In this document: piece after piece, positions 1 to 64,000 of the stretch | Layout of the letters: the number at the start of each line of letters is the position of its first letter | How positions within the stretch are numbered: position 1 is the stretch's first letter | Source of the DNA: Archilochus colubris | Lineage: Eukaryota; Chordata; Aves; Apodiformes; Trochilidae | DNA length: 64,000 bases | NCBI GenBank assembly: GCA_023079485.1 | Contig: CM041084.1 | Span: 98,436,467 to 98,500,466 of the forward strand | Direction of reading: 5' to 3' | Notes under the pieces: model-generated | What the model saw: only the letters and a program-made list of their open reading frames with translations | Told to the model about the DNA's origin: nothing | The model's database searches: none | Program-made: the position numbers and the translations under genes

Positions 1-1989
1 CTTCTGCTCTTCCACTGTTTTTGGGAAGCATTTTTGTTACTGTTACTGTAATTGTGTTGAAGGCTAATGGAATTCCATATACTTTCTTTCCTTCACACTC
101 CTTACTGACTTCCAGTGTACAACAAACAGATTAATTTTAATACTCTCTCCTATTTTCTCTCTAAGAAACAACTGGGATTTGATTATTTCACCTCTTAGCA
201 AGAGAGAAATAAATAAGAACCTCTCACATTCCTCGGAAATGAGCTCAAGTGCTTCATCCAACTGGGTACTTTACGATGTAAGAATTTCAGCTGAGGCCAT
301 ATAATTGGAGAATAAATGCTCCTTTTAGTTGAAGAGGTAGTTTCTTACAGACTAAAAGTATTTCACACTTAAATATTTAAAATTATTATTGTTCTTGGAA
401 GCTTGTTTTCTGAAACCAGGTTCCACTTGTTACTTTATTTTTGCAAGGTTGTCATCATCTGAGAAGATGTTACCCACCCACACTTAAACTATATAAAAGC
501 AGAAATGCCTATAAAGCTTCATCTTTGATTTGTCAATACTTTGAATATTTATGCACACTGTGTAGCATTTGGGAATTTCCTGAACACCTTAGTGGAAGTT
601 TCTGAGGGGATCTTTTTACTTGAGAATCGTGAAGTACAACAAATAAGTGCATAACTTTCTAAAGGGAGGTGGTACTGTATGTATAAACTTTAGGGTCTTC
701 TCAGCCACAATGTTATGAAATGTCTTCTGGAAACAATTTGCAATGTAGTTTGAGAGTGCCAAGTGCACTGAACTGAATTCTCACAGGGCTATGGTAAAAG
801 TTTGCAAATGCCCACAACATTCAAAATGTTTTCTGCCTGCCATATTTCCCTACTGGATTTATGGCCGACTCCTAGCAGAAAGCAGAACTATTTGAAAATG
901 GATGGAGTACTGATAGTACTGCTGAAGTTTGCCTAAAATGAAAAGAATGCTTTTCCCTTCCTTCCTCCCCTTTTTTCCCCAAAACTCAATTTTGTGTTTC
1001 CCATCAAGTTATTTTTTACAGACAAATGAAAAAAGCCCCCAACTGTGCTAGGAACAACAGAAAAATATATTTCATTACTCAATACAAATGTTAAGGTAAT
1101 TACAGTGTTGGGTCAGATTGGTCTGATAACAGTCTATTCTCTAATAGGGCACAGTAACTAAATCACATTGAAGAGTTTCTTCAATGTATAAATGCAAAGC
1201 CTTCAATTCACTGAAAAATGCTACAGTGCTCTCTAGTCTTTACAAATACATGATAATTTCTCAGTTAACAGCCCTGAGTTCTGACTATGCTGATTACATA
1301 AAATAGAAAAGCGTGAAAGTACTAAAAAATAGTCAAAGGAGGCTTAGGAATAGTAGACAGAACAATCTGATTTTACATATCCAAGCAGATAGGTGAACCT
1401 CACTGTGACTGGCCAAGGTGACATGTTACCTATCTACCTCTGGAGCCCAGAGGCCCATGTCATAGCGAATGGCCAGTCTGCCAAGAATAAAACAATGAAC
1501 AAACAAAACAGGGTAAAGCAAAGAAACAGATGTGCAGATACTATTAGTTAAGTGGAGAGAAGAAAGGGAAACGTGAGCCAACAAAAAGAGATGCTGTTGT
1601 AATTTAGATCAAGACCACAAGTCAGTCATAGGTCTGTGCATAGAGGAAAAAGGGCAATGCAAAAAAAAAAACAAAACAAAAAAACCAAACCCACAAAACA
1701 TGTTGGATTCTTCTCAGAAGAATCAGCCAGTGTTTTAACAACTGCTGCACATGTGTAAGGTGAAAAAGCTACAGAAAATAGGCAGCTCTTATGTGAGACT
1801 CAAAACCAGTGCGATAGGAAGATATGTCTGTGACTCCATTTTAAGAGAGACAACTGATAAAAGATCAGTGATTCTTCACACGCCAAGGGCTGGAGAAAGC
1901 AAGCGAGTCCTCTGAAGAGGTCATGATCTCTTTGAGGGACTTCACCAAAGTACAGGGAAATACTGTGTGTGTTTATAGAACACTGCTCT
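1..1989. other. AT-rich intronic stretch, no gene seen
   Basis: No coding exon, RNA gene or recognisable transposon was seen. The only structured part is an A-rich tract at about 1661-1699 (A11 followed by CAAAACAAA-type units). Short open frames here have no recognisable peptide and no flanking splice consensus. Confidence 0.6.
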
Positions 1990-2020
1990 TGCCCATCTTT
2001 CCTTACGGGAAAGATGGGCA
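1990..2020. repeat. Perfect 13-bp inverted repeat (hairpin), 5-nt loop
   Basis: TGCCCATCTTTCC (1990-2002) is followed by the loop TTACG (2003-2007) and the exact reverse complement GGAAAGATGGGCA (2008-2020). It sits about 10 bp upstream of where CR1 similarity begins. No T-run or other terminator-like feature follows, and no function is implied. Confidence 0.85.
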
Positions 2021-2030
2021 TTCTAAGACA

Positions 2031-2627
2031 AAGAGGTGCCCTGAGAGCAGGTTGAGGGAGATAATTCTCACCTTCTACTCTGCTCTTGTGAGACCTCACC
2101 TGGAGTATTGTGTTCAGCTCTAAGGCTCCCAGCAGAGGAAGCACCTGCAGCTCTTGGTGTGAGTCCAGAGGAGGGACCACAAAGATGATCAGAGGGCTGA
2201 AGCACCTCTCCTATGAAGACAGACTGAGAGAGTTGGGGTTGTTCAGCCTGAAGAGAAGGCTCTGAGGAGACCTCATAGAGGCCTTCCAGTACACCTGAAG
2301 GAGCTTATGGGAAATCTGGAGAGGGATTTTTTGCACGGGTATGTAGTGATAGGACAAGGGGTAATGGTTTTAAGCTGGCAGAGGGTGGGTTTAGGCTGGA
2401 CATTAGGAAGAAATTCTTTAACATGAGGGTGCTGAGACACTGGTAAAGACTGCCGAGGGAAGTTGCAGCTGTCTCATCCCTGGAAGTGCTCAAAGCCAGC
2501 TTGGATGGGGATTTGAGCAACATGGTCTAGCGGAAGGTGTGGTCCTCTGCCCTGGGAGGGGGGGTTAGAACTGCCATGATGATCTTTAAGGTCCCTTTTC
2601 AGCAAAACCATTCTATGAGTTTATGAT
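2031..2627 (+). mobile_element. CR1 LINE, 5'-truncated 3' portion (sense +)
   Basis: The segment carries the ordered landmarks of an avian CR1 3' end: a stretch encoding a degenerate version of RPHLEYC near 2092, the block GAGAGAGTTGGGGTTGTTCAGCC near 2227-2249, GACATTAGGAAGAAATTCTT near 2399, and a final CCATTCTATGAGTTTATGAT ending at 2627, which is a decayed form of the CR1 terminal octamer repeat. The ORF2 frame is broken by several stops, for example directly after the region equivalent to CVQL. It is truncated at the 5' side, as is usual for CR1, and no clear target-site duplication is seen. It is old, judging by scattered substitutions and indels. The antisense open frame at 2305-2523 is an artefact of this repeat. 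Confidence 0.92.
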
Positions 2628-5600
2628 CCATATAAAAACACAAGTACAACCAATCTTAAATAGGGGCAGAATGAAATTGGGACTTTTCTCTCACAAAGCC
2701 TTCTCTGCTTTTCCTCCAGAAGTGTCCTGCCCCATGCCTACTCATACAGAAGATATGCAGAAGATACTTATATTCTGGAACAAGGCTAGATAAGATGAAG
2801 AAACCAGTTGTGCTTGTGGAAAAAGTCACTCAATTTAAGCTCATCACACAGGCTGAAATGTTTGGATGATTAAATATTTTGGAACTGTCCTTTTATTCTT
2901 TCCTAAAGAAATTCACAGAATGTCTATAGAAGATTATTTATTTGCTGAATGTTTTTCCTTTGCTGCTACAGGCATTTCTTTCTATATTTCAGTATTTGTA
3001 GTCTCCTTTTTGTAATCTCCTTTAGCTTCAAGATATTGTCTCTACCAATCTAGTTTACTGTAACTGCCTTTTAGCCAGGTTTACTAATTTCTCAGAATGT
3101 AGCCATGTATTTAGGCACATTTCTGAACACTCATCTGCACTGTGCTTTTCATATGGTGAGGAAATAGAAGATGTCCCTAGCAAAGTTTCTCTTTGCTTAT
3201 TTTCAGAACTGTAGGTGGTGGTGTTTTTTCACCCTCCCGTATCCATTCTGCTCATTTCCATCAGGACACAGGTAAATGTCTTAAACAAACAAAAGAACCT
3301 ACTAGCAAGGTTATGTGTTGGTCCAGTGATTTGACTCTGCATCCCTGACTAAAATTACTTACAGTTTTATTATTTTTGCCCTATCTGTAAACCCTTTATA
3401 TATATTATCATTACCCACCTCTAATATTTCCTTTTTTCCTTTCATTCTTTATACATTGCATATGATGCTAAGCTTCTTGCCAGAGGTACAGAATGGTGAA
3501 TTTTTAAATAAATTAACCAATTTCTATTAAGAAGCATTAAAAGAGGTCTCACATTTGCCAATTTGTTCACATAATTTGTTGATTAGTACTTTTGAAGTAT
3601 TGCCAAATCAAAAAATTACACTTTTGCCTGTGTTGGCTGGCACTGACAGACAGTGATGAGCACTCTGCACTTTCTCTTCATCACAGCCACCCCAAGCCTT
3701 GATATGAGACCCTCTAAACATGATGTGTCTATAAATTACAGAAGAGGTAAGTAACCAGGGCATAACAGAGATTACAGTAAAAAAAAAAAAAGAAATTCCA
3801 CCAGAACCAAAAGACTTCCATCTAGTTCTTAATAGAAAATGAAACTGGGGGAAAACTACTGACAATATTTTACCTCTCTCTCTATTTAAAAAAGAATGAA
3901 CAAAGCTGATATAATGAACTATAGTTTACTGTGATCACATCATAATTGGACTTGCCAGTTCAGTAGAATGTAGCAAAATGTTTGTTCCCTGGCATCTGTC
4001 TCTTTAGAGAAAAGCTTTTCAAAACAGACTCCAGTATGTTTGTGGAGAAAATCTAGTATATGGCAAACCTGCCAAAAAAGAGAAGTTTCTAAGACTCTGA
4101 CAATGTAAGGTAACAGGCCAACAAAGTTACAAAAGATAAAAAGTAATTCTGGATAAAGAAGTTGCTTTACCAGCAGAGTTTACTTGTACATGCTCTACAT
4201 GGAATGAACCCTAGTGGCAATAGTGCTCTTGAACACTCTACTGCTCTTTAACAAACTTTTTAAACAATTGCTACAGTAGTGTTGGCAACTGGAGGTCTGA
4301 CGTGGTTGTGTCAGCAAATAAGGAGAAGCCAAAGAGAATGAAATCTACGCTGATCATTAAATGTCTTCAAAAAGTCTGTACCATCAGACTGTCAGGATGC
4401 TAACATCCAGAATGTTCCCAATCCCCAAAACATTCTTCTAAACGAGAAGAAATGTATGGAAGCCTTCTTTTACAGAGATGAAAAAGGGAAGGAGGAAAAA
4501 ATGGAGTCAAAAAATATAAAAGCAGACTTTGGTCAGAAAAATGTACTTAAATTTTACTGGGATGCCCAGTCTGGTAAAGTATCTGAATAACACAATGTTC
4601 ATTCCCCCAGAATGTTCATGAAAGGAACCTAAACTTGAAAACTCTTCTCAGAAAAAAACATACAAATGATTACAAGATTCATCTTTTCCTGAATTAGCAA
4701 TTAAGTATGATAACTGCTTAAGATGGTTTCTCTTTTTTTTTTTTTTTTTTTTTTTTAATTACAGACAAGTAGTACAATGAGGAATAAACTAATCTTTGAA
4801 CCAATTCTAGACCAAATAAACTTTTGGAAATTTTATTCTGGAAGACAGCTATTTGATGTGTCATTAGACATGAAGTCTACTGTTATATTTTACACATATT
4901 TTCTTTTCCACTGCTTAATTTAGGCTCAAATTCAACTTTGTGTAAGAATTCCCCATTACAACAAACATTTCTAATTAAATCAGAAAGAATACCTTTACAA
5001 TAGACACAACTGAAACAGTTTCTCTAAAGTCAAATAAACTTTTTAAAAATTTTGGCAGCATCATTGTTGTCTTGTATTATAATGAACAAAACTAGCTTTA
5101 TCTTAATTACAAGAAATAGAGTCATCCTTAAACTGCTTAGTCTCCCAGTCTGACTTATCTTAAAGTTGGGATTACAACCAAACTGACAAGGACCATGACT
5201 CTATTTTAGTTTAGTCTGAGGTGTAAAATTTCTTTTTCAAGCACAGTGGCTTAGCCTTTAAATTTTTCCAACACAGTAAAAACCGTATTTTATTTTCTTA
5301 TTTCTTAACTAATGCATTCCACCATCTTTCTTCTTTTCAAATCTGTTGGTGCAGGATTAATTTAGAAAAACACCACCACCCAAACCCTGGCTTCGTGTAG
5401 ATCCTAATGTAAACAGGGCTGTGTACATATATTAGCACAGAGGAGCCCATGTATGCAGAGTCTGGCCAGTGAGTAGTTCCTTAAGGAAAAAATACTCCTC
5501 TTGGCTTTTCCTTATCTGGTGGAGTGAAAGTATCTTCTCAAAAAAAGAAATCCAATCAAAAAAATGCCCATGGCATTATAGGAAAGTAAAACCCCAAAAG

Positions 5601-8600
5601 TAGAGTATTTGGACAGTATCCAGGATAACCTGCCATTGAATTTTCAGTGCTCTTTCTTCTTTTTTAAGCATCCAACTTACAGTTATTATATATTGTATTG
5701 AACTTATTATGTAAACAAGTGCTTCTCAGTAGGTTAGGTTTAAGGCACCAGAATATGGAAAACACGTTTCTCTAGTGCATAGTAAAAAAACCAGTCCCAC
5801 AGAAAAATTTTAAAATACATTTGTGTTATATAATGATAAGCTTATTAATAGGATAACTTATTCTTTAACCAGCTGATCTCTTCCACCAAGAACATGCATA
5901 CATTTGGCAATGAATTGTACATGAATAGACTGAATTAAAATCTGTAACAATTGACATAGGATGGAGAAGTGGAGTAAATGTAAGTGACTTTAAGGTTCCC
6001 TGTAATTTAATGAAGCTGACTTTGCTCATAGTTTACTCTTTCTCCCACGCATACACTGGAAGAGTCCTAAACCAAGAAGAGCATATAAATAACACCAGAA
6101 CTGACAGAATGACCTACAACTTCCTTCTGAAATCTACTCATAAATCCTGCATGCAGATTCTAGATAACCAACATCTGCAGTTTTAGTTCATTCAGAGACA
6201 TTTTGTGATGCTGACGCTGAGCACAGGTTCACAATCAGGACTTCTGGAGTTAAGCTGTACCTGTTAAGTGATGCTTAGTTTAACTCTTTCTTTGACTTGA
6301 TAAGAGAGTAGAGACAATTTTAAGGTTCTCTCTTTTGGCATTTATCCACACTATATAGACAACAGCTCTTAAGGCAACTTTCAGGGCCTGCTTTTTAACT
6401 TCATTATTTTACATTCATATATTCTAAAAAAGACCTTATACTATGTGAAATACACAAAATCCAAACAAGGTGTCCCTTCAAGTCCAAGTCCTTTAGAGAA
6501 GCCTTCTCTTCCCCCAAGCTCAGTACACAGTAGCCCAGATTCTGGCCATTTTCACTAGCCACACAGACCCACTGTGCCAGTTCACTGACTGAGCCCTGTG
6601 CCAGTACCTATTCACTTCTGTCCTCGCTGCTGTGATGCAAAAAAAAAATCAAAAAACAAACAGCTTTTCCTCTTTAGTAATAAATGCAAGAGAATATTCT
6701 TTCTTTGTTTTAAAGGTTATTAACACTCTAAGAAGGCATATTCTCAGTGTGTTGTCTTGATTCTTTACCAGGCTTTTGCTCAGGCTCTAAAAGGGTCTGA
6801 AGTGTGTACTGCAAATACAACCAAAGAAGGCTGGTGAAGGGATATGGAAAAACATATCTCCTCATTAAATAGAGGATTATAACACAGAAAAGTAAATGCA
6901 GACAAGCTCAGCTGACAGAATCTATTTTCCAGTCCTCTAATTTGCTTAATGGATCATATTTCCAAATGGGGCTGAGTTGCTGTGTTAGACTCTAACATGT
7001 CCTGCATCTACTACCACACTGTGTGTGCAAACAGTCAGGAAAAAAATTAAAAAAGCCATTCATCAGCCATCCAGAAAAAGAAAATTGAAAAACTTTACTG
7101 ACTAGGGAAAACTCCTCAACAAAAGAAACTCATCTTTGCTGTGCTTTTCAAAGGAAAACAGAAATGTTGAATAAGACATCTGAAAAAGAGTCAAAGTGTA
7201 ATTTAATGCATCATAACTCTACTTGGTCTTTAGACTTTATTACTTCCTTAAACTGAGGACACAGAAGTGTGTGGGAAAATATGTTTTGATTTTATGTTTG
7301 AGCAGTCCATCTAGGGCTCCTTAAAGACTTCTCCAATAGTAACTAGTTAACAGGAAAAAAATATCATATTAATTTCTGAAAGACAGTGAGAGTGCTGTGT
7401 TTGTAAACTATTTTATCAGTTCTTTTTTTAATTGGGAAATATTTTTTGTCTTCTCTATTTACAGAAAGCATTTGTGAACTGAAGTGGCTAAACCAGACAG
7501 GTTTGCCCCATATGCCATACTGGCTCTTTGCAAATGGTATTTTGATACCACTACTTCCAAATGAAAACACAAAGGTATTTGGGAGGCTCATACAGCTGAT
7601 GCTTCTTCCATATTTTTGTACTTCTGACTACCAGTACTGTAACATTATGACCACATTTTGATTACCAAAATTAAGATAGATTTTTTTTTCATAAGTGAGG
7701 GCAAAAAGGGAACAACAGAAAGTAAAAAAAATCACAGCAACAGATGAAAAACTTATTTCAGAGAATTCCCAGATCATAAGTAACCTCAATTCTGCCCCTG
7801 AAGATTGTGGTCTACTAGTTGGTAAACAGTGAAAAATTTAAGCATTACAAACTGCAGAATGACTTTTGTCCTATCTGGCAACCAGTTCTGTTTAGAAGAC
7901 TCATCAGAAGGCTAAAGTAATTACTCCATAATTATAAACCCCTCTCTTTTTTTATACCATTAAGTAACAATTTTCTAGCTGGTTAAGGGTTAAGGGTTAT
8001 AGTTAAAATCACATAAGTGAAGAAAATCTGTTCGTGAAATAAAAAAAAAATCTGCTTTTAACTAAATAATGAATTTTTTAAAGTTTGAAAGTGATCATAA
8101 GAGATCTAATGAAAAATGAAGAAACTTCATCATCACAGTGACTTGTTTATATATGAACCAGAATAGAACTTTAGATGGAGGGAAATTGTATCATTCTAGT
8201 TTTCCCATATCACCACAAAAAATTTAGTTACACGAGGAATGAAACATTTATAATCAATACTTTTCCTCATTTTTCTTAGTAAAACGTACTTGTCCTATAT
8301 TTACTAAGTAGTTACCAAGTCAAAAAAGAATCACTGCTTTTAAAGATAATTCTCTTGACCCTATAATCAGGATGTTTACTGTAATTTATCATGCATACAT
8401 TCAGGCTTACATTATCATCCATTATGAGGAAAGAAATTTTACTGATGACAAAAAGCAACGATGAGAGAGGGTTCTGAGTTGTTTGACATCTTCTGAGTCT
8501 AGTGTGCCAATAAAAAGCATGTTTCAAATATGAATCCAAAGCCAAAGTCATACAACGTTACATATGAAAATCAATGTTACCACCATGTGTAAAGGACTTC

Positions 8601-11600
8601 AAAAAGGTTTAGACCAGAATTCTTTCACCAGCATGCAGGACATCTTTGCTCCTCCTCCCTACTCCTTGAGCTCCTCCTTCCCATTCTTCCTCTGCTCCCT
8701 TTCTTTCCACAACAAAAATATGATTTCAGAAGCTGTGTATCATAGGCTTCCTTCCCTCCCACTGGGCCACCTTTCCTTCTCAGGCATGCACAGACACCAA
8801 GATGTCTTCAAAATATGCAGAGAACAGTGCACAAACAGGACTTTGCAAATCTGAGGCTGGACATGTCATGCTCCAAGGTATGCACAAGGTCACCTGATTG
8901 ACTTCCCTCTCTGTTTCCTTTTTCTCTCCCTGGGAGTAATGGTCCGAACAAGAACCCAGTCTGGCACTGGGATTGTTAGCATGCAAGTGGAGTGTTTTGG
9001 AGCAACAGGACATAAAAATCTTTACAAACACAGGGTCATACACTTTAGCACTCCCAGGTGGTTTGACAAAGCCGGCAGATTAAAAGGAAATAATTATGGA
9101 TTTTGTCTCAAATGATGTCACAACACACATACCATCACACTGCTTCTCTGGGGGGGAAATGAAAAACTTAATGTTCCTTAAGATTTTTTCCCCTAAGTGG
9201 TGCAGATATTATAATTATCAAACTTTGTTACTTGCCAGTGTAAATACAGATTGCTGGATTAATGGTGTCACAGACCATACATCTGCATAAATTAGAAAAC
9301 AAACTTACTCAGCTGCAACTGTGCTCACATTTTCTGTTGTAGTTTTGTCATGCTACATGCAGGCACTTCAGGTCAGATTCTTTTGGCAGCTTGTTTGTCA
9401 TCTACTTGCAGAACATAAATAATGAGGAAACTTTTCTTGGTTCCTTCAGCAACAGAGGGTGGGGTTGCTATGGGGCCCCTACATTCCAGCTTTGGAAAGT
9501 CTCTGTTTTTCAGGTGACTTTCAGTGACTTACTTACTGTCTGACTTACTCCTGCACAGCAGTTACTATAAAGAAACCTGGGACAGGGCTGAGACCAGTCT
9601 GGTCCAACAGATGACATCCAATTTCATGCATCTTCTTTGACAAAGACACATGATAAAATATTTGTAAGGAATGTCTAATGGGGTGCAATAATCAGCCACT
9701 ATTTTATACTTCCAATTATCAGTAACAGTTTTATCCAAAATATTAAGTAGCTCATAGAAATTTTCAGAGAAATCTCAACTTGGATCTCAAAGGTGCCCAA
9801 GAGATTATTTTTCTTCATCTTACAACAGAGCTGAATGGTGATGGATTGCACAGCAACAAATATGCAAAACAGGGCATAATCCCTAGGACCAGGAATGAAT
9901 AAAGACTTTGGCATCAAAAAGGTTTGTGTTGAGAACTGCTCAGCTCACTGCTGCAGGTGACTTGGGTTCACTGACAACTGATGTTTGGAGAGCACTGCAG
10001 GACTTTGCTGCCACTGAGTCAATGCAGCCTGTATGTGACCTGTCTATGTAAGAGCACTAGCAGAATCCAATCTGGAGTATGATACAGCCAATCTTCTAGG
10101 AAAAGCCCTAGAAGAAGCAGTATTAAGTACCAAATCATGAAGCCACACCAAGTACATGAACTGTGCTAATGCAATTTTTTTACAGTCATGTGTGTAGCCT
10201 GTGTACATAACACTGGACTGAAGTGCCACACTCCATGAAAGAAGCAGACGATGCTAAGGTAGGTTTTCTGACCTCTGGCAGAATAGGGAATTCAGGGATG
10301 ATCACGCTGGTAATTAAACCTTAACTGTAGGAGAGCACAAGGAAAGTCAGAAAAGAAAGTCTGAAAGGAAAGTGCTTTTGTTAAGAAAAAAAAAAATTAT
10401 CTGTTTTCTCACATCAGAAGTTGAATCTGTGAATAACAAAATGAAGAATATACTGCTTTAATGAATCCACCTTACACCAGGATAGATGCCACAGAAGGTG
10501 GCTGAAATCCTTCTCCAAGATAGAATAGCTACTAAGAAAAAGAACTCGAGGTGTGTCTTTTCCATGTATATTAGCTCAAATATAAAATAAACTTTCCTTG
10601 GCTTAGCTTGCTTTCCTGAGGACTTGCACAATCAAGTTTTATTAGCCCAAATGTTTGTACTGAGAGCAATTGAGGCCTTCACACTTCAGTATATCAGAAG
10701 TGGTGGATTTTACCAGGGAAAGAAGACGAATAGACAAACCTGGACAAAGTGTTGGAGGGAAGCAATGTTCTCCTAACCACTTGGTTTACTTCCTACAACA
10801 AGGAACTCAGCCAGCTGAAGTACAGCTCTTCCAGCCAGGGTCACCCATGCATGTACACACTGTTACTTTGTGTGAATGCAATGGGACAAAATTAATCTGT
10901 GGAGGATTCTGATAAACCCCAAAGTACTTATTTTTTCTAACAATGATGCCTTGAGCAAGCTGTGTGTGATCTAAAAAGAGAATTGGATGTTCTGATTTTA
11001 CCTTTTTTCTTCCCTTTCAAAAGCATCTTGTTCTGCTTGCCTGTTCTGCCCACAACCTTTTCCCAGAAAGTGTCTGTAAGCACTGTAACTATCTCCTATG
11101 AACTAATTTTATCCAGTCAACTAACATGGTGAATATCTACAAATATGATAACTCAACTCTTATTTTATCAAAACACCAGATGGACATCACCAGGCAGGGA
11201 TGCCTTATATCCCCCAATGATGACTGACATACTGCAAAGGTCTTCAGCTTCCCTGCTGTCCATGGGCACACATGTTAGATCTTCAAGCAAAAAGTAACTT
11301 CAGAAACGTTTCTGTGATTGCTAGAGCAGCCAACAATTAGCACACTGAATGTGGTTTGCAGTGAAGAAAAGGGATGTATAGTACAGAAATAATTTCACCA
11401 GCATTAGGGTGAAGTCAATCCACCTACATGTATAACATCAAACAGGTGGTTACAACCAATAACTCTGCCTCGTGGTATACAATAAATGAAAGGAAATGTC
11501 ATACCTCCTCATTGCCAAATATATTTACATAATTTTATGAAGACACAAGATACGTAGCCAACTCATCAACTCTTTTTCAAGGTTTGATTTTTTTTTTCCC

Positions 11601-13532
11601 ACAGAAAATTAAGGCCATCATACCTGTACCTTTATTTGTTTTGATCTGTTCTACATTCATAGAAGTTTGCTTTCCAGTTCCTCTTCCACAGATTTAAAAA
11701 AAAAAAATCTGTGCATTTGATAACTAGCATGAAAAAAATGAAATATTTAAAAATGGAGTTGCATTCATCTTATAGGATAATATTTAGCTTTTGGAAAACT
11801 GTCCCAGAATTAGATGAAAATTTCAATTAACATATTGGTCTATTATTTGGAGACTAAACAGTTCAATGCAAAGACAACACTAATTACCACTCTGAAAGTC
11901 CCCTACAGACCTAGAATTTGCTGAATATTAAGTATATGAATATGGATGTAGTAACAGTAGTATAAAATAAGTTAAAATTAACCAAAGCAAGGTGTAAGAT
12001 TTATCATCATCATTAATAAAACCAACCTGCTGAAATTTAGGTATGACAAATGGGGATGCACCTAAATCAGATCAGTTTCTCAAATTAAATATAATTCTTT
12101 GAACTTAAACTTTGAATTTAACTTGAAAGAAATATTAAATCAGAAGACAGGGAAAACAATAACCTGCCACTTTTCAGATATTAATAATGAAGAAATATAT
12201 GAAGGTCAATAAGGAAAAAATATGTTTGATAGCTATTCGATACTTTCCCTTCCAAGAGTCAGATAAAAATCTTTGTAGTTAGTGATAAAGAACAGCAAGA
12301 TCTTTGTTTATGATACATTTACCACTGTCAGACCATAAGGTTTGACCTCAGACTCCTTCACGGATTTGTATTTGTTACAGATTATCACATGATGCACCAA
12401 CACTTTGAAGAAGTGCAGATACATGACAACAGCCCTGTAAGAATATTAATATGGTCTGAGAAGCAGGCCCTCATCCTCACTTCTGTGAAGGAATACAGCC
12501 CTGGTCATTTAAAAGGCCATTAAAGATCAAGGAAAAGCAACATTCAGGTCCATTGTAAATAAAATTTGCCTTTCTGTCTTTTTGCTACCTTGGTTTCAAG
12601 AAGAATATTTCTCCCACAGTAATAAAGAAAATTAGGTTAAGTTTTAAAAATACAGAGGCTCCGTACCACAGCCAAATTAAACCATGCCAAAACACACTGT
12701 ATTTGTAACTCACTTAACAGTCAGCAAGTTGGGCTGCTGACTTTATAATTTGCTAGTAATGCTTTTCAGTATTTTAAGACAGCCACACAAGTTGTAAACC
12801 AATGATATTTTTAACACATATTGGGATGTTTTTGGTTTTGCTTTGTTTTATTTTGTTGGCTATTTTAGATTACTTTTTTTAAGTAAAGATATTAGTGTCG
12901 ATGTACTGATAAGGTTCTTCCTTCACTATCAAGTATAAGATTAGGATTTAGCTGATGGCATGGGATGCTTTCTCCCAGATCCAGTGTAATGAAAACCCTA
13001 CAGATGTTTCAATATCCAACAGTTAAGTGCCGTGTATCAGCATTACACTGTTTCTCTTTTTTTTTTTTTCCCTTTCCAAATTGGAGATGACCACAGACAG
13101 ATTCTTGGAGAAATGCCATCCACTCCTGCTAAGCTGGAGAGACAGCACTCTCACAGGATTTTCTAAGTACACATAAGAAAACATATGTGCATGTGAGAAC
13201 TGTATTTCTAACCTAGTCCCACGTGCTCTGTCAGTTACAAGGCAGACATGACCCCATCACTCTGAATAAGATCCATCCAATGCTAGGACAGAAATGGTTC
13301 TTTTGGGTAAAGCAAATGGTGGTGGTGTACAATATACAAATACACGTGTGCAGCAAAGACACAGCAGCTTTTAAATCTATTTTTCCTTGATCCTATTGGT
13401 ATGATTTTAATTTTCAAGGAATGATGGAGAGGGAGATAAAAGTTGTGTGTATTTTTACTATCTTCTTTCTGTTAACACTTCAACATTTTAAATCACCAAT
13501 ACCTCTGAAAATAAGGCTGTTTGATCAGATCC
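2628..13532. other. Long AT-rich intronic stretch, no confirmed gene
   Basis: Nothing beyond simple sequence is identifiable: A13 at 3779-3791, T24 at 4733-4756, T-rich tracts near 11588 and 13056-13069. One segment with exon-like borders (7465-7574, plus strand) is discussed as a finding but is not supported enough to call. A pyrimidine-rich patch lies at about 8640-8705. GNAL peptides expected downstream of exon 5 were sought on the minus strand and not seen. Confidence 0.6.
4733..4756. repeat. T24 homopolymer
   Basis: Twenty-four uninterrupted T residues. This could be the complement of an ancient retrotransposon A-tail, but no element body is recognisable next to it. Confidence 0.95.
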
Positions 13533-13776
13533 ATCATAGTCGTAGAATGTGTTGGGTTGGAAGGGACATTTTAAAGTCATCTAGTCCAACCCCCCCCTGC
13601 AATGAGCAGGGACATCTTTAACTATATTAGGTAGCTCAGAGCTGACTTTAAATTTCTCCAGGAATGGGGTGTCCACCATCTCTCTGGGCAACCTATTCCA
13701 GTGTCTCCACACACACCTAGTAAAGAACTACTTAATATCCAATCTGAATCTACTCTGCTGTAGTTTAAGATCATAT
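13533..13776 (-). mobile_element. CR1 LINE 3' fragment (sense -)
   Basis: Read on the plus strand it begins with ATCATAGTCGTAGAATG, a decayed copy of the CR1 terminal octamer in reverse complement. It continues GTTGGGTTGGAAGGGACATT, then TCTAGTCCAACCCCCCCCTG, then CTCTCTGGGCAACCTATTCCA near 13680. These are the characteristic blocks of the CR1 3' untranslated region and ORF2 end in antisense. Similarity fades after about 13776. It is heavily diverged and short, without a usable frame. It lies about 2 kb from the GNAL donor site, in the same orientation as GNAL. Confidence 0.9.
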
Positions 13777-15740
13777 GATATGGCTATTTCCAAGTTTGAA
13801 GACTCTGCTGTAAGATTGAAGGCTAGTAAAAGTGGGTAAGTTAGTTAGCTGTCACATTCTCAGGTAGATCATGAACTGGAAAGCACAGATACACTTGAAG
13901 GATATCTAAGTATCAAATACTATTTCAAAAAGTGCCTTGAAGAAGTATGCAAGCACTGTATTCACCACTATAATTAATAATCTCAGAATACAGAAAAAAC
14001 TGTCCAGATAGAACATACGGAGGAAAGATACATAGAAAAGAAAAAAATCCAATTATCTTGAAGCTTTTTTATTTTATGTTTCAGGACAGTGGACTTCATT
14101 CTATATCCATTTTTTCCCCATTTGTGTTTCGATTTTGGACATAACACAAGACTGAACATTCTTTTCCTTGTCAAGGACTCTAAATAGGCATAATTTTTTC
14201 AAGGGGACGCACAGTACCATTACTAGGATAATTCAGTGTCTTCCTTTTTTGCCTGATCCTTTCACCACCATTTTCCAAAGCAGGACTGGGGGACACATTA
14301 CCAGTAAGCTAAGTTTTACATTCATTTATTTGAAATAATTTTTGCTGTTTTCTTGGTCTGATGCCTTATCTGAATGCATCAATAGATACAGTCTCTCTGG
14401 AATTTTCAGCAAACATAGCTCAGATCTGTATCATGGTGTGGTGGTGGGTGAAGGCACAAGGGGAATACACTGATGACAATTTAGGACAGTTTTCTTGGGG
14501 TTTTTTTTTGGTTTTTTTTTTGGTGTACAACCACAGCTTCCATTCCTAGCCATCCTAGCAAATGCCCAATTTTTGTTAAATTCAATCCACTGAGGTCATA
14601 TGAGTTCCTTCTCACACATATGTAATTTTCCCTTGCTTCCATGTGCTGGTGAATCACTACTGGGTCCTTCTCTTTCCCAAAAATAGTCTGGAAAGAGGGA
14701 AAAGAAAATATGACCCACAGGACTGAAATTCCCCATTGCAGCAGAAGCTTGTGGCAAGTCCTTTAGTGACACGGCTCCTTTCCTCTGCTTCAGCCTCAAC
14801 ACTGAGAGCACAGAGGACAGAAAAACAAAACACTGGGTGCTGCAACAGACTTGTGGCATTGTTGCTGACCATGATGCCAATTAGACAAATCATAACACAC
14901 TAGAATGTGTTCTCTGAAAACCCTAAATCACATAGCAACTCTAAGAGTATACATTTTCGCAATATCAGTTCACATGAAATGTGTATTTTTGGTCAAAGTC
15001 TAATTCAGAGCTTGCTTATTCCTGAAGATAGCTGAGTTTTGTAGCCCTGACGTGTTAATGGCTACTTCCTGATTAATCTGTTTTTCATTCATGAACCTTC
15101 TATCTATGATTTGCACCTTCACAATATACTACACATCTCTTTTCAGAACATTTCTGATCAGATTGAACGTGTTCAAGAATTACGACTGTGTCACACGCAG
15201 ACGTACACTTGATGTGTATGAAGGAGAGAATACCAATTCCATTACTGTCTTTAATGACATACTGTTTATCATTTTCCCCTCCCAGAAAATGCATTAGTAA
15301 TACAAGTATGTATTAGGTTAGGTAAAAATCTCAGAAGCTTTAATGGAATGTGAAAACACAGAGTGATTTCAGCACTGTCTGGGTCTCAGAATTTAAAACA
15401 CAAAGAACTTTCCTTAGAATTGCTCTGCGTTTCTTAAGTAGTTTCCACTGAAATGGTTTTATGCAAATCTATTTTGAGTGCAATAGAGATACTTAAAATT
15501 ATTTAATCTGATTTTTTTCATACTCATCTTTATTAGCTGTTAAATATTTGAGGCAGAATATTTAGTTGTATGATAATGGCAAACTACAATTAAAAAATCA
15601 ATCACTTTTGCTCTACACTATCAGCCTATACAAAGAATTAATGTTAATTGCTGCACTGAAAAATTTGCAGATCTTATTAATATATTTTCTGATTTGTTAT
15701 AGATGACTACACTCTTGGCTATTAATTCCATAAAAAGAAA
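13777..15740. other. Intronic stretch next to the GNAL exon, nothing recognised
   Basis: AT-rich sequence between a CR1 tail and the GNAL donor site. Overlapping minus-strand open frames at 14596-14893 and the plus/minus pair at 15091-15297 have no recognisable peptide. T-rich tracts occur at about 14500-14522. Confidence 0.55.
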
Positions 15741-15747
15741 TACTTAC

Positions 15748-15845
15748 TACTGTGCACAGTCAATCAGTTGATATTCGTTCGACCTCTCAAAGCATGCCTT
15801 TACACCTTCATCATCCCAGAGCTTTTTTGCATGTTCAAAGAATTC
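15748..15845 (-). CDS. GNAL: GNAL exon 5: G-protein alpha subunit, olfactory type (G-alpha-olf), internal exon
   Basis: The 98-bp exon encodes 32 residues running from EFFEHAKK through [16 protein letters not shown] to LIDCAQ, then two bases (TA) of a split Tyr codon. In minus-strand sense the acceptor is CTGATTTTCAG at the 15846 side and the donor is GTAAGTATT at the 15747 side, both close to consensus. The length and phase fit the homologous exon of the GNAS/GNAL family. [20 protein letters not shown] matches G-alpha-olf, whereas GNAS has the E/D, R/K and Y/F alternatives in this block. Relative to the human protein as I recall it, only D-to-E and V-to-A differ, near the exon start. The segment lies in the alpha-helical domain that covers the bound nucleotide in the G-alpha fold. 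G-alpha-olf couples olfactory and striatal receptors to adenylyl cyclase at the inner plasma membrane. No other exon of the gene is visible here. A processed pseudogene is excluded by the intact splice sites. Confidence 0.93.
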
Positions 15846-18800
15846 CTGAAAATCAGAAATGTAACACATAAGAGAACATTGCTCAATCTTTTCAATACCC
15901 AATCTGTATGTGTTGCTCCTTCCCCCAACCACCATACTTTATACTTTTGCAGAATGATAAATTACACCTTTAAAGAAGAAAAGCAAAAAACATTCATTGG
16001 CAAAATTGCAGTAAAATACACTGAACTCATGGCTGCTGACAGTCTCCAGTACATTTTATGTATTGAAGACTGTATTCAAAATTCATGTCAGTCCACAGAG
16101 AAAATTTATTGTAAGTACAAATACTACATAGAACCATGCTCACTTAATTTTTAACTCATGTTATGCTTCTGACAGGGGAAAGGTATAAACGTGATGCAAG
16201 AAGCTGCTCAGCTTATAAACATTAGCTTCCCAGAGAAAAAAAACAGTCTGTAGCTTTAAAAAAGATTGTGTAATTTTTCCTGAAAAACACAACTTTCCGT
16301 TGCTTAGTATTTTCTCATGCAACTCAGTAATTCGATTGCAAGGCTTCCAGAGTCTTTGCTCAACACCGCTTCCTCCACGCAGCCGCCTGGCACAACAGGC
16401 TTTTCCTAGCTGCTATCCCAGGCAACCCAATCCAAAAATATGAGCCAGCAAACTTATTTCAGAATTTTTTGAAAGAGAAATTAAAGCTGTCCTTGGTGAC
16501 AGTGAAACCACAGCTCAGTTGTATCAAATACAAACACACAGAGTGGTAGGTTGGACCCTGCCTGCCAGATTCTCCAGCGCCTGCTGTAGAGCTTCATACA
16601 CTACAGTTCCTAAAGCTGACTCCAGGTCATGTTATATCATTACTGGTAAGTCAAACTGTAACTGGATTTTTTCACCTAGAGCTTTCTAAAATCAAAAGCA
16701 GAATGGTTCAACAAATTAATATTTCCTTTATTACAGGACCAAGTCTTTCCTCCCTCAAATAAAATTGTTCAAGTAGTAAGCCAATCTAAATACAGAAATC
16801 TGTAAACTCTTCATACCTCAACGAGGTTACTAAATCATCAGAGTCCTTTGGTCAGTCATAAATTTCCAAAACCGAACAAATGGCTTTTCCACAGTTCAAT
16901 CTGGCTCTGTGTAAATTGGGTGTAATACAACTATTCACTTTATAATCCCATTGAAACACGTAAATATCTGAATTCTACGACTTTCTGAAATTATTTGCTA
17001 GTCCCTCTCCACACCTTATTGAGACTAAAAACTTCTCTCAAAAGACAAAGCTCATAGCAAAAGATCTGGGCAGCACAGTGAGTTCACATTTACTCTGTTT
17101 GGGTTTCCAAACCTCTCATGCCACCCCAATGAGGTGCCCCAAAAGGTGACACCCCACTACTCCACTCCCCAGCAGCTGCCTCTGGCCTGCTGGTGATGTT
17201 TTCAGGGAGTGGCAAAACACAAAACAAAATTTCCAGAACCTACTCTTACTGAAAATTGTTTATTTAAGCTTTGAACATGGCTACAGAAATCCTGAAGAAC
17301 CCAAGAAATGTTTTTTTCTTTCAACTAAGTTGTGTAGAGAGAGAAAAAAATCCATTATTTAAGAGGTTTTCAAACTTTAGAGAAAAGGAACTGTTAAAGC
17401 AGGTGCAAAAAACCTTCACAGACAGTCTTGGAAGAGGAAGCAATACCAGAGATTGGCAGATGCTTATACTGCCCTTGGAATTTATTTCTTCACCTTGGTG
17501 AAGACATGTTTATTTTATCTTTGTTATTTTAACGACTTATGTAATGATTCTTTAAAACACTGCTGATCCACCTCTTGAAGTTAGGCTATGGCTATTATAA
17601 ACTCTGTGTTCCTACAGCAGAAGGAAAGCAAAAATAAGCTCAAGAGAGGACAAGATATCAAACTAAGCAAGTGGAAGGAAAAAGCAGAGACAGACAACAG
17701 GACTACAGGTAAAAAAGAGATAAATGAAAAAGTCAGATTGATTAGTATCAGAAAACATGGAACATTCCCTAAACTTGAAGCCTATGCTTGACTGATATTT
17801 AGGGCATCAGATGAATGCATCTCACTTGCTTTCACCTTTGGCCAAAGAAAGGCACTGCCTTCTCAGTTCAAGGAGTGAGCTGTGGATAAACGTCAGGGTG
17901 AAAAAAAAAGAGGTGAAAGGACCCAGCTCTCCCACCCCCTTTGATGTCTCTGCATACAGGGACTCACTGCTGCAGGTGTGGTGGATCAGCACCATGTGAC
18001 AATCCTTCCCTCTTCACCACCAGGGACTGGGAATTCCCACATGCCCAGAAAGCCACCTCTGAGGGGAACCCACATCTGAAAAAAGGCTCCATTCAGCCCC
18101 ACACAAGCTATGGTAAGGGGATGGGAAGAGGAGAAGGATGCCAGCGTGAAAGCTTCCTTTTCTGTGGGATGGGATGGACAGAGAGACAGCTGCAGATGTA
18201 AATAATTAAGTTAATAAAAAAATAAATAAAATTGCATAGCTACAGCAGCTTCTAACTTCACTTCTGCTTTTATATCCTCTGTGTGAGCTTTATTTACTCT
18301 TCAAAATATCTCCTGGAAAAGAGGCAACCTTTTCAGCTCAGCTTCTGAGACCCTACAAATAAGTTATAAATACAGGGTTTCCATATTATACGTTTGAAAT
18401 ATTTCTACCTGACCATTATATCTCAAAGCAGTCTATTTAAAATGACTTCCAGACTTCTAGTCCAAAGCAAATCCTATAAAACAGAGCAAATATACTTCCC
18501 TCATTAAAATGTACTGATCTACTGCAGAGGAGTACACTTGCCTGCAAATTGCCTCCCACACACCTACCCGATCCTTCTTTCCCAGGTGACTAAAGCCTTC
18601 CAGAAAAATCTTACTTCATTTCAAGACACCAAACACCATGATCCAACTTTTTTACACTTGTTTTTAACCCCTTTCTCATCTACTGTAAGTTCTTCAGTAT
18701 TTTTTCTCCTCCAGTGGCTGAAGGGTCTCATTGCACACAGTCAAGCACACGGGAGGATCCTGCTCACAAGTGCCAAACAAGTCTTGATCCCAACCTACTT

Positions 18801-20196
18801 TCCATCACTGGACAACATCCAGAGAGCACTCAACACATCGGCATCAACCTCTGCACACAAGCACTCTTTGCCCAACTGGCCTTTTAGCAGCTGCTTCCCC
18901 AGCAGCTCATTCCCCAATGCTTCCTCCTGCCATGGCCACATCGTGGCCACCTCATGGGCAAGCAGCCACTGGTGAGATAACAGATGTGTGGGCTTTGGGC
19001 TAACAAAAACCTTGCAACCATTTTTGGGGTGGCAGTCACACTTGGCAATGTTTGTCATAAGAAATAGCCAGGCTAACACGAAGGACAGAGAATTCAGATT
19101 TAGTTCAGCTGATAAAGGAAGTAGAGTTAAACCTTTTCAGTGAACGTCTCTGCTGGGTGAAGAACAATATGCAAAATGTATCTTCACTGGCTTTAGGACA
19201 GTACAACACAAATGAGGTTTTAAGAGTAAGTTTTGACCTCAGCAGCTTATGTTCTGAAATGGCCAAACTAAGACTTTCTTAAGGGGCTGGCTTCTGGGAA
19301 GTGATTATTCAGAAATTATTAAAAGTCATGAGCCAGGAACTTTAAGAAGGAGAAGAGGGGAGAGGAGAAAACAGGGATATGGAGAATCAAAAGGGGATAC
19401 GATGCACTTGATTTGCAGACCCATGCAGCTGACTTTTATTGGATCAAATTTACCAAAATCTACTAAAAAATATTAGTATACTGAAGAGGACAAATAATAA
19501 TGCACTATGCCTGAAAACAGAAAAACACCTGCATCATGACATGTCTACAACCAGCAAACATAACAAAGCTGTTTAATTCAAACTCTTCCCTAGGGGCAGA
19601 GGCATACAAATGTTTACATCTAATAATATACAAATAAATCAAAACCATTAATACTATTTTTGATGTAATGTTTAATTAGAACATTAGAAAAGTAGCTAAT
19701 GATGCCTTAGGTCTCATGAGTTACAGGTACTGTTTACTTTACATGTGTTAATTTACACCTGCTATAAATAAATATTCACACATCACCTAAAATCATGAAT
19801 TGACATTAATAGGTTATGATTACTTTTTTTTTTTTCCAAAATAAAGTTAAGATCTACAGAAGTGTAGTAACACTCTGAGCTTGTGTCACTGACATAAGTA
19901 GTGTTGTATTTTAACCACATTTTTAAAAGGTCTTGTAGAAATATTTTTACTTACAGATTCCAAGATAACATTTTCAGGTTGGAAAAAAAAGAGGGAGTAC
20001 AAAAAAAACCCCTATTCTTAGAATCCTATACAGATAACAAGCATAGATACACTATAGCTAAGTATCAAAGCACTGTTTTCAACTGGATCTTACTAGAAGT
20101 TACAGTATATTCCTGAAATTTATTTTTCTTTGTTCAGGAAATAAGCATTTATTGGTGGGTTACCTTAGAAAGGTTGTGCCCCCTATAACTCCAGGG

Positions 20197-20220
20197 AAAA
20201 AAAAAAAAAAAAAAAAAAAA
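20197..20220. repeat. A24 homopolymer
   Basis: Twenty-four uninterrupted A residues preceded by CTATAACTCCAGGG. It could be the tail of an old retroposed sequence, but the 200 bp upstream show no recognisable gene or SINE body. Confidence 0.95.
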
Positions 20221-20966
20221 TTCAGGTAGCTAGACAATGGGCTTGTTTCACTTTTCAACTGGGTAAATTGGGAACCAATACTAGGGATGATTAAACAATG
20301 ACATATCTTCATAGACATCTTTATGCATAACTACAGCACTTTTCATCTAATTGCTTTACAAACCACAGAAGTTCAAGTTAGATTGGGAACAATTTTATTC
20401 TATTAATATTCCTTTCTGACTTCCTTCCAGATGGAACGTACATTTAATAGCTATCCTGATGTCACCTTTCAGTCTCCCAGGAACAGGTGTGGAAGACACT
20501 GCTGTATTTACTATTTCTCATATTTCTTATGTCAATATATTGTAAAACTGGAAACATTTACTTAGATCAATATGGAACAAGACTGATCTCCTTCAGTCCA
20601 AAATCCATGGCCTTATTGTTCTAAGTTTCAGGTTGGTAGGACAATTTCTAATCAAAACACTTATTAAATTTCCCTGATTAGCCTGATGGCTATTTTAAGA
20701 CATGGCAAACATTACACATTTTCATAGTTCTGCCACTGTGGGTGTGAAATGAAGCTGTCACTTCTCTTCTGGATTTAAGCTACTACTACTTCTCTCACCT
20801 ACTTAACCAAACAAAAGCAAATTAATGCAATGCTTTAATGCATAAAAACGCATCCCAGTCTCCCATCCACCCAACTATGGAAAAGTTTTGTGCAAAAAAA
20901 GAATGATGGGAAACACTGCAGTACTTTAGAGGTGACACCCAGTGGAGTCAAATTAAAGTTGCATAG

Positions 20967-20972
20967 GCAAAC
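20967..20972. repeat. Left target-site duplication of the palindromic element
   Basis: GCAAAC directly precedes the terminal TGTAGTGTAA and is repeated at 21181-21186. Confidence 0.75.
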
Positions 20973-21180
20973 TGTAGTGTAATGAGGCAACCAGGTGCCA
21001 CTAATTGCCAGGGTGTGAGCATGAGCTTGTGTCAAGCCCACCTGTGCCCAGTTAGGGTGGGCCCCCACTGCGCATGAGCAGGACCAGGGGGCCGATCCTA
21101 ATTGGGCACGGATGGGCTTGACACAAGCTCATGCTCACTCCCTGGCAATTAGTGGCACCTGGTTGCCTCGTTACACTACA
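20973..21180. mobile_element. 208-bp palindromic (foldback, MITE-like) element with 6-7 bp target-site duplication
   Basis: The left arm, 20973-21066, and the reverse complement of the right arm, 21087-21180, match at 87 of 94 positions by hand count, around a 20-nt loop (21067-21086). The ends are TGTAGTGTAA and its exact complement TTACACTACA. GCAAAC lies directly outside both ends (20967-20972 and 21181-21186); shifting the left boundary by one base gives a 7-bp repeat, GCAAACT. Terminal inverted repeats plus flanking direct repeats show this to be a transposition product. The whole element is arm plus loop, with no coding capacity, so it would be non-autonomous. The TG...CA ends and a 6-bp duplication would also fit an LTR, but LTRs are not palindromic along their full length. 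The GC and CpG content is higher than in the surrounding intron. I do not recognise the family. Confidence 0.8.
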
Positions 21181-21186
21181 GCAAAC
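21181..21186. repeat. Right target-site duplication of the palindromic element
   Basis: GCAAAC directly follows the terminal TTACACTACA and matches 20967-20972; a 7-bp reading (GCAAACT, 21181-21187) is also possible. Confidence 0.75.
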
Positions 21187-24100
21187 TACTTTCAGGGTTT
21201 TCTACATGTGACATGTTTGAATTCACAGTCCTAAGAATATAATTTTAGAAATCCTTTTCTGTGTACTCCAGGTCAAAACGAAACCAGATACAGCAGCCTG
21301 CAGCCCAAGCCACTTGAACAACAGCAATCACCAGGATGCTGTGCTTGCTACAGGGAAGGATGGGTAGCAAGATGCTCTGGGAGAGGTGGTGAGGAGGAAG
21401 GAGTTGAACCTAGCATTTTCTCCACTTCCCCAAGTGGTGTGAGGAAGCCTTTTCCCACATGGTGCCTGGGAGATGGCTAAAGAGAAAGCATCTGAGACAA
21501 AGGGAAGCTCAGCTGAGCCCCCCTCTCATGCTCCAGAAAGCTCTGTGGCTGCTGGGGGTATCAGGGGAGCTGCTCCTGCTCTGGCTGCAACGCAAATAAG
21601 CCTATCAGTATTCTGCTGGGTTTTGTAGCATAAGCCATGCAAAGTAATGAAAGTATGGTAATTTTAAAAAGTTTGTATTTCAGCCAAGTAAAACCTGGAA
21701 TTTAAGAGGATAAAGCAAAAGATGCTTTTGTAGATCCAGGACTCTCTTGCAAGTCTCTACATTATCTATTCACTGCAAACAGTTCTCAGACATTTGGATT
21801 AAGATCAGAGCAATATAAATTTAAAAGTACTGCTCCTGTATCTATGGTAAAAGAGTTCTGTTTTTCTCTTGGTATCAGTTTTCTCATTAGTCCAAGACTT
21901 GTCCATTTGGAATTGGGAGACAAACTTTCCCAACACTTCTGTCAAGACTGGGTTTTGCTTTAAATTTAACTTTTTTTCCTGCAATGTAACTGCTAAGAAT
22001 GAAGGGGAAAAAAATAACAGAGAAAATGTAATGACTAATATAAACAACACAGGGCTACAAATACTGTCAAAAGAAGAAAACCAGTTTTCCCTGAAGAGGC
22101 TACCTCTACATCCCAGTACATGAGGCATTTCTAGTCTGCCATGTTGCTTACCCTATATAAGCATCTCTGCATGTCCAGAGAGAATGGTACTGATACACAC
22201 AGTAGTTTCTTAACGTGTCAAAGCCTTTAAATCACGTATGATTATATTTCTGTAAGATACACCTGGCAGCTCAACATAATCCAACAGCTAAGACTTTTTA
22301 GAATGTAGCAAAGAATAAATCACCTGCTTTTTGTTTTAAGAATGTATAGTAATACTATCAATAATGTATAATGAAAGTGCTAATGCAAACTTGCTGAGTG
22401 AATAAACTTGAGGAAATAATACTCACGCCTCAGGCTGAATGAAGAGAATTAACTAAAAAAGGCACTTCTGTACTACACAACAAATCAGGCAGCAGAAAGA
22501 TGAATTTAAGTCAAGCAAACAACCTTTTACTGCAATTTTTTTTGTACACTATTTATATTCCATTGCCTGGGCTTTTCTCTGCAATGCAAGACTGAGGGGC
22601 TTATAAGGAAAAAAAATCTAAAAGCCATCTGCATGATGCTGTATATATAGAGATGTTTCCTAGTCTCAACTTTAACCTTGAATCTTAACCCAGTGAATGG
22701 ACAGTGAACGATAATTTCCCCCACTGTCTCTGATTACTACTGGCTTGCTTGTGCTAAATGTAGCAACTCATTTTCTATTAAAAATATTCATCACTCCCAA
22801 ACTTGCACTGAGTTCAGCTGTAAGCTGTAGGAACAAAAATGGATTTAATGCTGAAATTATGGGGTAAAGTACTAGGTAAGACACCCAAGAGAGAAGCAAG
22901 CCTGCTCAGTTACCTCTTCCACAAACAAGCACAGTCTCTTGATAATCAGCCTCTTGTTTATGAGACAAAAGTGTCCCCTATGGCTCAGTCAGCTCCACTT
23001 AATCCTTTATGAAATGTGCTGCCTAACAAGGGAGCTGTTTTGCTGTAGGTATACAAAATGCAGCTGCTCAAACTCCTAATGCCCACAACAAAGACAGACA
23101 AAACCAGTGACAATTTAAAAACAAAAGCAGACTACATGACTCGATTTTTTCCACTGGCAATTAACACCCAAGAAATACAACGAGAAATACTGAACCCACG
23201 TAGGAGTGGTCAACTAGCATGCAAGGACCATGCTTAGCAGTAGGATTCAGATATTTCTAAGGCACTAGCACTTATGGTGAATTAATTATAGAGAAACGTT
23301 TAGAAAAAATAGAACCTCCACCCCCTGCAAGGTATATTCTGTTGTAATCTGTAGGTGTGCAATAATCAATGCAATTACTTTGCTAGTTAGTGAGTCACTG
23401 TGATAGGCAAAGCAGCAGTTTGGCCTCTAACCCTCCTCTGAGACCTAACTTTGGATCTATCAAAGAGAGTTGCAGAATAATATATCCAGATCTATTTTGT
23501 GCCCCTGTTCATTGGACTTTTTTTGCCTTTTTGAGGCTGGAGACAACAGCTTGAAAGCGTGATCGGTCTGCACTAAGGATAACCTCAGTTCATTAGAACT
23601 GAATATTGGGAGGATGGTAAATACCACTTTCACAGAACACACGTGTGTTGGTGCATCTTAGGTTCCAAGAAAACAAAATCAGATTATTATGTCCTAGGAG
23701 AATCTTATCCAGCTTGGAGAAACAAACAGGATTTATAAAGGTGTAAAGAGCATAATTTTTGCAGATTCACGTGCTACTGAAGCTACTGAACATAGAAAAA
23801 GGTGTCAAATGTGGAGGTCATTGGCAATGTTCAAAAACCAGGAGTGCACCCAGCACAGGACATCCTACAGCTCTTTCTTGAACTATTTTTGTGACTTGAC
23901 TAGATGTTAGGAACATGTTCCCTCTTCCATCTTACTACACAGAAATCAACAAGTTCACTATAGTAGAACTCAGAACACATACACACATCTGAGAAACATA
24001 TTAATACTGTTTCCAAACTCGTACATGTCAAACAGTCAAAAAAGGTCTGAAAGTTCTATAAATTATACTAAAATTAAAGCATGATTTTTTGCTTTTGAAG

Positions 24101-27100
24101 CATTTTGGGGCCAGTGCTGTGGACAGAATAGACTTTAACATAAAAAGGCAACATAAATCAAAGAGTAGTTCTGAATTTTTTCTTCACAACTTAATAAATA
24201 GTGGTGATTTTCTGAGCTAAACAATAAAGCTTTCAACTTTCAGTCTGCCACCATAAATCCTTGAATGCTGCTGCTAACCTGCTATTTTAAAGGGGCCATG
24301 GAACTCTCTACTAAAGAAAATGGAATTTAAGCAGATTACTGAGTGTGTGTAGTGCCTAAAAACAACCTTGCAACATTGCTACCCTTTCAATTTCTGCAGC
24401 ACTTGTGAAAAGAAAAAGGAAAATGTAATTTCCCCAAGGATAACTTTTTGTGGACAACAGATGATGACAAAGCATGAAATACACCTGCAAGTACCTGAAC
24501 AACATACAAAATTTCATGGTACTGACCAAACAGAAGAATCAGAAATATGTCATGACATTCTGAAATTTATTAGCAAGTGATATTTACTTGTGAGCCAGAT
24601 GCCAGCTACACAGTTGTTTTTGTATTGCACTGGGCTTCCGAACTGGAAAAATTACTGAAAAAATGCATAATCTAGGCATCACCTGTACTGAGAGAGGTAT
24701 CCTTGCTGTTTGTTTATTAAAAGCAATAAAAATAATAAATATTAATATTTATTAATATTAATTAAAATTAATCTTAAAAGCACTGCAAAAGCATAGAGAT
24801 TCTGCATATCAAAATTTGTATCTTTACCTAATTAGGAAGACCAGAGCAGAGTCTATTCAGAATAGAAAATGGTGAATCAATACAGCACTTCTGTTACTGC
24901 TTCTGGTGCTGCAATCATTTAGCTCCTGGTCCTCTGAATAACAAACTGCAATGAACATCATATTTCAGTGTCTTACAAGTCAACATCAGGTCCAGTCAGT
25001 GAGTACATGCAAAGCACTCTGTGATCCTTCATGAAGGGGCTGTTATGGAAGTCAGAAGTAGTGGAATAAGACATGTACTACAAATTGCTAAACTTCAGAA
25101 ACTTCAAGATTTTTTTTTTCATTAAAACAAGCCAATAATAACTTACATGCTCTAACACAGCAAAATTTGTTCTGAGTCCCCTACAGTTTTAGATCTTCAG
25201 TTGTATTGTATGTGCTCACTTTTTTTATTAGCTGTATAGCAAGGTAGTCATCTTTTCCATACCACAATGCACTTTGGCACAAATCAGTTAAAAAAACTGA
25301 GATCCTCTGGTGGATTATTATTTCACTGAGCAGTGAAAATAATGTAGTTAATTCATGCCTGCTGCTTTGAAGATAAAAAGCTAAATGTGCACTTTGTCAC
25401 CTTTTGATCATGAGAACTCAACCCCTATGCAAGTTGCTCCTGTGGTGTTCTCAGCCCTTCCTACAAGTCTGCCTCAGTTTTCATTACTCAGATAGTGGGG
25501 ATACCCCCAGTGGAGTCAGACCGGTGGAGTACAAAGCTGAAGACACAGCTCTCCAATGTCCCCAGGCAGTTCTCCTGCCCCTGCCCACTGGGAACCCCTG
25601 CTGCTTCTGTAAATAGAGTTTCATAGTGAAGACAACCATCGACTGAACAGAAAATACACAAGCCTGAAGCTTATAATTCTTACAGTACAAACAGTTTCTA
25701 CTACTCACAGCTTCGACTGTTTTCCTTAAACCAGTTTTGAAGGTCATACATCAAGGAACTATTTCACGCTCTAGTACGCACTTTATTATTTGTAAGTGAT
25801 TTCCTACCAGACAAGTGCTTTGCAAGGACTGAGAACTCTCATTTCCTTTTATAGATTTGATATGGAAATAAATGCTGGCAGCATCATGTGACTAACAGGC
25901 AGCATCCACAACTTAAGCAACTCTCACAATTAAATTGGAAAGTAATGGAAAACTCAGCTCGCTGCTGCCAGATCTATTTTGCTCCCTACTCCTCTGCACA
26001 AGTTCTTCAGCTTTATCTCTTCTCTTTGACACTTTTGCCTGTCCTCATCCATGTGCAAAAGACAGACTAGCTTCAACACAGAAACTGATTCATTCTGAAA
26101 TATTTATAATAGCAGAAAAAGGGAATGCATTTATTTATTCTATCTCTGTGACTAAAAGGAGTTTCGCCAAACCAATTTTTGTAAATTAGTAACCACAAAA
26201 TATAGATATAAGTATCTGAATAAGGATTCCAAAGGAAAAACTTTTTGTCTTTTCTATCTGACAGCTGTTGCCTTTAAGGGCTATTCTGGGAAAAGCCTGT
26301 GAACATAACTGTGGGAACTAGTAATTTTGACTATCTGAGAGTAATATACTTTAAAGGAACTCCATCGTTGAAGGCATGTGCTCACAACTTTTATGGATGC
26401 AGAACTACTGTATCTTATTATTATTCAGTAAGACTAAAACATCTTAATAAAGCTCTGAGAAGTATTACAGATTCTCAAGTAAATCTTGGCCACATTTTGT
26501 ATCATTTTCAACATTCAACATGAGAACATTTCAACATGAGAACAGTGCTAGTTCTCACGAATCTAGTGCTGATAAGCCCCAGAAATCAGCCTTTTCAGAC
26601 TAGTTCAGAACTAGTTTAGCTAGTGAATTCAGAAAAATAGGATTTTAATTCCCAGTGTTTAGTTCTTAACTTCCATTCTGCAAAGTATGTAATTTTTAAG
26701 AACTGAGATAACATTCTATTATGCATAACGTAGAAAGAATGTGTATACCATAACAAATGAAAGTGCTGAGGCATCAGAACCTAAGTATTTTTTAGTGGTC
26801 CATAAATATTCTTGCAACCCAGAAACTGCCAAGAGATCATCAGAAATCTGTATTTGTAGGAACAGAAATCTCTGCCTTTGTGAATATAGATGGCAAGATA
26901 TAATGAACACCTTTTGAATGGGAAATTATGTTGAAATTTCAAAGCTGGAAGTTGTTAAGGGAGTTCATCTCACTGGGATGCAGACATTTCCAAGCTACCA
27001 GAAAAAACTACCTTATATAGGCTAAACTAGCTTCTTCCCTTTCTTCCCAGTCTTTAATTTACTATTTGCTGAAGGATTACTTCTCACTTCAAATGTAATC

Positions 27101-30093
27101 TAACATGAAAGCTGCTGATCAATACTGTAAACAGATGATTAGTGCCATGGGACCACTGAAGAACTGTTAACAAATCGCAATACATTATCTTGAAGAACGG
27201 ACATGAGATAAAATAATCGAATGAAATAATAAAAAGAGGTGATTCCCTGTTTAAAAGGCAATTATTGCCAGTGCTCCTTAAACAGAAATGATTCATTCTC
27301 ATTTCAGAAGTGGTAGGAAATACACTTCTTTTGATTAATTAAAATCAAACTGCCACCGAAGTACTGCCCACCAAAGTAAACAAGTGAGTTTGAAGTTATT
27401 AATATTGGACCATCCTCAACATGCACCAAGACAAGACCACCATGCACGTGCCCAAGAAGCCTCCCTGCACCTTATCCCCCAACTTGCTTCAGCACTGTTT
27501 GTGCCATAGAGTCCCCCAGGGCCGCCACGGGGCCATCAGCAACCTCCACACCAGATGGTTGGTTGGACATGTCCTAAAGTGGGTTGCTGGACATTAAATC
27601 TGGCACATGAAAAACGTGAGCTAACTTAAATAAGTTTGATCTGGAGAGAAAACCTCAGATAGCTACGTGCAAATTCTGATGAAGGCCTTGAAACAATGTG
27701 GAAACAATTTAAAAAAGGACTTCTGTTGCAAAACTCAACCAACTGTAAAATGAAATGGAGAAATAACTTTTCCCCTCAGCAATGACTCCAAAATTCTAGG
27801 GAAACTCTATGCCACTGACTTTTTTCAGATCCCTTGCTTCCTGTGAATGACTGAAAGAGAAGACACTGCTGGGCTATGAATGCATACGTGCTATTCTTGG
27901 CTTTTAAACTATCTCCTTGTGGATACCCCCAGAGGTGCATTGCAGAGTAAAGCCTTTAAGCAACCACAGACTTTTGAGAACTGAAGGTAGTAAAAGCACC
28001 AGTAGTTAATTCTAATTAAACAAACAAACCAGCCAACAAATACGCCCTAACCTCTTTACCTCTCTACATGCCCACTGATTAATTTAATTTTTTTTTATAT
28101 TTTCTATGTTGATATGCATTTCACTACTTATGGAAAGAGCCTTCTTCATTATTTCTATTGAAGACACTTTCTGCAGTTAAACCAGAAAATATATGTCAAT
28201 GCCAGAACTGAAATTCTTTAAGAATTGTAGTAAGTCCAAACTGTAACACTGCGAAGTAGTTCAATGTATCTGCAGAAAATCTACATTTAAAGCAAACAAT
28301 ATATTTTTAAGTATAGAAAGGGAAAGCTTTTCTACTTTCAGTGAGAAACCCAATAAATCATTGACTTGGAGAACTCGAGACTGGAACCACTTCTTCAAGC
28401 AGTCTCACTGGGTATAAGACAAATTTAGTTAAACATAGATGTTTTCTTCATATGAAGTTGTTTCTGTTTTCAAGTAGTTGCCTTTTTTATCTACTTTTTA
28501 AAGATCGTTTTATTTTCAAAGCAATAGAATTTAACTGAACAAAAACTAAATGTACATTTTAAAGCTGTTTATACAAATAACTTCATGAAAGATTCAGTTT
28601 GTAAGATGATGAAATTCACTTTGTTTTCAGGATTTGCTTTCTACAGGATCACATTTTGAAAAAACATTTATGCTGCACTTAAACTAGGAACTAAATAATA
28701 AAGCCTTTTGCCTAGTAGTCTTTTTTTAGAGTGCTAATTTTTCATATGGGTTTCCTTACAAAAAGATATAACAAAATGTGGGTAAAGGGCAGAGTGATCT
28801 TCACATGAGAATAACAATCCACGTATGGAACTTTGTGACTTTTCCATTCAAAACTAAAGGACACCCACATCTCCTATATAAACTATGATTTTGTTGCTCA
28901 GAAATAATTACAACATAATTACAGAATTAATTACAAAAATATAAGTTAGCTCTCAAACACATTTGCTGACTTTTTAGAAACTGTCTTGAAATCTTCAATG
29001 CACTTTATTTGTACAATTTTCAGCTTCTTAATGTTTACCTCTGAATCCTAGTACTTAGCTCTGTCCAGTGGATGGTTATCCACACAAACCAGCCTGGCTG
29101 CAGAATGGCAGCAAAGCTCAGCCAGATTAGAGGACATTTTGCTTTTGCAGTCTCAGGAGCCTGGTGCAATGGGACCCTGATGTTAACTTGAACATTCTGA
29201 TGCTTTTATTATTTAAGTACATAAACTGTAACTCTTATGTAAGGCTTCAGTAGGCATTAGTGACTTCAGACCCCACAGATGAGGTGAGGCTTTTCAAGTA
29301 CTGACTTAATTTTGGGATAGGCTGGAGCCTAATCACTAGTGCAGTGTCAAGGATAATAGAGGTAACACAAGGAAGGCAGGGTAATTGCCTAATGCCTCCT
29401 CAAGGAAAGACAATGATTGCCACTTGTTTTCAGGACAATTTTGCACTTTGAGTCCTGCAAACCAACACCCTGAAAACAGACACTGGCCCAGAACCATCAT
29501 TTGTTGGTGAGTGGGTTGGCAGAACTGTCCCTTCAATGTAAGGCTGCTGGTATCCCCTGCACAATGATCAAAAACTTAGTGAAAATCCTGTCTTCTTAAA
29601 ACAGCATTTTAACATAACAGCAGTCCTAAACTTCTGTTGATGATGACTGCAGTAGAGGTCTACCAATACCTTATTTTTACATTTCTAGTAGATAGATACA
29701 AGAGAGCAACTTCATGGCTCAAGTTGCTCAACAATAGCTTCAGAATCCAGCACGCATAAAGATACAATGTAGGTGTGGAAGGAAACCTTAAAATAGCATA
29801 AATAAACATAGTTGTCTATTGTCAATAATTGATCTATGATCATATCTGTTTATTACACACTTGTAAATTACAAGTCAAAGCTGATAGTCCCTTAATGCAC
29901 AATTACCTTCTGGTTCATTACTTCTAATGGTACAGGCTGGTAACTAAAAGATACATATTATCAAGAGAATACTGAAAAGTGGTTCTCCATTTAGAAGCAA
30001 GTGACAAGACAAACATGCCTGCTTCTACTGTAAACTGGCTAGCAGGATTCATGAGATAATTCTTTTCTTCTGGCAAAGTAATAGGCAATCAGA
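21187..30093. other. Intronic stretch, no gene seen
   Basis: A GC-richer patch at about 21285-21600 contains no frame I recognise. An AT-rich patch of TAATAAATATTAATATT-type sequence is at about 24720-24770. A 16-bp-period tandem duplication of TTCAACATGAGAACA lies at 26514-26544. A GC-rich patch at about 27420-27560 is unexplained. The overlapping minus/plus open frames at 21805-22128 and 21869-22123 are mutually exclusive and have no recognisable peptide. Confidence 0.5.
26514..26544. repeat. Short tandem duplication (two 15-bp copies, 16-bp period)
   Basis: TTCAACATGAGAACA occurs at 26514-26528 and again, identically, at 26530-26544. This is probably a replication-slippage duplication. 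Confidence 0.85.
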
Positions 30094-30132
30094 ATATATA
30101 TTTCATATATATAATATATATATATATATATA
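30094..30132. repeat. (TA)n microsatellite, imperfect
   Basis: Alternating AT/TA units with two interruptions (TTTC and an extra A) end in a run of TATATA repeats at 30132. Confidence 0.95.
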
Positions 30133-33100
30133 GCCATGATTCAATTATATAAATTATAAAGGCTCTTTCTCAAGTAAATGCCAGAGATTAGATAGCTGAC
30201 TGAACTGACTTGATATAGTCCATCAAAAAGGTTAAGTGGCTCCTGTCAACTGGCTTCAGGTAGTAAGCTGAATGAACTAAGCATTTCCTAAATGAAATTT
30301 GCATTTTATGCTCCTACAAAGACTGTAGACAGCAGAGCAGTAACAAAAAAATTTAATCCTTTTTACAGAGAAAAAGGACTACAAAGGTTTGATGGTAAAA
30401 CATTGAATAAATGAAATCTTTGAGATAAAATAGATGTTTTTCTTATGTAGCAGCAACAGAAGAGTTCTTATGTATTAAAAAAACCCAAGAATTTTTATAT
30501 CAAAGTATCAAAGCTGTAAACTGGTGGGTTTCATTTGATTATTTGCTTGTTTTTTAACTTAGACGCAGAGATAAGTTGTACATCATAAAATCCTGCTAGA
30601 ATAATTACATCTGACTGGTGTGTGAGAACCTGGAAAACATACCTGGGAAACAGCAGAAATGTAAGAGCAAAAACTTTGTGTGAATGCAAATAATTAATAG
30701 GAGCAAGCTCCTGACACCTGAATTGCATTGCTCAGAAAGCAGGCATGAGTATGATGGTGGAAAGACTTCTGTTGGTCTGCACTCATAGCTATGGTTCACC
30801 ACTCCATCAACACAGAGACACTGCTAAGTTTATATGAATGTAGCTTAGGAGATAAAAAGTGGAGACAAGCCCTGAAGAAATCCAATTGGGATCACATTTT
30901 CACACGTTATGGTCCCTATGATGTGAACAAAATGGTTATGAAACTTTGAACAGTGGCAGCTACCAAGCTTGTTTACCAGTCCAGTATTTTGCAATTGTAT
31001 ATTTATATATTGGTTTTATATATGCACACATAAAATCAGTTAGTCCTTCTTAAATTTTATTCCTCAAAAATGTATCTCTTTAAAATATGATCCACAGTTA
31101 CTAATTTTTAAATGTTATTGAACTAATCATTAATTTAAATCAAGAAATTCCAATGGCAGCATTAAGAGCATTTCAAACATCTTTCTGTGTATCTAAAATT
31201 ACTCTCATTTTGTGAAGTGTAAATCTGGTACAATCTAAAATGCAGAGCCAAACCTCTGGCTTAGAAATTTTCTGTTTGCAGATCTATAACCACATTAGCA
31301 ACTCCCAGATGTAATTTACAGCTATATCACACTGTATTCCCATGTAGCAACTGTAATGATATCTACTCATAATGTTCTTAGCAAAATGAAAGATAAAATT
31401 TCCAGGAACTAAGTTAGAAATCCTACAGACTATCTAACCTATCTCACAGAAAACAGGTGCTGTATGACTGTATCATTAGATTACATGTCATAAAACACAG
31501 AAGTATTCATATCCAACCTCCAGCCCTCTTGTTAAAACACTAAGTAAACAATAAAGTGTTGAAATCTCAAAATGTTTCCCCCATTTTTCCTGTTACTTAT
31601 CAGACCTTAAGAAAAATCTAAACAGAAAATAAGCTTATTTTTTAAATTAGCACATGTATGATTAATCCACCTATTTGCCTATCAACAGCCAATCTGTTCT
31701 TCCACAGAGTATTTATCATCAGCACTAATATCTAAAAAATTTAGAAGAAAAGTATGCACTTTATTTCATAGGTGCACTGACTTTTCCCTAGTGGCTTGTA
31801 AAACAAGCAGGGCACCTCCTGTCTAAGATGGGGCTCCCACACTGTCATGCCAAACCATTGAGATGCCCAAGCCATTGGAGGACAGAGAGACCATTCCTTA
31901 CTTTCCTTGGAGACAGATGCCCACCTCATGGGGGGGGGTGGTGGTGCCCATATGAAGCAGCACCCTGAAAATGCTTTCCCCTCTTTCCAAGGGTCCCTGC
32001 CCCAGGAGAGGGATCAGTCTGCACAGGCACCCTCAGCACCTGCCTCAGTCTTGGAGTGGAAGCCCAGCTGGGGCCAGCATCAGCAATGAGAGAGAGATGG
32101 GGACACCACAAGCATGGGGTGTCCAAGCTTGCTCTTGGCACTGACAGTGCCTATGGAAAACACAACTTGATGCATATAAACAGACTTTGGTTTATTTAGT
32201 GTTGAAATCTTTCACAGAGATAAATCAAATACAGCACTAAATAATGGGGCAATTAATCCCATTGGATTTAAAAACCAATTTGGACTTCCTAGGAAGCATA
32301 AAAAAAAAAATAAATCTATTTTTAAGTAAGTAGTTTAACTATTAAGTTCTACAGTGATATTCCATGGAAAACAATGGTTTTCCATAGCTTTTACTAAGTA
32401 GAAACAGTAAGAAAAACTCATGCATTTCCAAAATGATTCCTAGGCACAGGTCACAAAGTACTTCAGTTGCAATTGAAGCATGTCATAACTCTGTACTTAA
32501 TCATTACACTGACTTTTCTGATGGTTAAATTTATCTTGGATTATATATCTAGCATAAATCACTCAGAGAGCCAAGGCAAGCATAAAATGGAGTCCCAATG
32601 TACCTTTGCCAGAATTTAACTTAATTATTTGCTGAAAGAGACAGAGCGTACTTTTGACTTTTTTCAAGTGTTTTATTTTTTTTGTTGTTGTTTGAGACTT
32701 TGGTTTATAAATGATTAAGAAAAATAAGCAGTCTTAGTGTTACCTGGATCACTGCAGAAATGATAAAAAGAGAGAAAACCAGCATATTGCTGTCCAATTT
32801 CTTAACTATTCTAGCAGTTAGCTGAAAAGTAGTAACTACTCTATCAGGGCAATCAGTTCCAGTGCTCCATCTTACTTTTAATTTTCTGAGCAGTTTGGTC
32901 CTTGCACTCTGTGATTTTGCTACACAATTGTTAGGATTTATTTACAAATGCTTTTTTGTAACACCACATCTATTTTATTATTTAACATAAGTGACTGTAA
33001 TAAGGAAATTATGTTGCCAAAAGTACATCCTTTTGTACAATACTAGAAATTACCTGTTCATGGAGGTGATTTAGATTGAACTGGATAACTCCTTTGACAG

Positions 33101-33170
33101 AAATGATACAAGTCCCTGTTACTGTATTAAACATGAGTAGGTTAAGTAGCTAAGTATCCTTCAAGTATAA
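30133..33170. other. Intronic stretch, no gene seen; GC-rich patch at 31.8-32.1 kb
   Basis: AT-rich apart from 31790-32150, which includes a G10 run (about 31930-31939) and overlapping 60-71 codon frames on both strands. No peptide, splice pattern or transposon landmark is recognised in it. Confidence 0.5.
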
Positions 33171-33242
33171 GAAAGTTGAAGAAAAGAAGGTCAGCTTTAA
33201 TAACCAATTTATTCACTAGATAAGAGTTTATAGTAATCTCAG
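33171..33242. repeat. Dispersed repeat, copy A (pairs with 35281-35351)
   Basis: The block GTCAGCTTTAATAACCAATT (33190-33209) followed by TATTCACTAGATAAGAGTTT is closely matched at 35299 onward. About 72 bp align at roughly 80-85% by eye. The family is not recognised. Confidence 0.7.
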
Positions 33243-34365
33243 TATACTTTATATAACATAATACTTTATTTATTGCAATGTAAGAACATTATGAATATGA
33301 ACTAGGAATGTTTTTTCCATGTGCCTTGTCACTGACAAATCCCTAAGCCCTACTTGCAAAATGTGTATGTTTCTAAAACCAACCAAAACCAATAAAAAAC
33401 CCTCCCCCAAACCTCAGACCCAACCATGCAGAACACAGAAGCTTTCATCTTTTAGAGCTTTTCAGACTAACATAGTGTCCCACCAAAGCTACTCTGCCTC
33501 CAGATGAGTACAAGGACTCTCAAGCAGATTCAAGGCTTCTTGGAAGACAGATATGTATGTGAAAGAACAGAGAAATTAGAAACATATTTGTGGGGCCAAA
33601 AGAAATAAGAAAAATTAGTAAAAAATACAAAAAAACCCTCATAATATCACCAAATCATAGTTACTTCATTAAATTGGATAAACAGGCCTCAACATTTGAA
33701 TTTATCCCAAAATAAATTTATAAAAAAACAATTATAGCCATATAAAAAAATATGAAATATACAGTGACTATGAGTTGGCCTGCAAATTTCCATGCAATAA
33801 TTCTAAGAAACCACCTAAGCAAGTTTCAAATGTAACAACAATGAGTTTAGGAGATGATTTGGGAAAACACATTCTGCTTATGAAATACTTTTCATATTAA
33901 GCTTCATATATTTGAGCCAGATTCTCAAAACCACTGAAGCTATGGGCAACAGGCTAATGAAAGAGACTCACAATACTTTGGCTGTGGAGTAGCAGGGCAA
34001 AAAAAAAAATAGTTATTGCCAAAGACAAATCAGTTTTTCTGACCTAACCATCCTGGGGAGTAGAAGATTGCTTAACTGGGGATTTTGCCTGACAAAGGGG
34101 GTAGAAGCTGTAAAAAGAAACTTCTCCCTGGCTGCCTCAGGAGCAGGGTAGCATGCGTAACAAAACGAAAAGAGCAACAGTAAATAAATCAGGCACAGCA
34201 GGAAAACATTTGCTTGCTTTCTGGAGGAGAAGCTACCAACAAGAGGAGCAGAAGGACCTTACAAGCATCTGACTTTGAGTCAGTGAATCCTCCAGAAAAG
34301 AGAATAACCTGAGATGGGAACATGCTCATTACAATGGCCATTTTTGTACAGGTCTGTTCCTCCTT

Positions 34366-34394
34366 CTATTTATTTATTTACTTATTTATCTATC
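34366..34394. repeat. Imperfect (TATT)n/(TATC)n tetranucleotide repeat
   Basis: CTATTTATTTATTTACTTAT followed by TTATCTATC. A similar short TTTA-type tract occurs at 44411-44440. Confidence 0.9.
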
Positions 34395-35280
34395 TTACAT
34401 GACTGTACCTCAGTTTTCTCGTTTGTATTAGATTAAGCATTTCCCCCCTTTAAATAAGGAGAAAGTTTTGAAACACTCTTCAGAAATGCATTTAGTCTTA
34501 GGTCCCACAATTAAGCAGCGCTGCATTTTTAAATCAGTGGTGTATTTCAACCTCCAGATCTTTTTGTTTCTTTTGTTTTCTATTGCTGCAGCTTCTATAA
34601 TATGGATGAGATCCAGCCTATGAGCAGTTATTTAACAGATTTTTTGTACCAGCTACCAAGCAGGTTTATGCTGTTAACTACTATTAACTGCTGTAGCTCC
34701 ACAGGCTCATGTCAGGGCTGGGGATGTCACCACAATCTGTATGATGCTCAAAGGCAGATGGACCAGGGAACCACAAGGAGATGAGCAATGTGCTTTCCAC
34801 AGAGGGAGCACAAAATGGGCTTATCAATGGTGTTATCACAGGGTGTGGAGAACCAGGAGGGCTCTGCCACAGTGCTGCAATCCAAGACAAGAAGTTCTGC
34901 ACAGGAAGGTTAAGACACATCATGACAGTGAGGATCCAGGTGTAGATGTAGGTGTTTTCCTGAGCAAAGGCTCTGACCTTCCACTCAAGCTGCAGGAAAA
35001 CACTGGAAGTCTTCTCAGGTGGGCACCTCCCTCTCCTTAGCCTGCTAGCTCTCATGCAAGACAGTTTTCAACATGATTTTAGTTGATGTACTGTTACAAA
35101 GCAACTTTCTCTAACATAAGGAACAGGTTTTTGTTGTTGTTTTTGTTTTTTAAATTGGTTATCTATTTCACTATGCAGCTAAAGAGGGAGAAATAAGTTT
35201 GTAGAGAAAAAAAGCATAATCTGAATAGAAGAAAAAAAATGCTCTTAGTGGGAAATTAAGCATTCTTAAGAGGAATACCT

Positions 35281-35351
35281 GAAACTTGAAGAAGAAGAGT
35301 CAGCTTTAATAACTAATTTATTCACTTGATAAGAATTTGTAACAATCACAG
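35281..35351. repeat. Dispersed repeat, copy B (pairs with 33171-33242)
   Basis: The block GTCAGCTTTAATAACTAATT followed by TATTCACTTGATAAGAATTT is in the same orientation as copy A about 2.1 kb away. The match fades on both sides, so no full-length LTR pair can be shown. Confidence 0.7.
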
Positions 35352-38300
35352 CTGACCTTCTAGCAATTATTAAAATGCCCTGACTGCTGGTGCCTTGTGA
35401 CTCCTACAGTATTTTGCAACAAAGTATTACATAAAAGAGTGATTTAATTTTTTTTTCTGGCATTTAAAAATCTTTCCTTTCCTCATTCAATTTCTGACAT
35501 TGTAAAGACCTGTCAATGAAAAAAATCTTTAATGTGGAAAGGATTTCACTAGAGACACACCAGAGAGTGCAACTCACTTCAAATCTGTAGCAGATAGTTT
35601 AAAGAGCAATGTGACAAATAATCAAATAACAAAACTTGGTATAAAACTAGGCTTAGAAATAGGTTGAAATGACTCTTAAGACAATGAAAGACCAATATCA
35701 AAGTGCAAGGCAATGCATTTTAATGTACATTTCACAAGGTGATAGAAACCAAATTATTTTCGGAACTTTCTGTGGTTCCATATCTAGATGAGGGGAGGAC
35801 AAATATGTAAGTTCAGTTATGATGGTTTAGGTTCAGATTTTAGCACTACAAGGTGTCGAGGAGAAAACAAAAAACCAGCAAGAGACCAGGGAAAACTCAC
35901 AATATCCTGGAGTGAATGCAGTCACTGAAAACTTGTGTTCATCTTTCTTTGTAATTTCATGAACCCCCAGCTATCCTGGTAGAGTATTTCACAACTCTGT
36001 TTTCTTGCTCATAAGGAAAAAACCAAATTTTCTCTAGCTACAGTAGAGAGAATAAAATAGAAAAAAATCAGGTATTTCACAATTCCCAATCTTTATTCTG
36101 TGGATCAGCTACAGTACCTACCCTAAGCATAACTAGAGAAGAACTAGGGGATAAGAGCCCCTGGGTAGCATTGGTTCAGTGGAATTAGCATGGCTGGTAT
36201 CCACGGTATTGGATCTTAGAGATTTAGCACAAGAGTTACGTGTCTTTGCTGTTCTTCTATGAAAAACAGAGGCAAAAGAAAAGTGCTATACCAGCACTAT
36301 AGCTGAAAGGGACTATAATGTCTATGTGCATTTCTGCTTATGACTTTTATCAGTGCTCTCTATGAAAAAAACCCAACGAAACAACAAACCCAAACACTTG
36401 GTAGTGTCAGGCTCTCCTTATGCTAAGGGTTTGTGGAGTAAGCTTTATTTTGCCTTAGCTCACATACTATAATACTTCTCCATGTAGAGATATACAACAG
36501 AGCCTGTTGCAGATTTTTCTTATTAAAGTCTATCAATACACTTGAACAGGTATTATCAGGATTCAGGTGGTTTTACAGCTGAAGGTTAACATTTCTCTTC
36601 TTAACCAATGCATGTTGCATGTCTTCAAAAATAAGGGACGATGTAAAAGACAAAAACCCTAGAAGGTGCTAAGCAACATGTAGCTTTTGTTGTTAGTAGA
36701 TTTAAGTTTTCCTTCACTGCTTCCCGAATAGTCTTGCATTTGCTTTCCAAATTGTATCATCATTAGTCAAACCAAAAAATTATCTGTGACTTTGGAACAG
36801 TAGAAAGAACAGAGAATGACTTTACATAATAGTCACTGCTGCTAATCTTAAAAGCCAAAACATATCTGTTATGTTTTTTTCCTACAGCGAAATTTAATTT
36901 CACGTTTAAAATACTAATTAAAAATATTCCATAATTATTTACCACCAAATACCCTTTTGACCTGCCACTTCAAAAGTTAGCACTATTTAATACAAAACAA
37001 ACCAAAACTCAGCTGCTGCTAAACCCCTGCATTTTTCTCAACTTAGCAACACCACCACATGAGGAGAAGGGAAAAGCAGTATCTTCATTTCTATATATAT
37101 GCTTGCATAGAGACAAGGCAAACATTTTGTGAAACTGTCACAGAATACTCAACCCAGGACTTATTTCTGCAGTTCCTAACCATCTTAAATGAACCACAAT
37201 TGTAACTGGAAAAATACATTCAGTGGAATGTACACATGCTTACACAAGTAGGTTATTACGAATGCTATTGGTAAGAATGATAACTTGCAAATGATTAAGC
37301 TGCAGAGATAAACAGAAGATTAATTTTTATAACTTGATTCTGGCTTGGCCCAAAAGGATTGATGAGGAGCTGGGACAAATGTCAAATAAAGACATGAATC
37401 CCCATTTTAGGAATCTATTTATTTCAGCAAAATTCCTAAGAGATGTGCTTTTTATAAGACTTAATATTTTCTATGGTTGAGGAATTCTGAAACTATTCTT
37501 TCTATGGAACATAATTTTTTAATTTTTATTCAGTTTCTCATGCAAGATTTACTTGAGGTCTTATTTATGAAGTGGTCTGACTTCCGGCTATGTTTATCTT
37601 AAGACTCAGAAAGAGAAATGCTCATATTTTTTCACATTACCTTCACTTAGCATACCCTAGATCCAACACTGCTTTATATTTCTCAAGATGAGGATATGAA
37701 TTATTCTACATAACTGCAGCGATGTTCTTTTGTAATTTTAATTCTTTAACTTCTCTGTAAGGACCAAGACCAAACCAGTCACTTTTTTCCCCTGCCCTCT
37801 ACAACTTGTTACACTACTTAGTACAGTAACACTTGTGACTATGGAATCCCATATGGAAGTATGCAGCACATAAATGATTACAAATCAGCACAATACATCA
37901 ACACCCAGCCATGCGCCACGGGAGCCAAGACCCCACCCTTTCCAAACCAAAGGCCCTGGCCTGCCAGCTATGATGATGGGAGGAAACTAGCTGAGGGTGA
38001 AAGTGTTTTCTAGCAAGTGAAAGGGATGACGAGCATAATATCTGTCCTTGTTATTTTCTGGTTATTGCTCTTTGTGCTGAGGGGATAGGTATTTTGGCAA
38101 CATCAGCTTTAGCAAGCTGAGATCGTCTGTTTTTAAAGGACTTAGATGATTTTTCCTTATAGAGTGACCTTCATTTTCTGTTTGGACAGTAAAATGTCAC
38201 AGCTCCACAAACTGCTGCTGTTCATTTGTCCACCAGCAAAATTGTTTTAAAGACACATATGTATAAAAAAATTAAAAGGTATGTTTTATCTCCACATACA

Positions 38301-41300
38301 TCAGAGTTAAGTCTATACCTACTGCCCAAAAACAGAGAATTTCTACAAATCCAGAGAGCTGGTGGTCCTGACAGTCCTCTGGGAAAAGAGACATCTTGCT
38401 TTGTCCTCTGACTCTGAACCAGGCAGAGGAGAAATTTGAATTTCTGAGATGAGCACTCTGACTGTCTGCCTTGGAAGCTCTTCCTGGCTATGCATTTAAG
38501 TCAGTTTTGTTAGAAAACGCTTTTCCAAGTTTTCTTGGATTCTTAAAAACTTTCAGTTTCAATGAGTCAGCATTTCCAGATGAAATGTTGCTGCACTGAA
38601 AAATTAGTGAGCAGCTGTATTTTTAATAGCTGTCTATATTATTTAACATTTTTGTAATTCTGCCTGAACGGTTAGTTGTATGTTTCTTGACTGTTAAAAC
38701 ATCCCCTTCTCCCTCCCAAATGCACTTAGGATTTAAATCAGTAAGGTATTCAAAAGAACTTCAGAATTTCATTGATTCAAACAAATGGTCATTTCAAGAA
38801 TATGTATTCTTTGCATGCTAATTGTTTTGTGCCATTATAGATATGGGGTGTATCAGAACCCAAATATGAACCATGCAATTTCCTCTTATCAAAATGGCTG
38901 CGAAATAGAACTTCAGAGAAAATAACCCACTCCAGTAAACAATCAAGGTATATTTAGAATTCATGCTGTAGCATTTAAATAAGGATAACCTATAAAGGAC
39001 TTAAGTTCTTAGAAAGCTTCATTAAAAATACAACATCTTTTTGTTGTTGTAAAAGCAAGATCCCCAAAAGAACTACTTGCACTTTTCTCCCTTTACAGTC
39101 TAAAAGATTTATTCTGGATATACTCAGCAGTATTTTCTGACCATTCTTGAAGGCTGGTGAAAATATTTGAGATGAAAACCTGAATGTCAATTTTTGAGGA
39201 CTTAAGAATGCTATTTATGACCTAACAGAAGACAGCTTGAAACAGTATCAAGGCATACATCCCTCTTCTGCTATCAAGATCCAGATGAAAACTCCCATTT
39301 GCCTTGGCAAGAGGAGCAACACACTGTCACTACAGCTGGCAGGAAAGAATGGACACCTCCAAACCTGAAAAAAACACCACAACCCTCTCTACACTTGCTG
39401 CTCATGAAACCTCCCACTTGTGCCAGGACTAACTGAAGCAGAAAAAAATGCAGTCATTTCAAAACACCACTTCAGAATTAGTGCTGACTGGCACACAGAT
39501 ACAGCATTACACTACAGTCCCATCTACACTGAATACATAATAATTACCTGAAACTTGGCAGGTGCTCTAAACGCACAACATATTAAGCCACTAATGAAAT
39601 ACTTTTTTTATGAGCATGCCATTGCTAAGATGGATGTGGATAAGCACAATCCTTGCAAACTCATGACTCAATATTATCCATGCATTCTACTGTTACCATA
39701 GGAAACTGATTCCTTCAGCAGCAGCAATCTTTTTAAACTACATTAAATCAGGTTATAGTAGCTAAAATAAATGTAGCTTGTATCTACAAAATATTTGTCT
39801 TTACATAATTTACAACTATCTTTAATTAGAACAGATTATTCGAAGATGTGGAATAAAGCATTACAAAATTTAAATCTGTCTACCACACTTTTATGAAAAA
39901 AAAATAAATCCATAAACACAAATATTTCCTATTATAGTCCAGCTAATAGAAATGGAAAAAAATCTAATACTTTATCATGGCACATGGAAAGCATTGTCTT
40001 GTACTTTCCCATGACTGCCCTCTCAAGACAGCACAATACTTCTTCAACAGTTGCATTTTTGAAAGTGAGTGTAGGTACACAGAGCCACATTTTCTTAAAA
40101 AGGTCTCCTTAATACTAAAATAACCCACTGCAGTACAATCATGTTCAGGTTTCAAGTGTCCTTCTTCAACTGCAGTGTGACATACTGCATTTTATGAAGT
40201 ATTCTTGGAGCATCCATTGTCTGCAAAGCACAAGTGAGACACCTAAGTCTAAGCAATGTCTGATTCTAAAACAAACACTCAGTACCCACACAGAAGACAC
40301 CAGCTTACATGTCATATTAAGCAAACAAGAAGTACCATGGAAAAGCCCAGTAGTGTTTTGTTGTTGTTGTTTTTTGTTTGTTTTTTTTTTTTTAATCTTA
40401 GCATCACAAAATACTGTTTTAGATCCATCCACCACCTACTTGAAATTAAAGGACTTGATTTATTTCAGAAAGACTCGAGTACTTTTAAGAACTGATTCCC
40501 ATCCAATTACACATCTGTTCTGATACAGTAGAAAAACCCTACATGTATGGTATTGCTCACACTGACCCAACTGCAGTCTACAGACTGAAGCCAATAGTTA
40601 CTGTAATTGCTAACACTATAGTATTTTCTTTTGGTACCCAATGTATATTCCCTCTATCAAGATGAATACATCTCCTATTTTTCAAATAATTTCATAAATC
40701 TCACAGTACTCTGGATTTCTAAAGAGAAGGCATTTTTAAAGAAGCAACATGATTTTCTTAAGTCTCCTACATCTCAGGGAAGTCAAACTTGCAAAAGTTT
40801 ACACTCAGATCTTAATACTTTCCTCCACAAACTCTCACAGCATAATTCTCCTGAGGCTTGGCTTCTGATATAATTTCAGTTGATTACACTATACCTCTGC
40901 TTAGGATCTGCCATTCCTGTTCTAAGAGAATGAGGAGAGTTTCCATTTTAATGAGGAAGAATGCATTTTTTCCCTCTACTTAATTAAACTGAAATTACAA
41001 TTAAAAAAAAAAAAAAGGAGAAAATGCAATATTTGAACTGTTGCTGGAATACTGAATGATCAGCAGATAATACTGTGCCTGTGAAGACCACAGAAGTAAA
41101 CTTTTCCACCATCAAAATGAAGGTCAGAGATTTACTCTTTTTTTACACCATGAAACAACTGATGTAACCTATCTCAGGTGTACACAAACAACTGAAATTC
41201 TCAGCTGTTCACTTTCAAAGCCTCAGGGAAATGTTTCTGTCCAGGAGAAATGAAAGCCCAAGTGAAAACTGTGTGCCACTTCTGGCTTGGTTTGTAACAG

Positions 41301-42285
41301 CTGTTCCAGATGACAAAACTGGTTAGCTAACTTCCAGACAAATTCTGAACAGAGACATGTTTGCTCACATTAGGAATGCTGGTGGTGAATTGAATCTGGA
41401 AGCTGGAAAATACAAAGAATCAGACCCATGTCCATGAAATGATCACAGATGTCCTAATGAGAAACACTACCAAAACCTCTGCTCAACAGGGTGAGCTGAT
41501 TGCTCACTCCTAGTATGCATGGCTCCAACTCAGTCTTGCCCAATTCCTGTTTGAAGACTTGACTAGAATATCTTAACAGGAAAGACCCATGGAAAATAGG
41601 GAAAAAGAATATATATTCAAAAAACTGATGGACTTTCATACTTGCTGTTTTTCCAGGTGACTGTGCTTTTCAAAGTAAAGCTTTAATCTCTAATGTTGCA
41701 ACAGCTTCTTTCATCATTAATCTATTTAAATACTATTTGTTTCATCTCACTCATAATCACTTAAAAATAAAGAACACACACTGATGTAAATAAAAAAATT
41801 CTATAAAGAAGAAGATGCCCATTTTCAAAATGTTAACTTTAATGCTAATTGGAAATGGTCTTTTAACATCATCAAAACTCTTCTTTCAGATTTCTAATAA
41901 GTTCTTAATTAGAATACACGAATTCAAGAAAGCTCAGCAAGTCCAGTTTCTCTTTCCTGTGCAGGAGCAGACTATTAACTACAGAAAATATAACTTGAAA
42001 GAGGGAACCAAATAGTTCCTTTTTCTGTGTAGGGAATAGCTACTAACTGTCTTTTTATCAATGGCATGTGATATTTAAGTTTCAGATCCTAAGGACTTCA
42101 GATGCCAGTTTGGTGATTATAAGGACATACATAATTTGTGAACAAATTTGAAAGTGTCCTGAAGAAAGACTTAATAGTCCTGAAAAGCACACAAGAGTTC
42201 ATTTTCCAATAGCCAAAAAAATCCCAACTTAAGACTGATTATTTTACTCTGAAGCAAGCTTAGAGGAAAAAGCAACAGGTTTCTA
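35352..42285. other. Intronic stretch, no gene seen
   Basis: AT-rich. It contains only simple sequence: a TTG/T-rich tract at 40356-40393 and A14 at 41003-41016. Two overlapping plus-strand frames at 40194-40523 read across the T-rich tract and are not credible genes. Confidence 0.5.
40356..40393. repeat. (TTG)n and poly-T tract
   Basis: TTTTGTTGTTGTTGT grades into TTTGTTTG and then T13, ending at 40393. Confidence 0.9.
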
Positions 42286-42672
42286 AATGAGCACCAGTAA
42301 TTACATGACCCAGCAATGTGCCCTTGAAGCAAAGAAGGGAGATGGTATCTTGGGCTGTATTAGGAGAAGGGTTGTCAGCAGGTCGAGGGAGGTGATCTTT
42401 CTCCTCTGCTCAGCACTGGTGAGGCTACAGATGGAGTGCTGGGTCCAGTTCTGGTCTTCCCATTATAAATGACATACTGGACTGTGAGGGTGACTGAACA
42501 CTGGGACAGGTTTGCCCTGTTTGTTTGTGGAGTCTCCATCCTTGGAGATACCCAGAAGCTGCCTGAAAATGGTCCTGGGCAAGAGGCTCTAGATGGTCCT
42601 GCTTCAGCAGGGAGGCTGGACCAGATGACCTCCAGAGATCCCTTCAACCCTCAGCCACTCTGTGAGTCTGTG
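42286..42672 (+). mobile_element. CR1 LINE with internal deletion (sense +)
   Basis: The 5' part matches the CR1 region from a CCAGCAATGTGCCC-like block (42309) through GGGCTGTATTAGGAGAAG, a CAGGTCGAGGGAGGTGATC block near 42379 and GAGTGCTGGGTCCAGTTCTGG near 42435. At about 42480 it jumps from GACATACTGG straight to a CTGTGAGGGTGACTGAACAC block that normally lies about 300 bp further on. It then follows the CR1 3' end through GTGGAGTCTCCATCCTTGGA and GGCTGGACCAGATGACCTCC to a terminal CTCTGTGAGTCTGTG. The octamer tail orients it plus. The reading frame is not preserved. Open frames of 61-90 codons on both strands here are products of this repeat. Confidence 0.9.
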
Positions 42673-43137
42673 CCATTCCATAGATGCACAATTTCAAATT
42701 CTACAGTCCAAGCTTGAGCCCAAAATACAAATATCTCTGCCAAAAAAATCAGGAAAGAAAGGGATGCTAGGGTAGAACAATTTAAAAAGAAAATAATCAG
42801 CCTGTCCAGTAATTAAATTTGGTTGATTCCCTAGGATAATTGAAGTATGTTAAGAAATGTTGGGTTTGGTTAGGTTTGTATAATTACTATTTCTTTGAAC
42901 TCTTTTGTTCTCTGTGCTCTCAAAGAAATAAAAAGAAAGGCAATAAAAGGTATATAAAAAACCTTGCCCCTGTTCTGTCAGGAATTCCAGTAAACTGGAT
43001 CAGCTGTCTCCCCAGCCTGAGTAAAAAGCTGGGAGAAGTCATAATTTCTGTGAGATCTGTATCAGACAACACATCAATATCAATACTGTGTCTATAACTG
43101 ATACACATTTCTTATGGATATGTGTATTTACCTTGGG

Positions 43138-43201
43138 TGAACTTGCTCCTTCAGGGGGGCTGGACATGAGGTCCCTTTCAACTCCCAACATTCTGTGGTT
43201 A
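43138..43201 (+). mobile_element. CR1 LINE 3'-tail fragment (sense +)
   Basis: GGGGGGCTGGACATGAGGTC, then CCTTTCAACTCCCAACATTC and TGTGGTTA resemble the last ~60 bp of CR1, where a TTGGACTTGATGATCT-like block leads to AACATTCTGTGATT. It is a heavily 5'-truncated insertion about 470 bp beyond the previous CR1. The short length limits certainty. Confidence 0.65.
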
Positions 43202-44839
43202 CGACTACCTATGGGGACACTGCTACACTCCTGCAGAGCTGGTCCATAAAACATAGATTATTGATTGATGAGGTCTATTGCCAAGTGAGCTGCTTCCACC
43301 ACAGCACCATCTGCTCACCCAGCTGAATGGAGGACACTTGTCCCTAATCACTTCCACCATGTATCACTATACTGGGCTTGCCCACAACAGTCCAGGTTAT
43401 GAAATGGCACGGATGAGTTAAAAAAAGGTTTGCTTTCAAGTCTCATATAGTCCAAGAATATGCAGCAGTAGGCATGAATGAGGTGACTCTTACCAATGCA
43501 GCTTGGGGACCAACTGCATCATTCTGGATCAAAGGAAGTGACCATCTGACTCCATAGAGGTCATGGGACAGATGCAAAGTGATACTGAAGTCCAGGAGAC
43601 TTAACTTTATACTAACAAACATTTGTGATAGAAGAGATCTATAGAGAGCCTCCTTCTTGAAGAGAAGCTTTGTCTCCCTGAGCACAGAGCAATAAGCCAT
43701 GGGGAAAAGGAGACTAGAGTAGAAAGCAACTGTGTCTCCTTCCAGGCTATCCTCAACACCCATTTCTGAGAAGGGAATAGACAGTTGTCTTAGATGGTAT
43801 TTAAGAAATCTGAGTCAGGAGCTTAAAACTATGACAACATGTAAAGGAATAATTATATATCTAGTGAGAAAGGAATGTATGAGGGAGGGATACTCTGTCC
43901 GGATGCCAGCACCAGCAAGTAACAGCAAATGGTTCAAACTGGAAGGGCCTTTCCCTTAAAGAACCAGTTGGTTTCCTTTGTTTGGAAGATCCCAGAGTGT
44001 TTTGTAGGTTTTAGCCTCTGCAGGAATCTGCTCTGCACTTTCTGTGGATGCTGGCTGATGCATTCTGATCCACTGCCTCCTGCCTGGCCTGCTCCATTCT
44101 GGAGCTTTGAGATTTAAAGCTGGAAATGTCTCCACCTTTTTTGATACTTAGTCATCATATCACAGAAATAAGGGGAAACTCCACAGGATAATCCTGTTCT
44201 TATTATGCTATTATGTACAAATGTACTGACATGTAGCTGCAGATGTTTTTAACTCATGCATCTTTATAACATTATAGCTCTTAATTTTTCAGTGTCTATA
44301 AGAGTTAAAATACATCTGTTTATTCCTCATAATAAATTGAAGTTTATCATAAGGATAAACATAATAAACTACTACAGACAATACCTTTCTTTAAAAGATC
44401 ATCAACATGCTTTATTTATTTATCTATTTATTATTATTTCCCATATAGAAAGATATGATTTAAAAAAAAGTAGAGGTGGAGTTGTTTTTTTTTATACAGA
44501 TTGATTCCTGTTTCTGGACTTTAAACACTAAGGTCCTGTAAATATAAAATGAAGAACAACCATGCAAAAGTAAACAAACAGAAACACTCTAAGTTTTCTG
44601 TGTTATCTATGATCCTTATGATGTGAGCGTAGGAAAGAAATTCCACAAATTTTCTCCACTATGTTCAGTTGCAGCTTATCAATATCACCTGTAATTTTTG
44701 TTCAAGCATCTTTGTTTCATGAGGTGCACATAGACAACAATTGGAAACTTTTTAGGAACCTTGTTTTAGATTCTGCAGATGCTTTTCCTATGCCTTCAGA
44801 AAGTATGTGGGAACTGATTTTCTGCCTTCATAAGCACCT
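43202..44839. other. Spacer between CR1 copies, nothing recognised
   Basis: It contains a 106-codon minus-strand open frame (43443-43763) without recognisable domains, a TTTA-type simple repeat at 44411-44440, and a GC-richer segment at about 43940-44110 of unknown origin. Confidence 0.5.
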
Positions 44840-45308
44840 ATCATAGAATCATAGAATCAGCTGGGTTGGAAGGGACCTCAGAAATCATCAAGTCCAACCC
44901 TTGATCCACTACTGCTGCAGTTACCAGACCATGGCACTGAGTGCCACATCCAGTCTCTTTTTAAATATCTCCAGGGATGGAGAATCCACTACTTCCCTGG
45001 GCAGCCCATTCCAATGCTTGATCACTCTCTCCGTAAAGAAATTCTTTCTAATATCTAACCTAAACTTCCCCTGGCACAGCTTAAGACCATGCCCTCTTGT
45101 CTTGTTGAAAGTCGTCTGGGAAAAGAGATCAACCCCCCCCTGGCTACACCCTCCTTTCAGGGAGTTGTAGAGAGCGATGAGGTCTCCCCTGAGCCTCCTC
45201 TTCTCCAGGCTGAACAACCCCAGCTCTCTCAGCCTCTCCTCATAGGATCTGTGCTTGAGTCCCTTCACCAGCCTGGTTGCCCTCCTTTGGACCTGCTCCA
45301 GGACCTCC
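44840..45308 (-). mobile_element. CR1 LINE, 5'-truncated (sense -), relatively young
   Basis: On the plus strand it opens with ATCATAGAATCATAGAATC, the intact reverse complement of the CR1 terminal octamer repeat. It continues through GGGTTGGAAGGGACCTCA and the ORF2 C-terminal coding region in antisense. Similarity to the second copy at 50551-51099 stops after GGACCTC at about 45307, which marks the 5' truncation point. The two copies are roughly 90% alike over the shared ~468 bp by hand comparison, so they belong to the same or closely related subfamily. Orientation is the same as GNAL. Confidence 0.95.
44921..45268 (-). pseudogene. CR1 ORF2 C-terminal fragment (non-LTR retrotransposon polyprotein)
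   Basis: A 115-codon open frame encodes the conserved region downstream of the reverse transcriptase in CR1 ORF2. It begins [20 protein letters not shown], continues [19 protein letters not shown] and later [20 protein letters not shown], and stops shortly after ALSAMVW at the natural ORF2 end. The endonuclease and reverse transcriptase catalytic domains are absent because of 5' truncation, so the fragment cannot mobilise anything. No promoter or initiation codon belongs to it; the apparent start is a GTG valine codon within ORF2. The frame is still open because the insertion is fairly recent, not because a host gene exists. Confidence 0.9.
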
Positions 45309-48300
45309 TTCCATGGGACAGAGTTTATAGATGGTCCTATTGTCCAACACTTTTGATTTTAGAAGAGGAACTTCCTCTCCTAGAACAATATAAAATTTGT
45401 TGTATTCTGTCCTCATCCAGTCCAGATGACTCCGTGTAGCAGAAGCCATCCTGAACAAATTAAGATATACTCACAGTTTGCTTTAGGACCATTTAAGGTC
45501 AGGCAGATATCAACAGTTCTGCAGCCAGACCCTCATGATTGCTGCCTTTGCCTGTCTGGTGAAGTATTGCTGAACTACTTTTCTTTATGTCTGATTGTTT
45601 TTCTTTAGCTATTCTTGGTAACTTCTTTTCGCTTTTGCAAACAGCTTATTTCTTGCAAAAACAGTAGCAGCTAGAGACTAGGCACTACATGGCTTGTTTT
45701 TTCCTCCCTCTAAATAGTACAGCCTTGTTTGGTTCTGCTCAACAACATGACAATTTGAAAAAAAACACCTTCTTTAAATCTAAATCACGATCATCTTAAT
45801 CATCATCTTTTTCTCAGTTTGGGGTCTTTGATCCCCATTTTAATCTCTTTCACTAAACTGTTATACAGATCTTGAATTATAAATAAACTGCCTTAGAAAA
45901 ACATTTTTTGCATGTCAGCTCAGAAGAAATGTGTGTCCTCCTAGGCAAAAGTTCCTTTATTTCTATTCTATTCAAAGCCCCTTGTTTCTGTTTTCTTTTT
46001 TTGAGATAAAAAACCTTGAAAAAGAAAAAAACCGAACACTTTTCCCTAAATTGCCTGAGTTTTTCTTTATGTCTCTGGGTGAAAAGGTACTTTTAAGAAA
46101 ATGAACATTTGATCATAATGGGTAATGTATGATAGAGCTGGAGGAGGTAAGATTGGGAGAAAAAGTGTATTTAAATGGCACAATAGTATCCTCTCCATAT
46201 AAACTCTGAGTTTTTGCCCCTTGGAGTGACTGTTTTTAGTGTTATCACTTTTGATACTGCCAACAGCTATGAGAAAAAGATGTAGAAATATACAGAAATT
46301 TAGGCATTCTTCTGAAATAATATTAATTCCTTACTACCTATTAACCTTATGAACTTCATGTTTTGTAAAGATTTTTTTTTTTGCATTCTCTGTACAAATC
46401 ATCCCCATCAACCAGAACTTCATCCATCTATCAGCTCTGAAAAGCAAAATAACTTAGGCAAAAACTAACGCCCAACAGAAAAAAAAAACCAAACAAAACC
46501 AACCAAACTACCACTCATACTATTTTAGATCAACCAGAAAATCCCAAAACACACTGAGGACATCTTCTTCCACTATGTGAAAAATTAAAGAGTTCTTCTA
46601 AGGCTCTTTTGCTCTGTTCTAGAGATATTTTATTGTTTTGTTTTCTCAAAAATAACATTAATATTCTACCATGGTTTGAAAAACTGATACACTTATGACC
46701 AGCACTGTTAATAAAATATCTTTCTGTCCATGTCCTGTCAGTAGATTTCTCTACACAATGGTTTAAACTAGTGTTCAGCTTTATCCCTGAACAGTCATAC
46801 ATATCAAATAGACCTGCACAGTTTGAGAGAGAAAAGCTAGTATATTAGCATATTTGATGTATTTTATCTGTTTTCTTTATTACTTTTTCTAAATGTGCAA
46901 TATAAGTTTTTTTCTCTTTTTATCTGAGTTCCTCCAGAAATAAAAGCATGATTTTTGGTGTTGGAATGAGATCCTGGGACCACCTTGGCTGGAGAACCCT
47001 GGACATCCACCAAATCTCCAGTCTACTCCAGTGAACTTTATTTCCACTAACCCATAAAGCAAGAGAGGTCCTTTAAAGGGATGAGGGAAGCAGAACATTT
47101 TTCTTAGGCTGCCTGGCCCTTTAAATTTGGATGACTTTTGATAGCTACCTTCCCACAGAGAAAGGAAAGTACTTCTAAGTGGATATTTTATAATATTAAT
47201 ATTTGTTAAGATGAGATAGAAAGATGTGGAAATTAGTTTGCTTTACACTCTGATGAGAATCCAGTTTCTCATGATGAGTGGATGAATGTTTTGGATGAAG
47301 TGTCCCTGTTTTTTGAAGCTTCATCAGTGGAATCCTTCAGACTTTTGTTTTCACATGCAGTATGCAATGATCCTTTCAGGTAGTTTTCTCAAGATCAATA
47401 ATACATAAGACCCTGTATGCAGAACTTTGTATTACCTCTACTAACTCCAGGGTAAAGAAGCAAATGCCAGTTTATGAACATGACAGAGCTATGTGAAGAA
47501 GCAGATTCAGGAGACCTTGCTGACAAAACCTCTTTCATAAACACCTCTTTGAGCTTCATGGCCTCTTCTGAAAAGTTCTGCAAAGTCAGCATTTTCAAAG
47601 AAGGCTTCCCCTTCAAGCCAGCCTGTGAATTTTGCAGAGGCCTCAGCTGCCAAACAGAACAAGGCACACAAAGGAGCACAGCTCTTGATCCCTGAAAATC
47701 AGGCACAGGGTTTCTGTAGTTGAAGAAAATATTTGAAACCGTGGCTCCTAACTTTTCTATAGAAATAAAACCCCACACTAACTTCAATTGGTGGATCAAT
47801 AAAACTAAATCTTTATGCATAAAGCAAAGGATATTTGAAGCTGAAGGCTACAATTCAGAATATTTACCTTTTTTTTTTTTTTTTTTAATCTATTAGATGC
47901 TACAGGAAGAAACAAATGAGTTTAGGGTCTTGTCTTCTCTCATGGTCTCAGGTTCAGTGTTTGGGAACAGTAAAAACTAAGGCAAATATGGCATGCATGG
48001 GCATATATGTGTAAAAACATGAAAATGGAGACTGCTTTCAAAAGGCTCTGCAACTAGGGTCATGGAGAGGCTCAGCAACAAAAAAAGAAAAAAAATCAAA
48101 ACCACTACAAAACAAAAAGAAAGCACTAGCTTAGATGCCAACTATTGGTTATCTGTATTGCTAACACAATAGGTCCAGTGTTTTCAGTGGATTTTGTAAA
48201 TGTTCTTAGTCTTAAATTAGAGCAAGCAGCTGTTTTAGTGTACAGCTGAGGGTGACATAAGCCTGTGTAAACACTTGCCTCTGCCACATTCTTCTAAGTG

Positions 48301-49984
48301 GATAAGGGTTGTATTTTTCATGTAGAATAAACCTCTTCTTCAAAAGTTCAGAAGAACTCAAGTCACACTTCAATTTTGCCACTAAAAAGCAACCAAAAGA
48401 GCAAGGGGACAAAGTGGTTTGTCAGGTGGCTGTGTGTATCATGCATCTTTTCTACTTTTAAGTCTAGCAGCCTTGATCACATCCCACAAATACATTATAC
48501 CTATTCCCATGAATTTCTGTTTTCCTATGTCCATATGCTTGGCAGACTCCAAATTCAGTTTTGATAGAAGTGATAGGAAATCCCTACTTCTGGTTCCTAC
48601 GATTTTGGTACATAAAGTAATCATAAAGCACAGCGATACATGTCTGTACGTACACAGATCTATCAGACTTCAAGAATCAATTGATTGGTTTAATAAAATT
48701 CCTTGCTGTCCTCATATCTTAAGTGGACTCCATGACTGAGGATTTTAAAAGTGAAACTTTCAAATTGCATAAACAACACTGGTAAAATCTGAAAATCTTA
48801 GTAGAATTTACAGTAAACATCCCTCTCCCTTCTCTGCCCTTCAGTTTTCATACACTTTTTGGGGCATCTAGAGGTCAGGCAGTGAAACTTGAGAACAGAC
48901 TGCAGCAAATGAGCAGCAATTTCAACAGTACCAAAATTATTAAGGTGAAACCATGACACTGATTTGTACAAAAAGGCATCTAATGTCCATCTCATGACAT
49001 TCTTAAACCAAATGAACTTTGAAGCTGACAAACAAAGGCAAATAAATTGCTCTATCTTCCAATTTTCAGTTAAAGCCTGTGGAGATGAGGTAACTTGGAG
49101 CAGAGTTGCTGAGCTCCTTTTGTCTAGCATAGACAGACAAAAACAGTGGTCGTGGACAACACTAATCTAAAGAGAAGACAGAGAATTCCCAGAAAAACTG
49201 CAGCATAAGAGTCAGGTCACAGGAAAGACCATGCCAAGAAGGAGACTGTCCAAGCAGACAGTTTAATGTTATATTGCCCAATTCTGACTCGTAAATTTAA
49301 TCATTACCTCTTTAAATACACTGTCTCTTGAAAAGGGCCCCATAATTTCTGTGGCATGCAATTTCTCTGTTGCTCTGATGCTCTGTGCATATCACTTGCC
49401 AAGTTGTCTTCAGGTTGTGAAGGATGGTAACCAACAAGTACACAATGGTGGGAAGGGTAGAGGAGACAGGGTTGCAATGGAAATGAGTTCCAACGAGGCT
49501 ACATGAAACAGGAGCAATTCTGACACCAAGTGATACTTTGGTTTTCTGCTATCATCTCATACCACTCTGGCCACTTCTTCACAGGCTTATTTGGCTGTTG
49601 GACAAATGGAATCCACATACCTGAGTTACAAAATTTCTTCAGCTGCTAGCCTAGGTGCTTTTTGCATTTTGATTCAATCTGTATAGCACAAATGTTCCAT
49701 GCTTGGCTCTCACAACGTGCTCCTTCTCTGTTGCCAAGTTCAATAAAATATAGAAATCAAGAATAAAAACTCTAGAAGTTGTTCAAGCAGTAGAAAACTA
49801 AGTTAAGGTGAGGACAAATACATATGCAGGCTGTTTATCGCTTTAGAATTCTTAGTTCTGTTATATGCATTTTGTGCAGATGTATTTTCCTTGCAAGAAA
49901 GATGTTGATCAGTCTCACTGGTTACAGGTATGCCAAAGCCTGTCACCCTGCAAGAAGACAGGTCTTTGGCATGCAAATATACAG
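45309..49984. other. Spacer between CR1 copies, no gene seen
   Basis: A T18 tract is at 47869-47886. A 141-codon minus-strand open frame at 47395-47820 (overlapped by a 73-codon plus frame) is the longest non-repeat frame here; no domain, signal peptide or splice context is recognisable. Overlapping frames at 48376-48739 and 48798-49130 are equally unsupported. Confidence 0.5.
47869..47886. repeat. T18 homopolymer
   Basis: Uninterrupted T-run following TATTTACC. Confidence 0.95.
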
Positions 49985-50398
49985 GCATAGAATCAGAGAG
50001 AAATCTATGCTGGATGAGGTCTCTGGATCATCCAGTCCAACCTCCTGCTCAAAGCAGTACTCACATCAAATTTACAGCAAGATGCTCAGGGTCTTGTCCA
50101 GCTGGATTTTGAAAGTTTCCAAGGATAAGGGTGTTTTTCTGCACAACTTGCTCATGGCTGGCCACTGTGAATTTTTTTTCTTCATGTCTAATCTGACCTT
50201 CCCTTGTTGCAAGTTGTGTCTCGTTTCCGGTCTCATCACCAGTGCACATCCGAGAGGGGTCTGGCTGTTTCTGCAACTCCTCTCCTCCTTTAGGTGAGGG
50301 CTGACTGGTACTAAATCCTGCCTTAGCCCACCCTTTCCCCTGCTAAACAAGGCAGTTTTCCTCAGCTTCTCCTCACATCCCACATGCTTCAAACCCCC
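49985..50398 (-). mobile_element. CR1 LINE fragment, diverged (sense -)
   Basis: Plus-strand landmarks in order: CATAGAATCAGAG (decayed terminal octamers, 49987), ATCATCCAGTCCAACCTCCT GCTCAAAGCAG near 50030, CAGGGTCTTGTCCAGCTGGA near 50086, and TCTAATCTGACCTTCCCTTG near 50189. These are the antisense blocks of a CR1 3' end from a different subfamily than the neighbour at 50551. The corresponding minus-strand frame (50072-50392) is a corrupted ORF2 C-terminus with recognisable LDMKKK and FKIQLDK remnants. It is older than the adjacent copy, and only about 150 bp separate the two. Confidence 0.85.
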
Positions 50399-50550
50399 TT
50401 ACCTACTTAGTGGTTCCTTCACTGGACTTGTGGCAGTTTCCTGACACTTCTATATTAGTGCAGAATTGAACACACAGCCTGGACCTCCTGAGTGCTTGTG
50501 CAGAGGTGAATAATTCTCTCCCCTAACTGACTGACACACTTCCTAATCAA

Positions 50551-51099
50551 AGAATCATAGAAACATAGAATTGGCTGGGTTGGAAAGGACCTCAGAGATC
50601 ATCAAGTCCAACCCTTGATCCATTACTGCTGCAGTTACCAGCCCATGGCACTGAGTGCCACATCCAGTCTCTTTTGAAATATCTCCAGGGATGGAGAATC
50701 CACTACTTCCCTGGGCAGCCCATTCCAATGCCTGATCACCCTCTCAGTAAAGAAATTCTTTCTAATATCCAACCTAAACCTCCCCCGGCACAACTTGAGA
50801 CCATGCCCTCTTGTCTTGCTGAGAGTTGCCTGGGAAAAGAGACCAACGTCCACCTGGCTACACCCTCCTTTCAGGGAGTTGTAGAGAGCAATGAGGTCTC
50901 CTCTGAGCCTCCTCTTCTCCAGGCTGAACAGCCCCAGCTCCCTCAGCCTCTCCTCATAGGATCTGTGTTTGAGTCCCTTCACCAGCCTGGTTGCCCTCCT
51001 TTGGACCCACTCCAGGACCTCAATATCCTTCCTGAACTGAGAGGCCCAGAACTGGACACAGTACTCGAGATGTGGCCTCACCAGCGCTGAGTACAGGGC
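50551..51099 (-). mobile_element. CR1 LINE, 5'-truncated (sense -), relatively young
   Basis: It starts (plus strand) with AGAATCATAGAAACATAGAA, the reverse complement of CR1 terminal octamers. It then runs through GGGTTGGAAAGGACCTCAGA, the antisense ORF2 3' coding region, and on to CAGTACTCGAGATGTGGCCTC and CACCAGCGCTGAGTACAGGG, where CR1 similarity ends. It is about 80 bp longer at the 5' side than its relative at 44840-45308. There is no clear target-site duplication. Confidence 0.95.
50635..51081 (-). pseudogene. CR1 ORF2 C-terminal fragment (non-LTR retrotransposon polyprotein)
   Basis: A 148-codon frame reads [20 protein letters not shown], then [20 protein letters not shown] and onward to the natural ORF2 terminus shortly after ALSAMGW. 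This is the region following the reverse transcriptase palm in CR1-type LINEs. The first codon is GTG within ORF2, not a true start, and the frame stays open a few codons further upstream (ALYSAL, to about 51109). It differs from the copy at 44921-45268 at about 11 of 115 shared residues. The endonuclease and catalytic RT motifs are missing, so it is inactive. It should not be annotated as a host gene. Confidence 0.92.
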
Positions 51100-51274
51100 T
51101 AATGCAACTCACTATGCACAAGACACTGTTAGCTCATGTTTAAAGTTGCCACCAGATGGTCAAAATAATTTTCATCGGAGCTGCTACTTGGCCAACCGGT
51201 CTTCTGTCCATACTGGTGCTCAAGGTTGTTTCGTCCCAGGTGCTGGACACAACAGAACGCTTCTTTCTCTTTGT

Positions 51275-51465
51275 TGAACTCTTTGAGGTTTCTGGCAGCT
51301 CATCAGTGCAGAGCATGCCAAGGTGCTTGTGAATGGCAGTCCTGCCTCCAGTCAACCAACTGCTTCCCCCAGTTTCAGAGAACACCAGTCAAATGGCCAT
51401 CCCAGTCACCTGATCTGTCTCCTCTGCAGCTCTTGCAGTGGATTCAGCTCCTGTAGTTGAATATC
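51275..51465 (+). pseudogene. Tc1/mariner-like transposase trace (degenerate)
   Basis: At 51388-51423 the plus strand reads VKWPSQSPDLSP, which matches the block around the second catalytic Asp of Tc1-type DDE transposases (typically a WP-x-x-SPDLNP-type motif). D63 of the local open frame (51412-51414) would be the catalytic residue. Just upstream, in another frame, 51311-51341 reads AEHAKVLVNG, which could be a decayed form of the usual HTAKVV-like block preceding a WF segment. Downstream the frame ends soon, with no WD/E-containing continuation. No terminal inverted repeats were located, and one or more frameshifts are needed. The ten-residue motif match is the main support, so this is tentative. 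Confidence 0.45.
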
Positions 51466-52287
51466 TAGTTTGGAAGAAGCTGAGCTTTTGCAAAATACTG
51501 ACAGCACAACTATGGTAGCACTGTGAATTGAGGAAAGGTGCTGTTGGCCAGCATTTAGATTCATGATATAAATTCCCTAACAGAAGAATATTTGGAACAC
51601 AAAGGGTGGCTTGGGCACCTAATACACTCTAAGCGAAATTCTCAAGAACTGAAGATCTATGAAAACCCTCATCAGAGCGGATAGAAGTAAAAGGCCTTAA
51701 ACTATGAAGTGTTTACTACGAAGTGAAGAGGTGAATTAAGAGAGGCTAAAGAATAGTTTTTGTAGTCATGAGCCTCCTCTCCCATCTGCTATTTATGCTA
51801 CACACAGTGGATATATATTTCTACCCTATGAATTTCAAGGCACACAGACAGTAACAATTAAGTCATCCAGATTTTAAAAGCAGATAAAAAGCAGATAAAA
51901 TATTTCTTTATACACTTTTCAGACATCTGCAGGCAGTTATCAGAAGAGTTTTTGTTTGTTTTTGTTTTTTTTTTTTACTTTAAATTGGATTATTTGCCTC
52001 AAGCATACACAGAAGAGTTTTTAATTAAAAAAAAAGTTTCTTGTGATACAGTGAAGAACTGCTAAAAACAGGGGTAGAGAAGAGATTGTTCTCCCTGGTA
52101 GAAGCAGTGAACCTGCAGAAGAGAGGATTGCTCAATGGGGCCAGCTAGAGCATCACCTGCCAAGTCAGCCACTCTCACAGACTGGGAACTAGCAAGCGTG
52201 AGACACAGCCAGTTGGCTTTGGCGGAATATTTATGGAGGATGCAGAGGCTTATTTACTGAATAATCTGGAGACCATCTGGTGGTATC
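51466..52287. other. Intronic spacer, simple sequence only
   Basis: A (TTTG)n/poly-T tract occupies about 51948-51976. A direct repeat of AAAGCAGATAA is at about 51876-51897. Nothing else is recognised. Confidence 0.55.
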
Positions 52288-52468
52288 CAGTGACAAGAAC
52301 ACTGAACTGAAAGTGGAAAAGCCTGAGCTCTATTTCTGGCTCTGCCAACTATTCTCTGTGACCTCTGGTGGCTCAGTTACCCCACCTAAAAGTTGGAAAA
52401 CACCCGTACTGTCATCTCTAGGAAACTCTGAGATAATTCAGTAAGAATCACCATTTATTACTATTTCA
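52288..52468 (+). mobile_element. MIR-type (CORE-SINE) fossil
   Basis: The order of landmarks follows amniote MIR SINEs: CAGTGACAAGAACACTGAAC TGAAAGTGGAAAAGCCTGAG (the tRNA-derived part and box-B neighbourhood), TTCTGGCTCTGCCAAC (52334), TGTGACCTC near 52357, then GGCTCAGTTACCCCACCTAA near 52370, the counterpart of the conserved CTCAGTTTCCCCATCTGTAA. The tail GAAACTCTGAGATAATT and a final ATTATTACTATT-like end (52455-52466) resemble the 3' part seen in sauropsid copies. It is very old and substituted, with no intact pol III promoter. Confidence 0.65.
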
Positions 52469-54368
52469 GGTTGTCAGTAATCAGAGTTTTCCATCTGGAT
52501 TAACAAAAAATAATTATACCAGTCTCAACAGCAAAAGTACATAACTTGAGGTTAGGACAAAAAAATCTCTAAATAATTTCTAAACAAACTAGAGAGTTTT
52601 CTTAACGGTGACATTTCTAAAACAATGAGGTTCTTTTTTCATTTTTTTTCTTTAGAAAAATTGCACATCAATTAGAAGGGAAGATCTTTACATCGTACAG
52701 GACATTCCACAGATCCAGCCGAGTGCTCATGACTGTAACTGGGTTGACAAAAGGGCAATCTAAACCACTACAGAGTTCTAAATTTGTTACCATCTTGCTG
52801 AACCTTTAAAGTAAACATCTGTAGGGGACAGGAGCAATGGAGCAACCAGATAAAACACCTACAAGGCATGTTGATTCCCTTCAGCACTGATTTACTCTGC
52901 TCTGAAGGCCACAGACTTTGACTGACATCTGTCCTGGTAGGTTAACTTTTTCAGATATACTGCTATATTTGCTTTCTGTTCTCCATAATCCACTGACAAT
53001 CTACAACAGAGATAATGTGAAGTCACCTCCAAGGAGGAATAAGAAAAAAAATCCCACCAAGGAATAGAATCACTTTGATAAAATCACCAGATGACTAAAA
53101 GCTACCACTAATCCGAATCCCAATTCAAGTCAAAAAAACCTTCCTGCTGCAAGCAAAAACCCTGCTATCCCCAACTGAAAGTTTTGTTGGATTCTCCCAT
53201 AGGTGATAAAGTAGTGGAATGAGAGAGTTTCTGCCTACCAGGAGGATTCCCACACAAACAGAGCCCAGACATGTCCCACGTTCTTCTCACAGAACTGGTC
53301 ACCCTTGTCTAATCTCCTTAAGTCATCTGGTGTCTCACTGGGGAAGTGCTATCTAGGACAAAGAAATCTGTAGGGATGCTGGCAAGAGTGGAAAGTGAAT
53401 CTTGTGACCAAGCTCACTGAGGCTGGGCTGCTCAGGAAAATGATAATAAAGTGGAAGAGCTCTATTTTTATGAGGGTGTAGGAAAACAGGAAGAAAGGTA
53501 GCAGGAGGACCAGACCTCCCTTGGTGGGAGGGAGAGGAAGAGAGAGAGGAAGGAAGAAATGCACTTCTTTTCACAGATACACGGGTCAATAACTAAACAC
53601 GTAACAATGAAGTTTAAATTTAAACACTGAGTTATTTTTTCAACAATGCTCCTGTATAAGATAGTTCCAAACTATGACCTTTCTTTGCTGATGCTGGAAG
53701 AGATCCAAGATATTTCAGGAAGAAGTTGGGTCTTCAGGTAAGTAGATTAACTTTTTATGTAGTTTGTAAGATTTTCCAGACAATGTGTGGATTGGAAAAA
53801 GGCTTCTGTTGACATCCACATTTCTTAGGAAGTGGAATAAAAATAGTCAGAGGCTGTAGCAACTAAACTGAGTTCCAAAAAGTCAGCGTTAGACTTCCAA
53901 AATAAAAAGAAGGAATACTGTTTGGAAAACATTTCAATGGGAAAATTATACATTTTTTTTTAATGGAAGCTATTTTCTTGTACTGCAATCACACTACTGC
54001 CTGAGCCTGCATGATATGTGTACTTTACAATGTTTTGGATCCTTGCAGTCTAAAGCATAGACTAAATAGACTAATACAGTATGGCAGGATATACTTACAA
54101 AGTATTTAGGTAGCTTTACAGCTCAACCAGCCCTGCTGACAGGGGAACAGGAAGGGGGAAAGTCCTTTATTATTTACTCAGTGGACTGGAAAAAGACTGT
54201 ATGAGCTATAAAGAACATCATTAAGTCAGTAGAGGCAGGCAAATGTTTGTTGTTGTTTTTTTTCTTTGTTTGTTTGTTTTTTAAGCCACTTGTTTGTTTA
54301 TACCTTTTACTGAAATTTTTCATTTTAAAGTCTGCTTACCCTAGTGTATTTTGTATACACATAACAAA
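52469..54368. other. Intronic stretch, no gene seen
   Basis: A purine-rich segment at 53523-53559 (GGAGGGAGAGGAAGAGAGAG-type) and a (TTTG)n/poly-T tract at 54245-54282 are the only structured parts. The 71- and 78-codon minus-strand frames at 53349-53589 are readings of the polypyrimidine strand. Confidence 0.55.
53523..53559. repeat. Purine-rich (GA/GGA) tract
   Basis: An almost pure purine run on the plus strand made of GGGAG, GGAAG and AGAGAG units; a low-complexity tract. Confidence 0.85.
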
Positions 54369-55080
54369 ATGCTGGGAGATGTAGTGGTTGGGGGCTGTCT
54401 TGGGCTTAGTGACCATGAAATGGTGAAGTTCTCAATCTGAGCTAATCTTAGGAGGGAATTTAGCAAAACCTCCACCATGGACTTCCAGAGGGCAGACTTT
54501 GGCCTGTTCAGGACACTGGCTGAGAGAGTGCCTTGGGAGGTTGTCCTGAAGGACAAAGAGGTACAGGAAGGTTGGACATTGTTCAAGAAGGAAATCTTAA
54601 AAGTGCAGGAGCAAGTTCAGAGAAGGGCAACCAAGCTAGTGAAGAGGCTGGAGAAAAAGCCCTATGGAGAAGAGGAGGCTGAGAGGAGACCATAACACTC
54701 CCTGCAGCTACCTGAAAGGAGGTTGTAGGGAGGTGGGTGCTGGCATCTTTTCTCAAGTGAATAATGATAGAAGCAGAGGAAATGGACCTGAAGTTGCACT
54801 AGGGGAGGTTTAGACTAGATATCAGGAAGAATTTCTTTACTGAGAGAGTAGTTAGGCATTGGAATGGGCTGAGCATGGGGGTGCTGGGATCATCCCTGGA
54901 AGTATTTAAAACCCATGTAGATGAGGCACTTGAGGACATGCTTTAGTGGGTGATATAGATATCAATATATATGTATTTTATCTGAGGGGTCTGGTGGTGG
55001 TGGTGGGTGTTTACAGTTGGACACAGTGCAGTGATCTTAGTGGCCTTTTCCAACTGTGACCGTGTTGTGATTCTGTGATA
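54369..55080 (+). mobile_element. CR1 LINE with large internal deletion joining endonuclease end to ORF2 C-terminus (sense +)
   Basis: The 5' part reads GDVVVGGCLGLSDHEMVKFS (from about 54378). It includes the SDH motif carrying the conserved His of the APE-type endonuclease, followed after a gap by DFQRADFGLF and VPWEVVLKDKEVQEGWTLFK. At about 54610-54618 the sequence passes directly into VQRRATKLVKRLEKKPYGEE, which normally lies beyond the reverse transcriptase. Essentially the whole RT coding region is deleted. The 3' part continues through CAGGAAGAATTTCTTTACTG near 54823 to GTTGTGATTCTGTGAT at 55080. A stop interrupts the endonuclease part directly after the KFSI codons. Confidence 0.93.
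54477..54695 (+). pseudogene. Chimeric CR1 ORF2 remnant (linker fused to C-terminal segment)
   Basis: A 72-codon open frame. Residues 1-46 correspond to the ORF2 linker between endonuclease and reverse transcriptase (ADFGLF, VPWEVVL, EGWTLFKKEI). Residues 47-60 correspond to the post-RT region (VQRRATKLVK). The join preserves the frame by chance, then the frame is lost within about 12 residues. It is a by-product of the internal deletion, not a gene. Confidence 0.85.
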
Positions 55081-57187
55081 CATTGCAGTAAGATCATATT
55101 AAGGAAGATGACAGTCTTTCAACCTACCTATTTTTAACCCTGCTAAACTAAGACTGGTGCAATAAGGTTTTGTTTGCTGGATGGATGTGCATCTGTCTCC
55201 ATGTTCATGAAATAATTCTGTACCACAACAAAATAATGCTACAAATCATTATCACTTACTGTTGTCACAGTGTACACACCCAGACATATAATAAGTGTAC
55301 TTTACCTTTTCCCACATCTTTGTTTGGTTGAAATTTCAGTCTGCCTTGAAAAACTGAAACACTCCAAATATTAATGGGATTTTGGTTAAGTTAGTAACAG
55401 TACTGAATAAACAAAGACTTCTGGTTGTTATCTTCAGGCTTTATCACATTTTTCAATTTTTTTTTCACTATTACAGCTATACTAAATATTTTTAGAGTAA
55501 GGTTTACCCATAAGAAACTTAAGATTGTGCTGTGCAAATTTAAATTATACCTGCAGCTTTTAATGAAGAGCTGTCCTGTTTGAAGAAAGCATACCTTCAA
55601 ACTATCTAGCTATGAACTGAATAATCTCATCTTGGAATTCATTAAATTTTCAGTAATCTGAAAAGCACTACACAGCTCGTGTCTTATCTGCAGCAAGGAA
55701 AAGCAGAGCTCTGTTGTAATTCACTGAACCTCAGCAGTATCACATTACACTTGTATTTGTAAAATGGCTATTTACCTTCACATACAAAAGAGCAATCTAA
55801 TACTACACAATGGAAAAAAAAAAAAAAAAGAAGTTACTAATGTAGTAATTTAGGCACCAAACTAAGCTTCTAAAGACTGTTCAATACACCAAAGTATCAT
55901 AGTTTTGTGCAGGACGAAAGTTTTATAGTGTTGCTACCATCAGAAACTGTTTTTTTCTGTAAACTCCCCTCCAGCAACAATAACTTTCCCCCACTTTTAA
56001 TAGCTTAGCATGAAAATTATTTCTATGCGACCCTGTTTTCCGTAACACCCACAATCATTTTGGCCACCCCAGGATAGGAATGAATTCATCCTGTATGAAA
56101 CAGGCCTATGACAGTGTATCTTGGATGAAAATGGAGGTTGGGTGTGTTTGAGTACACTGATCAGCTCTTCATGCCATTAAAGTCACTGACACTTCTGTCA
56201 CTGGCTTTAGAAGGCCCAGCCTTCCAACTAGAAGAGGTGAAAGGATGAACTGCACCTCAACTGAGTAATTTCTCAAATAATAACTTGAAGCATGTCTGTT
56301 TGGCTGTTAAGCTCTGCCTAATTTAGAACAGCTATTGAAGGTTATTTTTGTTCTAACATACCATTAGATCTCATGTTTTCCATGTTTTGTAGTAACAACT
56401 TTCCACAACAGCTACTCTCCTTGCCCGTTACATTCATTTTATGAATCACAAGAAAAAGGTATTTGTAAAGTTCCAGATTACCACCCCTCAAATCAGCCAT
56501 GTACAATTTAAATCTGCATTTACTTCTGGAAATCAGTATTACTGCACACCATGCACAATTAGGATAGAAAGACAGGTGTGTTACGCTTGACTGAAGCAGA
56601 ATGGTCCATCCAGAAAGAATGAAATTACTGAAATGAAAGCATAGCTAGTTGATTGTAACATCTTACAAGCCACTGAAAGGAGCAAAGAGATACATTAACA
56701 AGGATGACACAAGATCAATTTTCATAGGGATCTCTACTCAGAAGATGCTGTTCATCAAACCAACACAGGCACAGGGGGCAACACACTGGGGCAATGTTGA
56801 ACTTGACATCCTGCACCTGGATCCATCATCCCAATGATCAGTTTTAAAAGAATTCATTTACATAAACGTTTTATGAGCTGTAAAAGAAGGAAAAACATTA
56901 TGCAGCACTCCACAGTTCTTAAAACATATATTGTATGCAAGGAGAAAGATTATCTGCAGCTGTAAGCATAAAATGTGACCATAAGCATAACATGTAAATG
57001 TTACACAGACATTTCAGTTGTAGACCAGCTTATTAAACTGTTTAAGCCCCACTGCAAGGTATGCTGTTTCCTTAGCCTGGTTTCCTAAGGAAAGGAGACT
57101 TATGCTGTCCTATCATCTGTCTGACAAGCAACTATGACTTCAAACACCACAGAAAAGGCAGAGGACTCAAAGAAGGAGATGAAGACT
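55081..57187. other. Intronic stretch, no gene seen
   Basis: AT-rich spacer with an A16 tract at 55814-55829. No coding, RNA or transposon landmarks were recognised. Confidence 0.55.
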
Positions 57188-57420
57188 ACATGTAGACTAA
57201 ATATTAGGAAGAAGTTCTTTAGCATGAGGGTGGTGAGACTCTGGAACAGATTGCCCAGGGAAGTTGTGGATGCCCCCTCCATAGAGGTGTTCAAGGCCAG
57301 GTTCAATGAGGCCTTGAGTGACTTTGTCTAGTTGAGAGCCATCCCTGCCCATGGCAGGCAGGTTGGAGAAAATGATCTCTAAGGTCCCTTTCAATCCAGG
57401 CCATTCTACGATTCTATGAT
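57188..57420 (+). mobile_element. CR1 LINE 3' fragment (sense +)
   Basis: CATGTAGACTAAATATTAGG then AAGAAGTTCTTTAGCATGAG and GGAAGTTGTGGATGCCCCCT follow the CR1 ORF2 end (degenerate RLNIRKKFFSMRVVRLWNRL and PREVVDAPSIEVFKARFNEA in translation, stop at 57329). The 3' untranslated part then runs through GATCTCTAAGGTCCCTTTCA to the terminal CCATTCTACGATTCTATGAT, a well-preserved octamer tail. It is 5'-truncated to about 230 bp, so the insertion is short but not especially old. Confidence 0.93.
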
Positions 57421-57585
57421 ACAAAATCTAACAAGAACATCATTGGCTGGAGGAATGAACTGGCTCAACAGCACCTTACTGAAGAGAAGTTATAGCATAA
57501 TCCCCAAAAGCTATGTGTTTACTGGATTACCTGCTGACTGATCTCCATGGTCTGACCGGTCAGTCATTGCTTAACCACCAAAAGG

Positions 57586-57621
57586 TGCCCCAATATGCAC
57601 TGCACATGCCCCAACATGCAC
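57586..57621. repeat. Short direct repeat (two 15-mers, 21-bp period)
   Basis: TGCCCCAATATGCAC at 57586-57600 and TGCCCCAACATGCAC at 57607-57621 differ at one base. Confidence 0.85.
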
Positions 57622-58861
57622 AGCTGGAAGGGAACACGGACTACCCAGAGTAAAAAATCAAGCAATAGGAGGCCTAAAAGAAAAAAGAGCTATTTACTGT
57701 CACTGGAGTAGTATCTACAATACATCCACAGGCAACCAGAATTTATTAGCTCCATTACTTATGGAACAAATTACAATTTACAGGACTGAGAACAACACTT
57801 TGAGCTCCTGGTTAAGATCCAATAGCACATGGTGCCAGGCACACTGCTTGAGCTAAGAAGAAAAGTAGGAGAATGAATGGAGGAAACTATGTATAAAGGG
57901 TGCCAATATAAAGCTATGTTAGCTCATTTGTATGATATTTACATATAGATATATTGAGTCTTTATTACATATTATGAGACAAAACATACTACATAAAACT
58001 TGCAGAACTCTTTCCCCAAATGTAAGAAACTTTTATGATGGCCATCACCGAAATTCCATATAATAAATTTAACATACAAACCACAGCTTAGTTAGCAGCT
58101 TCAGCAAACTCAGAACACAGTAAGTCTTTAAGCTGGCTATTTAATGGAGACTTCTGTAATCAAAGATGTAAACAACACGACAGTCCAATATAAAGATTAG
58201 ATTAGATTTAAATTGGATTTATGAACCAAAGTATCCACCAGAGATATCCTAGACTTATTTCTGTACAGTAAAATGTCTTAAAACTGCTTCCATCACAGCA
58301 AACATTTATTAACCTGGGGGAACGTTCCTATCCCACGAAAACAAGTCTCTGTTTTAGAATGTGTTCACTTCAAGAGTCCAGAGTCTAACACTAATTTCCA
58401 GCTTACCCTCAAAAGTCAGTTCATACAGAGAAACAGAAACAGAGGTTAAAATTCAGTTGTGTCCTAAAGAACAGGGCCTGCTACCACCCCTTGCTACCAG
58501 TCACTAAAATTTTCAAGATATGTGGTGAGTGAAGACCAAGAGTCAAACAGGACAATGATAAAAAAACCAAAAAGCTGTCTAATCTCCAAAACAGAATAGC
58601 TAATAATTCTGAAGTTTACAATTGCATTTACAGGAAAATTGAAGTCAGATGTTATTCCCTTCCATATTACATGTAATGCCATCAGTTAATAACAAACTTT
58701 TTAAACAGTTTTGTACACACAAAGCATAAAGCAGAGTATCTGAGATTCATCTACCAGAAGAGAAAATTTCTTGACTGACTAAAAGCATGACTGGCTCTGT
58801 AAATAGGATGTTATTTTTTTTTTCTTGTACCACTGTCTGCTTCTCATCTGCTATTAAGTTC

Positions 58862-58882
58862 TTTTTTTTTTTTTTTTTTTTA
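58862..58882. repeat. T21 homopolymer
   Basis: Uninterrupted T-run followed by AATACATTTTG. Confidence 0.95.
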
Positions 58883-61800
58883 ATACATTTTGATATTTTT
58901 ACACAGACACGAGCTGTGCTTCCAGCTAAGTGACCTGCAGTGCAATTTACTGTAGTGTGTACTGTACAAAGTTCTTTGGTATCCACAGGAACAGTTACCA
59001 ACTGATGTGAACTTCCTTCCCTAAAGAGCTTGTTTTGAATAACAAACTACTCCAGGGGGAAATACATTATCTTGTCTAATCAAATGTTGAAGTGAGGCTC
59101 ATTTAATTCCAGGGTTTTACTATGTGTTGTGGAAATGTGCATGACACCGACCTTTAATTAAATCTCAACCTTAAAGGAGGGCACTAAAAGCTTAGCAGCC
59201 CAGACTGCACGTATGGATTTAAAGCTACATTTAAATGGTTGAAAAAATCCTGAATTTTTTTCCATTTTTTAGTGAATGTGATCTCTAGGATATTTGCTTT
59301 CAGGTAATCTCTGCAAAAGGGTTTTCATAAGTATAAGCAGTTATTTATTCTTTGTACAGTCAGCTTTAAAATACTGAAGCTAAATGTACCACCTGGCATG
59401 TAGTTTGTGTTATCAACATGCTTCCTTTTATCTAAGTGTATTTATTCAGTGTTTTTTTGATTATTTAAAAATGTTCCACACTGAGAAGTATGTACTTTAG
59501 ACAGAAAACAATTCAACAGGACAGCATCACATACATGCAGGGCAAAAGTTCACCTTTCACGTCAGAGAGCTTGTGTCAGGTAAAAATATAACTTGGGCTC
59601 TCGTGATAACTTCCCAGGTAGCATGAAGCAGAAACAGCCAAGCCATACCTGAGAGGCCTTCTGGTGAGAATATACCTTTAGGGAAGTCTCCAGCCCAGGT
59701 CCCACCAGGGAAGGAAAGGACAAGTCAATGTAGGGAGAAAAGACAAGGAAACAAAGGGAGATATTGAGGGGCTTTTTTTAGGGTCCCTTTTCTTTCCTTC
59801 ACCTTGAGCATCCCACAGCACAAGTCCCTACACAGGACAAGAGAATCTGGCATGCCCATTGTGAGCTGGGAAAGTGGAGAAGGAAAGTCTTGCTGACACT
59901 GTTGGAAACATGGATAAAGAAGGAAATATTCTGATGAATTACTGAAATATGCACTGCTGGTTCAATGCACCCATGAAAAAAATATACTACCTCATTCCCA
60001 TGGTTAAACAGACATCATCCTGAAATTTTTGCCACTTCTTTCAGACAATAAACAACCCTATAAATACTATAAGAACTATAATAAAACATCTGAAAAACTG
60101 GTTCAATATTCAGGTGTTACTTTACTTTTGCTGTACTGGCCAAATACTGTTTTTAAAGTCAACGTTTTACACCTGCACACAAGGTATAAAGGTCTCAGTA
60201 AATTGGAATAAATCCATTAAACCCCAAATAAATACTCTGTATTTTTTGCAATTAATACAGAGCAGTTGACAGATGATTTGCAACTGTTGAACATTGTCTT
60301 CTTGTAAAGTGAAGAGCCACAAGTTTAGGGCAGAGTTTAGGGCACAGGTTCTCCAGTGCAGCAAAAGCTGTATCTTTAAAAATGTCTATATTTGACAAAT
60401 ATTTCAAATTGTTCCTAATGATTCAGTTCTAAGTTTTAGTCTGCTTGTTTCCAACATGTTTTTGATTAAAAAATAAAAATTATAACAAAACCTGCTTAAA
60501 TTAAACCTTTGAGTTAAATGTGAATGTTTATTTATTTCTTTATTTAGAGGAATAAAGTAACAATATTGACATCTATTGATAGGTCATTGTACCAATTTAG
60601 ACCACGTTTTTTGCATATTTATATTTTAGATACTTTGCATTTAGACACAGATGAAGGACAATTTTATTGCAGCCTAAGGATGCTTGATTTTATTTTTTTT
60701 TTTTAACAAAGCTGCTGCTCATGCCAATATTTTACTTTACATAATTAAAAAAAAATGAACTTCCTTTCCTTGTGTCATGCTCATGTCCCTCTTAATGTGC
60801 TCAGGAAACATAATCGGGACATTTTCCTCATGATAACAAAGCATTCAGATAGTAGAGAAGTGAACATGGAAACTAAGGTAAAGTAACTGCAATAATGCAA
60901 TTTAAAACAAATTATGAATACTGTCAGATGCAGAGAAGCATTCAGCTTGCCTGCACACAGTACTCGTTATTCATGTAAGATGGTGTCTGTGTTTTAGTAA
61001 AGATGAACATATTTTCTTTTAATTTCTTTTAATTTTTCCAGGTTGCATACATTAGGTTGAAAAGCGAGGAGATTTGTTTTCTTCTTCTCCTTTTATCTTC
61101 CATGAGAAAAGATATGAAATAATTTAATACTTGAGCAAATACAGACGTAGATACTAGAGACTGTGTTTTAACATTTTTAGCCAGAGTTGAAAAGTTCAAC
61201 TGAAAAGCTTCATTGGACTTTATGAAGACAAAACATTAGAGCATATCATACTTGCTCTCAGTTCACCTCCTAAGAAACACAACAGATCTTAGCTGAAATC
61301 TGAATTGATCCTCAGGCTTTATATGTATACATTAAACTGAATGTGCCACTTCATGGCTTGTGAAACTTCAGGAGTTTCACCACTGCATATGTGTAAAACT
61401 GCCTAACTTTCTTTGGAACTGTTGAGTGCAATTTTCCCTCTCTTTTTTTTTTTTTTTTGGAAGAAGCCTCTCCTGTCTCACAGAAAGAAAACTACAATGC
61501 ATTTTGGTAAAAAGGCAATGTGTGTGTGTGCTCTCACGCTTGCTATGGTGCAACTGGAAAAATTAAATAATGCTTAATAGAGGAATCCTACTGGCATATA
61601 AAGCAAAACTTTCACCTGAACAACAGCTATTTTTTTTTTCTTTTTAGTTAGTCCACCTAAAAACAAGTTATCAGATTGCTCATTGGGGTATGTTGGAAAG
61701 AAATGTCTTTTGAAAAGACTTCTCTAACTTAAGAAGGCTTGTGCAGGGTGACACCAGAGGTCTTCCTAGCTCACTCTCCTTTTTTGAAGCAGCAGCTGCC

Positions 61801-63666
61801 CAGGAAGAGGTGGGCAAGGATAGAACAAGCATGTGTAACAATACTTCTTCCCAAACAGTCTTCCAAGGCTTCCTCTCAAGAACTGAAGCCAAATAAGTTT
61901 TCTGCAAAGCTCCCAGTTGACTTCAGTTTTGTGAACTCATTCCATGTGCCCTGAAGGCCATGCAGACTTCATAAAGTATCTTCAATTCTACATAGTGTTG
62001 CTGACATGGCATGCACTGGAACAATGCTCCATTCTTACTTTATATCCAGAGAAACATTATTATGCTGGCTCTTCCAACATTCTGGGTACATGTAAACAGA
62101 ATTTAAACATATATACCTATAGGTGACTCTCCCCTGCTGTGTCTTTTGTGTCCAAATGACATGGGATTTTTGCACACCTGTCATGTTTTCAGTAAAGATA
62201 ATATAGTGACAGAGTAGAAAGGCTTGCAGTTATGCAACAAAGCTGACACAGAAGAGTTCGTGTTACATGAGACTCAAACAGGTATGAACTTTTTTTGTAT
62301 CCTGGAGTTCACGTGAACTGATTGCTTTTGAAACACATCAGACTAAGCCTTAAAGCTCCAGTCCACAAAGTTAAGTTTAAGGAATAACTGCAGTGAACTG
62401 TGTTTACTTATCCAATAAGGGCAAGGGTGAGGAAGGCAGGCCTGCTCTTGTACCCCCTAACCTCTGCAAGAAATGTCAGACAAAATCAGAAGAAGCAAAA
62501 CCAACACAACACACTGTGTTTTGTTTTGTTTTTTTTTTCTAACACACAGATTTTCAGTGGCTTTTGGTCCTACCATAATCTGTGCCTGTAGATATAGAAG
62601 TGGGGGAAGTAAGCCTGCTTGTTTAGATAGCCATCACTTTCCCATTATGTCCTTACTACCGCTTCCCATCTCTCCTTTCTTCTTCCCCATTTGGTGTCAC
62701 TCCCCCTCAGTTAAAGCCACGGAAATGATCAGCACTAAAAATAACCTCTCCCTCCACCTCATTTGGCCAGGCCAAACAAACAGCTTTACCAGGACACAGC
62801 TGAGGGCACAGTACAGGCATAAAAATGGGAAAGTGGAATGGATAGTGACGGAGTGTTGGAACAAGAGGAGAATGATGGCTTAGTCTGGCAGCTCTGCTGG
62901 AACAAACACACATGAAACTACACAGTAAGCACTCCTTAGCATGAATTCTCAGAAGATGATTCGAAGATAGTGACTTCTTAAACTATAAAACCTGGGGAGA
63001 AAAATATTTGGTGAAGGGAGAAGAAAAAGGTTATCATATGCACATAAATGTCCACAAAAGAAAATGAGTTAAAATGTCAGTCAGGCAGGAAAACGCCACC
63101 CAGTTTTGAAACCCAATCATCAGGTCCCAGCAAGAACCCAACCTTAAAGACACTGGGAAAACCTGCACAGAAATAGTATGCACTGACCCACCTCAGCCAG
63201 TCTGTAAGCACAGCAAACAAAGAGTGCTCAGAGCAAATGCACTCTCTAGCTGGGAGCAAATGCCTGGAATTCCCCCAGCAGTCAAGCTGACTGTCAAGAG
63301 TCAGGATTTTCTCCTGATTACATCCTCAAATTCCATAGACCAGCCCTTCATAAACTGATCATCAATTTCCCTCTAGGGGTCTGGTGCACGCAAAGCAGTA
63401 TGTTCTTACAAAAACATATCCACATAATTGTACTAATTTATTTTTCTTTTTTAGGGATTTTTTTGTTGTTTCTATTTAGGGAAGGGGAAAAGAAAATTAA
63501 AAGACAACTTTGATTTACTGCATAATCTTTTTATTTCCCCCAGGACTCAAAACTCTAAAGAACATTTACATCTACCATGTAAACATGGGTCAGGAATGGT
63601 ATTAGCATGGAATTCGGCTGAACTGATGTTATAATAAAGGCACCACCCCTAATGATTACAGAACCC

Positions 63667-63682
63667 AAAAAAAAAAAAAAAA
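63667..63682. repeat. A16 homopolymer
   Basis: Uninterrupted A-run after ATTACAGAACCC, without a recognisable element body upstream. Confidence 0.95.
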
Positions 63683-64000
63683 GCCTTTCAATGTGATCTA
63701 CCTTTAAATCAACTACACTGCAAGATGCATTCAACACTGTTTCCCCTTAAATCCACTACTTAGGAAAGCAGGGACTACGACTAATAAGAAAAGCAAATGA
63801 GATTTAATGAGATTTGCCTCTCTGTTCAACAAAATTTGCTATCATGAGCAGAAGAACTAATGAAACTTCATTTCCTATGATCTGTGTCCATAGTTCTTTA
63901 AGCCTCTCATTAGCAAAATCACCAGCTTTGCCTCTTTTATGAAGATAAATGTACATCATGTATCTCCGGAAAGCCTGCAGACTGCCAAGTCATAGCACTT

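What the first reader, a model, noticed from the sequence alone, without database searches (positions are those of the whole stretch)
20967..21187. A near-perfect 208-bp palindromic insertion with a 6-7 bp target-site duplication
Seen directly: two 94-nt arms match at 87 positions around a 20-nt loop, with 10-bp identical termini TGTAGTGTAA/TTACACTACA, flanked by GCAAAC(T) on both sides. Known: foldback/MITE elements are non-autonomous DNA transposons with long inverted repeats, and a 6-7 bp duplication is unusual among vertebrate superfamilies (hAT gives 8, Tc1/mariner TA, Harbinger 3). Inference: this may be a member of a little-described family in birds, or a head-to-head rearrangement of an LTR with TG...CA ends. 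It is richer in GC and CpG than its intronic surroundings. The transcript of such an element would form a long hairpin inside GNAL pre-mRNA and could be a Dicer, Drosha or ADAR substrate.
Basis: partly seen in the sequence, partly recalled or inferred. Interest (0 to 1): 0.78.

Follow-up and report, generated by a model that had tools for sequence, protein, structure and literature searches.

The report
Fold-back palindromes made from an LTR
A 208-base mirror-image insertion in a bird-like gene region is one of many similar copies in that genome, and the copies look like repeatedly made fold-back by-products of a virus-like mobile element that were then inserted as if they were the element itself.

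Summary
Window 20973-21180 is a near-perfect palindrome (94-nt arms, 7 mismatches, 20-nt loop) flanked by a 6-bp duplication, GCAAAC.

It is repeated in its own genome: all 40 scored places (of 1191 first-look candidates) match nearly the whole element. Of 29 copies read, 24 have an exact 6-bp duplication and 5 one with a single mismatch.

Its left 121-124 bases, loop included, match the start of a separate 324-bp TG...CA element, also with 6-bp duplications and a CCAATAAAAGG box. This looks like a solo LTR. The palindrome turns back at a 7-bp stem that most of those LTRs contain.

Turn-back junctions differ between copies, and three copies carry other LTR-subfamily bases in both arms. I read this as repeated fold-back priming on LTR DNA followed by integration, not one amplified MITE; some arm comparisons point the other way. 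A related 506-bp palindrome has a tRNA-like loop and more alike arms.

Not shown: the parent's coding region. Whether it is a retrovirus or another TG...CA transposon stays open.

The parts
20967..20972 (.). left copy of the 6-bp target-site duplication GCAAAC
   Evidence: 24 of 29 copies read have an exact 6-bp duplication
20973..21066 (+). left arm (94 nt), matching the first 94 nt of the 324-bp LTR-like element (TGTAGTGTAA...GGCCCCC)
   Evidence: 96.8% identity to C element L078 over element bases 1-124
21060..21066 (+). 5' half of the 7-bp stem GGCCCCC at which the palindrome turns back; the stem is exact in 6 of 11 C loci scanned
21067..21086 (+). 20-nt loop ACTGCGCATGAGCAGGACCA, same as the LTR text in LTR orientation
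21087..21093 (+). 3' half of the stem, GGGGGCC
21094..21096 (+). junction tail GAT (AAT in sister copies), read as 3 further LTR bases copied beyond the stem before the switch to the inverted arm; two of the 7 arm mismatches lie here
21087..21180 (-). right (inverted) arm, ends in TTACACTACA
21181..21186 (.). right copy of the target-site duplication GCAAAC
15672..15860 (-). G-alpha (GNAL-like) exon; the insertion lies about 5.1 kb upstream of it in the gene's direction (intron inferred)

Best explanation
The insertion is a by-product of an LTR-type mobile element. A single DNA strand that began at the element's TG end (its U3 start) stopped shortly after a 7-bp inverted repeat in U3 (GGCCCCC-20 nt-GGGGGCC), just before the CCAAT/AATAAAA box. 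Its 3' end folded back on that stem and was extended back to its own 5' end. The resulting palindrome has the same U3 terminus (TGTAG...CTACA) at both ends. The element's integration enzyme accepted it and inserted it with the usual 6-bp duplication. This happened several times or more, with different tail lengths and from more than one LTR subfamily, so the 208-bp copies are not all descendants of one master. The window copy is an old, probably inert one. Shown: the family, the 6-bp duplications, homology to the 324-bp element, the turn-back at the shared stem, heterogeneous junctions, and subfamily bases in both arms of three copies. Inferred: fold-back priming (plus-strand strong-stop DNA during reverse transcription would fit best), and integration by a retrovirus-type integrase.
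For: Own-genome copies: 40 of 40 scored places, of 1191 candidates. TSDs at 6 bp: A 24 exact and 5 with 1 mismatch of 29; C 8 exact, 4 with 1 mismatch and 1 offset of 13; B 17 exact of 20. C is about 324 bp, TGTAG...CTACA, with CCAATAAAAGG near base 120. Junction tails follow the LTR text for different lengths: CAC 5, AAC-type 8, AAT-type 9 (window included), AATAAAC 1, AATRAAAGGC 2, AATAAAAGGTAC 1, three others; 29 in all. L029 and L041 carry one C-subfamily signature (columns 8 and 11) in both arms, L088 another (columns 12 and 28). On the arm tree A is not one clade (7 changes, 5 forced by starred branches). Own-arm pairing is closer than re-paired arms in 2000 of 2000 shuffles, for A (22 of 29 copies) and for B (18 of 20). 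The stem forms with probability 0.44-0.77 in one C strand (L078) cut at six lengths, DNA parameters.
Against: No pol, primer-binding site or full provirus was seen; the search meant to find one did not complete. All 13 C elements with both ends have their own duplication or a near one, so none is visibly part of a provirus. C, B and D share only the first 130-170 bases, whereas LTRs usually keep R-U5 better (recalled). The tree puts the left arms of L029 and L041 with their C subfamily but not the right arms, and the C copies of that subfamily scanned (L074, L077) lack the exact stem. L032, L085, L086, L090 and L091 carry subfamily bases in one arm only. The same A products could come from central deletion in longer head-to-head palindromes, since the stem halves are direct repeats there. 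Copies sharing a junction class may be copies of copies; only 7 of 44 A arms have their own partner as nearest relative, and right arms of different copies differ by 4.9%, hardly more than the two arms of one copy (4.8%). Copies were ranked by similarity to the window copy, so junction frequencies are biased.
Confidence: 0.58

Rival explanations
1. A DNA transposon family, not an LTR element. The 324-bp C element is a non-autonomous transposon with TG...CA ends and 6-bp duplications (as in the GingerRoot/IS3EU lineage), and the palindromes are fold-back derivatives moved by its transposase.
For: 6-bp TSD and TG...CA fit GingerRoot as described in PMC10045372 (passages: 6-bp TSDs, termini mostly TA..TA, occasionally TG..CA). 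No internal retroviral region was found. C has a 5-bp terminal inverted repeat.
Against: C has only 5 bp of inverted ends and a TATA/AATAAA-like box inside, as an LTR would; IS3EU ends are TA..TA. No transposase was sought.
Confidence: 0.22
2. One palindromic master (a foldback MITE) arose once and was amplified in trans; the junction differences are later small deletions or insertions at the palindrome centre.
For: Two junction types hold 17 of 29 copies. A arms are mostly nearest to other copies' arms, not to their own partner (7 of 44). The R-arm base T at column 87 recurs in 16 of 22 copies. The tree does not put the right arms of L029 and L041 with the C subfamily of their left arms.
Against: Tails such as AATAAAAGG and AATAAAAGGT repeat the LTR text that a short palindrome would already have lost. 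Signature bases of other C subfamilies occur in both arms of L029, L041 and L088. B arms differ by 1.5% within copies but 3.3% between copies, with symmetric variants.
Confidence: 0.15
3. The hairpin is kept for a function in the host transcript (microRNA-like or edited RNA).
For: Very stable hairpin on either strand. Weak covariance-model similarity to mir-2300, 36.7 bits.
Against: Below the family cut-off of 90 bits; no gathering-level Rfam match in the window. Dispersed copies with neutral-looking arm mismatches: 60 transitions and 21 transversions in the outer 80 bases of 26 of 29 copies.
Confidence: 0.03

Closest known systems
Solo LTRs of avian endogenous retroviruses with 6-bp duplications (ERVK/alpharetrovirus type; recalled)
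   Same: TG...CA ends, constant 6-bp TSD, promoter-like box; the 324-bp relatives C look like this
   Different: The window element lacks the right two thirds of that LTR and carries an inverted second U3 end instead; no provirus seen
Foldback elements / MITEs (e.g. galluhop mariner MITEs in birds, PMC5556988, passages seen)
   Same: short, non-coding, inverted ends, fixed-length TSD, multicopy
   Different: 6-bp TSD and TG...CA instead of the TA duplication of Tc1/mariner (recalled); several separate junctions rather than one master
GingerRoot / IS3EU DNA transposons (PMC10045372, passages seen)
   Same: 6-bp TSD; GingerRoot termini are occasionally TG..CA
   Different: IS3EU termini are TA..TA; no transposase sought or seen here
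Dada transposons (PMC3706591, passages seen)
   Same: 6-7-bp TSD
   Different: Dada-U6 and Dada-U1 have no terminal inverted repeats, and Dada inserts into small-RNA genes; insertion sites here are unrelated 6-mers

Membership tests
Solo LTR / LTR retroelement (for the 324-bp relative C) | TG...CA ends | tested here: met
   11 of 13 begin TG (L074 TA, L079 GG); all 13 end CA, but the right end was found by a pattern that asks for it. A 14th copy, L010/L022, is truncated and was left out
Solo LTR / LTR retroelement (for the 324-bp relative C) | constant short target-site duplication | tested here: met
   8 exact, 4 one-mismatch, 1 offset of 13 at 6 bp
Solo LTR / LTR retroelement (for the 324-bp relative C) | same sequence flanks an internal region with primer-binding site and gag-pol | not tested
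   pattern search sent and never answered
Solo LTR (for the window element itself) | complete U3-R-U5 with distinct left and right ends | tested here: not met
   both ends are the same U3 end inverted; no AATAAA, ATTAAA or TATA word inside
Foldback element / MITE | long terminal inverted repeats, no coding capacity | tested here: met
   94-nt arms; the one stop-to-stop ORF of 75 aa or more that enters the element (97 aa) runs in from the flank
Foldback element / MITE | amplified from one or few masters by a DNA transposase in trans | tested here: inconclusive
   several junction types and both-arm signatures argue for repeated origin; arm nearest-neighbour counts and parts of the tree do not; no transposase sought
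hAT MITE | 8-bp TSD | tested here: not met
   6 bp in 24 of 29 exactly
Tc1/mariner MITE | TA duplication | tested here: not met
   6-bp duplications of varied sequence
IS3EU | TA..TA termini, 6-bp TSD | tested here: not met
   TSD met, termini TG..CA
GingerRoot | 6-bp TSD, TA..TA or occasionally TG..CA termini, integrase-like transposase | tested here: inconclusive
   TSD and termini compatible; transposase not tested
Dada | no terminal inverted repeats; insertion in small-RNA genes | tested here: not met
mir-2300 microRNA family | score at Rfam gathering cut-off | tested here: not met
   36.7 bits against 90

The most novel reading that the evidence does not exclude
Plus-strand strong-stop DNA of an endogenous retrovirus repeatedly snapped back on a stem in its own U3 (and, in the 506-bp relatives, on the acceptor-like stem of a tRNA-like sequence). 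It thereby made palindromes with two U3 ends that the integrase inserted in large numbers. This would be a second, fold-back output of reverse transcription that looks like a MITE family but has many origins.
Probability: 0.38. Interest if true: 0.78.

Novelty: new variant of a known kind. Interest (0 to 1): 0.6.

Why it matters
If right, palindromic repeats with fixed duplications cannot be filed as DNA transposons by structure alone. Some bird 'MITEs' would be failed reverse-transcription products. They would leave a genomic record of where reverse transcription stopped and folded back, and of integration with two U3 ends. The near-identical arms also give an insertion clock within a single copy. 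Each copy puts a long hairpin into any transcript it lands in.

Tried and rejected
Chance palindrome: rejected. Single-copy rearrangement: rejected. A 7-bp or 8-bp duplication as the rule: rejected. Dada and IS3EU membership: rejected on features. mir-2300 and other Rfam similarity: below cut-off, best explained by any long hairpin; in B copies MIR6201 likewise, 29-32 bits against 69. tRNA gene: none called by ARAGORN in the window or in L007, L009 and L010, and no Rfam tRNA match in the four B loci scanned; the 'tRNA-like' label for the B loop rests on recalled A-box/B-box words and an acceptor-like stem. A fold test of the B stem like the one made for C failed on a text mismatch and was not repeated. 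Copies in viral and bacterial/archaeal collections: 0 hits in five pattern scans and no candidate in one protein search; these collections hold little bird DNA, so this says little. The C13 trio of B copies 7.35 kb apart shares outer flanks, so I read it as a tandem duplication of one insertion, not a provirus. Ten literature searches listed no title or abstract start that describes this element; I saw listings only (each capped), apart from passages of three papers, and did not open the 44 papers holding one of the short terminal words. Dfam and Repbase could not be searched, so it may already be catalogued there.

Full report
WHAT IS THERE. Window 20973-21180 is a 208-bp palindrome: 94-nt arms with 7 mismatches and a 20-nt loop, with GCAAAC directly outside both ends. 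No other inverted repeat in the window with a spacer of up to 40 nt reached the listing score; the other long inverted pairs are distant repeats kilobases apart, 70-79% alike, several of them CR1-like. Sixty random windows with the same dinucleotide statistics gave at best a 16-bp stem. The flank match alone has a chance probability of 0.06% at exact ends, or 0.4% allowing one base of slack at each end. The element is richer in GC and CpG than the window.

SURROUNDINGS. The window lies at C2:98436467-98500466 of a 1.10-Gb genome in 182 contigs. CR1-type repeat tails, recognised from memory, point to a bird. One GNAL-like exon lies on the minus strand at about 15672-15860, so the insertion is upstream of that exon and probably intronic. 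The strand that would be transcribed folds at -180.4 kcal/mol and the other at -196.4. No other GNAL exon was recognised.

IT IS A FAMILY. A sample of twenty 10-kb stretches (and one of 2 kb) of contig C1 contained three related elements. The genome search then gave 40 scored places, of 1191 first-look candidates, matching nearly the whole 208 bp. I read 28 of the 39 others. With the window copy, 24 of 29 have an exact 6-bp duplication and 5 have one mismatch; the duplicated 6-mers are unrelated. I call these copies A.

THE PARENT. A second class, C, is 314-324 bp long in the 13 elements read: TGTAGTGTAA...CTTGCTACA, with only 5 bp of inverted ends, a CCAATAAAAGG box near base 120, and its own 6-bp duplication (8 exact, 4 with one mismatch, 1 offset; 40 of 1782 candidates scored). 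A 14th copy, L010/L022, is truncated on the right and shows no clear duplication. These are the features of a solo LTR. Bases 1-124 of the window element are 96.8% identical to C copy L078. A third class, D (L007:8681-8999, duplication CATCAT), shares only the first part. No provirus was seen; the search for one did not complete.

THE TURN-BACK POINT. C contains a 7-bp inverted repeat, GGCCCCC-20 nt-GGGGGCC, just before the CCAAT box. It is exact in 6 of the 11 single-element C loci scanned, imperfect in 2 and not found in 3. In A the palindrome turns back here. The loop is LTR sequence; then come bases that continue the LTR text (CCAATAAAAGGT...) for different lengths, and then the inverted arm. 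The junctions read CAC (5 copies), AAC-type (8), AAT-type including the window's GAT (9), AATAAAC (1), AATRAAAGGC (2), AATAAAAGGTAC (1), AATAAAAGG followed by a different resumption point (1), and two others (L087, L092), 29 in all. A single short palindrome could not regain LTR text it had lost, so several origins are needed unless a longer palindrome was the source.

SUBFAMILY SIGNATURES. Three A copies carry, in both arms, signature bases of other C subfamilies: L029 and L041 (columns 8 and 11) share those of L074 and L077, and L088 (columns 12 and 28) those of L082 and L083. L032, L085, L086, L090 and L091 carry such bases in one arm only; some of these could be CpG decay. The arm tree needs 7 changes between A and C, with 5 forced by well-supported branches; it has few columns, its bootstrap had not settled, and five right arms with long or changed inner ends group together, probably for that reason alone. 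It places both arms of L088 among C copies, but of L029 and L041 only the left arms. Also against repeated origin: the C copies L074 and L077 lack the exact stem; only 7 of 44 A arms have their own partner nearest; and the two arms of one copy differ by 4.8%, left arms of different copies by 6.0%, right arms by 4.9% and left against right by 6.2% (22 of 29 copies; 0 of 2000 re-pairings as low as the true pairing).

THE 506-BP RELATIVES. Class B has 222-nt arms and a 62-nt loop. Of 40 scored places (1224 candidates), 24 are followed at once by an inverted copy, in two of them a short one. Of 20 palindromes read, 17 have exact 6-bp duplications; L053 shares 5 bp, L056 7 bp and L054 is unclear. 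The loop with its closing stem is tRNA-like by recalled promoter-box words, but no program calls it a tRNA. Arms differ by 1.5% within copies and 3.3% between (18 of 20 copies; 0 of 2000 re-pairings as low; own partner nearest for 24 of 36 arms), and three copies have identical arms. Shorter B derivatives (L009, L052, L068, L071) run to the end of the tRNA-like stem and then jump to different points of the inverted arm, each with an exact 6-bp duplication. Four other non-palindromic B copies (L067, L069, L070, L072) showed no duplication, and L049-L051 look like one locus duplicated in tandem with a one-mismatch duplication in L049 and L050.

HOW IT MOST LIKELY WORKS. A DNA strand starting at the LTR's TG end stops shortly after a stem, folds back, and is extended to its own start. 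The product has two U3 ends and is integrated with the usual 6-bp duplication. Plus-strand strong-stop DNA has the right start and direction (established knowledge of reverse transcription, recalled). A DNA-parameter fold of one C strand gives the stem a probability of 0.44-0.77, depending on where the strand is cut. Central deletion within a longer head-to-head palindrome would give similar products, because the stem halves are direct repeats there. No such C palindrome of about 648 bp appeared among the 40 scored C places, but the possibility is not excluded.

AGE. The window copy's arms differ at 5 of the outer 80 positions; 26 of 29 copies average 3.9% (three with 17 or more mismatches without gaps were left out). 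With a neutral rate near 2 per billion bases per year (recalled), the window copy is very roughly 10-20 million years old, and the identical-arm B copies are much younger.

COMPARISON. hAT, Tc1/mariner, Dada and IS3EU each fail a tested feature. GingerRoot fits on duplication length and, sometimes, termini (PMC10045372, passages) and stays a rival. No title or abstract start listed by the ten paper searches describes this element; repeat databases were not available.

Noticed in passing
G000 C13:1237309, 1244696 and 1252043 (L049-L051): Three copies of a class-B element in a row with a spacing of about 7.35 kb; outer flanks are shared, so it looks like a local tandem duplication.
   Followed up: partly
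L043:171-676 and 19 similar copies: 506-bp near-perfect palindromes with a tRNA-like cloverleaf candidate as loop; three of 18 measured copies have identical 222-nt arms, so some may be recent or polymorphic insertions.
   Followed up: partly
L009:5615-5926, L052:256-628, L068, L071: Shortened B elements that all keep the left part up to the tRNA-like stem end (GAGAGCC) and then jump to different points of the inverted arm, each with an exact 6-bp duplication.
   Followed up: partly
window 44840-45139 and 50554-50853 (also 2174-2259 and 54665-54887 inverted): CR1-like repeat copies, two of them 92% alike over 300 nt.
   Followed up: no
window 39489-39516 (minus): An isolated TGTAGTGTAATG match without the rest of the element; at chance level (E 1.8).
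   Followed up: yes
L081:221-1145: Two C elements inserted about 600 bp apart in the same orientation, each with its own duplication (one exact, one with a mismatch); not an LTR pair of one provirus.
   Followed up: partly
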